Origin: an uncultured Chitinophagaceae bacterium
Lineage (GTDB): Bacteria > Bacteroidota > Bacteroidia > Chitinophagales > Chitinophagaceae
Assembly (NCBI GenBank): GCA_938017685.1
Contig: CALIIL010000103.1
Location: 1-36,060, forward strand
DNA: 36,060 nucleotides
Direction: 5' to 3'
The stretch's first letter is position 1. Every line of letters starts with the position of its first letter. The position numbers were made by a program, and so were the translations under genes. This document shows, piece after piece, positions 1 through 36,060 of the stretch. The notes under the pieces are model-generated. The model worked only from the letters and a program-made list of their open reading frames with translations. It was not told where the DNA came from and ran no database searches.

Positions 1-114
1 ACAAATGCCAATGCAGAATCATTCAACGCAAAAATAAAACTCTTCAGAGCAAACCTAAGAGGCGTTACAGATACCAAATTCTTCCTCTTTAGATTAACCA
101 AGCTATTTGCTTAA
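1..114 (+). CDS. IS transposase, C-terminal fragment (runs off the left edge)
   Basis: Frame 1 is open from the first base to a TAA at 112-114 and encodes 37 residues. They begin TNANAESFNAKIK and end FFLFRLTKLFA. This matches the C-terminal tail of DDE transposases common in Bacteroidota, where an AESFNAKIK-type helix is followed by an FFLxRL segment (ISAon1-like, from memory of the family). Only the tail is visible, so activity cannot be judged. The right end of the IS should lie within the next ~50 bases, but no inverted repeat can be verified without the left end. Confidence 0.6.
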   Translation, partial: TNANAESFNAKIKLFRANLRGVTDTKFFLFRLTKLFA

Positions 115-167
115 TCCCCATATCTGTCATGTGATCCGAAAAAATTAAAATAAACACCTTATTAATA

Positions 168-199
168 AAAAATGCTCGATCATATGATCGAGCATTTTT
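168..199. terminator. Bidirectional rho-independent terminator
   Basis: A perfect 32-base palindrome (arms AAAAATGCTCGATCAT and ATGATCGAGCATTTTT) has an A run on one side and a T run on the other, so it can terminate from either direction. It lies between the transposase tail and the convergent T9SS protein gene, and probably serves the latter. Confidence 0.8.
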
Positions 200-221
200 G
201 TTATTCGTAAATAATTATTTA

Positions 222-3200
222 CTACTCAACAGTAATTCTTCTTACGAAGTCACCTTTCTCAGTAATAAATTTCATCATATAAATACCTGGCGACAAGCTA
301 GACAAATCCATTGTACTGCTATAGTTACCGCTAACATTGTCAATATGCTTGCTTAATACTTTTGCACCTGTTACGCTTAAAACATCAATATCAACATCAA
401 GCGTTTTAGTTGCATTAAAGCCAATATATACTAAACCAGACGTTGGATTAGGATATAATCCAATTTGCTTAAGATCATTAAAGTCTTCAACATTTGTACT
501 GATCGCGTATGGCGAGAAGCGTACAAAGAAATCTTCAGTTTCTCCAGATACATAAGTCCCATAACCTGTATCAGAAGCTCCATTAGGTCCAATATCATTA
601 TTTAAAACAATACGCATACCAACAGGAACATTAAGAGCTGGAGCAACTGGTGTTACAATTTCAGCATTCAAGAAGAAATTATTGACATCGGCAATTCCAG
701 AATAAACTAATTCATTAGGCAAGTCAAAGTTGAAGTTATTATTATAATCAATGAATACTGTAACCTTAGCATCACCATGTGTTGCAGTGCTCATAATATG
801 ATAGATACTTAACTTATAAGTACTATCTGCATATAAGTCTAATACACCTGTAGGCGTATAGTTGGTATAAAATCTATTAGCTGCCGGGTTTAATAAATGT
901 GGCCCTCCAGAAGTAAATGAATACAAATTAATATTAGTAGGCTGCGGTGTTGAAATAACAAGACCGCCTATATCACTACTATCATTAAGCGTACCAGTTG
1001 TTGCACTTAACCCAAAGCAACTTGTAGCTGGTAACATACTCACCTTTTGTACATTAGAAAAAGAATTGCTAGTACCATTACAAGTCACTCTAAATCTATA
1101 CCAAGAATCTACCGTTGGATTAACGGTCAATGAATCTAAATTCGCACCAGGAATATCGCTATAGTTTATTCCATCAGTTGATAACTGCCAACTGGAGTTT
1201 AAGTTAGCATAAATCTTATCGTAAGTTGTATTTGAAATGATAATTGCTGTACCAGGACATGTAGCCGTATCGGTTGCAAAGGCCATACCTGCATTTGGTG
1301 GTGAGATACATGGTGAAGGAGCAATATTTACAACATAGTCCTCTGTCTCACCATTGTTATACAAGCCACATGGAGAAATGGTAGATGCATTACCAAATAC
1401 TTGGAATACAATTCTCATACCCGTTAACCCAAAACTAGCGTTAGCTGGTATTGGAAAGTTAGCTGTTGCCGACTGATTATTTGATGAATTAATATTACTT
1501 CCAAATACTCTTTCGCTTATCGGGTCATACACTCCATCTCTATTAAAATCAATATAAGCTGCACAATAAGTATTGCTAAAGAAACCGTCATTAGCAATAC
1601 CGCTTACTTTTAAACTATAAATTGAATCTTTAAATAAAGTTGTTGCTGGTAATGCTGTAAAGTTAGAATATACATTAACTGAAGTCGTATTATTCGTTAA
1701 AGGCAGCGGATTACCATTATTTAATAGCGTATCGCTAGCAGCATCTTGGATCAATACATTACCAATATTTTCAAAATTTACAACTGTTGCCATACTTTGA
1801 CAATAGCATACCCAGAATGATCCTACATCAACAAAGCGCACTGCAGTAGTATCTGCCTGGCTGCTTGCTGTACAAGTAACAATACATCTAATGTATGTTG
1901 GACCTGGAATAGTAGTATTAATTGTAGGGCCTGCCGTTGTCCCAAAGTTAGTCCACAGACCAGCTGCACTTGGTGCACTCTCCCAATCGTATGTCAAACC
2001 TCCAGCTTGAGACGAACCAGTAATATTCAAATTAAATGGCTGATTAGAACAAGGTGTTACAGAATCAATAGCTCCTGCAACAACAGCTCCAGTACAAGGA
2101 GCCAATAGTTTTACATTATCCAATCCAATATCAGAGGCAGCTGTAAAGTTTGTACCACCAGAAGCCTTAAAACGAATAATCGTATTAGCTGCATTAGAAG
2201 GAATAGTCACATATTGCGTTTGCCAAGTAGTAGAATTATTAAATGAAACTAAAGGTATAAATGCTAAGCCTCCATTTGGTGAAAATTCAACTTGAATAAA
2301 ATCGTTTCCTGAGATATTAATATAATCAAAAGCTAAGGTTTTATTTCCAGTAGAAGAACTACAATCTACATACATATCTAAGTTACCTGTTCCTGCTCCG
2401 TAGTATGAATGATATCTAGCAGAGTATTGACCTGAAGAGGAAGCAGGGTTGTACATACCAAAATTTGGGTTGTTCCAACCTCCAGAAAGTCCCTCATCGT
2501 TTCTACGCCATGAGTCATTACCTGTTGCAGGATTATTGGACCAATGATTATCATTTGGTACATCATTTGTATTACAGTAATTAGACCAAGTTTCAAAATC
2601 TTGAATATAAGGTAATGCAGCATAAGCAGGAGGTGCTACGTTTACAACTGCGATATTACTTGTATCGCTTAAACCACTGGTTGTGCACGTTACTATCATT
2701 CTAAATTGTGTAGTTTGTGTTAAGGCAGGAGTTGTAAGAGAAGGTGAAGTTCCTGCATAAGGTATCCAAGTTACTCCACCATTTGTAGATGCTTGCCATG
2801 AAAAATTTAATGACCCAGCTAATGTAAAACCAGTTGCAGTAAAAGAAGCTTGCTGACCACTACAAACAGATAAACTTGCCGGAGAAACTGTTCCCGCCAC
2901 AGGCATACCAGTACATGGTGTCCCTGGCGTATACGTAATTCTTATATTTGGTCTTGTTGAGTAAACATTTTCGTTTGTTGGGTTTGGACACACGTTGCCA
3001 TTGTCATCAAAACGCATAGCACAAAAGTTACCAGGCAAGCTTGTTGTTTGCTGCACTGATGCATTTCCGCTTACAACATAAGAGCCATTATTTGAGCATG
3101 TCTCAATAATAATATTATCTACTCCATTCCATATCAATGGGGTTGTAAGATTAAAAGTATTCCAACCAAGTATTGGCTGATAACCAGTGGCAGGAGAAAA

Positions 3201-3569
3201 AACAGAGGTAAAACCAGTCTCCCATGCTGCATTAGCAACAAAGGCTGCGGTACTTGAAGCTTTATATTTTACTTCAAAACCGTTTAAGACAGGACAACTA
3301 TTAGGGTTTATTACATTATAAGCAATTTCTGTAATGATTGCTCCCGACGGGACACCGGCTGCCGAAAGTTCTGCACTTGTATACAAAGCATGCATTTTCT
3401 GCCCCCAGTACCAATTACCCATTGGTGTAGGAAACCCCGTTTGCGTGCTGGAATTTAAACCAGCTCCAATTGTCGCTTGTATTTGCCCGAAAGCAGTATT
3501 CCCAATTATAAGCACGAACGCTAATAAAGTCAAATTCTTATAATACGATGTAAATTTTTTTTTCATCAT
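222..3569 (-). CDS. Large secreted multidomain protein with GEVED domains and T9SS type A sorting domain
   Basis: This 1115-residue protein is probably exported and then attached or released by the type IX secretion system. Residues 1-29 form a signal peptide (MMKKK, hydrophobic core, AFGQ). An N-terminal beta-rich region is followed by an Ig-like domain (~215-312), a concanavalin-like 'choice-of-anchor J' type domain (~318-490), a second Ig-like domain (~490-580), a GEVED domain ending in GETEDYVVNI near 740, a third Ig-like domain (~757-850), and a second GEVED domain ending in GETEDFFVRF near 1009. The last ~84 residues (from 1032) are a Por sorting domain: LYPNPTSG, then an SPGIYMMKF strand, then a short basic C-terminus. 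The family suggests an adhesin or other surface protein; no catalytic motif is visible. It is monocistronic between two terminators. Confidence 0.85.
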   Translation of the reverse strand: MMKKKFTSYYKNLTLLAFVLIIGNTAFGQIQATIGAGLNSSTQTGFPTPMGNWYWGQKMHALYTSAELSAAGVPSGAIITEIAYNVINPNSCPVLNGFEVKYKASSTAAFVANAAWETGFTSVFSPATGYQPILGWNTFNLTTPLIWNGVDNIIIETCSNNGSYVVSGNASVQQTTSLPGNFCAMRFDDNGNVCPNPTNENVYSTRPNIRITYTPGTPCTGMPVAGTVSPASLSVCSGQQASFTATGFTLAGSLNFSWQASTNGGVTWIPYAGTSPSLTTPALTQTTQFRMIVTCTTSGLSDTSNIAVVNVAPPAYAALPYIQDFETWSNYCNTNDVPNDNHWSNNPATGNDSWRRNDEGLSGGWNNPNFGMYNPASSSGQYSARYHSYYGAGTGNLDMYVDCSSSTGNKTLAFDYINISGNDFIQVEFSPNGGLAFIPLVSFNNSTTWQTQYVTIPSNAANTIIRFKASGGTNFTAASDIGLDNVKLLAPCTGAVVAGAIDSVTPCSNQPFNLNITGSSQAGGLTYDWESAPSAAGLWTNFGTTAGPTINTTIPGPTYIRCIVTCTASSQADTTAVRFVDVGSFWVCYCQSMATVVNFENIGNVLIQDAASDTLLNNGNPLPLTNNTTSVNVYSNFTALPATTLFKDSIYSLKVSGIANDGFFSNTYCAAYIDFNRDGVYDPISERVFGSNINSSNNQSATANFPIPANASFGLTGMRIVFQVFGNASTISPCGLYNNGETEDYVVNIAPSPCISPPNAGMAFATDTATCPGTAIIISNTTYDKIYANLNSSWQLSTDGINYSDIPGANLDSLTVNPTVDSWYRFRVTCNGTSNSFSNVQKVSMLPATSCFGLSATTGTLNDSSDIGGLVISTPQPTNINLYSFTSGGPHLLNPAANRFYTNYTPTGVLDLYADSTYKLSIYHIMSTATHGDAKVTVFIDYNNNFNFDLPNELVYSGIADVNNFFLNAEIVTPVAPALNVPVGMRIVLNNDIGPNGASDTGYGTYVSGETEDFFVRFSPYAISTNVEDFNDLKQIGLYPNPTSGLVYIGFNATKTLDVDIDVLSVTGAKVLSKHIDNVSGNYSSTMDLSSLSPGIYMMKFITEKGDFVRRITVE

Positions 3570-3597
3570 TCTTTATTTATTCGATAAATATAATGAA

Positions 3598-3624
3598 AAA
3601 GCCCGATTGAAACAATCGGGCTTT
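3598..3624 (-). terminator. Rho-independent terminator of the rpsF-rpsR-rplI operon
   Basis: A perfect 12-bp stem (AAAGCCCGATTG / CAATCGGGCTTT) with a 3-base loop is followed, on the minus strand, by a run of Ts. It lies just after the rplI stop codon and just upstream of the T9SS protein gene. Confidence 0.85.
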
Positions 3625-3647
3625 GTAAAATTATTGTGTTTTTTGGA

Positions 3648-4097
3648 CTATTCTTCCCCAGTGATGTTCAGGGCTATTTCAAACTCTTCATTCTCACCAA
3701 GGTTCAGCATTACGTTATGCTCACCTACTTCTTTAATATCCTCTATTAAACTGATTCTTTTACGGTCAATCTTGTAGCCTTTTTGCTCCTCAATTGCACG
3801 AGCAATTTGAATAGTTGTAATCGAACCAAATATTTTGCCAGAAGTTCCAGTTTTTGCTTTTAAATCTAAAGGAGTTGCGGTTAATGTTGCTTTTACTTTA
3901 GCAATTTCCTTAAGCATTTCTGCTTCTTTCTTACCTAAAGCTTTGGCGCGTTGCTCAGCAACTTTCAGGTTTTGAGGAGAAGCTTCTATCGCTATTTTTT
4001 GAGGGATCAAGTAGTTGCGCGCATAGCCGGGCTTTACGTTTACAACTTCGTTCTTAGAACCCAAGTTATCTAAGTCTTGTGTTAATATTACTTGCAT
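3648..4097 (-). CDS. rplI: 50S ribosomal protein L9
   Basis: L9 is a large-subunit protein that binds 23S rRNA near the L1 stalk. The 149-residue product starts MQVILTQDLDNLGSKNEVV and has the family signature GYARNYLIPQKIAIEAS near residues 24-39. A charged central helix follows (~45-75), then the C-terminal RNA-binding domain. The length is normal for the family. It is the last gene of the rpsF-rpsR-rplI operon, seven bases after rpsR, and is followed by a strong terminator. Confidence 0.97.
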   Translation of the reverse strand: MQVILTQDLDNLGSKNEVVNVKPGYARNYLIPQKIAIEASPQNLKVAEQRAKALGKKEAEMLKEIAKVKATLTATPLDLKAKTGTSGKIFGSITTIQIARAIEEQKGYKIDRKRISLIEDIKEVGEHNVMLNLGENEEFEIALNITGEE

Positions 4098-4104
4098 GAT
4101 TATT

Positions 4105-4368
4105 TTACTTTAAAAGGTCAGTTACATAAGGAAGAATAGCCATTTGACGGGCTTTTTTAATAGCTTGTCCAACTTTACGCTGATACTTCAATGAGTTACC
4201 AGTGATACGTCTTGGCAATAGCTTTCCTTGTTCATTAATAAAACGCTTTAAAAATTCAGGGTCTTTGTAATCAATATACTTGATCCCCATTTTCTTGAAA
4301 CGACAATACTTTTTTGGTCGTTTTTGAATGCGCTGTGTGTTTAAATATTTGATATCCGTCTTTGCCAT
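4105..4368 (-). CDS. rpsR: 30S ribosomal protein S18
   Basis: S18 is a small-subunit protein that forms a heterodimer with S6 on the platform of 16S rRNA. The 87-residue product contains the S18 core: [26 protein letters not shown], then [19 protein letters not shown], then a basic helix. One cysteine, in YCRF, is visible. It sits two bases downstream of the rpsF stop codon and seven bases upstream of rplI, so the three genes are almost certainly co-transcribed and may be translationally coupled. Confidence 0.97.
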
Positions 4369-4370
4369 AA

Positions 4371-4739
4371 TTATGCTTCTTCATTTTGAGGTTCAACAGG
4401 AGCTTCTGCTTTAGCAGGAGCATTTCTTTTCTTTGCATTGTACTCAACTGCGTGCTTATCTAATGTAGTAAACATGTAACGCATGATACTTTCTGTACGG
4501 TTAATCTGTACAGTCATTTTTTCGATAAATTCAGTTTCTGATTTAAACTCTAACACATAATATAGTGCTGTTGTTTTCTTTTGAATTGGGTAAGCTAGTT
4601 GCTTTAAACCCCAAAAGTTTTCTGCTACAATTGAACCACCGTTTTCAGTAATCATTTGTGAGAATTTCTTCGCTTCAGCTTTGTACTCATCTTGAGATAG
4701 GACTGGCGTGAAGATGACCATTAACTCGTAATCTTTCAT
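4371..4739 (-). CDS. rpsF: 30S ribosomal protein S6
   Basis: S6 is a small-subunit protein that pairs with S18. The 122-residue product starts [18 protein letters not shown] and keeps the family's alternating strands and helices, including [23 protein letters not shown] (~43-65) and [13 protein letters not shown] (~79-91). The C-terminus (~105-122) is an alanine- and glutamate-rich tail that varies within the family. First gene of the operon. Its 5' leader folds into the structure listed at 4761-4811, which suggests autoregulation by S6:S18. Confidence 0.97.
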
Positions 4740-4760
4740 ATACTATAATTTTTTAAAACT

Positions 4761-4811
4761 CTTTAAGCAACGATTATAATCGGATCCTGATTGACTAGGA
4801 GTCGCTTTAAG
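4761..4811 (-). promoter_or_regulatory. Structured 5' leader of rpsF, candidate S6:S18-binding autoregulatory RNA
   Basis: Read on the minus strand, an 11-bp outer stem (CTTAAAGCGAC with GTTGCTTAAAG, one A.A mismatch and one G.U pair) encloses a UCCU/AGGA hairpin and a CGATTATAATCG self-complementary hairpin. A CCG trinucleotide sits at the junction. The known S6:S18 leader motif found upstream of rpsF in many bacteria also relies on a CCG next to a stem. The structure is seen in the sequence. Its identification as that motif is inference. Confidence 0.6.
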
Positions 4812-4816
4812 AAGTG

Positions 4817-4824
4817 CAAATGTA
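4817..4824 (-). promoter_or_regulatory. Promoter -7 element of the rpsF operon
   Basis: TACATTTG on the minus strand matches the Bacteroidota housekeeping -7 consensus TAnnTTTG exactly. It would place the transcription start at about 4808-4811, right at the first base of the folded leader. No convincing -33 element was seen. Confidence 0.6.
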
Positions 4825-4847
4825 ATTTTTTTTTCTAATTAAAAGAG

Positions 4848-4873
4848 AAAACCGTCAATAAATTGACGGTTTT
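4848..4873 (-). terminator. Rho-independent terminator of the repeat lipoprotein gene
   Basis: A perfect 11-bp stem AAAACCGTCAA / TTGACGGTTTT with a 4-base loop is followed, on the minus strand, by T-rich sequence. It lies 45 bases after the stop codon of the lipoprotein gene and just upstream of the rpsF promoter. Confidence 0.8.
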
Positions 4874-4917
4874 CAAATTTTTCATTGTCATTGAAGACAA
4901 TCTCTTTTAATGTTGTA

Positions 4918-5205
4918 CTATTCAGCAGCACTTGAATCAGCTTCTCCAGTGATTGCATCACCAGCAGCATCAACAGCTCCTTCAGCACCTTCTACAGCAC
5001 CATCAACAACGTCACCAGCAGCATCAGCAGCTCCTTCTACAACGTCACCAGCAGCATCAACAGCTCCTTCAGCAACATCACCAGCAGCATCAACACCAGT
5101 TTCAACAGCATCAGTAGTTGCATCTACAGCATCTTCAGCAGCTCCACAAGAAGCGAATACACCAATAGCTAAAGCGAACAAAGAGATTTTTAATAAATTT
5201 TTCAT
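4918..5205 (-). CDS. Small acidic lipoprotein built of 11-residue Ala/Asp/Gly repeats
   Basis: The 95-residue product has a lipoprotein signal peptide (MKNLLKISLFALAIGVFASC, lipidated Cys20). The rest is almost wholly Ala, Asp, Glu, Gly and Val, arranged as repeats of about 11 residues (units such as AVDAAGDVVEG and AADAAGDVVDG). The composition and 11-residue period resemble amphipathic helices of LEA-like or apolipoprotein-like proteins, so it may form a periplasmic or outer-membrane-attached helix. The function is unknown. The DNA shows matching ~33-bp imperfect tandem repeats at about 4960-5100. It is divergent from the ECF sigma operon and shares a promoter motif with it. The opposite strand is also open here, only because of the repeat composition. 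Confidence 0.8.
   Translation of the reverse strand: MKNLLKISLFALAIGVFASCGAAEDAVDATTDAVETGVDAAGDVAEGAVDAAGDVVEGAADAAGDVVDGAVEGAEGAVDAAGDAITGEADSSAAE
4960..5100. repeat. Imperfect ~33-bp tandem repeats inside the lipoprotein gene
   Basis: Blocks such as ACGTCACCAGCAGCATCA recur with small changes, separated by runs of CAGCTCCTTC. They encode the 11-residue protein repeats. The copy number could vary by slippage. Confidence 0.7.
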
Positions 5206-5236
5206 GTTTTAAAGTTTTTATTTGTGATTTATTCCG

Positions 5237-5244
5237 CAAACGTA
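5237..5244 (-). promoter_or_regulatory. Promoter -7 element of the repeat lipoprotein gene
   Basis: TACGTTTG on the minus strand is an exact match to TAnnTTTG, 31 bases upstream of the lipoprotein start codon. The motif GGGTTACCTT (5257 down to 5248) lies directly upstream of it. Confidence 0.55.
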
Positions 5245-5247
5245 TAA

Positions 5248-5257
5248 AAGGTAACCC
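5248..5257 (-). promoter_or_regulatory. GGGTTACCTT motif, copy 1 (lipoprotein side)
   Basis: GGGTTACCTT on the minus strand is repeated exactly on the plus strand at 5347-5356. In both copies GCGG follows after ten bases from the motif's end, with TT two positions ahead of GCGG. This suggests a common sigma-factor or regulator site on both divergent promoters. Confidence 0.45.
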
Positions 5258-5346
5258 AATAATTATAATTTTTTTTTCAAAAAAAATGGTGAAGGGTGCA
5301 GATTAGCCAAAAAGCCCATAAAATCGGCAAAAGATGTGCATAAAGT

Positions 5347-5356
5347 GGGTTACCTT
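5347..5356 (+). promoter_or_regulatory. GGGTTACCTT motif, copy 2 (sigma factor side)
   Basis: Exact inverted counterpart of the copy at 5248-5257, ending 19 bases before the annotated sigma factor ATG, with TTAGCGG at 5364-5370. If it is the -35-like part of an ECF promoter, transcription would start at or inside the annotated start codon. That bears on the choice of start for the sigma gene. Confidence 0.45.
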
Positions 5357-5375
5357 AGTGCACTTAGCGGTATAA

Positions 5376-5945
5376 ATGAATAAGAATACATTTATCAAGG
5401 ATAATATTGTGTTGCGCTCTTTGGCAGATGGTGATCAACAGGCTTTTCAGCAAGTATATAAGGCATGTTACGAGATTGTAACCCGTAGCATTCAAAACAT
5501 GAGTGCTTCTAAGAATGAGGCCGAAGACATATATCACGCTTCATTACTTGTTCTTTATGAAAAAACCAAGGAGGCTGACTTTATATTAGAATGTAAGCTT
5601 TCTACCTATGTAATAGCGGTAGCTCGTAAGAAATGGCTTAAACAGCTTGAAAAAGAAAAAAGATTAACGCAAAAAGAGCAAGACTATGCCGAATTACATA
5701 GCCATGAAATTGCCAACAGTTATTTTGATATAAACTCATTGCAAAAACAAGAAGGCCAAAGAGTTCAACTGGCAAAAGCACTGGAAAAACTTGGATCGCC
5801 TTGTAACAAAATTTTGATGGCTTTCTATATTGAAGGAAAAAAAATGAGTGAAATAGCCCAAGAATTTAATTATACCAATGATCATAATGCCAAAACACAA
5901 AAACACAAATGTCTTAAAAGATTAAAAAAAATATTCTTCGATTAA
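5376..5945 (+). CDS. ECF-type RNA polymerase sigma factor
   Basis: This 189-residue alternative sigma factor has region 2 at about residues 12-85 (SLADGDQQAFQQVYKACYEIV, then EAEDIYHASLLVLYEK, then KLSTYVIAVARKKW). Region 4 with a helix-turn-helix lies at about 130-185 (LGSPCNKILMAFYIEGKKMSEIAQEFN, NAKTQKHKCLKRLKK). There is no region 1 or 3, as expected for group 4 sigma factors. The start is uncertain: ATG 5376 is used here, but GTG 5409 has an AAGGA sequence 7 bases upstream (5397-5401) and would suit a transcript starting near 5380. It is followed after 9 bases by a gene with an anti-sigma-like N-terminus, the usual arrangement for sigma/anti-sigma pairs. The two GGGTTACCTT sites suggest that it controls itself and the divergent lipoprotein (inference). 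Confidence 0.88.
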   Translation: MNKNTFIKDNIVLRSLADGDQQAFQQVYKACYEIVTRSIQNMSASKNEAEDIYHASLLVLYEKTKEADFILECKLSTYVIAVARKKWLKQLEKEKRLTQKEQDYAELHSHEIANSYFDINSLQKQEGQRVQLAKALEKLGSPCNKILMAFYIEGKKMSEIAQEFNYTNDHNAKTQKHKCLKRLKKIFFD

Positions 5946-5954
5946 ACATAGCAC

Positions 5955-7022
5955 ATGGAATATATAGAACATATTGAAAGATATCTCTTGGGAGAAATGT
6001 CGCAAGACGAGCGACGAACATTCGAAGCACTGGTAGATAACAATCCTTCATTACACAAGGAACTAACAGAATACGAGCAATTATTTAAACAGTTTGAACA
6101 TGCCAAGAATGAAGCCTTTGTTAAACAACAAATACTAATCGCACGTGAGCAAGACTCAAGAACCACACAAAACATAACAACCAAACTACAAAAACATGTC
6201 AATAAATATTGGCGTACTGCGGCAATAGCGGCTTCCGTAGCAATACTGGCCAGCTTAACCACTTTTTGGATTGTAGATAACGCCTACATGCAGCAAGAAG
6301 ATGAACGCATATTACAATTAGTAAATAAAGAGGTTAGAGCCATTAAAAAGAAGCAAGTAAGAATACAAAACGACTTAGCTGCCGTAAAAACAAATGTGGC
6401 ACCTGATTACCCGTCAAACGGAAGCGGGACAGCATTTGCTCTCGATAAAAGAGGTTATGCCATAACCAACTTACATGTAATTAACGGAGGTAAAAAAGTA
6501 TTCATATTTACAAAAGATGGCAAAGCACATAAGTGTGATATCGTATTAAAAAACGAAGAAAATGATATTGCTGTTCTAAAAATAAACGATTCCAACTTTC
6601 AATTCTCTAACAAAGCGGTGCCTTATCAATTAAATAAAGACGCTAGCTTAGCAGCCTCTATCTTTACGCTAGGTTACCCTAAAAACGAAGTTGTATATAA
6701 CGAAGGCTATATAAGTTCTTTGAATGGAAAAGACGGTGACAGTTCTAAATATCAATTAGAACTACCAAGTAGCCCAGGCGTAAGCGGAGCCCCAGTACTA
6801 GATATTCGCGGAAACTTAATAGGCATTGTAAATAGTAAGGAGTCGCAATCTAAAGGAATTACCTACGCCATTAAATCTAACATTGTACAACAAATACTTG
6901 ACTCACTAGGCGATACCTGCAATCCAATAGAATTAAAACAAAATGCACTAGCAGGCAAAAACAGAACAGATCAAATCAAAGCATTAGAGGATTTCGTATT
7001 TGTAGTTAAGGTATATAAATAG
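5955..7022 (+). CDS. Membrane anti-sigma-like protein fused to a trypsin-like (HtrA-type) serine protease
   Basis: The 355-residue protein has three parts. Residues 1-65 (YIEHIERYLLGEMSQDERRT, then NPSLHKEL) look like the cytoplasmic anti-sigma domain typical of Bacteroidota. A membrane segment lies at ~87-107 and a charged coiled-coil-like stretch at ~112-148. Residues ~152-320 form a trypsin-like domain with the likely triad His174 (ITNLHVI), Asp204 (ENDIAVLKI) and Ser277 (PGVSGAPVLD). No PDZ domain is seen. The topology places the anti-sigma part inside and the protease in the periplasm. It follows the ECF sigma gene by 9 bases. I infer that it holds the sigma factor and releases it when the protease domain senses envelope stress or is itself cleaved. 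A strong terminator follows. Confidence 0.85.
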   Translation: MEYIEHIERYLLGEMSQDERRTFEALVDNNPSLHKELTEYEQLFKQFEHAKNEAFVKQQILIAREQDSRTTQNITTKLQKHVNKYWRTAAIAASVAILASLTTFWIVDNAYMQQEDERILQLVNKEVRAIKKKQVRIQNDLAAVKTNVAPDYPSNGSGTAFALDKRGYAITNLHVINGGKKVFIFTKDGKAHKCDIVLKNEENDIAVLKINDSNFQFSNKAVPYQLNKDASLAASIFTLGYPKNEVVYNEGYISSLNGKDGDSSKYQLELPSSPGVSGAPVLDIRGNLIGIVNSKESQSKGITYAIKSNIVQQILDSLGDTCNPIELKQNALAGKNRTDQIKALEDFVFVVKVYK

Positions 7023-7045
7023 TCTTATATTAAATAAAATCTTGT

Positions 7046-7076
7046 AAAAAGCGCCTTTATGGCGCTTTTTTATTTT
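7046..7076 (+). terminator. Rho-independent terminator of the sigma/anti-sigma operon
   Basis: A perfect 10-bp stem AAAAAGCGCC / GGCGCTTTTT with a 5-base loop is followed by TATTTT. It begins 24 bases after the stop codon of the anti-sigma/protease gene. Confidence 0.85.
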
Positions 7077-7187
7077 AATAACGCCTTTGTGTCATACAAA
7101 TATCAACAAACTGACAAGAATTATAACAAAAAGGATATTGGTACAATTCTTAATCTATTCTAGCTAAACAATTAAAAATCAAAAATT

Positions 7188-7595
7188 ATGAGACACGTAT
7201 TAAAAACAAACAGTAATCCTTTATTTAAAAATTTATTTGACATGAACTACGAGTTCCCTATAAATCACAAACAACAAGCCAAGGTTAATATTACAGAAGA
7301 TGAAAAAGGCTACGAACTAGCATTTGCAATACCTGGATACACTAAGGAACAATTAAATGTAAAAATTGAAAACGATAACCTCATTGTAAGCGCAACTATG
7401 GATGAAAAAGAAAAAGAAGAAAACAAAAAATACTCGCGCCAAGAGTTTCAAATCAACTCTTTTAGCCGCTCATTCTATTTGCCAGAACAAATTGAAGAGG
7501 ACAACATTGAGGCAAACTATGAAAATGGAATTCTTTACCTACACTTGCCTAAATTAGTTAAGGAAGAGACATCAAAATCAATCGTTATTAAATAA
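7188..7595 (+). CDS. Small heat-shock protein, Hsp20/alpha-crystallin family
   Basis: This is an ATP-independent holdase chaperone of the cytoplasm that binds unfolding proteins and forms oligomers. The 135-residue product has an alpha-crystallin domain at about 31-123 (AKVNITEDEKGYELAFAIPG, then YENGILYLHLPK). The C-terminal IVI at 132-134 is the I-x-I motif used in oligomer assembly. The N-terminal arm (NPLFKNLFDMNYEF) is short, as usual in bacteria. It is monocistronic between two terminators. I found no CIRCE element or exact TAnnTTTG in the 165-base upstream gap, so how it is induced is not visible. Confidence 0.93.
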   Translation: MRHVLKTNSNPLFKNLFDMNYEFPINHKQQAKVNITEDEKGYELAFAIPGYTKEQLNVKIENDNLIVSATMDEKEKEENKKYSRQEFQINSFSRSFYLPEQIEEDNIEANYENGILYLHLPKLVKEETSKSIVIK

Positions 7596-7620
7596 TTTTT
7601 TTTGGATAAGTTGAAAAACG

Positions 7621-7657
7621 AAAGTGCTCTAGTCGGTAGACTTGGGCACTTTTTTTC
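7621..7657 (+). terminator. Terminator of the hsp20 gene, overlapping the 3' end of phoU
   Basis: A 14-bp stem (AAAGTGC outer arm with GCACTTT, inner AGTC/GACT, one U.U mismatch and one G.U pair) with a 4-base loop is followed by a run of Ts on the plus strand. The convergent phoU stop codon (7629-7631) and last codons lie inside the hairpin, so the same sequence both codes and terminates. Confidence 0.75.
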
Positions 7658-8306
7658 TATGCTTGAGCACCTCACCATCCATATAAAAAATCCAGTCCTC
7701 AGCAATATTCTTGATATGATCACCAATACGCTCTACCTTTTTAATGGTACTAAATAAGTATAGTGCCTCTCTTGTCTTTTGAGTATCATCCAACACCATT
7801 TTTTCTATAAGGGTTGAAGATGCTTTATTAATTTCATTTAATTGCTTATCCTTTTTAAATACTTGCCTTGGTAATACAGCATTATCCGATTCAAAGGACA
7901 CAATGACAACATCCAACATGTGATAAGCAATCTCAAACATTTCGGCTAAGCGAGCATCCTTTACAGCCTTGGCATCAATAGGACCATTTAAAGCCACAAC
8001 ATAATCAGCAATACCATCGGCATAATCGCCAATACGCTCAATATCAGAGTTCATCTTTAGCATACTAATCGTAAATCTTAAATCAGAAGCCACAGGATTA
8101 AATAGTGCAAATACATTTTCACACTGCTTATCAATTGTCAGCTCCATGGCATTTACACGTTTCTCGGTATGAATAATTTCTTCAGCCAAGGCATCATCCA
8201 TATTTAAAAATGCCTCACTTGCTTTATCTAATTGCTTAAGCACCAATTTTAGCATTTCTAAAACCGATTCTTTTAAAACCTTTAACTCCTTTTGTAAATT
8301 AGTCAT
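7629..8306 (-). CDS. phoU: Phosphate signalling complex protein PhoU
   Basis: PhoU links the Pst transporter to the PhoR sensor kinase and keeps the Pho regulon off when phosphate is plentiful. The 225-residue, all-helical product has the two repeats of the family. Their metal-binding motifs are visible as SDIERIGDYADGIADY (first half) and KKVERIGDHIKNIAEDW (second half). The N-terminus is MTNLQKELKVLKESVLEMLKL. It lies 15 bases downstream of pstB as the last gene of the phosphate locus. Its 3' end overlaps a terminator hairpin shared with the convergent hsp20. Confidence 0.95.
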   Translation of the reverse strand: MTNLQKELKVLKESVLEMLKLVLKQLDKASEAFLNMDDALAEEIIHTEKRVNAMELTIDKQCENVFALFNPVASDLRFTISMLKMNSDIERIGDYADGIADYVVALNGPIDAKAVKDARLAEMFEIAYHMLDVVIVSFESDNAVLPRQVFKKDKQLNEINKASSTLIEKMVLDDTQKTREALYLFSTIKKVERIGDHIKNIAEDWIFYMDGEVLKHRKKVPKSTD

Positions 8307-8321
8307 ACGCTTATTCTTTTT

Positions 8322-9089
8322 CTATCCAAATTTACCTGTAATATAATTCTCCGTGCGCTCATCTTTTGGGCTAGTAAAAATGGTATTAGTATCATCATAC
8401 TCCACCAACTCACCACTCAAGAAGAAAGCTGTCTTATCACTCACACGACCTGCCTGATGCATATTGTGTGTTACAATTACAATGGTATATTCCTTTTTTA
8501 AATTATAAATTAGCTCTTCGATCTTAGCGGTAGAAATAGGATCTAAAGCAGATGCCGGCTCATCCATTAGTATTATGGAAGGAGACACAGCTAAGGTACG
8601 AGCGATGCATAATCGTTGCTGCTGACCACCAGAAAGCCCTAACGCACTTTTCTTTAAATCATCTTTAACCTCGTCCCACAAAGCAGCTTGCTTCAATGTT
8701 TTCTCAACAATTTCGTTGAGCATATTTTTATTATTCATGCCTTGAATACGCAAGCCATAAATAACATTTTCATAAATAGACTTAGGAAAAGGATTGGGCT
8801 TTTGAAATACCATGCCTACCTGCTTTCTCAATTCTTCTATGCGTACTTTTTTCTTATAAATATCTTCACCGTTAATAAAAACGTCACCTTCTTTTCTAAA
8901 GATGTCTATATAATCATTCATACGATTAATCAATCGTAGAAAAGTAGACTTACCACAACCAGAAGGACCAATAAAAGCAGTCACAGAATTCTCCAACATT
9001 TGAAGATCTATATCGTGCAATACTTTTTTATCGCCATAATAAGCGCTAATTTTTTTTGTTTCAATGGTTATTTTCTTACTCTCTTCCAT
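8322..9089 (-). CDS. pstB: Phosphate ABC transporter ATP-binding protein
   Basis: The 255-residue product is the ATPase subunit of the PstSCAB high-affinity phosphate importer. Motifs seen: Walker [10 protein letters not shown] (41-49), Q-loop [17 protein letters not shown] (~93-109), which is diagnostic of PstB, signature LSGGQQQR (152-159), Walker B IILMDEP (172-178) and H-loop IVTHNMHQA with His208. Length and order are normal. It follows pstA after 3 bases and precedes phoU by 15, consistent with co-transcription. Confidence 0.97.
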
Positions 9090-9092
9090 AAT

Positions 9093-9950
9093 TTATAGTC
9101 CAAACTTTTTACGAGAACGATTACGCAAATAAACAGCTATACCATTCAAAATAAACACAAATAAAAGTAACACTAAAATAGCAGCTGCGGCATTTAACAA
9201 GAAACCATGCTGCGGTCGTGACACCCAATTAAATATTTGCATGGGCAAAACAGTAAACTCATCCAGAGGCGATTTAGCAACAAAGGGCACATAAGCCAAT
9301 GCTCCAATAACAATCAACGGAGCCGTCTCTCCTACCGCTCGAGCCAATGCCAAAATCACACCCGTAATTATATTAGCCGAAGCAATAGGTAATATTTGAT
9401 GCCAAATCGTTTGCCATTTTGTAGCGCCTAATCCATAAGATGCTTCTTTAACAGATTTGGGAACGGCCTTAATAGCCTCGCGTGTTGCCACAATTATAAT
9501 GGGTAGTATTAATAAAGAAAGAGTAAATGCACCCGCTAGTAACACACCGCCCAAGTTCATAAAGCGTACAAATATTTGCAAGCCAATAATACCATAAATA
9601 ATACTTGGAACACCTGCCAAATTTGAAATATTAATTTCTAGCAAATTACTTAAGCGACCTTTAGTTGCGTACTCTTCTAAATAAATACCCGCTCCAACTC
9701 CAACCGGAATGACTACAATAGCCGTTAAAAAAAATATCCAAAGCGTTCCAGTCCAAGCTGGTAATATGCCCGCAATTTCCCACTTTCGAGATGGTAAGGA
9801 CATAATAAAATCCCAAGATAAACGACCAATACCATCCGCAACTATTTGAAATACAAACAGGCCCAATAGCACTAAACCAATCACCGTAGAAAAAACACCA
9901 AAGTAACTGAAAAGCTTATCTTCCCTTCTATTTATCTTAGCCTTACTCAT
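9093..9950 (-). CDS. pstA: Phosphate ABC transporter permease PstA
   Basis: A 285-residue inner-membrane permease with about six membrane segments. It carries the binding-protein-dependent transport (EAA-type) loop REAIKAVPKSVKEASYGLGATKWQTIWHQILP, and the family's PVGVGAGIYLEEYA in the N-terminal half. With PstC it forms the membrane channel of the phosphate importer. Its start overlaps the end of pstC by 8 bases, which suggests translational coupling. pstB follows after 3 bases. Confidence 0.95.
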   Translation of the reverse strand: MSKAKINRREDKLFSYFGVFSTVIGLVLLGLFVFQIVADGIGRLSWDFIMSLPSRKWEIAGILPAWTGTLWIFFLTAIVVIPVGVGAGIYLEEYATKGRLSNLLEINISNLAGVPSIIYGIIGLQIFVRFMNLGGVLLAGAFTLSLLILPIIIVATREAIKAVPKSVKEASYGLGATKWQTIWHQILPIASANIITGVILALARAVGETAPLIVIGALAYVPFVAKSPLDEFTVLPMQIFNWVSRPQHGFLLNAAAAILVLLLFVFILNGIAVYLRNRSRKKFGL

Positions 9951-10836
9951 ACTCTTGTCTATATTTTTTATTGATATAGAAACTCACATTATTTAGTAAA
10001 AAAGTAAAAACAAACAAAGCCAATCCTGCCGCAAAGATTGTATTGTACTCAATAGAACCATGCTGCACATCACCCGAGCTTACTTGTACGATATACGAGG
10101 TGATTGTTTGAATAGGCACGGTAGGATCCAAGGTCAATTGCGGTTGCTGACCAGCGGCCACCGCAACGATCATGGTCTCGCCAATAGCCCGAGAAAAAGC
10201 TAAAATAACAGACGCAATAATACCCGAAGAAGCAGAAGGTATTAATACGCGAAATGAAGTTTGCAAGCGTGTTGCACCCATGCCGTAAGAAGCCTGACGT
10301 AAAGAATTGGGCACAGCAAATAATGCATCTTCACCCAAAGAAGAGATAAATGGAATAATCATTATACCCATAACAATACCAGCAGACAAGGAATTAAAAC
10401 CCGAAATAGAAGGCCAGATAGACTGCAAAAATGGAGTAACCACTACCAATGCAAAAAAACCATAAACAACGGTAGGTACCGCTGCCAGAATTTCCAATAA
10501 TGGCTTTACTGCTTTCCTAAAACCTTTGGGCGCATATTCATTTAAATAAACGGCAATGGACAAACCCAATGGCAAAGCAACGAGCAATGCAATGAAGGTT
10601 GTAAGCAATGTACCAGAGAGCAACGGTAATATACCAAAGTGCTTTTCACTAAACAATGGCGTCCATTCTTTATCCGTTAGGAAATCAATAATAGACACTT
10701 CTTTAAAAAAAGAAATAGACTGTGACAATAATACCCAAATAATACCCAAAGTAGTCAAAAGTGTAATGGCCGCACATGCAAAAAGAAAAGCTTTAATAAG
10801 CTTTTCTTTTGTCTGTATTGTTTTAAAATTACTCAC
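9943..10836 (-). CDS. pstC: Phosphate ABC transporter permease PstC
   Basis: A 297-residue inner-membrane permease partnered with PstA. Visible family features are the long periplasmic segment after the first helix (residues ~40-60, KEWTPLFSEKHFGILPLLSG), PLGLSIAVYLNEYAPKG, and the EAA-type loop GEDALFAVPNSLRQASYGMGATRLQT before the final helices (ending INKKYRQEYE). The 44-base gap from pstS holds a hairpin, which may let pstS be expressed more strongly than the permeases. Confidence 0.95.
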   Translation of the reverse strand: MSNFKTIQTKEKLIKAFLFACAAITLLTTLGIIWVLLSQSISFFKEVSIIDFLTDKEWTPLFSEKHFGILPLLSGTLLTTFIALLVALPLGLSIAVYLNEYAPKGFRKAVKPLLEILAAVPTVVYGFFALVVVTPFLQSIWPSISGFNSLSAGIVMGIMIIPFISSLGEDALFAVPNSLRQASYGMGATRLQTSFRVLIPSASSGIIASVILAFSRAIGETMIVAVAAGQQPQLTLDPTVPIQTITSYIVQVSSGDVQHGSIEYNTIFAAGLALFVFTFLLNNVSFYINKKYRQEYE

Positions 10837-10856
10837 GTATTAATTGCGAATATAAT

Positions 10857-10876
10857 AGAAGCTAAGTTTAGCTTCT
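10857..10876 (-). other. Intercistronic hairpin between pstS and pstC
   Basis: AGAAGCTAA (10857-10865) pairs perfectly with TTAGCTTCT (10868-10876). On the minus-strand mRNA the hairpin lies just after the pstS stop codon. There is no long T run after it, so it looks more like a stability or partial-attenuation element than a full terminator. Confidence 0.55.
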
Positions 10877-10880
10877 AATA

Positions 10881-11843
10881 TTACTTAGTTGTTTTTACAA
10901 ACTCTTCGAATTTAGCTTTTTGAGCCGCATATTCATCATCCTTTAAAGGGATATATCCAACTTCAGTAGCTAATTCTCCAGCATTCTCTAAATAGAAATT
11001 TACAAAATTTACAACATGCTCCTTTACAGCCGCAGTGCTATTTACATAAATAAATAATGGACGAGAAAGCGGAGCGTAAGAACCATTTTTAACAGTCTCC
11101 AATGAAGGAGCAACAGGACCATTACCGCCATCAACACTTACTAATTTTAATTTTTCTTTGTTTGCTTCGTAATATGCTAAACCAAAGAAGCCTAAAGCAT
11201 ACTTATTACCCGATACACCTGTTACAAGAATATTATCATCTTCGCTAGAGTTATAATCTGAACGACTGCTACCACTCTCACCAACTACCGCCTCAGTAAA
11301 ATAATCAAATGTTCCAGAAGCTGTTCCAGGACCATATAATTCAATTTTTTCATTAGGCCATTCCGGACGTATTTGGTTCCAATTCATGATTTTACCTTTA
11401 GCCGATGGTTCCCAGATTTTCTTTAATTCTGCCACGGTAATAGAAGTCAACCAATCATTTTCAGGGTTAATTATTACAGCAAGACCGTCATAAGCCACGC
11501 TTAATTCTAAATAAGAAATATTGTTTTCTTTACATAAAGCAATCTCTTTGTCTTTAATCGGACGAGAAGCATCAGAAATGTCAGTTTCTCCGCGTGAGAA
11601 TTTTTTAAATCCTCCTCCTGTTCCAGAAACTCCTACAGTAACTTTTACGTCTTTAGCTACCGCTCTATATTCCTCAGCTACTGCCTCAGTAATTGGAAAT
11701 ACAGTACTTGAACCATCGATACTTATTTCTGTTTTTCCACCATCACCACTGTGATCACCTTCGCCTGTTTTGGCGTCTCCACAAGAAGTAAATAAGATTG
11801 TTGCACTAAGTAAAATAGCGATTATTGAAAATAGTTTTTTCAT
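10881..11843 (-). CDS. pstS: Phosphate-binding lipoprotein PstS
   Basis: The 320-residue periplasmic phosphate receptor of the Pst importer is lipid-anchored here: the signal peptide ends ATILFTSC, with Cys21. Phosphate-binding loops of the family are visible: [20 protein letters not shown] (~42-61), [23 protein letters not shown] (~74-96) and [15 protein letters not shown]. The acidic linker after the Cys ([15 protein letters not shown]) is a typical tether. It lies 84 bases downstream of the porin and 44 bases upstream of pstC. I did not find an exact -7 promoter element in the 84-base gap. Confidence 0.96.
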
Positions 11844-11927
11844 TTTTTTGTTTGTTTTTATTAATTAAAATTAGTTGTTCTTTTTGTTTAAATATAACCT
11901 TGGATTATTATGTTATTATTATCAATA

Positions 11928-13160
11928 CTAAAAATGCACATCTAGTTGAGTGCGAAACATCACTCCATCATTAGCACCTTTAATATCTCTATATGTTAAG
12001 TCGCACTGTACTTTTAGTTGATGACTTGAGACAAAGCGATTAATACCTATTGTATATTGGTTCTCATCATTTTGCTGAGTGAAAAAATCAACGCTTGTTA
12101 ATCGACCGACCAACTCCATATCACCAGTCATTGGACTTAATTTTTTATTAAGCATTATCCCTGCTTGCAAGTTAAGGGCCTCACCTGTAGTTACTGTTCC
12201 AACTACATTACCATTATTATCTTCAACATTAGGGTTACCTCCTGCTACTTCTTTATAAGCATACTCACCCATGAATGAGAAGCGCTTATACTTCAAAACA
12301 GCATCTGCTAAGAAAGTGTTTTGCTGCTTACCTACATAATCTCCAGCTGCATCTGTCATAAAGCTACCTAACTGACCGCGGTTTCTAACTGCATTTTCAT
12401 TAATATTATGTCCAGCAGCAAGCATCAATTTAGGCTGCTTATAATATGTCATTGCCGAACCTACATAATCATCTTTATCTCCTTTGAACAATCCTAATGG
12501 ATAAAACTCTACGCGTCCTGTGTAGTTATAACCATCAAATGATCCTTTAGTGATATTTCGCCCTTCACCTTGCGTAAAGCCAAATTTTTCTTTCATATAA
12601 AAATTACCAGCTACTTTATGCTTATTCCAAAGAATAAAACCTAAGTCACGATCAATATTAAATCTTGAGTTTAACAAAGAACGATCTACCAATTGAAGAT
12701 TAGCTGAAGAAACAACACGCTCTACATTACCTGGTAATTTGAACTGTCCAAAACGTAAATGCAAGCCTTTATAGAAATTCCAATCGGCATAAGCATCCAA
12801 AACCAAATTACTAGAATTACTCATTTCCGATGTCACGGCACCATTACTCATATCTCTATTTGACAAGGCTAACTCCAATTTCCATTTTAGTTTTGGAGAG
12901 AATGCATAACCGTTAAATTTTAATCGAGAACGACGAATTAAGAAGCGAGAGTTATGATCTGTAATTGTTCCCAAGTCATCATTGATTACATTCCAAGTAC
13001 CTTGATATAAGTTTTGAAACCGGAAACCGAATTTAATATGGAAAGAAGAGTCCTTACCATAAAAGTTTAATCCTTTTCCGAAGCCTTTAGGCACCATTTG
13101 TCCATTAGCTACACATGCAAAGGAAACAAGAGCGATTAATAATAGAAGTTGTTTTTTCAT
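11928..13160 (-). CDS. OprO/OprP-type phosphate-selective porin
   Basis: The 410-residue outer-membrane beta-barrel protein has a signal peptide at residues 1-20 (MKKQLLLLIALVSFACVANG) and ends in an aromatic-terminated strand (FRTQLDVHF). The sequence is of alternating amphipathic strands with the Porin_O_P features RFLIRRSRLKFNGYAFSPKLKWKLEL and FGQFKLPGNVER. That family includes phosphate and pyrophosphate porins. Its place directly ahead of pstS supports phosphate as substrate and suggests that the outer- and inner-membrane steps are induced together. An exact -7 element (13191-13198) and Pho-box-like repeats (13223-13258) lie upstream. Confidence 0.88.
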   Translation of the reverse strand: MKKQLLLLIALVSFACVANGQMVPKGFGKGLNFYGKDSSFHIKFGFRFQNLYQGTWNVINDDLGTITDHNSRFLIRRSRLKFNGYAFSPKLKWKLELALSNRDMSNGAVTSEMSNSSNLVLDAYADWNFYKGLHLRFGQFKLPGNVERVVSSANLQLVDRSLLNSRFNIDRDLGFILWNKHKVAGNFYMKEKFGFTQGEGRNITKGSFDGYNYTGRVEFYPLGLFKGDKDDYVGSAMTYYKQPKLMLAAGHNINENAVRNRGQLGSFMTDAAGDYVGKQQNTFLADAVLKYKRFSFMGEYAYKEVAGGNPNVEDNNGNVVGTVTTGEALNLQAGIMLNKKLSPMTGDMELVGRLTSVDFFTQQNDENQYTIGINRFVSSHQLKVQCDLTYRDIKGANDGVMFRTQLDVHF

Positions 13161-13190
13161 TGTATTTAGAGTTGTTCATTAATATGCGCA

Positions 13191-13198
13191 CAAATGTA
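13191..13198 (-). promoter_or_regulatory. Promoter -7 element of the porin-pst-phoU locus
   Basis: TACATTTG on the minus strand matches TAnnTTTG exactly, 30 bases upstream of the porin start codon. The predicted transcription start is near 13184. Confidence 0.6.
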
Positions 13199-13222
13199 TC
13201 AGGGCGAGCTATTCATCTAAAA

Positions 13223-13258
13223 TTATCTATATTACCTTAATGTTACCATTTCTTTATC
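13223..13258 (-). promoter_or_regulatory. Candidate Pho box: direct repeats with 11-bp period
   Basis: On the plus strand TTACC at 13232, TTACC at 13243 and TTATC at 13254 are spaced exactly 11 bp apart. A further TTATC lies at 13223. Known Pho boxes (E. coli PhoB, B. subtilis PhoP with TTAACA repeats) are direct repeats with the same 11-bp period next to the -35 region. The array covers about -39 to -74 relative to the predicted start, which suits an activator site. The identification is inference. Confidence 0.5.
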
Positions 13259-13312
13259 TTTCTTAAAGCTGGTTACTTTTTAATCATTATTTAATAATCA
13301 TTTGGTCACAAC

Positions 13313-13344
13313 AAAAAGCCTCACAGCTTTAACTGCGCGGCTTT
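13313..13344 (-). terminator. Rho-independent terminator of the glutamine synthetase gene
   Basis: On the minus strand AAAGCCGCGCAG pairs with CTGTGAGGCTTT (12 positions, one G.A mismatch and one G.U pair) around a 6-base loop, followed by TT then G. It starts 24 bases after the glutamine synthetase stop codon. Confidence 0.75.
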
Positions 13345-13367
13345 GAAGGGTTTATTCTCGATATTAA

Positions 13368-15560
13368 TTATTTCAGGAAAAGCAACTCTCGCAACTTAGG
13401 TAAGGCCCACATTTTATCTTCTACCAATAATTCTAATTTGTCAGAATGATATCTTATTTCGTCAAAATAAGGCTTAATCTTATCGCAGTATGCAATGGCC
13501 ATCTTGCGACTATCTGTCATTTTATTAGCTTTCTTACGCTCATTAACCATGGCTGTAACATTATTGCTAATCGCATTTACATGATTACTAATTTCGACAA
13601 CAATTGTTTTTACCGAAGCATAAGATTTAGCCGGCAAGCCTATTTCTTTTTGCCCTTTTATATTTTTGATCAATTTATTCTGATACTCAATCGCCGATGG
13701 CAATACATGGTTTGTAGCCAAATATCCAATCATACGCGCTTCGATCTGAATTTTCTTAACGTACTCTTCCAATTGAATTTCATGACGAGCCTCCAATTCT
13801 ATATCTGTAAAAATATTAGTTCTGCTAAATAATGCCTTAGCCTCTTTGGTAGCTAATACATCCAATGCTCGCACGGTGTCTTTATTATTACTTAAGCCAC
13901 GCTTCTTAGCTTCTTTGGCCCAAGCATCACTGTAATTATCTCCTTCGAAACATACTGCTTTACTTTTCTTAATATAAGTCTGCAATACTTTCAAGATAGC
14001 AATCTCTTTCTTTTCGCCCTTTTTTATTTTGGCATCTACATCTTTCTTGAACTGCACTAAGGTATCAGCCATAATGGTATTCAATACCATCATAGGACCC
14101 GCACAATTTGCGGTAGAACCTACTGCACGGAATTCAAATTTATTACCAGTAAATGCAAATGGACTAGTACGATTACGATCAGTATTATCTTGGAACAACT
14201 CAGGGATAGACTTATGAATATCCATTTTAAGAATAGCCTCATCTTGCTCAGAAAACTTATCTCCTACTCTACCTTCAATTTCTTTTAAAAGCTTGGTCAA
14301 GTACTCTCCGATAAATACTGATATGATTGCAGGCGGCGCTTCATTAGCCCCTAATCTATGATCATTACCTGCCGATGCAATAGATGCGCGCAACAAATCA
14401 GCATAATCATGTACTGCTTTAATAGAATTAATAAAGAAAGTCAAGAACATTAAGTTAGTTCTCGGCGTCTTTCCAGGGCTCAACAAATTTACGCCCGTAT
14501 TAGTAGCCAAGCTCCAGTTATTATGCTTCCCACTTCCATTCACTCCAGCAAATGGCTTCTCGTGCAACAACACTTTTAACTGATGACGCTTAGCAACACG
14601 TGGCATCAAATCCATTAATAATGAATTATGATCTACCGCCAAATTAGCTTCTTCATAAATAGGCGCACACTCAAATTGCCCTGGAGCCACTTCATTATGG
14701 CGCGTACGCAAGGGAATACCCAACTTATAACTTTCCTGCTCAAAATCTTGCATGAAAGCAAAAACACGTTCAGGAATTGACCCGAAATAATGATCATCTA
14801 ATTGCTGCCCTTTTGCAGGTGCATGACCTAAAAGAAAACGACCACAAGCAACTAAATCTGGTCTGGCATTAGCCAAAGCTTCGTCTATTACAAAATACTC
14901 TTGCTCCCAACCCAAACTAGCCGTTACACGATTTACATTCTTATCAAAATATTTACAAACATCAACTGATGCTTTATTTACTGCGTCTAATGCTTTTAAC
15001 AAAGGCGTTTTACTATCCAAACTCTCTCCGCTATACGCGATAAAAATAGTGGGAATACAAAGCGTTTTCCCATGTGCCATTTCCATAATAAATGCTGGCG
15101 ATGTTGGATCCCAAGCGGTATAACCACGCGCTTCAAATGTTGCACGAATACCTCCGTTAGGAAAACTAGATGCATCTGGCTCTTGCTGGATCAATGCACC
15201 ACCTTCAAAAATTTCTAAGGCTGTACCATCTGGCGTTAATGTAAAAAACGAATCATGTTTCTCTGCAGTAGCTCCTGTCAGTGGCTGAAACCAATGCGTA
15301 AAATGAGATACTCCTTTTCCCATAGCCCACGCTCTCATGCCCGATGCAATTTGATCAGCCATGGCACGATCTATACGCTTGCCATTCTGAATTGAATCCT
15401 GTAAACTTTTATACGCCTCGTCACTTAAGTACTCGCGCTGGATTTTCCCAGAGAATACATTCACTCCAAAGAAATCATTTATTTTACTAGAAGGATAAGG
15501 ACGAATATCTTGCTCCCCTCCAGTCAGGTTATTAATTGCTTGTAATCTTAAGTTAGACAT
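13368..15560 (-). CDS. glnN: Glutamine synthetase type III
   Basis: This enzyme makes glutamine from glutamate, ammonia and ATP in the cytoplasm. At 730 residues it is the long type III form typical of Bacteroidota, not the ~470-residue type I. Family segments seen: GVSHFTHWFQPLTGATAEKHDSF (~79-101), the glutamate/ammonia region NEVAPGQFECAPIYEEANLAVDHN (~289-312), HEKPFAGVNGSGKHNNWS (~334-351) with the metal/ATP-binding acidic and histidine residues, and RLGANEAPPAIISVF. The C-terminal ~200 residues are the helical extension of this type. An exact -7 element lies upstream and a terminator downstream, so it is probably transcribed alone. Confidence 0.96.
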   Translation of the reverse strand: MSNLRLQAINNLTGGEQDIRPYPSSKINDFFGVNVFSGKIQREYLSDEAYKSLQDSIQNGKRIDRAMADQIASGMRAWAMGKGVSHFTHWFQPLTGATAEKHDSFFTLTPDGTALEIFEGGALIQQEPDASSFPNGGIRATFEARGYTAWDPTSPAFIMEMAHGKTLCIPTIFIAYSGESLDSKTPLLKALDAVNKASVDVCKYFDKNVNRVTASLGWEQEYFVIDEALANARPDLVACGRFLLGHAPAKGQQLDDHYFGSIPERVFAFMQDFEQESYKLGIPLRTRHNEVAPGQFECAPIYEEANLAVDHNSLLMDLMPRVAKRHQLKVLLHEKPFAGVNGSGKHNNWSLATNTGVNLLSPGKTPRTNLMFLTFFINSIKAVHDYADLLRASIASAGNDHRLGANEAPPAIISVFIGEYLTKLLKEIEGRVGDKFSEQDEAILKMDIHKSIPELFQDNTDRNRTSPFAFTGNKFEFRAVGSTANCAGPMMVLNTIMADTLVQFKKDVDAKIKKGEKKEIAILKVLQTYIKKSKAVCFEGDNYSDAWAKEAKKRGLSNNKDTVRALDVLATKEAKALFSRTNIFTDIELEARHEIQLEEYVKKIQIEARMIGYLATNHVLPSAIEYQNKLIKNIKGQKEIGLPAKSYASVKTIVVEISNHVNAISNNVTAMVNERKKANKMTDSRKMAIAYCDKIKPYFDEIRYHSDKLELLVEDKMWALPKLRELLFLK

Positions 15561-15592
15561 ATTAAGTATTTTTATAATGTATGTTTATTTTA

Positions 15593-15600
15593 CAAAAGTA
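15593..15600 (-). promoter_or_regulatory. Promoter -7 element of the glutamine synthetase gene
   Basis: TACTTTTG on the minus strand matches TAnnTTTG exactly, 32 bases upstream of the glutamine synthetase start codon. Confidence 0.55.
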
Positions 15601-15670
15601 ATACGTTTTTTTACTTTTTTATGTATAATTATTCACATTACTAAAATATACATACGTTAAGACTATGAAG

Positions 15671-16246
15671 TTAAAGAATATTCCGAAAGGTCAAATTAAT
15701 CCTGGGTACCATAAATCGCTTGGTCTTTGGTAAGGCATGCCTATAATAATGCTGCGTTTCGTCAGCCATAATAAACAAACTGCCATCTCTTAAAACAACA
15801 TCTTGTTTTACATTCTTATTCGCCACATGCTTTAACTTAAATAATCGCTCCCCGCCAAATGAAGCAGATGCAATGACTGGATTAACTCCCAACTCTTTTT
15901 CATTATCTTGATGCCAACCCATACTATCATTTCCATCGCGATAATAATTAAGCAAGCATGAGTTAAAGGTTAAGCCTATATCCGTTTTAATTTTTTCCTT
16001 AATTTCTTGTAGCACATCATTCCAAGCTTTAGCTACCATACTTTGACCTGAGTATTTATAACTAATGCCATCATTTCCATAAAAAGCAACTAATCGCGGT
16101 TGCATTATTTTCTTTCCAAAGAGCACAATTTCCTTTTCTTCCCAAGTAATCGTATTCTTTAGTTGTTCAAAATAATCTTCATCACTAAAAAATTGCTCGT
16201 ACAATTTAAGTTTCGCTTGAGGTAAGTTAAATACAACTTCTTTCAT
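15671..16246 (-). CDS. AlkB-like 2-oxoglutarate/Fe(II) dioxygenase
   Basis: This is a DNA/RNA demethylase-type enzyme that oxidatively removes alkyl groups from bases using Fe(II), oxygen and 2-oxoglutarate. The 191-residue product has NYYRDGNDSMGWHQDNE with the iron ligands His112 and Asp114, then the third ligand His170 in HYYRHALPK. The 2-oxoglutarate/substrate arginines lie in RINLTFR (182-188). The pattern resembles the ALKBH2/3 group more than E. coli AlkB. It starts 3 bases after the stop of the copper monooxygenase-like gene, so it is probably the last gene of the mltG operon. No terminator is seen after it. Confidence 0.93.
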   Translation of the reverse strand: MKEVVFNLPQAKLKLYEQFFSDEDYFEQLKNTITWEEKEIVLFGKKIMQPRLVAFYGNDGISYKYSGQSMVAKAWNDVLQEIKEKIKTDIGLTFNSCLLNYYRDGNDSMGWHQDNEKELGVNPVIASASFGGERLFKLKHVANKNVKQDVVLRDGSLFIMADETQHYYRHALPKTKRFMVPRINLTFRNIL

Positions 16247-16249
16247 GTA

Positions 16250-17587
16250 CTATTTGCTTAAATCAATACCCTCATCTCCTTCCTGATATGGCAAGAAAGA
16301 AACAATAAACTGAAACATTTCATCAACCGTGCGCATACTTGCATCATTTCGACCAACGATTGTTTTAGGCGGCTTATTCGGATTGTAAGGATTGTCTTTA
16401 GTATTGTCAAAAGTCGCTTCAACAACAATTGTGTGCCCCTTCTCCAATATAATAGGTTGCTTATAAGTGTAAAAAAACTGCCAGTTAAAATCCCACTTTG
16501 GAATTTTAATTAAGCGCGTAGTATCTCCTGCAGGTGATAAAGCATAAGCAATAAAGTTTTTGCCTAATAAATGCATGTGAGGGTTAACAGTAAGTACAGA
16601 TATTTTTTCAGGCAAAGTATATTTTGTAGTAAATGTTTTTATTTCATTGGCAGGAATAACAAGCGGCGGATTGATAGGAGTAACACCTAATGTTCCCATT
16701 GTAAATTCTTGAACAGGACGTTTCGGAGTTTCCTTGGCATAAAAAATATTGATATAAGAACTGTCCCACACATTATCATAATACGGACCATAGTGCAAGT
16801 CATTTAGTAAGAATGCACTTTTACGATTGACCTTCCAACCGCCAATACCCTCAGGATATTTTGTACCAATTACTCCAGGCAAATAATTTACGACAGCACG
16901 GGTCAAAATAGGGTAAGATTTATCATCATGCAGCAATCCTATTTTTTCATATACCTGTCTTATGGTACTATCCCAAACTAAATCATCATAAATAGCACCG
17001 TCAAATACATTCTTTTTTTTATCATAATCAAAGCGCACCATATCACCATTTACATGATGCACAACTTTAGCATTTCCCGGAACAAACTCTAATGCTTTGA
17101 TAAATGTATCTTTTGGCAATTCAAATGGAACTTTTATAACTAGGAAGCGATCATCAAAATTTCCTTTAACCAAAAAAGGCAGCACTGTCACACGTACATC
17201 TGGCTCTCCAATTAATGAACCACTTGGATAGATAGGCACTGCAGGGATACGATTACTATCTCCAATGGGCATATCCAAAGCATACCACTTTTCCAACATG
17301 GCCATTTGCTCATCGCTTAAATAATTCTCACCATCAAAGGAAGTATAATGAGGGTCAGCAGGCCATGGCGGCATTAGTTTTTCTCTCGTTGTGTATAATA
17401 CTTTGTCTTTATTCAACACCAAATCTTCGTATGTAATAAGATTAAACTTCCCTATCTGATTAGGTCTATGACAGGGCGTGCACTTTTCATACACTAAGGG
17501 AGCAACATCTTTAGAAAAGCTTGGATCACTTTCCGAACAAGCAACTAAGCCAATAATTATACTAAGAAATAGAAGCAGTTCCCGCAC
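16250..17587 (-). CDS. Lipoprotein: cytochrome c domain fused to a copper type II (PHM-like) monooxygenase domain
   Basis: The 445-residue lipoprotein has a lipobox GLVAC (Cys17) and a haem-binding CTPCH (36-40) near the N-terminus. The remainder resembles peptidylglycine alpha-hydroxylating / dopamine beta-type monooxygenases. All six copper ligands can be proposed: His177, His178 and His265 for one site; His337, His339 (HMHLLGKNF, compare HTHHLGK of PHM) and Met424 (VDEMFQFIV, compare DEMCNLYI of PHM) for the other. The substrate is unknown. The fused haem domain could supply electrons in place of ascorbate (inference). Its start overlaps the end of the upstream YihY gene by 26 bases, and AlkB follows after 3 bases. 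Alternative: a cytochrome with only a PHM-like fold, which the intact ligand set argues against. Confidence 0.82.
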   Translation of the reverse strand: MRELLLFLSIIIGLVACSESDPSFSKDVAPLVYEKCTPCHRPNQIGKFNLITYEDLVLNKDKVLYTTREKLMPPWPADPHYTSFDGENYLSDEQMAMLEKWYALDMPIGDSNRIPAVPIYPSGSLIGEPDVRVTVLPFLVKGNFDDRFLVIKVPFELPKDTFIKALEFVPGNAKVVHHVNGDMVRFDYDKKKNVFDGAIYDDLVWDSTIRQVYEKIGLLHDDKSYPILTRAVVNYLPGVIGTKYPEGIGGWKVNRKSAFLLNDLHYGPYYDNVWDSSYINIFYAKETPKRPVQEFTMGTLGVTPINPPLVIPANEIKTFTTKYTLPEKISVLTVNPHMHLLGKNFIAYALSPAGDTTRLIKIPKWDFNWQFFYTYKQPIILEKGHTIVVEATFDNTKDNPYNPNKPPKTIVGRNDASMRTVDEMFQFIVSFLPYQEGDEGIDLSK

Positions 17588-18500
17588 GATTAGACAATTC
17601 TTTGTTTACAAAAATACTGACATTTAACTCAAAGCCTATGAGCAAAATTTGTGACATATAAAACAACCACACCAAGAATATAATTAAGGTTCCAATAGAT
17701 CCATAAATCTCATTATAATTGACCAAATTATTGACCGCATAGAAAAAACCAACCGTCAGTACAACAATTAATACCGTGGCAATAATAGAACCCGGTGTAA
17801 TAAAGGGCCAACGATTATTTGTATTGGGTCCATAACGGTAAATGATAGAAATAGTAAAAAGTAAAATCAATACAATAATAAAATACTCAATCCCTTTCCC
17901 AATCAAAATCCAATCGGCTATGCCTAGCCAATGGAAAAGCCAAGCTTGAAATATCGTTATAGCAAATGTGATGATGACCAAACCATTAAAAATGACAGTA
18001 AGTAAGATAGCAACCGCTCGTTTTTTGTACCAAACCTGACGCTTAAAACCTGCATGTCCACGGTTAAAACCACTCATCAAACCGAGCATGCCATTACTCG
18101 AAAAGAACAAGGTCATAAGCACAGAAAAAGATAGAAGCACTTCCTTTTTATGCAAGAAAAAATCTTTAATCAAATTTGAAACAGAAGCTTGCAACTGACT
18201 ACTTTGTGTAACAACACCAACCGTCTCTTCAATGGATTGAATTAAATTTTGATCCGAGAAAGGCAAGTATGGAATTAGAGTAAACAGAAACAAAAGGAAA
18301 GGCGGAAAACTTAGCAAGAAAGAAAAACTTACAGCTCGTGCAATGATGGCAAAGCGCTGAGAAAAAATTTCTTTACGAAAAAAATTAAGTGAGTCATATA
18401 ACGACACTCCTTGAAAACCCGGCAAAACAATATGTGACAGCCAAACGCGTAACATGCGAAAGGCGCGCCAATTCAATATTTTTTCCTCCAAGCTGGGCAT
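17562..18500 (-). CDS. YihY/BrkB family inner-membrane protein
   Basis: The 312-residue polytopic protein has about six membrane segments and the YihY/BrkB signature arrangement: FAIIARAVSFSFLLSFPPFLLFLF near residues 50-75, a LFFSSNGMLGLMSGFNRGH segment (~132-150), YRYGPNTNNRWPFITPGSIIATVL (~225-248), and a final LVNYNEIYGSIGTLIIFLVWLFY (~260-284). The molecular function of the family is not established; older RNase BN labels are wrong for it. It follows mltG by 21 bases, and its 3' end overlaps the next gene by 26 bases. Confidence 0.9.
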   Translation of the reverse strand: MPSLEEKILNWRAFRMLRVWLSHIVLPGFQGVSLYDSLNFFRKEIFSQRFAIIARAVSFSFLLSFPPFLLFLFTLIPYLPFSDQNLIQSIEETVGVVTQSSQLQASVSNLIKDFFLHKKEVLLSFSVLMTLFFSSNGMLGLMSGFNRGHAGFKRQVWYKKRAVAILLTVIFNGLVIITFAITIFQAWLFHWLGIADWILIGKGIEYFIIVLILLFTISIIYRYGPNTNNRWPFITPGSIIATVLIVVLTVGFFYAVNNLVNYNEIYGSIGTLIIFLVWLFYMSQILLIGFELNVSIFVNKELSNRAGTASIS

Positions 18501-18521
18501 AGGTTGTTCAAAAATAAACTA

Positions 18522-19550
18522 TTAACGCGTCACCCCACGATCATCCAATGCCTTTTGATAGCGCTTCGCATTGGCTTGGTGCTCTTCATAAGTTGCAGCA
18601 AAGTTGGAACCTCCTTTCAAATTCTCATCCGCACAGAAAAAAATGTAATCCGTTTGTGGAGCATCCAATACAGCATCAATGGTTCCAGGACGAGGCGTAC
18701 AGATAGGCCCTGGAGGCAAGCCAGTATATTTATATGAATTATAAGGCGACTCGATTTGCAAGTCTTTTTTCAACACTCTCTTAATGGTAAAGTCACCCAT
18801 CGCAAATCGAACAGCCGGGTCGGCTTGTAACAACATCCCTTTTTTCAATCTGTTTAAATACACACTAGCTACAAGTCCCCTATCCTTTTCAGCATTTGTT
18901 TCTTCATCTACCAACGAAGCGACTGCAATCACTTCATGAATAGTCAATCCAAGTTTCGCTGCTTTGGCTTTTCGCTTATCATTCCAAAATTTAAGATGCG
19001 CTTTCACAATTTTCTCAAAAGCCTCTTCGGCAGTTGTGTTCCAATAGAAATCATAGGTATAAGGCATAACAGCACTTTGTATTTGATTACTATCTAAGCC
19101 AAACGGCTTTAAATAAGCATTATCATTAAATATGCGCATAAAACTGGCGCTATCCGCTTCTATTTTCGAGGCAATTTTTTTGGCTATTTGCTCCTTCGTA
19201 CGTTTCTTATTAATCACCAATTTGACCACCTCTTGCTTGCCTTTTTTAAGCATATTCACAATATCGTAGTTATTCATGCCTTTTTCTATCTTGTACTTCC
19301 CGCCTCGAATATTCTCACCAAGGTTCATACTTTCGGCCGTTTGCTTAAATGCACTTATATCATTCAGTACATGATGCTCCTTCATTTGAGCATACACATC
19401 CTCAATCGTTGCGTCTTTTTTTAGGTAAATGAAGGTTTTATCGCCAAAATCTGCCGTATTCTCGCCCTGAAAGCGAGCGCAAGATGAAAAAATAAGCATG
19501 GGCAACAATAAGGTTATAATGGTGTGGAGGCAGGAATAATTTCTTTTCAA
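18522..19550 (-). CDS. mltG: Endolytic murein transglycosylase MltG, lipoprotein form
   Basis: MltG cuts nascent glycan strands and so sets peptidoglycan strand length. The YceG-like domain is clear: a LysM-like N-terminal part (RGGKYKIEKGMNNYDIVNMLKKG), then SAVMPYTYDFYWNTTAEE, the catalytic region IAVASLVDEETNAEKDRGLVASVYLNRL with the conserved Glu at residue 217 of this start, and SPYNSYKYTGLPPGPICTPR. The start is chosen at TTG 19550. It gives a proper lipoprotein signal peptide (MKRNYSCLHTIITLLLPM, then FSSC), and an exact -7 element lies at 19566-19573. In-frame ATGs at 19607 and 19637 are alternatives but would bury the signal peptide. E. coli MltG is anchored by a helix rather than a lipid. 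First gene of a likely operon with YihY, the copper monooxygenase and AlkB. Confidence 0.85.
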   Translation of the reverse strand: MKRNYSCLHTIITLLLPMLIFSSCARFQGENTADFGDKTFIYLKKDATIEDVYAQMKEHHVLNDISAFKQTAESMNLGENIRGGKYKIEKGMNNYDIVNMLKKGKQEVVKLVINKKRTKEQIAKKIASKIEADSASFMRIFNDNAYLKPFGLDSNQIQSAVMPYTYDFYWNTTAEEAFEKIVKAHLKFWNDKRKAKAAKLGLTIHEVIAVASLVDEETNAEKDRGLVASVYLNRLKKGMLLQADPAVRFAMGDFTIKRVLKKDLQIESPYNSYKYTGLPPGPICTPRPGTIDAVLDAPQTDYIFFCADENLKGGSNFAATYEEHQANAKRYQKALDDRGVTR

Positions 19551-19565
19551 AACGGCTATTTGCCT

Positions 19566-19573
19566 CAAAAGTA
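19566..19573 (-). promoter_or_regulatory. Promoter -7 element, probably of the mltG operon
   Basis: TACTTTTG on the minus strand matches TAnnTTTG exactly. It supports transcription from about 19559 and hence the TTG 19550 start with a very short leader. If a start at 19607 or 19637 is real, the match is chance. Confidence 0.4.
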
Positions 19574-19626
19574 AAACAATCTTAAAGCTTCCCAAGATAG
19601 AGTTCATAAATGATAACAGATTTTTA

Positions 19627-19634
19627 TAACTTTG
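19627..19634 (+). promoter_or_regulatory. Promoter -7 element of the E2 operon
   Basis: TAACTTTG matches TAnnTTTG exactly and ends 24 bases upstream of the ATG at 19659. This supports 19659 rather than the in-frame ATG at 19632 as the E2 start. Confidence 0.55.
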
Positions 19635-19658
19635 CAACTCTTTAAAAAAATTGAAGTT

Positions 19659-21017
19659 ATGGCTGTAGAAGAATTGGTAATGCCTAAAATGGGCGAAAGT
19701 ATTACAGAAGCAACGGTATTGAAATGGATGAAAAATGTGGGCGATCCGATTGAAATGGACGAGACATTGTTGGAAATTGCTACGGACAAAGTAGATAGTG
19801 AGGTACCGAGTACTGTTTCTGGTACAGTATCAGAAATTCTTTTTAATGTGGATGATGTGGTTCCTGTAGGGACTGTGATTGCTAAAATCTCTACAGGAGG
19901 TGAGGCCGTTGCATCAGCGCCTGTCGCTTCGAGCGAAGTCGAGAAGCCAGCACCTACTCCTCAGCCGGTAGCCACAGCACCTGTATCTGCCCCTTCACCA
20001 GCGGCATCATCAAATCAACAAATCAACACATCAACTAATCATTCAGGCGAGCCTAATCGTTTTTACTCTCCATTGGTTATGAATATTGCCGCAAAAGAAG
20101 GTATTTCCATGACGGACTTAGAAAATATTGCCGGTAGTGGTAAAGAAGGCCGTGTAACGAAAAAAGATATTATTAATTACGTAAAAAATAGAGGCAATGC
20201 TCCTGTAGCTCAAACTGCAGCGGCAGCACCAGCAGCAGCCGTTGCCACACCAACCCCAGCGCAGCCAACTACATCAGCAGCTCCAGCTGCCGAGAAGCCA
20301 GCCAATCCGAACGAAGAAATTATACCAATGGACCGTATGCGTAAGCTTATTGCAAAGCATATGGTAAACAGTGTACAAACTTCTCCGCACGTTACCTCTA
20401 TGGCCGAAGCCGATGTAACCAATATGGTTAACTGGCGCAATAAAGTAAAAGGTGAATTCTTAGAAAAGAATGGCGAAAAGCTAACCTTCACTCCGCTATT
20501 TATAGAAGCGATTGTAAATTGTATCAAACGCAATCCAATGATTAATGTTAGCTTAGAAGGCGATAACATTATCGTTAAAAAAGATATTAATATTGGTATG
20601 GCCACAGCATTACCAACGGGCAACTTAATTGTTCCCGTTATAAAAAATGCCGATACAAAGAACTTGTATGGCATATCTAAAGAAGTAAATGGATTAGCTA
20701 ATAAAGCACGTGGCAATAAATTAAAACCAGAAGATACGCAAGGTGGAACATTTACATTAACTAATGTAGGAACCTTTGGTAGCTTAATGGGCACACCCAT
20801 TATTAACCAACCGCAAGTAGCTATATTAGCAGTAGGTGCGATTAAAAAACGTCCAGTAGTTCTTGAAACAGAACAAGGTGATGTAATTGCAATCCGCCAA
20901 ATGATGTACTTGTCTATGAGTTATGATCACCGTATTGTGGATGGTTCTTTGGGAGCTGGTTTCTTAAGCGAAGTGGCTAGAGAGTTAGAAAACTTTGATA
21001 CGAACCGTACGGTATAA
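19659..21017 (+). CDS. 2-oxo acid dehydrogenase E2 (dihydrolipoamide acyltransferase)
   Basis: E2 is the core of a 2-oxo acid dehydrogenase complex; it moves an acyl group from lipoyl-lysine to CoA. The 452-residue product has one lipoyl domain (1-78, lipoyl Lys44 in EIATDKVDSE) and an Ala/Pro-rich linker. It continues with a peripheral-subunit-binding domain (~135-176, FYSPLVMNIAAKEGIS to RVTKKDIINYV), a second linker, and the catalytic domain (~222-452) with His424 and Asp428 in SYDHRIVDGSLGAG. I cannot decide between branched-chain, pyruvate and 2-oxoglutarate type; no E1 or E3 is adjacent. The start is ATG 19659, which opens the lipoyl domain correctly. Residues 89-97 and 116-127 of the first linker are encoded by dispersed DNA repeats (see findings). 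Confidence 0.93.
   Translation: MAVEELVMPKMGESITEATVLKWMKNVGDPIEMDETLLEIATDKVDSEVPSTVSGTVSEILFNVDDVVPVGTVIAKISTGGEAVASAPVASSEVEKPAPTPQPVATAPVSAPSPAASSNQQINTSTNHSGEPNRFYSPLVMNIAAKEGISMTDLENIAGSGKEGRVTKKDIINYVKNRGNAPVAQTAAAAPAAAVATPTPAQPTTSAAPAAEKPANPNEEIIPMDRMRKLIAKHMVNSVQTSPHVTSMAEADVTNMVNWRNKVKGEFLEKNGEKLTFTPLFIEAIVNCIKRNPMINVSLEGDNIIVKKDINIGMATALPTGNLIVPVIKNADTKNLYGISKEVNGLANKARGNKLKPEDTQGGTFTLTNVGTFGSLMGTPIINQPQVAILAVGAIKKRPVVLETEQGDVIAIRQMMYLSMSYDHRIVDGSLGAGFLSEVARELENFDTNRTV
19923..19948 (+). repeat. Dispersed repeat inside the E2 linker
   Basis: GTCGCTTCGAGCGAAGTCGA with the following GAAGCC closely matches the intergenic copy at 23835-23858 (GTCAGTTCGAGCGGAGCCGA...). It is in frame and encodes VASSEVEKP. 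Confidence 0.65.
20005..20040 (+). repeat. CAAATCAACA-type repeat inside the E2 linker
   Basis: The stretch contains CATCATCAAATCAACAAATC followed by AACACATCAACTAATC. It encodes SSNQQINTSTN. It resembles the repeat at the start of the truncated priA frame (30867-30907). Confidence 0.5.
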
Positions 21018-21023
21018 TTAATT

Positions 21024-21548
21024 ATGCAATCGCCTATTAAGTCTACGCCAGCTGGCATAACGAAAGAGGTCTTTTATACTATTCAGGAAAATGGAAATGA
21101 TCGTCGATATATCATTTCTCTAAACGATGTAGCACACATTGAAATACTCATAAACTTCTTTATAAAAAATATAAAGAAGAACTTGATGGGCATTACATTA
21201 AGAGATACACGCAAGCCTGAGCAGCATGAAGACTACTTGAATAATGTCAATAAAAATGATTTTCTACTTTCATTAATAGACTTCAAAGATTTTATATTCC
21301 ATTGTGGCAATCACGATTTGATCTTGCGCAATATTTATAATAGCGAGATGCTAATTTTTGATCAATATGGCGTCCTTTTTATCTATCCAGAACAGGATTA
21401 CACCAAGACCTTAGAACAATTAAATATTCCATTTAAAGCCAACGAGATAATCGAATCTGAAACAGCAGAGGACAAGGCTAATGCAGTAATCAATTGTAAT
21501 GAAGAATTGGAAAGCTTTATCGAACACTTTAATCTCAAAAAAAAATAA
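21024..21548 (+). CDS. Protein of unknown function, 174 residues
   Basis: I do not recognise this family. The product has no signal peptide or membrane segment and is probably cytoplasmic. It begins MQSPIKSTPAGITKEVFYTI and has mixed alpha/beta character, with a basic stretch (INFFIKNIKKNLMG, ~43-56) and an acidic C-terminus (EIIESETAEDKANAVINCNE). It starts 6 bases after the E2 stop and ends 10 bases before the pterin dehydratase start, so it is probably co-transcribed with both. Codon use looks like that of its neighbours. Confidence 0.75.
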   Translation: MQSPIKSTPAGITKEVFYTIQENGNDRRYIISLNDVAHIEILINFFIKNIKKNLMGITLRDTRKPEQHEDYLNNVNKNDFLLSLIDFKDFIFHCGNHDLILRNIYNSEMLIFDQYGVLFIYPEQDYTKTLEQLNIPFKANEIIESETAEDKANAVINCNEELESFIEHFNLKKK

Positions 21549-21558
21549 CAACCTGATC

Positions 21559-21837
21559 ATGCAACGACTAAGCGAACAAGAAATATTAGCACAACTCCAA
21601 AACATAAAAGGTTGGACCTTGAACGAAGCTGCTCTAGAAAGACACTTTGAATTTGCTGACTTTAAAGAGGCACTAGCGTTTATCAATAAAGTAGGCGCAT
21701 TGGCGGAAGAAGCTAATCATCATCCAGAATTGTTTAATGTGTACAATAAAGTAAACATTAGATTAAGCACACATGACGCAGATGGCATTACGATCAAAGA
21801 TTTTGATTTAGCCACCAAAATATCCGAACTTAGCTAG
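21559..21837 (+). CDS. Pterin-4a-carbinolamine dehydratase family protein
   Basis: The enzyme dehydrates 4a-hydroxytetrahydropterin during recycling of the aromatic amino acid hydroxylase cofactor. Relatives in bacteria may serve other pterin steps. The 92-residue product carries the family signature EEANHHPELFNVYNKVNIRL, then STHDADGITIKD, with the active-site His pair and the later His and Asp. ATG 21559 is used, because upstream in-frame codons lie inside the previous gene. It is the third gene of the E2 operon, with no hydroxylase next to it. Confidence 0.93.
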   Translation: MQRLSEQEILAQLQNIKGWTLNEAALERHFEFADFKEALAFINKVGALAEEANHHPELFNVYNKVNIRLSTHDADGITIKDFDLATKISELS

Positions 21838-21839
21838 AG

Positions 21840-22736
21840 TTGAAAAAAGGTTTCATATTCATTTTCTTATTTGTCACTCTGAGCTTGTCGAAGAGCTTTA
21901 ATTGCTTAGCGCAGAGCAGTGGCATTGCGGATACAGTTACTCATTTAATGTCTGATGCGATTAATGACACCCTTAATTCAGGTGTTAACATTAGTGATCA
22001 CATTGGTGAGAATATTTATTACATTGATAGAAAGCCCGTTTTAAATAGCAGCTACTCCAATCATATAAAGCAAATTCAATTAAAAAAACTATCCTTTAAT
22101 GATACAGCCGCACTGAGTATAGGCTGCAGCGCCAATAATGGAGTACAATATTTTATAGACGGTTATATCTCAAGCCCATTTAATCTTAAAAATATAGATT
22201 TAGAGGAAAAGAAGTTTAACGCAATGTATTCGACGAAGGATTATATTGGTTTCGGGTTATTTGGAACAATAAAACATTTGGGATTAGAATTAAACTACTC
22301 TATTTCTGATAAAGAATTTATCAAATTAAAAAAAGGGAAATACAAAGCAAAAGTTCGCCGTTGGGAATTATTCACACGCTATTATTACCACCGAAATTTC
22401 CACCATAATGTGATGTTTACTGCGGGAAGAACATGGGAGCGCGAGCTTAAAAAACACCGTTTTTTCATATCACAGGCCGATGTAGGAATAGCTCGTACCT
22501 TTTATGACCGGCCAACTTTTGAAGTTGAAAATGGTATTGTAAAACGTATGTGGCTGGCTGGAGATTTCTATTTCAATTTTAATTATCGATTGGGTTTTGG
22601 TAAACTTATAAAGCCAAGAAACAAAATATATAAAATCTACTCCTACTTCGGTTTAATGAACTTCTTCCCATATCAAAATCTCTATTACTCCCGCGTATAC
22701 GTAGGCATTAACCTCAATAAATTTATCAAGAAATGA
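21840..22736 (+). CDS. Exported protein of unknown function
   Basis: The 298-residue product starts at TTG 21840 with MKKGFIFIFLFVTLSLSKSF and a signal peptide ending near CLAQS (residue 26). The mature part is rich in aromatic and basic residues with amphipathic strands (VRRWELFTRYYYHRNFHH, then GDFYFNFNYRLGFGKLI, and a terminal YYSRVYVGINLNKFIKK). This suggests an outer-membrane beta-barrel or periplasmic protein; I do not recognise the family. Residues 12-19 of the signal peptide (VTLSLSKS) are encoded by a dispersed repeat at 21873-21896. It starts 2 bases after the dehydratase stop and overlaps the next gene by 4 bases (ATGA), so coupling is likely. Confidence 0.75.
   Translation: MKKGFIFIFLFVTLSLSKSFNCLAQSSGIADTVTHLMSDAINDTLNSGVNISDHIGENIYYIDRKPVLNSSYSNHIKQIQLKKLSFNDTAALSIGCSANNGVQYFIDGYISSPFNLKNIDLEEKKFNAMYSTKDYIGFGLFGTIKHLGLELNYSISDKEFIKLKKGKYKAKVRRWELFTRYYYHRNFHHNVMFTAGRTWERELKKHRFFISQADVGIARTFYDRPTFEVENGIVKRMWLAGDFYFNFNYRLGFGKLIKPRNKIYKIYSYFGLMNFFPYQNLYYSRVYVGINLNKFIKK
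21873..21896 (+). repeat. Dispersed repeat inside a signal peptide
   Basis: GTCACTCTGAGCTTGTCGAA followed by GAGC is a relative of the copy at 24721-24745 (GTCATCCTGAGCTCGTCGAA...). It begins exactly on a codon boundary and encodes VTLSLSKS. Confidence 0.65.
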
Positions 22737-23776
22737 AAAAGCTAATAGCCATATTACTTATTGCTCTTTTCTTTTCATGTGAGAAAGGACGCATCGATTT
22801 ATCAGAAAACACCGACGATATCTTCTTTGTAAAAAGTGGCGTAAACACCCTACCCGTTCGCGTAAAAGGCAATTCTAAATCCAATGTATTTGTCATTTAT
22901 ATCCATGGCGGACCAGGCGACCCGGGCATTTGGGAACATAATACAGAGCAAAGCATTGCTGAGATACAGCCACATTACGCCGCCGTATTCTTTGATCAAC
23001 CTTATGCAGGATTTTCTCAAGGTAATAATATTGCATCAGCCACTCCCGAAACATTTACGGAGGCTGTAAATGATGTGGTCATGACTATTAAATACCGATA
23101 TGGCGATGATATAAGTATATTTATAATCGGTCATTCATGGGGCGGTTTTGTATCGGCGGCTTACTTAAGCACCAAAGATTACCAAGACCAAATCAAAGGT
23201 TGGATAAATATAAGCGGCGCTCATAATTATATATTAGGTGACACTTTAGTGGGAGAAAAAATTATTGAAGTTGGTACAAGGCAAATGGCCCAAAATAAAA
23301 ATGCTAGCGATTGGCAAGCGATGATCGATTGGATTAATGCTAATCCTCCTGACGGAACTTCTAAGCGATCTAACAATATTAACTCTTGTGGATTTGACGG
23401 GATGACTTTAATGAGCGACTCAACCAATGCAGGTTTTGAAATGAATATTGGTAAAGTAATATTGGGTCAATATCAGCCGTGGGCCACGACGGCTTTTGTA
23501 ACAAATCTAATCTCTACCAATGTCTTAAACTTAAATCAATTAGCATTAGATAATGAAATGAGTTCCTCCCTTTATAAAATCAAAACGCCTGTCCTAAATA
23601 TTTATGGACAATATGATTTTATTGTCCCTTCAGGTCTAGGTGAAGATGTAATGAATAATGTAGGCTCATCATGGAAAAAATTAGTGATCATGGAAGAGAG
23701 TGACCACAACCCGCAATTGTCTGAACCGCTAAAAACACATCAAGAAATTCGAGCGTTTATTGAAATGTTTAAATAG
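22733..23776 (+). CDS. Alpha/beta hydrolase lipoprotein, prolyl-aminopeptidase-like
   Basis: The 347-residue product is a lipoprotein (MKKLIAILLIALFFSC, Cys16) with an alpha/beta-hydrolase fold. The oxyanion loop HGGPGDPG (58-65) is the form used by prolyl iminopeptidases. The nucleophile is Ser135 in GHSWGG, and the likely acid and base are Asp295 (YGQYDFIVP) and His325 (ESDHNPQ). A probable role is hydrolysis of peptides or esters in the periplasm or at the outer membrane; the substrate is not known. It overlaps the previous gene by 4 bases and ends the operon. Repeat copies begin 4 bases after its stop codon. Confidence 0.85.
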   Translation: MKKLIAILLIALFFSCEKGRIDLSENTDDIFFVKSGVNTLPVRVKGNSKSNVFVIYIHGGPGDPGIWEHNTEQSIAEIQPHYAAVFFDQPYAGFSQGNNIASATPETFTEAVNDVVMTIKYRYGDDISIFIIGHSWGGFVSAAYLSTKDYQDQIKGWINISGAHNYILGDTLVGEKIIEVGTRQMAQNKNASDWQAMIDWINANPPDGTSKRSNNINSCGFDGMTLMSDSTNAGFEMNIGKVILGQYQPWATTAFVTNLISTNVLNLNQLALDNEMSSSLYKIKTPVLNIYGQYDFIVPSGLGEDVMNNVGSSWKKLVIMEESDHNPQLSEPLKTHQEIRAFIEMFK

Positions 23777-23779
23777 ACC

Positions 23780-23827
23780 AATTTTGTGTCAATTCGAGCA
23801 GCAACTAATTTTGTGTCAGTTCGAGCA
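23780..23827 (+). repeat. Two truncated tandem copies of the dispersed repeat
   Basis: AATTTTGTGTCAATTCGAGC (23780) and AATTTTGTGTCAGTTCGAGC (23807) are 27 bases apart and differ at one base. They match the left part of the full copies near the GIY-YIG gene. Confidence 0.75.
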
Positions 23828-23834
23828 CCGGCCT

Positions 23835-23858
23835 GTCAGTTCGAGCGGAGCCGAGAAC
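23835..23858 (+). repeat. Dispersed repeat, plus orientation
   Basis: The 24 bases from GTCAGTTCGAGCGGAGCCGA to GAAC are the exact reverse complement of the copies at 24259-24282 and 24336-24359. The repeat therefore flanks the GIY-YIG gene in inverted orientation. A further fragment, TCGAGAACCT, at 23911-23920 overlaps the GIY-YIG stop codon. Confidence 0.85.
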
Positions 23859-23918
23859 CTTTATGCATCTCCAGTCAATACAAGCAACTTAATAACCAAA
23901 GATAATTGAATCGAGAAC

Positions 23919-24233
23919 CTATTTCTTATTCAAGTGCGATGTAAGATTCAAACATGCCGAATATTCCTTCAAATCTTCATAACGCTCCTCAATAATTGCC
24001 AACTTCTTTTTCTGAGACCATTTCTTTATTTGCTTTTCTCTAGATATCGCTTGCCTTATATCAGTAAAAGCTTCTACATACTTTAATTCAACCGGTCGTC
24101 TTGTATAAGTATAGGCTTTAATACTTTTGCCCAAAAAATGTTCTTCAAACCTGCGATATACATTATTTGTAACGCCAGCATAAAATGTATTGTCGGCACA
24201 TATTAAAATGTATACAAAGTATTCAAATTGCAT
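23919..24233 (-). CDS. Small GIY-YIG nuclease family protein
   Basis: The 104-residue single-domain protein of the UvrC/YhbQ-like GIY-YIG group has FVYIL (6-10) and YAG (18-20) in place of GIY and YIG, a conserved Arg in NNVYRRFEEH (Arg27/28), the TRRPVELKYVEAF strand and the catalytic-type Glu66 in SREKQIKKW. All expected active-site positions are present, so it may be a DNA nuclease. Its role is not known. It stands alone, reads against the operon upstream, and is bounded on both sides by inverted copies of the dispersed repeat; its stop codon lies in a repeat fragment. This suggests, without proof, that gene and repeat form one mobile unit. Confidence 0.9.
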   Translation of the reverse strand: MQFEYFVYILICADNTFYAGVTNNVYRRFEEHFLGKSIKAYTYTRRPVELKYVEAFTDIRQAISREKQIKKWSQKKKLAIIEERYEDLKEYSACLNLTSHLNKK

Positions 24234-24258
24234 TTTACTAAGTTAATGAATTTTATAT

Positions 24259-24287
24259 GTTCTCGGCTCCGCTCGAACTGACAAAAC
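24259..24287 (-). repeat. Dispersed repeat, minus orientation, copy 1
   Basis: GTTCTCGGCTCCGCTCGAAC followed by TGACAAAAC. It is identical over 29 bases to the copy at 24336-24364 and is the reverse complement of 23835-23858. It lies 25 bases upstream of the GIY-YIG start codon. Confidence 0.9.
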
Positions 24288-24335
24288 GGTAAGACCCGAT
24301 CAAATTGCATAAATCAAACTTAAGCATTCTTAACT

Positions 24336-24364
24336 GTTCTCGGCTCCGCTCGAACTGACAAAAC
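24336..24364 (-). repeat. Dispersed repeat, minus orientation, copy 2
   Basis: Exact 29-base duplicate of the copy at 24259-24287, 77 bases away. The 48 bases between them look unique. It is 29 bases from the methyltransferase stop codon. Confidence 0.9.
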
Positions 24365-24393
24365 TTTTATTCGCTTTTTTAATTAAAAAAAAA

Positions 24394-25269
24394 CTACTTT
24401 TTCTCCGCAGTAAAAATACAATACTCCCAAAGCCCGCGCTTCCAACATTGATATTGATAATAGGCACTCCACATATTTTCGTGTTTGCCTTTTCGTTTTC
24501 CAATTAATCGTAACAACCAGTCAACTGCAGCCGAAGGAATGAAAATGTAATACAATCGTTTTATACTTGGCGCTACATTTTTTGTAACCACATGCTTTTC
24601 AATATTCTTAAAACCAGCTTGTACTAATTGTTCTTCAAAGACTGTTTCATAAGCAAAATCTGAAACGGCCCAACTCTTTGCCCAGTTCTTCATGGCTGTT
24701 GTATCCTTTGTGTTTAATTTGTCATCCTGAGCTCGTCGAAGGGCCCCTTTCCAAAAAAAATCTAACACAACTAACTTGCCATCTTTTTTTAATAAGCGAG
24801 CCGATTCGCTAAGCACATCTAATTTATCCTGCGCATGACAATAGCTTTCTATACCATACACTAAATCATAATGCCCACTATCTAAACTCGTATTACAATA
24901 ATCCTCGGCATAGAATTTAGCATCCTCTTTTAAACCCATATGTTCAGCACGAGCATTTGCCTGAGTAATTTGTTTTCGAGTGATAGAAACTCCATCAACT
25001 TTAGCCTTGTACTTTTTAGCTAAATACATGGCTGGACCACCTAAACCGCAACCTAAATCTGCTAGCTGCATTCCGGCCTTTAATCCGCCATAATGCGCCA
25101 CTTTCTCTGTTGTATTATTAATGGCCTGTTCATGATTTTTGATACCTTTTTCCCAAAAACCATAATGTAATGACTTATGCTTTTTTATACCCCAGATTAT
25201 TTCATAATCCTTTTGAGAAGATTGATAATAGTATTCTACTTCCTCGTGATATGTTTTTTGCTTATTCAA
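24394..25269 (-). CDS. SAM-dependent methyltransferase, class I
   Basis: The 291-residue Rossmann-fold methyltransferase has motif I LADLGCGLGGPAMYLA (69-84), a post-I acidic region VDGVSI, motif II-like HYDLVYGIES (133-142) and LLKKDGKLVVLDFFW (159-173). The HYGFWEKG N-terminal motif and overall layout resemble the sterol C24 / tocopherol / small-molecule C-methyltransferase group; the substrate cannot be told. Residues ~174-184 (KGALRRAQDDK) are encoded by a dispersed repeat at 24721-24745 and appear to be an insertion in a loop between two conserved segments. No exact promoter element was found upstream, and it appears monocistronic. Confidence 0.88.
   Translation of the reverse strand: MNKQKTYHEEVEYYYQSSQKDYEIIWGIKKHKSLHYGFWEKGIKNHEQAINNTTEKVAHYGGLKAGMQLADLGCGLGGPAMYLAKKYKAKVDGVSITRKQITQANARAEHMGLKEDAKFYAEDYCNTSLDSGHYDLVYGIESYCHAQDKLDVLSESARLLKKDGKLVVLDFFWKGALRRAQDDKLNTKDTTAMKNWAKSWAVSDFAYETVFEEQLVQAGFKNIEKHVVTKNVAPSIKRLYYIFIPSAAVDWLLRLIGKRKGKHENMWSAYYQYQCWKRGLWEYCIFTAEKK
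24721..24745. repeat. Dispersed repeat inside the methyltransferase gene
   Basis: GTCATCCTGAGCTCGTCGAA followed by GGGCC is related to the copy at 21873-21896. Read on the minus strand it encodes GALRRAQDD in frame. Confidence 0.65.
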
Positions 25270-25364
25270 TGGATTGCAAATAAATGATTGTGTTGGTTAT
25301 AATTCAAAAATGAAAGAGTAATTCTAATTTATATACAAATATTTCAAAGTTGGTTAGCAAAGTA

Positions 25365-26036
25365 CTACTTCATAAAATACTTCCAAGAATAATCATGCAA
25401 ATAGCTATTAATTACTTTGAAAATAGCCAAGGTCTTAATAAAATGTAGCTCATCACTATGAACTAAAACACCTCGATATTGAACACTTTTTTCATTCTTT
25501 TGATCAAGTATAATTGTCATTTTACAATCGTGAGAAGAAATAGGCAAACCACCAAAACTTATTGAGTTCGGTCCATATTTTTTCAAGTTATATGCATTGG
25601 CTACTTCCTTCTCAGACAATTGCTTTATTGAATCTATATTTTTAATCCTTAACTCTCTTACCAGACTGTCAGCCCTAAAATAATATATTTTACTCTTAAA
25701 ACTGCTACGCACTCTGCGACCATTCGAATCAATTGAATGACTATCAGGACAGGAAATACAATCAAGTAAATTAACTAGATAAATACCAGTCCACCCTAAA
25801 TCAGTATTGATCAAATTATATTCCGAAAATCCTTTGCAAGTCGATATTATTATTCGTGGCTCACCGGCATACTTCTTTCTTATAGAATCTCTAATTTCTT
25901 TATAATTTTGCTCAAGTCTAACGCTCTTTTGAATATAAGCTTGACCAAAAACTTGATTCAACCCAAAACATACAACAAGAATAAAAATTAGGGTCCTCAC
26001 GATTCCAAATATAACCAAACCCCTACCATTCCTCAT
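25365..26036 (-). CDS. Exported protein of unknown function
   Basis: From ATG 26036 the product has 223 residues with an N-terminal signal peptide (MRNGRGLVIFGIVRTLIFIL, ending FGLNQVFGQ near residue 32). The mature part is mixed, with a CISCPDSHS segment holding two cysteines three apart and a third Cys in SSHDCKM. No family is recognised. The frame is open 165 bases further upstream, but that part lies inside the TPR gene and is unlikely to be translated. ATG 26036 overlaps the end of the TPR gene by 14 bases, which suggests co-transcription. ATG 26045 is another possible start. Confidence 0.65.
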   Translation of the reverse strand: MRNGRGLVIFGIVRTLIFILVVCFGLNQVFGQAYIQKSVRLEQNYKEIRDSIRKKYAGEPRIIISTCKGFSEYNLINTDLGWTGIYLVNLLDCISCPDSHSIDSNGRRVRSSFKSKIYYFRADSLVRELRIKNIDSIKQLSEKEVANAYNLKKYGPNSISFGGLPISSHDCKMTIILDQKNEKSVQYRGVLVHSDELHFIKTLAIFKVINSYLHDYSWKYFMK

Positions 26037-26352
26037 AAATTTCATCATAAACCATCCGCAATTCATTTTCGGCATGTTTATCATGCTGAGCGCGTGCAAC
26101 TTCCATTCCTTTTTCAAATATGGGTTTGGCTTCATCCTCATTTTCTTTAGAAACAGCCAAGGCCAAATGATAGTAGGTTCCAACGTAGTTTTCATCAACA
26201 TTTAACACTTGCTTAAAAGCCTCAATAGCTTCCGCTGGCTTTCCCTCTTTTTGCAACTCCAAGCCCAGCGCGTGCCTCAGAAAGCAATCATTGGGATTAC
26301 TTTCGAGCATGGCATTCAGTTTCTCTATTCTACTTTCGTTTGTATTATTCAT
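26023..26352 (-). CDS. Small TPR-repeat protein
   Basis: The 109-residue cytoplasmic protein has about two to three tetratricopeptide repeats, seen as DCFLRHALGLELQKEGKPAE, then AIEAFKQVLNVDENYVGTYYHLALAVSK, then DEAKPIFEKGMEVAR. Such repeats usually mediate protein contacts, and no enzyme motif is present. ATG 26352 (MNNTNESRIEKL) is chosen because the upstream alternative at 26382 would overlap the promoter of the divergent etfB gene. The unknown exported protein follows with a 14-base overlap. Confidence 0.8.
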   Translation of the reverse strand: MNNTNESRIEKLNAMLESNPNDCFLRHALGLELQKEGKPAEAIEAFKQVLNVDENYVGTYYHLALAVSKENEDEAKPIFEKGMEVARAQHDKHAENELRMVYDEIYEEW

Positions 26353-26371
26353 TTGTTCTATTTTCTCCGTG

Positions 26372-26379
26372 TATATTTG
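26372..26379 (+). promoter_or_regulatory. Promoter -7 element of etfBA
   Basis: TATATTTG matches TAnnTTTG exactly and ends 17 bases upstream of the etfB ATG, giving a predicted leader of about 11 bases. Confidence 0.6.
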
Positions 26380-26396
26380 CACTTTAATTTTTCGAT

Positions 26397-27140
26397 ATGA
26401 AGATATTAGTTTGTGTAACTAAAGCACCGGATACTACAACAAAAATACAGTTTACTGATAATAATACGAAGCTAAACGAAGAAGGTATCCAATGGATATT
26501 AAACCCTTACGACGAATGGTACGCTCTAGTGCGCGCATTAGAATTAAAAGAAAGTGGCGCTGCTACAGCTGTGCACTTAATTTCTGTAGGTGGAGCCGAC
26601 ACGGAACCTATTATGCGGAAAGCTTTAGCCCTTGGAGGTGACGAAGCAGTTCGTGTAAATTTGGCTGCTGGAGATAGTTATCAAGTAGCTGCCCAGATTG
26701 CTCATTACGCTAAAGAAAACGCTTATGATGTAGTGCTTTGCGGTAAAGAGAGCATAGACTACAACAACGGAAGTGTAGGCGCTATGATTGCTGAGTTGTT
26801 AGACACGCAATTTGTTTCGAACGCTACGAAACTTGATATTGATGGTGCTAATTTAAAATTAGACCGCGAAATAGACGGTGGTAAGCAAACAATTAGTTGC
26901 CCAACACCCGCAGTGGTTTCTTGTCAAAAAGGAATGGCTGAACCTCGCATACCAAATATGCGCGGCATTATGGCAGCACGTACAAAACCTCTCAATGTTG
27001 TAGAACCAACAGCAGCAGAAGCCTTAGTGGCTGCAGAAAGTTATGAATTACCTCCTGCAAAAACAGGCGTAAAATTAATAGACGCCGATAATGTGCAAGA
27101 GTTAGTAGATTTATTACATAACGAGGCAAAAGTAATTTAA
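26397..27140 (+). CDS. etfB: Electron transfer flavoprotein, beta subunit
   Basis: The beta subunit of the soluble ETF heterodimer takes electrons from acyl-CoA and similar dehydrogenases and binds AMP. The 247-residue product begins MKILVCVTKAPDTTTKIQF and has the family's NPYDEWYALVRALELKE and the signature-like segment VLCGKESIDYNNGSVGAMIAELL (~113-135), then MAEPRIPNMRGIMAARTKP. The length is normal. etfA follows after 59 bases, so the two are almost certainly one unit. Confidence 0.96.
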   Translation: MKILVCVTKAPDTTTKIQFTDNNTKLNEEGIQWILNPYDEWYALVRALELKESGAATAVHLISVGGADTEPIMRKALALGGDEAVRVNLAAGDSYQVAAQIAHYAKENAYDVVLCGKESIDYNNGSVGAMIAELLDTQFVSNATKLDIDGANLKLDREIDGGKQTISCPTPAVVSCQKGMAEPRIPNMRGIMAARTKPLNVVEPTAAEALVAAESYELPPAKTGVKLIDADNVQELVDLLHNEAKVI

Positions 27141-27199
27141 GTAAAAAAACATTAGCCCCTCGTTAGAAAGGCATTGAACAATATAAAAGAAAGTAAAAC

Positions 27200-28168
27200 A
27201 TGGTATTAGTATTTGCAGAACAGCAGAACGGAACATTTAAAAAAGCAACATTAGAAGCCCTAAGTTATGGCTCCAATATTGCGCAGACATTAGGCACAGA
27301 AATGGCAGCAGTCGTTCTAGGCGAATGTGCGGACACCAGTGTATTAGCTAAATATGGTGCTGACAAAATAATGCATAATAGCAATGCAGCATTGAATAAT
27401 TATTCATCAAGAGCTTACACCAATGCTATGGCGCAAGTAGCGCAGGGCGCTTCGGTTATTATCTTTTCGGATAATGTAAGCGCTCGTGGTATGGCCCCGC
27501 GCTTATCAGCTCGCTTGCAAGCTGGCTTAGTTAGCGGAGCTATTGCATTACCAGATACTTCTAACGGTTTTAAAGTAAAAAAATCAGTATTTTCAGGAAA
27601 GGCATTTGCTCATATAAATGTGACTACTGATAAAAAAATAATTGCATTAACACCTAATGCATTTGGATTAATTGAAAACCCCAAAGCTGGAACAGTTGAA
27701 ACATTTGAAGTAGCCTTGGATGAAAAAGACACCGCTATTCAAATACTAGAAACAAATACCGTAAGCGGCGATACGGTTCCATTACCGGAGGCTGAATTAG
27801 TTGTAAGCGGAGGTCGCGGACTAAAAGGACCAGAAAACTGGGGAATTGTAGAAGATTTAGCAGCTACTATAGGTGCAACATTGGCCTGCAGCCGCCCAGT
27901 AGCTGATAGTCACTGGCGACCACACCATGAGCATGTAGGTCAGACTGGTGGAACGATCAGACCTAACTTATACATAGCCATTGGTATTAGTGGAGCCATA
28001 CAGCACTTAGCCGGTGTTAATGCATCTAAGACCATCGTAGTTATTAATAAAGACCCGGAAGCACCTTTCTTTAAAGCAGCAGATTACGGCATTGTTGGTG
28101 ATGCTTTTGAAGTCGTACCAAAATTGACCGAAGCGCTTAAAAGTTACAAAGCAGCACAGGCAAACTAA
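27200..28168 (+). CDS. etfA: Electron transfer flavoprotein, alpha subunit
   Basis: The alpha subunit of ETF carries FAD in its C-terminal domain. The 322-residue product contains the FAD-binding segment VVSGGRGLKGPENWGIVEDLA (~201-221), then ACSRPVADSHWRPHHEHVGQTG (~230-251), and the EtfA signature YIAIGISGAIQHLAGVNASK, then VVINKDPEAPFFKAADYGIVGD. It pairs with EtfB, encoded just upstream. The next gene (bifunctional nuclease family) starts 6 bases after its stop. Confidence 0.97.
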   Translation: MVLVFAEQQNGTFKKATLEALSYGSNIAQTLGTEMAAVVLGECADTSVLAKYGADKIMHNSNAALNNYSSRAYTNAMAQVAQGASVIIFSDNVSARGMAPRLSARLQAGLVSGAIALPDTSNGFKVKKSVFSGKAFAHINVTTDKKIIALTPNAFGLIENPKAGTVETFEVALDEKDTAIQILETNTVSGDTVPLPEAELVVSGGRGLKGPENWGIVEDLAATIGATLACSRPVADSHWRPHHEHVGQTGGTIRPNLYIAIGISGAIQHLAGVNASKTIVVINKDPEAPFFKAADYGIVGDAFEVVPKLTEALKSYKAAQAN

Positions 28169-28174
28169 ATTATT

Positions 28175-28780
28175 ATGAGCGGCGCCAAATTAGAAGTAGA
28201 AATTGTAGCATTGACGAACAGCATCAGCGGTTCGCATTCTTATGCTGTAGTTATTGGCGAAGTAAATGGACTACGTCGTATACCAATAATTATTGGTCAT
28301 GCCGAAGCACAAGCGATTGCTGTTTCTTTAGAAAATGTAAAGAACTCAAGACCATTGACCCATGATATGATGAAGTCGCTTATGGATACCTTTGAAATAG
28401 AGCTCAGAGAGATTGTCATCTATCAATTAAAAGAAGGCATTTTCTTTTCGAAACTCATATGCGACTCAGCAACAGGCACTAAAGAAATTGATTCTCGCAC
28501 TTCAGATGCTTTGGCATTAGCTACACGTTTTAACGCGCCTATTTATACCTACGAGAGCATCCTACGCGAAGCTAGTTATGTAGATAAGAATAAGGAAGCT
28601 GAAAATGTAGGCGACTACCAAGCAAGTGCGCCTGCCAAGAAAAAATCGGAAGTAGCTCCTGCCGATGATATTGCTTCCATGAGCCCTGAGCAGTTACAAG
28701 AGATCTTGAACGAAGCTATTGAGAACGAAGACTACATACGTGCCGCCGAAATACGAGATGAATTGAATAAGCGTTCGTAG
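28175..28780 (+). CDS. Bifunctional nuclease family protein (DUF151) with C-terminal UVR motif
   Basis: The 201-residue product has a DUF151 domain at ~1-140 (LRRIPIIIGHAEAQAIAVSLENV, then RPLTHDMMKSLMDTF, then KEIDSRTSDALALATRFNAPIYT). The domain was reported in some relatives to have RNase and DNase activity. A low-complexity linker follows, then a UvrB/UvrC-type helical hairpin at ~168-201 (SPEQLQEILNEAIENEDYIR to AAEIRDELNK). The combination is frequent in Bacteroidota. It probably shares the etfBA transcript (6-base gap). The link to electron transfer is unexplained. Confidence 0.92.
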   Translation: MSGAKLEVEIVALTNSISGSHSYAVVIGEVNGLRRIPIIIGHAEAQAIAVSLENVKNSRPLTHDMMKSLMDTFEIELREIVIYQLKEGIFFSKLICDSATGTKEIDSRTSDALALATRFNAPIYTYESILREASYVDKNKEAENVGDYQASAPAKKKSEVAPADDIASMSPEQLQEILNEAIENEDYIRAAEIRDELNKRS

Positions 28781-28784
28781 ATTT

Positions 28785-29579
28785 TTACTTTTTATAAACC
28801 TTTTTTGATAAAATACTATCTCCAGGTAGAAGTCTGAGATTTCCTGTTCCTTCATCTTTGAATGAACATATGATAATTGTACTCTTTGACATCAGTGTTA
28901 ATTTATCCCAATTAAATTTATAATGATAAGTACCACCAAAGGTTTCCGTTAATGTATCTAAACCACTTATTATAATACTATCTTCAATTAAATTCCAATT
29001 TGCTTTTAAAGCGCGAGTTTTAAACCCAGGAAGCAACATGCCTCCATGTTCAAAAAAAGATATAAATTCATCACATGTCGCACCTCCTTTTATTTGAATA
29101 TAATCCGATGTTTTTGTAAAAGGAAACAACTTCTCATTTTTAAATAAAACCTCTTTTACACACCATTGGTTTGCGATTAACTTTTGATAATCTGAAGGTC
29201 TTGTCATTATATAGAAACTTGAAATGACAATAAGTATAACTATTGATATTGTAATTATTACTTGCTTTAAACTGAACTTTCTTTCGACAATACTAATCTC
29301 CTTGGCATTCCAATTGTTTATTGCCTTAACAAATTTATTATCTTCTAATTCCTGCTCAATTTTGTAACCTCCTTCCAATAATATTTCAATGGCTCGTTCT
29401 AAGTCTTTCTCTAGGACTTGAAGCCTCACTTCACCTAGAGCGGAGGCAAAATAAGGCTGCATCTGATGTGTATGTTCATTAGGAACATTACATTGTATAC
29501 CCTCAGATTCAAGCCTTCCCCTCAGAACAAACAGTTCATGAGGCAGCTCAAATGTCTGTATAGTAATCCAAATACCCAT
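28785..29579 (-). CDS. DUF2007-domain membrane protein
   Basis: The 264-residue product has three parts. Residues ~5-75 match the DUF2007 'putative signal transducing protein' domain (TFELPHELFVLRGRLESEGI, then PYFASALGEVRLQVLEKDLERAIEILLEGG). A single membrane segment lies at ~107-126, and ~138 C-terminal residues form a beta-rich domain that resembles lipocalin-like folds in outline only. No enzyme motif is seen. The gene converges on the DUF151 gene with only 4 bases between the stop codons and no visible terminator. No exact -7 element was found upstream. Confidence 0.78.
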   Translation of the reverse strand: MGIWITIQTFELPHELFVLRGRLESEGIQCNVPNEHTHQMQPYFASALGEVRLQVLEKDLERAIEILLEGGYKIEQELEDNKFVKAINNWNAKEISIVERKFSLKQVIITISIVILIVISSFYIMTRPSDYQKLIANQWCVKEVLFKNEKLFPFTKTSDYIQIKGGATCDEFISFFEHGGMLLPGFKTRALKANWNLIEDSIIISGLDTLTETFGGTYHYKFNWDKLTLMSKSTIIICSFKDEGTGNLRLLPGDSILSKKVYKK

Positions 29580-29640
29580 TGTAGTAAAGGTACTAAATGA
29601 AATATCAATAAAGCTTAAGTGCTAATTGCGCGCATGTACC

Positions 29641-29648
29641 TACCTTTG
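29641..29648 (+). promoter_or_regulatory. Promoter -7 element of mqnE, implying a leaderless mRNA
   Basis: TACCTTTG matches TAnnTTTG exactly and ends only 4 bases before the ATG at 29653. The usual spacing would start the transcript at or within a few bases of the start codon. Confidence 0.45.
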
Positions 29649-29652
29649 CCTC

Positions 29653-30786
29653 ATGGCTGTACAACCAATATTCTCAGATACATTAATTCCTGGCGAACTT
29701 AAATCCATTGCTCAAAAAGTATTGGATGGTGAGCGCATTTCAACGGAAGATGCTGTAATGCTTTACAAACATGCCGAAATTGATTTACTGGGCTACTTGG
29801 CTAATTATATTAAAACGAAGAAGTACGGCAATAAAATTTACTTCAACCGCAACTTTCATATTGAACCTACCAATGTATGTGTATTTAGCTGTGCTTTCTG
29901 CGCTTACTCTAAACTATACAAAAACCGTGAGGATGGTTGGGAATTGACCGAAGACCAAATGATGAACATTGTAAAAAGTTACGATGGCAAAAAAGTAACT
30001 GAAGTACATATTGTTGGAGGCGTTCACCCTAAATTAAATATCGAATTCTTTGCTAACCTAATGCGCAAAATGAAAGCGCACAGACCAGATCTTCATATCA
30101 AAGGTTACACAGCCGTAGAGCTAGATTATATGTTCCGCAAAGCTAAAATGACCAACAAAGAAGGTTTGGAGTATTTACGCGAAGCTGGATTAGAATCATT
30201 ACCAGGAGGCGGTGCCGAAATATTTGATGAGGCCGTAAGAAAAGAAATATGCGATGACAAAGTAGATAGTCAAGGTTGGTTAGATATACATAAGGCAGCC
30301 CATGAAATAGGTATGCATTCCAACGCAACTATGCTCTACGGACATATAGAAAAATATGAACATCGTGTAGACCACATGAACCGACTACGAACCTTGCAAG
30401 ACGAAACCGGTGGTTTTAATACTTTTATTCCATTGAAGTTTAGAAATCAAGATAATGATATGAGCCATATCAATGAAAGCTCAGTTGTAGATGACATTAA
30501 AACCTACGCTATTGGTCGCATATTCATGGACAATTTCCCGCATGTAAAAGCTTACTGGCCAATGCTTGGAAGAGAAAAAGCACAACTCATGGTTAACTAT
30601 GGTGTAGACGACTTGGACGGCACAATTGACGACAGCACGAAGATTTATTCAATGGCTGGCAGTGAAGAGCAAAGCCCAAGCTTAACTACGGAAGAACTTA
30701 CAAATCTCATTCATGCCACAGGCAACATAGCTGTAGAGCGCGATACGCTTTATAATGAGCTAGAGGTGTTTGAATTAGTTCCTTAA
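29653..30786 (+). CDS. mqnE: Aminofutalosine synthase MqnE (radical SAM)
   Basis: MqnE joins 3-(1-carboxyvinyloxy)benzoate and the adenosyl radical to make aminodeoxyfutalosine in the futalosine route to menaquinone. The 377-residue product has the radical SAM cluster motif CVFSCAFC (Cys76, Cys80, Cys83), then EVHIVGGVHP, YTAVELDYM, GLESLPGGGAEIFDEAVRKEIC and GMHSNATMLYGHIE. These fit MqnE rather than the related MqnC. ATG 29653 is used in place of an upstream TTG because it fits the family N-terminus. No other menaquinone gene lies in the window. Confidence 0.93.
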   Translation: MAVQPIFSDTLIPGELKSIAQKVLDGERISTEDAVMLYKHAEIDLLGYLANYIKTKKYGNKIYFNRNFHIEPTNVCVFSCAFCAYSKLYKNREDGWELTEDQMMNIVKSYDGKKVTEVHIVGGVHPKLNIEFFANLMRKMKAHRPDLHIKGYTAVELDYMFRKAKMTNKEGLEYLREAGLESLPGGGAEIFDEAVRKEICDDKVDSQGWLDIHKAAHEIGMHSNATMLYGHIEKYEHRVDHMNRLRTLQDETGGFNTFIPLKFRNQDNDMSHINESSVVDDIKTYAIGRIFMDNFPHVKAYWPMLGREKAQLMVNYGVDDLDGTIDDSTKIYSMAGSEEQSPSLTTEELTNLIHATGNIAVERDTLYNELEVFELVP

Positions 30787-30844
30787 GCGATTTAAGGCTC
30801 GCCGTTTTATTTTCATCTAAATAGCAACCACCCAAATGCGTTAG

Positions 30845-30907
30845 TTTGATAATTTTTGTAATTGTGCAAATTATCAAATCATCAAATCCGCACATCATCA
30901 AATCAAT
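30845..30907 (+). repeat. Inverted repeat and CAAATC-rich repeat at the start of priA
   Basis: TTTGATAATTT (30845-30855) and AAATTATCAAA (30868-30878) form a perfect 11-bp inverted repeat with a 12-base loop. ATCATCAAATC units follow to about 30907. The sequence occupies the whole space where the priA frame begins and resembles 20005-20040. Confidence 0.7.
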
Positions 30908-32960
30908 TGATATATTTGAAGCATTGTCTAAAGAAACACAAGGATTTAAACTAAGTGAGATTCAAAAAATCTTTCCGCAAGCCTCCGCTCGTAAGGTTAT
31001 ATCGAATCTATTAGACAAGGGTTACATAAACGTACAGCACGAGCTAAAAGATCAATACAAAGAGAAAAAAGAGAAGTATGTAGAGCTTAATCCTAGTTTT
31101 AGAGACGAAGCAAGCTTACAAATTCTGATGACCAAAATGGAAAAAGCGCCCAAACAATTGGCCTTATTCCTGACCTACTTACACATTGAAAAAAGAGACG
31201 GTAGCGTACCACAAAAACAATTATTAGCCGAAAGTGAAACAACCACGACGCAATTAAATGCATTAGTAAAAAAAGAAATATTTACTATCAACGAAGTAGT
31301 TGCCGATCGTATCGTTTTTTCTGACAGTGACCCAGTTGAAGAAATTACGCTCAGCGAATTACAAGAAACGGCTTACCAGAAAATAAAAGAATCTTTCGAA
31401 AAAAAACGAACAGTTCTATTAAAAGGAATAACAGGAAGCGGTAAAACGCATATTTATTTTCAATTAATTGAAGACGCTTTAAAGCAAGGTAAGCAAGTCC
31501 TTTATTTACTTCCCGAGATTGCTTTAACGGCACAAATCATACGAAGATTACAAGCAAAATTTGGTGATCAAATTGGCATATACCATTCAAGATTTGGCAA
31601 TCAGGAGCGTGTAGAGATTTGGCAAAAAACATTGCAAGGTAAAGCAAAAATAATTTTAGGTGCACGCTCATCTTTATTATTACCTTTTAAAAACCTAGGG
31701 CTTATTATTATCGATGAGGAACATGACACTTCATTTAAACAACACGAACCTGCTCCGCGCTATCAAGCGCGCGACGCGGCTTTAGTGCTCGCGCATCAAG
31801 TGAGTGCTCATATTATTTTAGGATCAGGTACACCTTCGGTTGAGTCATTTCATAATGTTACAGATGGTAAGTATGATGTTGTTGAATTAAACGAACGCTA
31901 CGGTAGTGGCTCACTACCTAAGGTTAGCATTATAGATTTAAAAAAAGTCTATGAGGCAAAAGAAATGAAAGGCCTTTTCTCCTTTCAATTGTTAGCCGAA
32001 ATGAAAACTTCGCTGGAAGAAAGAAAACAAATTATACTCTTTCAAAACCGCAGAGGTTACTCCCCTTTCTTACTATGTCAAAGCTGTGGCTGGGTGCCTC
32101 AATGTGAAAATTGTGATGTATCCTTAACCTATCATAAAAACACCGATAAACTGCATTGTCATTATTGTGCCTCAGTATATCCTTATGTTGTTATATGCCC
32201 CACTTGTAATAGTAATCAGGTCATAGCCAAAAGTTTTGGCACGGAAAAAATTGAAGAAGAAATTCAAAAAGAATTCCCTAAAGCAAGAGTAGCGCGCTTT
32301 GATTGGGATGCACTAAAATCTAAAAACAAGTACAAGGAACTCATAACAAAATTTGAGAAAAGACAAATTGACATTCTTGTTGGGACACAAATGGTTGTGA
32401 AGGGACTAGATTTTGAACATGTTAATTTAGTAGGCGTATTAAGTGCAGATAGCCTACTAGCTTTTCCTGATTACAGAGTAAATGAGCGAGTGTACCAACT
32501 ACTGTCGCAAGTAAGTGGGCGCGCTGGTCGTAAAGATGATTTAGGCAAAGTATTAATACAAACTCATAGACATGACCATCCTGTAATTGCCTTTGTACAA
32601 CAACATGACTACAATGGTTTTTTCGCCGTAGAACATAAGCATCGGTTAGATTTTGTATATCCTCCCTTTTGTAAGCTTATACGTATTACCTTAAAGCACC
32701 GAGATCCAAGCGTATGCAACCATGCAGCCATTGCCTTAGCGACTAAGCTCAGCGAACTTACGGATGTACATTTAATTGGGCCAGCTGCACCGCCTGTTGC
32801 GCGTATTCGTAATAAATACTTACAAGAAATATTAATTAAGATGCCCAAGCATAATATGATCATCAAGCGCACCAAAGATGAAATATACAGTTATGTAAAT
32901 GAAATGACTGCCTTACGTAACTTCTCAACCGTGCAGGTTATACTCGATGTGGACCCTTAA
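30846..32960 (+). CDS. priA: Primosomal helicase PriA lacking its N-terminal 3'-end-binding domain
   Basis: PriA restarts stalled replication forks. Here the helicase core is intact: Walker A GITGSGKT (194-201), DEEHD (290-294), GSGTPSVES, eight zinc cysteines (CQSCGWVPQCENC, CHYC, CPTC), GTEKIEEEI, and GTQMVVKGLDF to QVSGRAGR. Residue numbers are from TTG 30846. The frame opens inside the winged-helix region (DIFEALSKETQGFKLSEIQ). About 150 residues that normally precede it, including the 3'-OH-binding domain, are absent; only 59 bases separate the frame from mqnE. There is no early ATG: the first Met is residue 95, and TTG 30846 or GTG 30864 are possible starts. The first ~20 codons are repeat DNA. 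It may be a shortened working gene or a recent pseudogene. Confidence 0.85.
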   Translation: MIIFVIVQIIKSSNPHIIKSIDIFEALSKETQGFKLSEIQKIFPQASARKVISNLLDKGYINVQHELKDQYKEKKEKYVELNPSFRDEASLQILMTKMEKAPKQLALFLTYLHIEKRDGSVPQKQLLAESETTTTQLNALVKKEIFTINEVVADRIVFSDSDPVEEITLSELQETAYQKIKESFEKKRTVLLKGITGSGKTHIYFQLIEDALKQGKQVLYLLPEIALTAQIIRRLQAKFGDQIGIYHSRFGNQERVEIWQKTLQGKAKIILGARSSLLLPFKNLGLIIIDEEHDTSFKQHEPAPRYQARDAALVLAHQVSAHIILGSGTPSVESFHNVTDGKYDVVELNERYGSGSLPKVSIIDLKKVYEAKEMKGLFSFQLLAEMKTSLEERKQIILFQNRRGYSPFLLCQSCGWVPQCENCDVSLTYHKNTDKLHCHYCASVYPYVVICPTCNSNQVIAKSFGTEKIEEEIQKEFPKARVARFDWDALKSKNKYKELITKFEKRQIDILVGTQMVVKGLDFEHVNLVGVLSADSLLAFPDYRVNERVYQLLSQVSGRAGRKDDLGKVLIQTHRHDHPVIAFVQQHDYNGFFAVEHKHRLDFVYPPFCKLIRITLKHRDPSVCNHAAIALATKLSELTDVHLIGPAAPPVARIRNKYLQEILIKMPKHNMIIKRTKDEIYSYVNEMTALRNFSTVQVILDVDP

Positions 32961-33061
32961 TATTAAAGTACACAATTTCTACTCATCCTTTAGTATGGCC
33001 GTTTATCTTGCTTATATGTGACAAACAAGCCTTTTAAGAAGTTTTTACCATTTTCAATTCC

Positions 33062-33069
33062 TACATTTG
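33062..33069 (+). promoter_or_regulatory. Promoter -7 element of lepB
   Basis: TACATTTG matches TAnnTTTG exactly and ends 17 bases before ATG 33087. It supports that start over the upstream GTG at 33018. Confidence 0.6.
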
Positions 33070-33086
33070 AAATTCAATTAACGCTT

Positions 33087-34202
33087 ATGAACCTTCAATT
33101 TTGGAAGAAAAAAGATGCTGACAAAAAAGTAAAAAAATCAACGGCACGCGAGTGGTTAGATGCGGGTCTTTTTGCAGTTGTAGCCGCTACCTTAATAAGA
33201 ACTTTTCTTTTTGAAGCGTATACCATCCCTACTCCTTCTATGGAAAAATCATTACTCGTAAATGATTTCCTTTTTGTAAGTAAGATGCATTACGGTGCGC
33301 GTATTCCCATGACACCCATCTCCTTTCCATTTGTGCACCATACGATGCCTTTAACGGGTGGCAAATCTTATAGCGAAGCTGTACAATGGGATTATAAAAG
33401 ATTACCAGGTTTTGGTACAGTAGAACGTTATGATGATGTGGTATTTAATTACCCCCAGGATAATGCTGATAATGGATTTGATAGACCAGTGGATAAAAAA
33501 GAAAATTATATTAAACGTTGTGTTGGAATTCCCGGAGATACAATAGAAATAAAAAATAAAAGATTATACGTAAATGGTAAGAAAGGATATGACCCGGCAT
33601 ATAGACAATACAATTACGACGTTCGCGCTGTTAATGGAACAGCTGTAAATGCTGCAATTTTAGAAGAAAAGGGATTATACCCAGTTAGTCCAGAATATAG
33701 TCTGACAGTATATTCATTAACTGACCAAGAAGTAAAAGAATTAAATCAAATACCTAATATCAAAATTACAGCATTTGACAAAGCGGATTCCAATGCTAAT
33801 TTGGCTTGTTTCCCTAGGAAAATACAAGATATCCTTAGATGGAATGAAGATAATTATGGACCTATTTACATACCTAAAAAAGGGGTTACAATTCCTTTAA
33901 ATAAAATTAATTTACTCATGTATCAGATGGTAATTGAGGAGTATGAAAATCATACACTTACAGCTAATGAAAATAATATCATGATTGATGGGAAAGTTGC
34001 AACTTCTTACACCTTTGAGATGGACTACTATTGGTTAATGGGAGATAACAGACACAACTCTGCCGACTCTCGTTTCTGGGGCTTTGTACCCGAAGATCAC
34101 GTTGTAGGTAAAGCCTGGTTCATATGGTTTAGCTATGAAAAAAGTCTCTGGAATGTGCGTTGGAACAGATTATTTAGAGGTATAAAATCATTAGAAGAAT
34201 AA
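33087..34202 (+). CDS. lepB: Signal peptidase I
   Basis: This inner-membrane serine/lysine protease removes signal peptides from exported proteins. The 371-residue product has a short basic N-terminus and one membrane helix (~27-45). Catalytic Ser51 is in YTIPTPSMEKSLLVND, and the general base Lys143 is in NYIKRCVGIPGD. The terminal box is LMGDNRHNSADSRFWGFVPE followed by VGKAWFIWFS. The long region between the Lys box and the last box (~155-320) is an insertion common in Bacteroidota signal peptidases. The start is ATG 33087, supported by the promoter just upstream. Confidence 0.95.
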   Translation: MNLQFWKKKDADKKVKKSTAREWLDAGLFAVVAATLIRTFLFEAYTIPTPSMEKSLLVNDFLFVSKMHYGARIPMTPISFPFVHHTMPLTGGKSYSEAVQWDYKRLPGFGTVERYDDVVFNYPQDNADNGFDRPVDKKENYIKRCVGIPGDTIEIKNKRLYVNGKKGYDPAYRQYNYDVRAVNGTAVNAAILEEKGLYPVSPEYSLTVYSLTDQEVKELNQIPNIKITAFDKADSNANLACFPRKIQDILRWNEDNYGPIYIPKKGVTIPLNKINLLMYQMVIEEYENHTLTANENNIMIDGKVATSYTFEMDYYWLMGDNRHNSADSRFWGFVPEDHVVGKAWFIWFSYEKSLWNVRWNRLFRGIKSLEE

Positions 34203-34233
34203 AGCTTCATTCAGAATTCTTACCTTTACCATT

Positions 34234-34626
34234 ATGCGATACATTCTTTTATTATTTTGCCTATTTACAATAATCGCTTGTGGAAATGATGAAACCACAA
34301 CGGAAGCTGATTTATATGCAGATAATGGTTCTAATGATCAACGATTTCAAAAAGGAAAAGTATTGTTTAGTACGAACTGTCGCATCTGTCATGCACAAGA
34401 CAAGCATGAAGCAACTGGCATGGCGCCCGTATTGGAGAACATAAACGAAAACTGGCCGGACAAGACTATACTAGCTAAATATATAGCAAACGCACCCGCA
34501 ATGATGAGCGAAACACCTCATACGCGCGAATTATATCAAGAATGGAAAGGCAGAGCGCAAATGCCTGCTTTTGCTGGCCTAAGCAAGGATGACATAGATT
34601 GTATTATTGCTTATATAAGCCAATAG
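34234..34626 (+). CDS. Cytochrome c lipoprotein
   Basis: The 130-residue periplasmic lipoprotein (lipobox TIIAC, Cys16) carries a single class I cytochrome c domain. The haem motif is CRICH, and the likely distal ligand is the Met in RAQMPAFAGLSKDDIDCIIAYI. The acidic, Thr/Asp-rich segment after the Cys is a tether. The role is likely electron transfer in the periplasm. It begins 31 bases after lepB. TACCTTTA at 34221-34228 is one base off the promoter -7 consensus, so it may have its own promoter. Confidence 0.92.
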   Translation: MRYILLLFCLFTIIACGNDETTTEADLYADNGSNDQRFQKGKVLFSTNCRICHAQDKHEATGMAPVLENINENWPDKTILAKYIANAPAMMSETPHTRELYQEWKGRAQMPAFAGLSKDDIDCIIAYISQ

Positions 34627-34673
34627 TAAAAATGGCACGATAATTGAATATATTATCTCATAACACACTTACT

Positions 34674-35681
34674 ATGAGATACTTAAGTCTACTTTTCTTT
34701 GTTCTTTTTTCATTCCCATTTAATGCCCTAGCGCAAGATTCTTATCAAGACGGTATGTCCTGGAAAGCCAAAGGCAATTATGTAGAAGCATTAAAGCACT
34801 TTGAAAAAGCTAAAGAAGCCAATCCAAACGATAGAAAAGTCTTAAATGAATATGCCAATGCTGCATTCAATGCAAGGAAGTATGTAAAAGCATTACCTGT
34901 ATATGAAGAATTAATAAAAGACGATAAGAAAAACTTACGCTACCTTATTCGCTTGGCTAAAATGTACTCTTATAGTTCTAAAAAACACCTGAGCGCTACA
35001 TATGCTGATCAAGCACTGAAATTAAAACCTTCGAACCCCGATGACATTTTTACATTGGCAGAGGTTTTTTACTTTATAAAACATTACCCAAAAGCATTAT
35101 CGCTTTATGAAAAAATATCTGAGCTCAACGCCAAAGCTTTAACGCGCGCTGCAAAAACGAATAATAAACTACATAATTACCCTGCTGCTATAAAAGCATA
35201 TGAACAACTCATACTAAAAGAAGACCCATCTGTTAATAGTACCACTTATTACGAATTGGCCAATGCGCTGTACAACAACAATCAATTTGTAAAAGCTGTT
35301 ATTGTATATGACAAAGCTTTAGAGCTTGGATTTTATAATGCCGGTATGATTCATCAAAATAAAGCACAAAGCTTTATGGCCATGAATAAGTTTGATGATG
35401 CTATTAGCTCTTTTTTAGTAGCTAGTCAAAGTGACCCTTACAATAAAAATTTAAACTTAAATATCATTGATTGCTATATACGTGCCGAACGATTTAGCGA
35501 TGCAAGAAAAATGATGGATGACTTAATGATTTCGATGCCAAATGATGCTGAACTAACTTACTCTTATGGCATGAGCTATTATAAAGAAGGGAAAACGACA
35601 AAGGCGGATAAATATTTTAATCAAGCATTTGTTTTAAACCCTTCATTAAAAAGTTTAAGATATACTAAACATAATTTTTAG
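34674..35681 (+). CDS. Periplasmic TPR-repeat protein
   Basis: The 335-residue product has a signal peptide (MRYLSLLFFVLFSFPFNALAQ, ~1-21), then about eight tetratricopeptide repeats across the rest. Examples are SWKAKGNYVEALKHFEKAKE, KYVKALPVYEELIK, HYPKALSLYEKISEL, FVKAVIVYDKALELG, and a last GKTTKADKYFNQAFVLNPS. There is no catalytic domain or OmpA-like domain. A scaffold or gliding/secretion-associated role is possible but not shown. ATG 34674 is chosen over an upstream TTG because it gives a clean signal peptide. It starts 47 bases after the cytochrome gene. Confidence 0.85.
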   Translation: MRYLSLLFFVLFSFPFNALAQDSYQDGMSWKAKGNYVEALKHFEKAKEANPNDRKVLNEYANAAFNARKYVKALPVYEELIKDDKKNLRYLIRLAKMYSYSSKKHLSATYADQALKLKPSNPDDIFTLAEVFYFIKHYPKALSLYEKISELNAKALTRAAKTNNKLHNYPAAIKAYEQLILKEDPSVNSTTYYELANALYNNNQFVKAVIVYDKALELGFYNAGMIHQNKAQSFMAMNKFDDAISSFLVASQSDPYNKNLNLNIIDCYIRAERFSDARKMMDDLMISMPNDAELTYSYGMSYYKEGKTTKADKYFNQAFVLNPSLKSLRYTKHNF

Positions 35682-35715
35682 ACCTACTAAATTGTCTAAA
35701 CAATAGCGTTGGTCA

Positions 35716-36060
35716 TTATTGCCCAAGGCTTTTTTCTAATGTAAAACCAAAGGTTGAACCTTTGGTCAAGGTACTGCGGCAAGTTAAATCATGTCCATGA
35801 GCTTCTACAATATGCTTAGCAATGGCCAGTCCCAATCCATTCCCTTGATTATCCTTTGCACGCGCTTCGTCCGTTCTGAAAAAACGTTCGAATACCCTTG
35901 AAGCCAATTCTGGCTCTATACCCATACCGTTATCTGTAATTTCAACTAATATTTCTTTTCCATCTATTTTATAAATACCAGCAAGAACAGTACCGCCTTC
36001 TTTCCCATACTTAATCGCATTCTCAATTAAGTTAATAAGCACTTGTTTTATCTTTTTTCT
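35716..36060 (-). CDS. Sensor histidine kinase, C-terminal ATPase domain (runs off the right edge)
   Basis: The 114 visible residues to the stop codon are the HATPase domain of a two-component kinase: N box QVLINLIENAIKYG, G1 box DNGMGIE, F box VFERFFRTDEARAKD, G2 box GNGLGLAIAKHIVEAHG, and GSTFGFTLEK. The frame stays open to the window end (RKKIKQ precedes the GTG at 36042, which therefore codes Val rather than a start). The domain resembles PhoR-type kinases, but sensor and dimerisation regions lie outside, so the signal is unknown. It converges on the TPR gene with 34 bases between stops and no clear terminator. Confidence 0.9.
   Translation of the reverse strand, partial: RKKIKQVLINLIENAIKYGKEGGTVLAGIYKIDGKEILVEITDNGMGIEPELASRVFERFFRTDEARAKDNQGNGLGLAIAKHIVEAHGHDLTCRSTLTKGSTFGFTLEKSLGQ

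Follow-up and report, generated by a model that had tools for sequence, protein, structure and literature searches.

The GIY-YIG Gene and Its Flanking Repeats

The window analyzed here is an entire contig of 36,060 bp (G000:C103) from a draft genome of 2.78 Mb in 178 contigs. Between the stops of a hydrolase gene and a methyltransferase gene lies a compact cluster: a small GIY-YIG nuclease gene, bracketed by copies of a short repeat (REP) whose tags point outward (Table 1). Three full copies of TGTCAGTTCGAGCGGAGCCGAGAAC are present, each identical at 25/25 positions, one past the 3' end of the gene and two, inverted, before its 5' end. In shuffled sequence, 0.00 copies are expected at up to 3 mismatches. 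The initial annotation had described exact inverted copies of 24 bases (23835-23858 against 24259 and 24336), a match that holds over even 25 bases. Furthermore, the window has seven occurrences of GTCANNNNGAGC, where 0.49 would be expected, and five of these seven are located at the GIY-YIG cluster.

Table 1. Features of the GIY-YIG cluster and its neighborhood (positions in the window).
Feature	Position	Strand	Remark
Hydrolase gene	22733..23776	+	Name is a reading of the translation
Whole putatively inserted cluster, 617 bp	23777..24393		Flanked by the hydrolase and methyltransferase stops; the two genes abut in congener G002
Truncated REP head 1, GTCAATTCGAGC	23788..23799	+	Inside 24-base tandem 23777-23800 / 23804-23827
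Truncated REP head 2, GTCAGTTCGAGC	23815..23826	+	Inside the same 24-base tandem; heads spaced 27 bp
Full REP past the nuclease gene's 3' end, outward tag	23834..23858	+	Identical to TGTCAGTTCGAGCGGAGCCGAGAAC
Possible fragment of a REP tail, overlapping the stop codon	23911..23920	+	About 9 bases in common with the repeat tail; too short to tell from random
GIY-YIG nuclease gene, 104 aa	23919..24233	-	PF01541; presumed catalytic residues kept in relatives
Full REP before the gene start, outward tag	24259..24283	-	Identical to TGTCAGTTCGAGCGGAGCCGAGAAC
5' end of the unit, second copy: REP with a relic of the first 11 gene bases	24300..24364	-	53/65 identical to 24223-24287
Full REP, outermost on the right	24336..24360	-	Identical to TGTCAGTTCGAGCGGAGCCGAGAAC
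Methyltransferase gene	24394..25269	-	Name is a reading of the translation
REP of a different family, in frame within the methyltransferase gene	24721..24743	+	21-bp gap there in both congeners

The two truncated copies announced in the initial annotation are present, but not at 23780 and 23807, where they had been placed; the heads proper are those listed in Table 1, inside a tandem whose units begin slightly upstream. The fragment over the stop codon, previously counted as a sixth repeat, is too short to be told from a chance match. At the right-hand side, the two REP copies agree over 30 bases and are part of a direct repeat of 65 bases with a diverged middle. A relic of the start of the GIY-YIG gene, ATGCAATTTGA, accompanies the second right-hand REP; hence, the 5' end of the unit is present twice. 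The truncated heads and the doubled 5' end make the window copy of the element a composite or a partly decayed one.

In the whole source genome, the 18-base core of the repeat has 10 exact copies, three of which sit at the window GIY-YIG gene, and 16 copies at up to 3 mismatches; the reversed control gave 0. A REP-like sequence, TGTCGCTTCGAGCGAAGTCGAGAAGC, is also visible at 19922-19947 of the window, as a possible insertion. It keeps the reading frame of a 2-oxoacid dehydrogenase E2-like gene and lies in the part encoding the linker, which is diverged in the congener. A further GTCA....GAGC head is found at 21873-21884, near the start of the ORF at 21840-22736.

The Encoded Protein

In a profile search, the window protein matches PF01541 with an E-value of 1.1e-18. 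Contigs were scanned with 11 aligned relatives, and the best 80 of the 553 confirmed loci were analyzed. These 80 are mostly from Bacteroidota, with a few from Ignavibacteria, Nitrospinaceae, Spirochaetes and others, and many are MAGs. Y8, Y18, G20 and H32 are invariant in the best 80 of the 553 loci, R28 is kept in 79 of them (Q once) and E66 in 78 (two gaps). Y8, Y18, R28 and E66 are presumably the catalytic Tyr, Tyr, Arg and Glu of GIY-YIG nucleases; their conservation across the homologues bears out the earlier statement that the likely active-site residues are retained. Judged by its PF01541 domain and these residues, the gene product is a member of the GIY-YIG nuclease superfamily.

The AlphaFold2 model of the window protein, built with 42 sequences, has a mean pLDDT of 91.7. 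Its closest folds are the UPF0213 protein 1zg2 (E 5.7e-5) and, next, Slx1 (E about 0.02). No separate DNA-binding domain was found in the window protein. TIGR01453 reaches 17.8 bits, below its cut-off of 56.05, and a profile of phage GIY-YIG homing endonucleases gives a marginal match (E 0.0092). An Rfam scan of the window returned no family at gathering scores, and no intron family. A role of the protein in a defense system was considered and dropped, as PADLOC gave no match for it. A plasmid or phage origin was likewise set aside, with no plasmid match and a single weak phage record.

Recurrence of the Repeats around Homologous Genes

Around the best 80 of the 553 loci, the motif GTCA.{3,5}GAGC is concentrated at the gene: its density falls from 5.1 per kb within 100 bp to 3.9 between 100 and 200 bp, 2.0 between 200 and 300 bp and 0.07 between 4 and 10 kb. 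Thirty-one of these 80 loci do not have this motif. Taking them as unlinked was wrong, since 21 of the 31 contain a variant, GTCA.{1,3}[TC]TCGA (GTCA...TTCGA), within 400 bp; two of these 21 (L119 and L125) are single weak matches. The typical form of the variant repeat is [TC]GTCA[CG]TTCGAGTG...GTATCGAGAA. The variant motif was picked after the loci had been inspected, and the controls were scanned with it as well.

With both motifs, a REP is present within 300 bp on at least one side of the gene in 66/80 loci, and on both sides in 49/80 (best 80 of 553). As a control, 946 further ORFs in these loci, situated 700 bp or more away, were scanned; 77 have a REP on one side or more and 8 on both sides. 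The layout of the window, which the initial annotation proposed to look for in related genomes, is thus recurrent. Other GIY-YIG subtypes have no REP within 300 bp in any of 18 loci, typed by eye as UvrC-like (6), other long frames (4) and small UPF0213-like or other genes (8). These were taken from 23 other-subtype loci in all, and the five short ones left out of the 18 are motif-free too. One further clade has a TGAGC...CGAA hairpin in 5/6 loci, mostly with a GGT tag; this looser motif stands outside the 66/80. Moreover, 29 loci of relatives (L033-L061) were inspected for repeats outside these counts: most have GTCA-tagged or similar repeats beside the gene, and several are without (e.g., L038, L053, L054, L060).

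Within the source genome, the expectation that GIY-YIG paralogues would be flanked by the same repeat was not confirmed: the other seven GIY-YIG matches are without the window repeat. Six of them look like other subtypes. The seventh (L026, G000:C93) is a second related gene near a contig end, interrupted by a stop in the matched frame; upstream of it, in frame, an apparent palindrome with a different tag is seen.

Repeated truncated heads were encountered at the window and at L042, L067, L077, L095, L102 and L135. They would fit an imprecise repair of breaks in the REP loop. Six loci duplicating the window were left out of the nested-repeat scan. At L035 and L047, long tandem arrays with REPs, in units of ~108 bp and 176 bp, lie beside GIY-YIG genes.

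Anatomy of the Repeats and Link to the Protein Clade

The orientation was examined for 193 REPs within 500 bp of 80 genes (best 80 of 553 loci). The nearest tag points outward in 35/41 cases upstream and in 31/38 downstream of the gene. Over all REPs, the outward bias is weaker: 71 to 39 upstream and 53 to 30 downstream. The base before GTCA near these genes (best 80 of 553 loci) is T in 193 and C in 5 of 202 cases. Among the same best 80, units with outward REPs on both sides are found at 32 loci, with a median length of 446 bp. The junctions of these 32 units are well conserved, with T before the left tag in 31/32 and A after the right tag in 30/32.

The organization tag-arm-GAGC-core-CGA-arm fits 160 of the 193 REPs; the 33 non-fitting ones were left out of the arm analysis. 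At the four arm positions, Watson-Crick pairs are formed in 157, 153, 144 and 141 of the 160 REPs. Shuffling of the 3' arms gives mean values of 132, 90, 42 and 52, with maxima of 141, 102, 58 and 71. As many as 29 distinct 5' arms occur among the 160 REPs: the arms are variable, yet complementary. The DNA folding energy of four REP stretches is no better than that of shuffles (z -0.17 to -0.44); hence, the support for a hairpin comes from covariation and not from energy. A simpler model, a perfect 5-bp hairpin right after GTCA, showed no enrichment near the gene and was replaced by the present one.

The type of repeat follows the protein tree. Nine changes are needed against a mean of 31.5 after shuffling, with none of 200 shuffles as low; for the variant repeat type, a single change is needed against 16.7. 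This is a quick tree of 79 of the 81 proteins, each with at most 125 residues, in which few branches are firm, with only 8 of the 76 inner ones starred. The coupling of repeat type to protein clade fits cognate nuclease-REP pairs; an inheritance of the whole unit would look alike.

Presence and Absence in Relatives

Two congeners were compared, G001 (70% complete) and G002 (99% complete). Neither has a GIY-YIG homologue at E 1e-8 or the window repeat at up to 2 mismatches. In G002, the hydrolase gene (72% identity) and the methyltransferase gene (78%) converge with abutting stops, where the window has 617 bp between them. The absence of the whole cluster from this orthologous site agrees with the initial view of gene and repeats as one unit. 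The methyltransferase gene of G001 lies in another context, and the G002 site could be a deletion; for this reason, a gain in the window lineage, rather than a loss in G002, is likely and not proved. The gap in the congeners opposite the REP of the methyltransferase gene (Table 1) falls in a diverged stretch of the alignment.

At L044 (G066:C2), a GIY-YIG domain is found in frame inside an HsdR gene, with REPs on both sides. In the comparison with the solved HsdR structure 3h1t, only 8 residues of the latter stand opposite residues 251-378 of the translated stretch. The two REPs closest to the gene have their tags inward. At L046 (G009:C32), a GIY-YIG unit precedes, in one frame, a PurK-like protein, named from a reading of its translation.

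Gene-Less Doublets

In two genomes of one genus, G079 and G092, REP pairs of 108-135 bp were identified that contain no gene. These 18 doublets (13 and 5, respectively) come from 33 stretches, the other 15 of which gave none by the criteria used, and align as a single family: a conserved left end (REP + ...GTAGGTGGCATAA), a conserved right end and a variable middle. T precedes and A follows the doublet in 18/18 cases, with G at -2 in 16 and C at +2 in 15. A target-site duplication is found in 0/18. The flanks of the first 11 doublets, up to 1.9 kb per side, have matches of 24-111 bp only, which are read as apparent other dispersed repeats.

The GIY-YIG unit G092:C42 has the same REP and junctions as the 18 doublets. 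A GGWGGCA-containing subterminal sequence is present at both of its ends and resembles the left end of the doublets. In a second unit, G092:C28, a REP is nested in the loop of another, and the same nested piece is found beside the C42 unit. For four genes beside two G079 doublets (read as rlmN, iscA-like, rpoD and yihY-like), no REP motif was found in the 1.5 kb around the best G092 matches. A clean empty site for the C42 unit was not obtained in G079: the unit is missing from the matching interval (read as topA-purB), but other genes are present there and the interval is rearranged.

At L143 (Ignavibacteriota), the GIY-YIG unit has two ends that differ from each other, and the ends of two 66-bp doublets in this locus resemble them. 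These doublets and those of G079/G092, all from genomes other than that of the window, resemble MITEs in that their terminal inverted repeats are also those of an element with a gene in the same genome, for G079/G092 the C42 unit; the 18 doublets differ from MITEs by the missing target-site duplication. Farther than 1 kb from the genes (best 80 of 553 loci), outward pairs (11) are not above inward ones (14), next to 6 tandem and 23 single REPs.

Distribution across Genomes

A generic REP pattern, GTCANNNNGAGCN{3,4}YCGA, was counted in 99 genomes, with 10 copies as a threshold of our choice. At least 10 copies are present in 14/99 genomes, among them 11 with a homologue at E 1e-8. For homologues below 1e-17, at least 10 copies are found in 9/15 genomes with the gene against 5/84 others (Fisher p 4e-6, kinship ignored). 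The generic form of the repeat is thus not equally common without a close homologue, an outcome in favor of the initial proposal.

In the remaining 6 of the 15 close-homologue genomes, the generic pattern occurs fewer than 10 times. In G058, G044 and G009, which have a homologue and few copies, the repeats near the gene deviate from the generic pattern. G003 (13 copies) and G088 (29 copies) have GIY-YIG matches in long frames only and no stand-alone gene, and G047 (10 copies) has a small GIY-YIG gene with the motif absent nearby. The REPs of G088 are an orphan REP population. Many of the 29 are arranged in tag-to-tag pairs ~20 bp apart, and the sole GIY-YIG match of this genome lies in a UvrC-sized frame. 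The source genome itself has 60 copies of the generic pattern; hence, most of them belong to REP families other than that of the window.

Comparison with Known Systems

One small enzyme gene between inverted REPs, with gene-less doublets as likely non-autonomous derivatives, is the layout of REP/RAYT systems (REPtrons) and REPINs. The comparison made in the initial annotation is therefore right for the layout, but does not extend to membership: REP/RAYT systems have a Y1 (HuH) transposase and a GTAG tag, whereas a GIY-YIG enzyme and a TGTCA tag are found here.

To our knowledge, there is no bacterial precedent for DNA mobility by a lone GIY-YIG domain. Nucleases of this fold, the Ssn family, reportedly cut single-stranded DNA site-specifically at a sequence repeated in Neisseria (NTS), in a study that appeared in Nature Communications in 2025. 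The Neisseria Ssn target is said to be repeated hundreds of times, and Ssn to be linked to cleavage and natural transformation. Set side by side with this description, the present system has in common a single-domain GIY-YIG nuclease paired with a short genome-wide repeat. If the description holds, a pairing of GIY-YIG nuclease and repeat is already known in kind. New beyond Ssn would then be the existence of a unit, the relatives of it that have no gene, its absence from a congener and the spread in Bacteroidota; the Ssn family is not known to include mobile units, doublets lacking a gene or empty sites. GIY-YIG homing endonucleases of group I introns have the same nuclease fold; they differ from the present case, in which the window contains no intron family, TIGR01453 stays below its cut-off and a separate DNA-binding domain is missing.

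The terminal tag, TGTC in the window, is that of the CGTC-tagged REPs, which were defined with TGTC variants accepted and with tag-outside pairs (Di Nocera et al. 2013, PMC3733652). TGTC/CGTC-tagged palindromes are found in several phyla. Those of the 2013 paper have in common with the present repeats the tag, a short palindrome, outward-tag pairs and REPs inside genes. The four families described there have a stem of 8-9 bp, a loop of 4-5 bases and AT in the first stem positions, whereas the arms are 4 bp here, with a mismatched inner part and a core of variable length; stem and loop sizes seem to differ. In the same paper, these REPs are described as apparently without a dedicated transposase, and none of the tyrosine transposase genes was found flanked by CGTC REPs (PMC3733652); in the present loci, on the contrary, the GIY-YIG gene is a regular partner. 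Among the titles and abstract starts of open-licence papers listed in a literature search, none describes GIY-YIG genes with REPs.

Interpretation

The cluster is probably a small mobile element of ~450 bp, with a lone single-domain GIY-YIG nuclease gene and outward TGTCA-tagged REPs as its ends, which is copied through the action of the nuclease. The enzyme would recognize its cognate REP as single-stranded DNA or as an extruded hairpin (fixed tag, GAGC...CGA core, variable paired arms) and would nick it. The element or its ends could then be copied to new sites, so that complete units, doublets of REPs lacking a gene, and solitary REPs arise. It is assumed that the window nuclease, and not another enzyme, drives this copying; this is the simplest reading, because the nuclease gene is the only one in the unit and its clade tracks the repeat type. 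Several observations run counter to it: G003 and G088 are rich in REPs but have no stand-alone gene, 6 of the 15 close-homologue genomes are poor in the generic pattern, the paralogues of the source genome are free of the window repeat, the nearest tags at L044 point inward, outward pairs far from the genes are no more frequent than inward pairs, and Y1 transposases might act in trans.

Cutting without transposition, as by Ssn, is an unlikely account of the same data. The nuclease would cut single-stranded DNA at REPs, shaping uptake or recombination, with the REPs spreading otherwise and the linkage kept by selection. Neisseria Ssn, reportedly a GIY-YIG single-strand nuclease with a repeated target, would be a model for this; the covarying REP arms and a predicted fold close to UPF0213 and, next, to Slx1, a structure-specific nuclease, are in agreement with it. 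However, cutting alone is no sufficient explanation for a unit that is absent from a congener, that sits in frame in HsdR and whose ends are common to gene-less doublets. Homing is quite improbable: older REPs would move otherwise, and the GIY-YIG gene would be a free-standing homing endonuclease inserting between or beside REPs, its recognition sites. The marginal match to the phage homing endonuclease profile points in this direction, as does the persistence of REPs without a stand-alone gene in G003 and G088, but the repeat type tracks the protein clade and no intron family is present in the window. Moreover, the subterminal sequences of G092:C42 are alike at both ends, whereas the right ends of the doublets differ, so the C42 unit is something other than a doublet into which a gene has inserted.

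In the least credible account, a Y1 (RAYT-like) transposase acts in trans to move the REPs, and the GIY-YIG gene is a passenger. The layout is like that of REP/RAYT systems, and Y1_Tnp matches were indeed found in 11/11 genomes searched. Among the 42 matches, 12 were without a locus and 3 of the other 30 loci had no clear central ORF, which leaves 27 analyzable. However, no REP of this kind lies within 300 bp of 25 of these 27 Y1 genes, the other two having one weak one-sided match, and the transposase genes in PMC3733652 point the same way, as described above.

Returning to the mobile element driven by its own nuclease, the recurrent pairing of gene and repeat suggests, at the level of sequence, a jumping element of minimal size, and it offers a candidate enzyme to repeats that had none. 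Whether this amounts to a previously unrecognized class of minimal bacterial transposons is an even call: a GIY-YIG nuclease would be its sole enzyme and TGTC/CGTC REPs its ends, the nuclease would be the missing mobilizing enzyme of the CGTC superfamily, the doublets would be its REPINs, and the whole would be a counterpart of REP/RAYT. With a regular partner gene, the spread of TGTC/CGTC REPs becomes directly testable. If it is true that the nuclease drives the movement, this would be a new use of the GIY-YIG fold in bacteria. If the nuclease is not the mover, many genes annotated merely as GIY-YIG nucleases would still be marked as a repeat-linked system.

Small GIY-YIG Genes at tRNA Genes

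UPF0213-like GIY-YIG genes were encountered near tRNA genes at six loci: L025, L028 and L030 (G000:C151, C152 and C92; Arg, Leu and Val) and L052, L059 and L154 (Asp, Lys and Met). Such a gene resembles an element of a single gene that resides in tRNA genes. At the four loci that were measured (L025, L028, L030 and L059), the gene starts 6-42 bp past the tRNA. It is followed there by a partial tRNA copy of 14-47 bp, corresponding to the 3' end in three of the four and preceded by a short hairpin in three.
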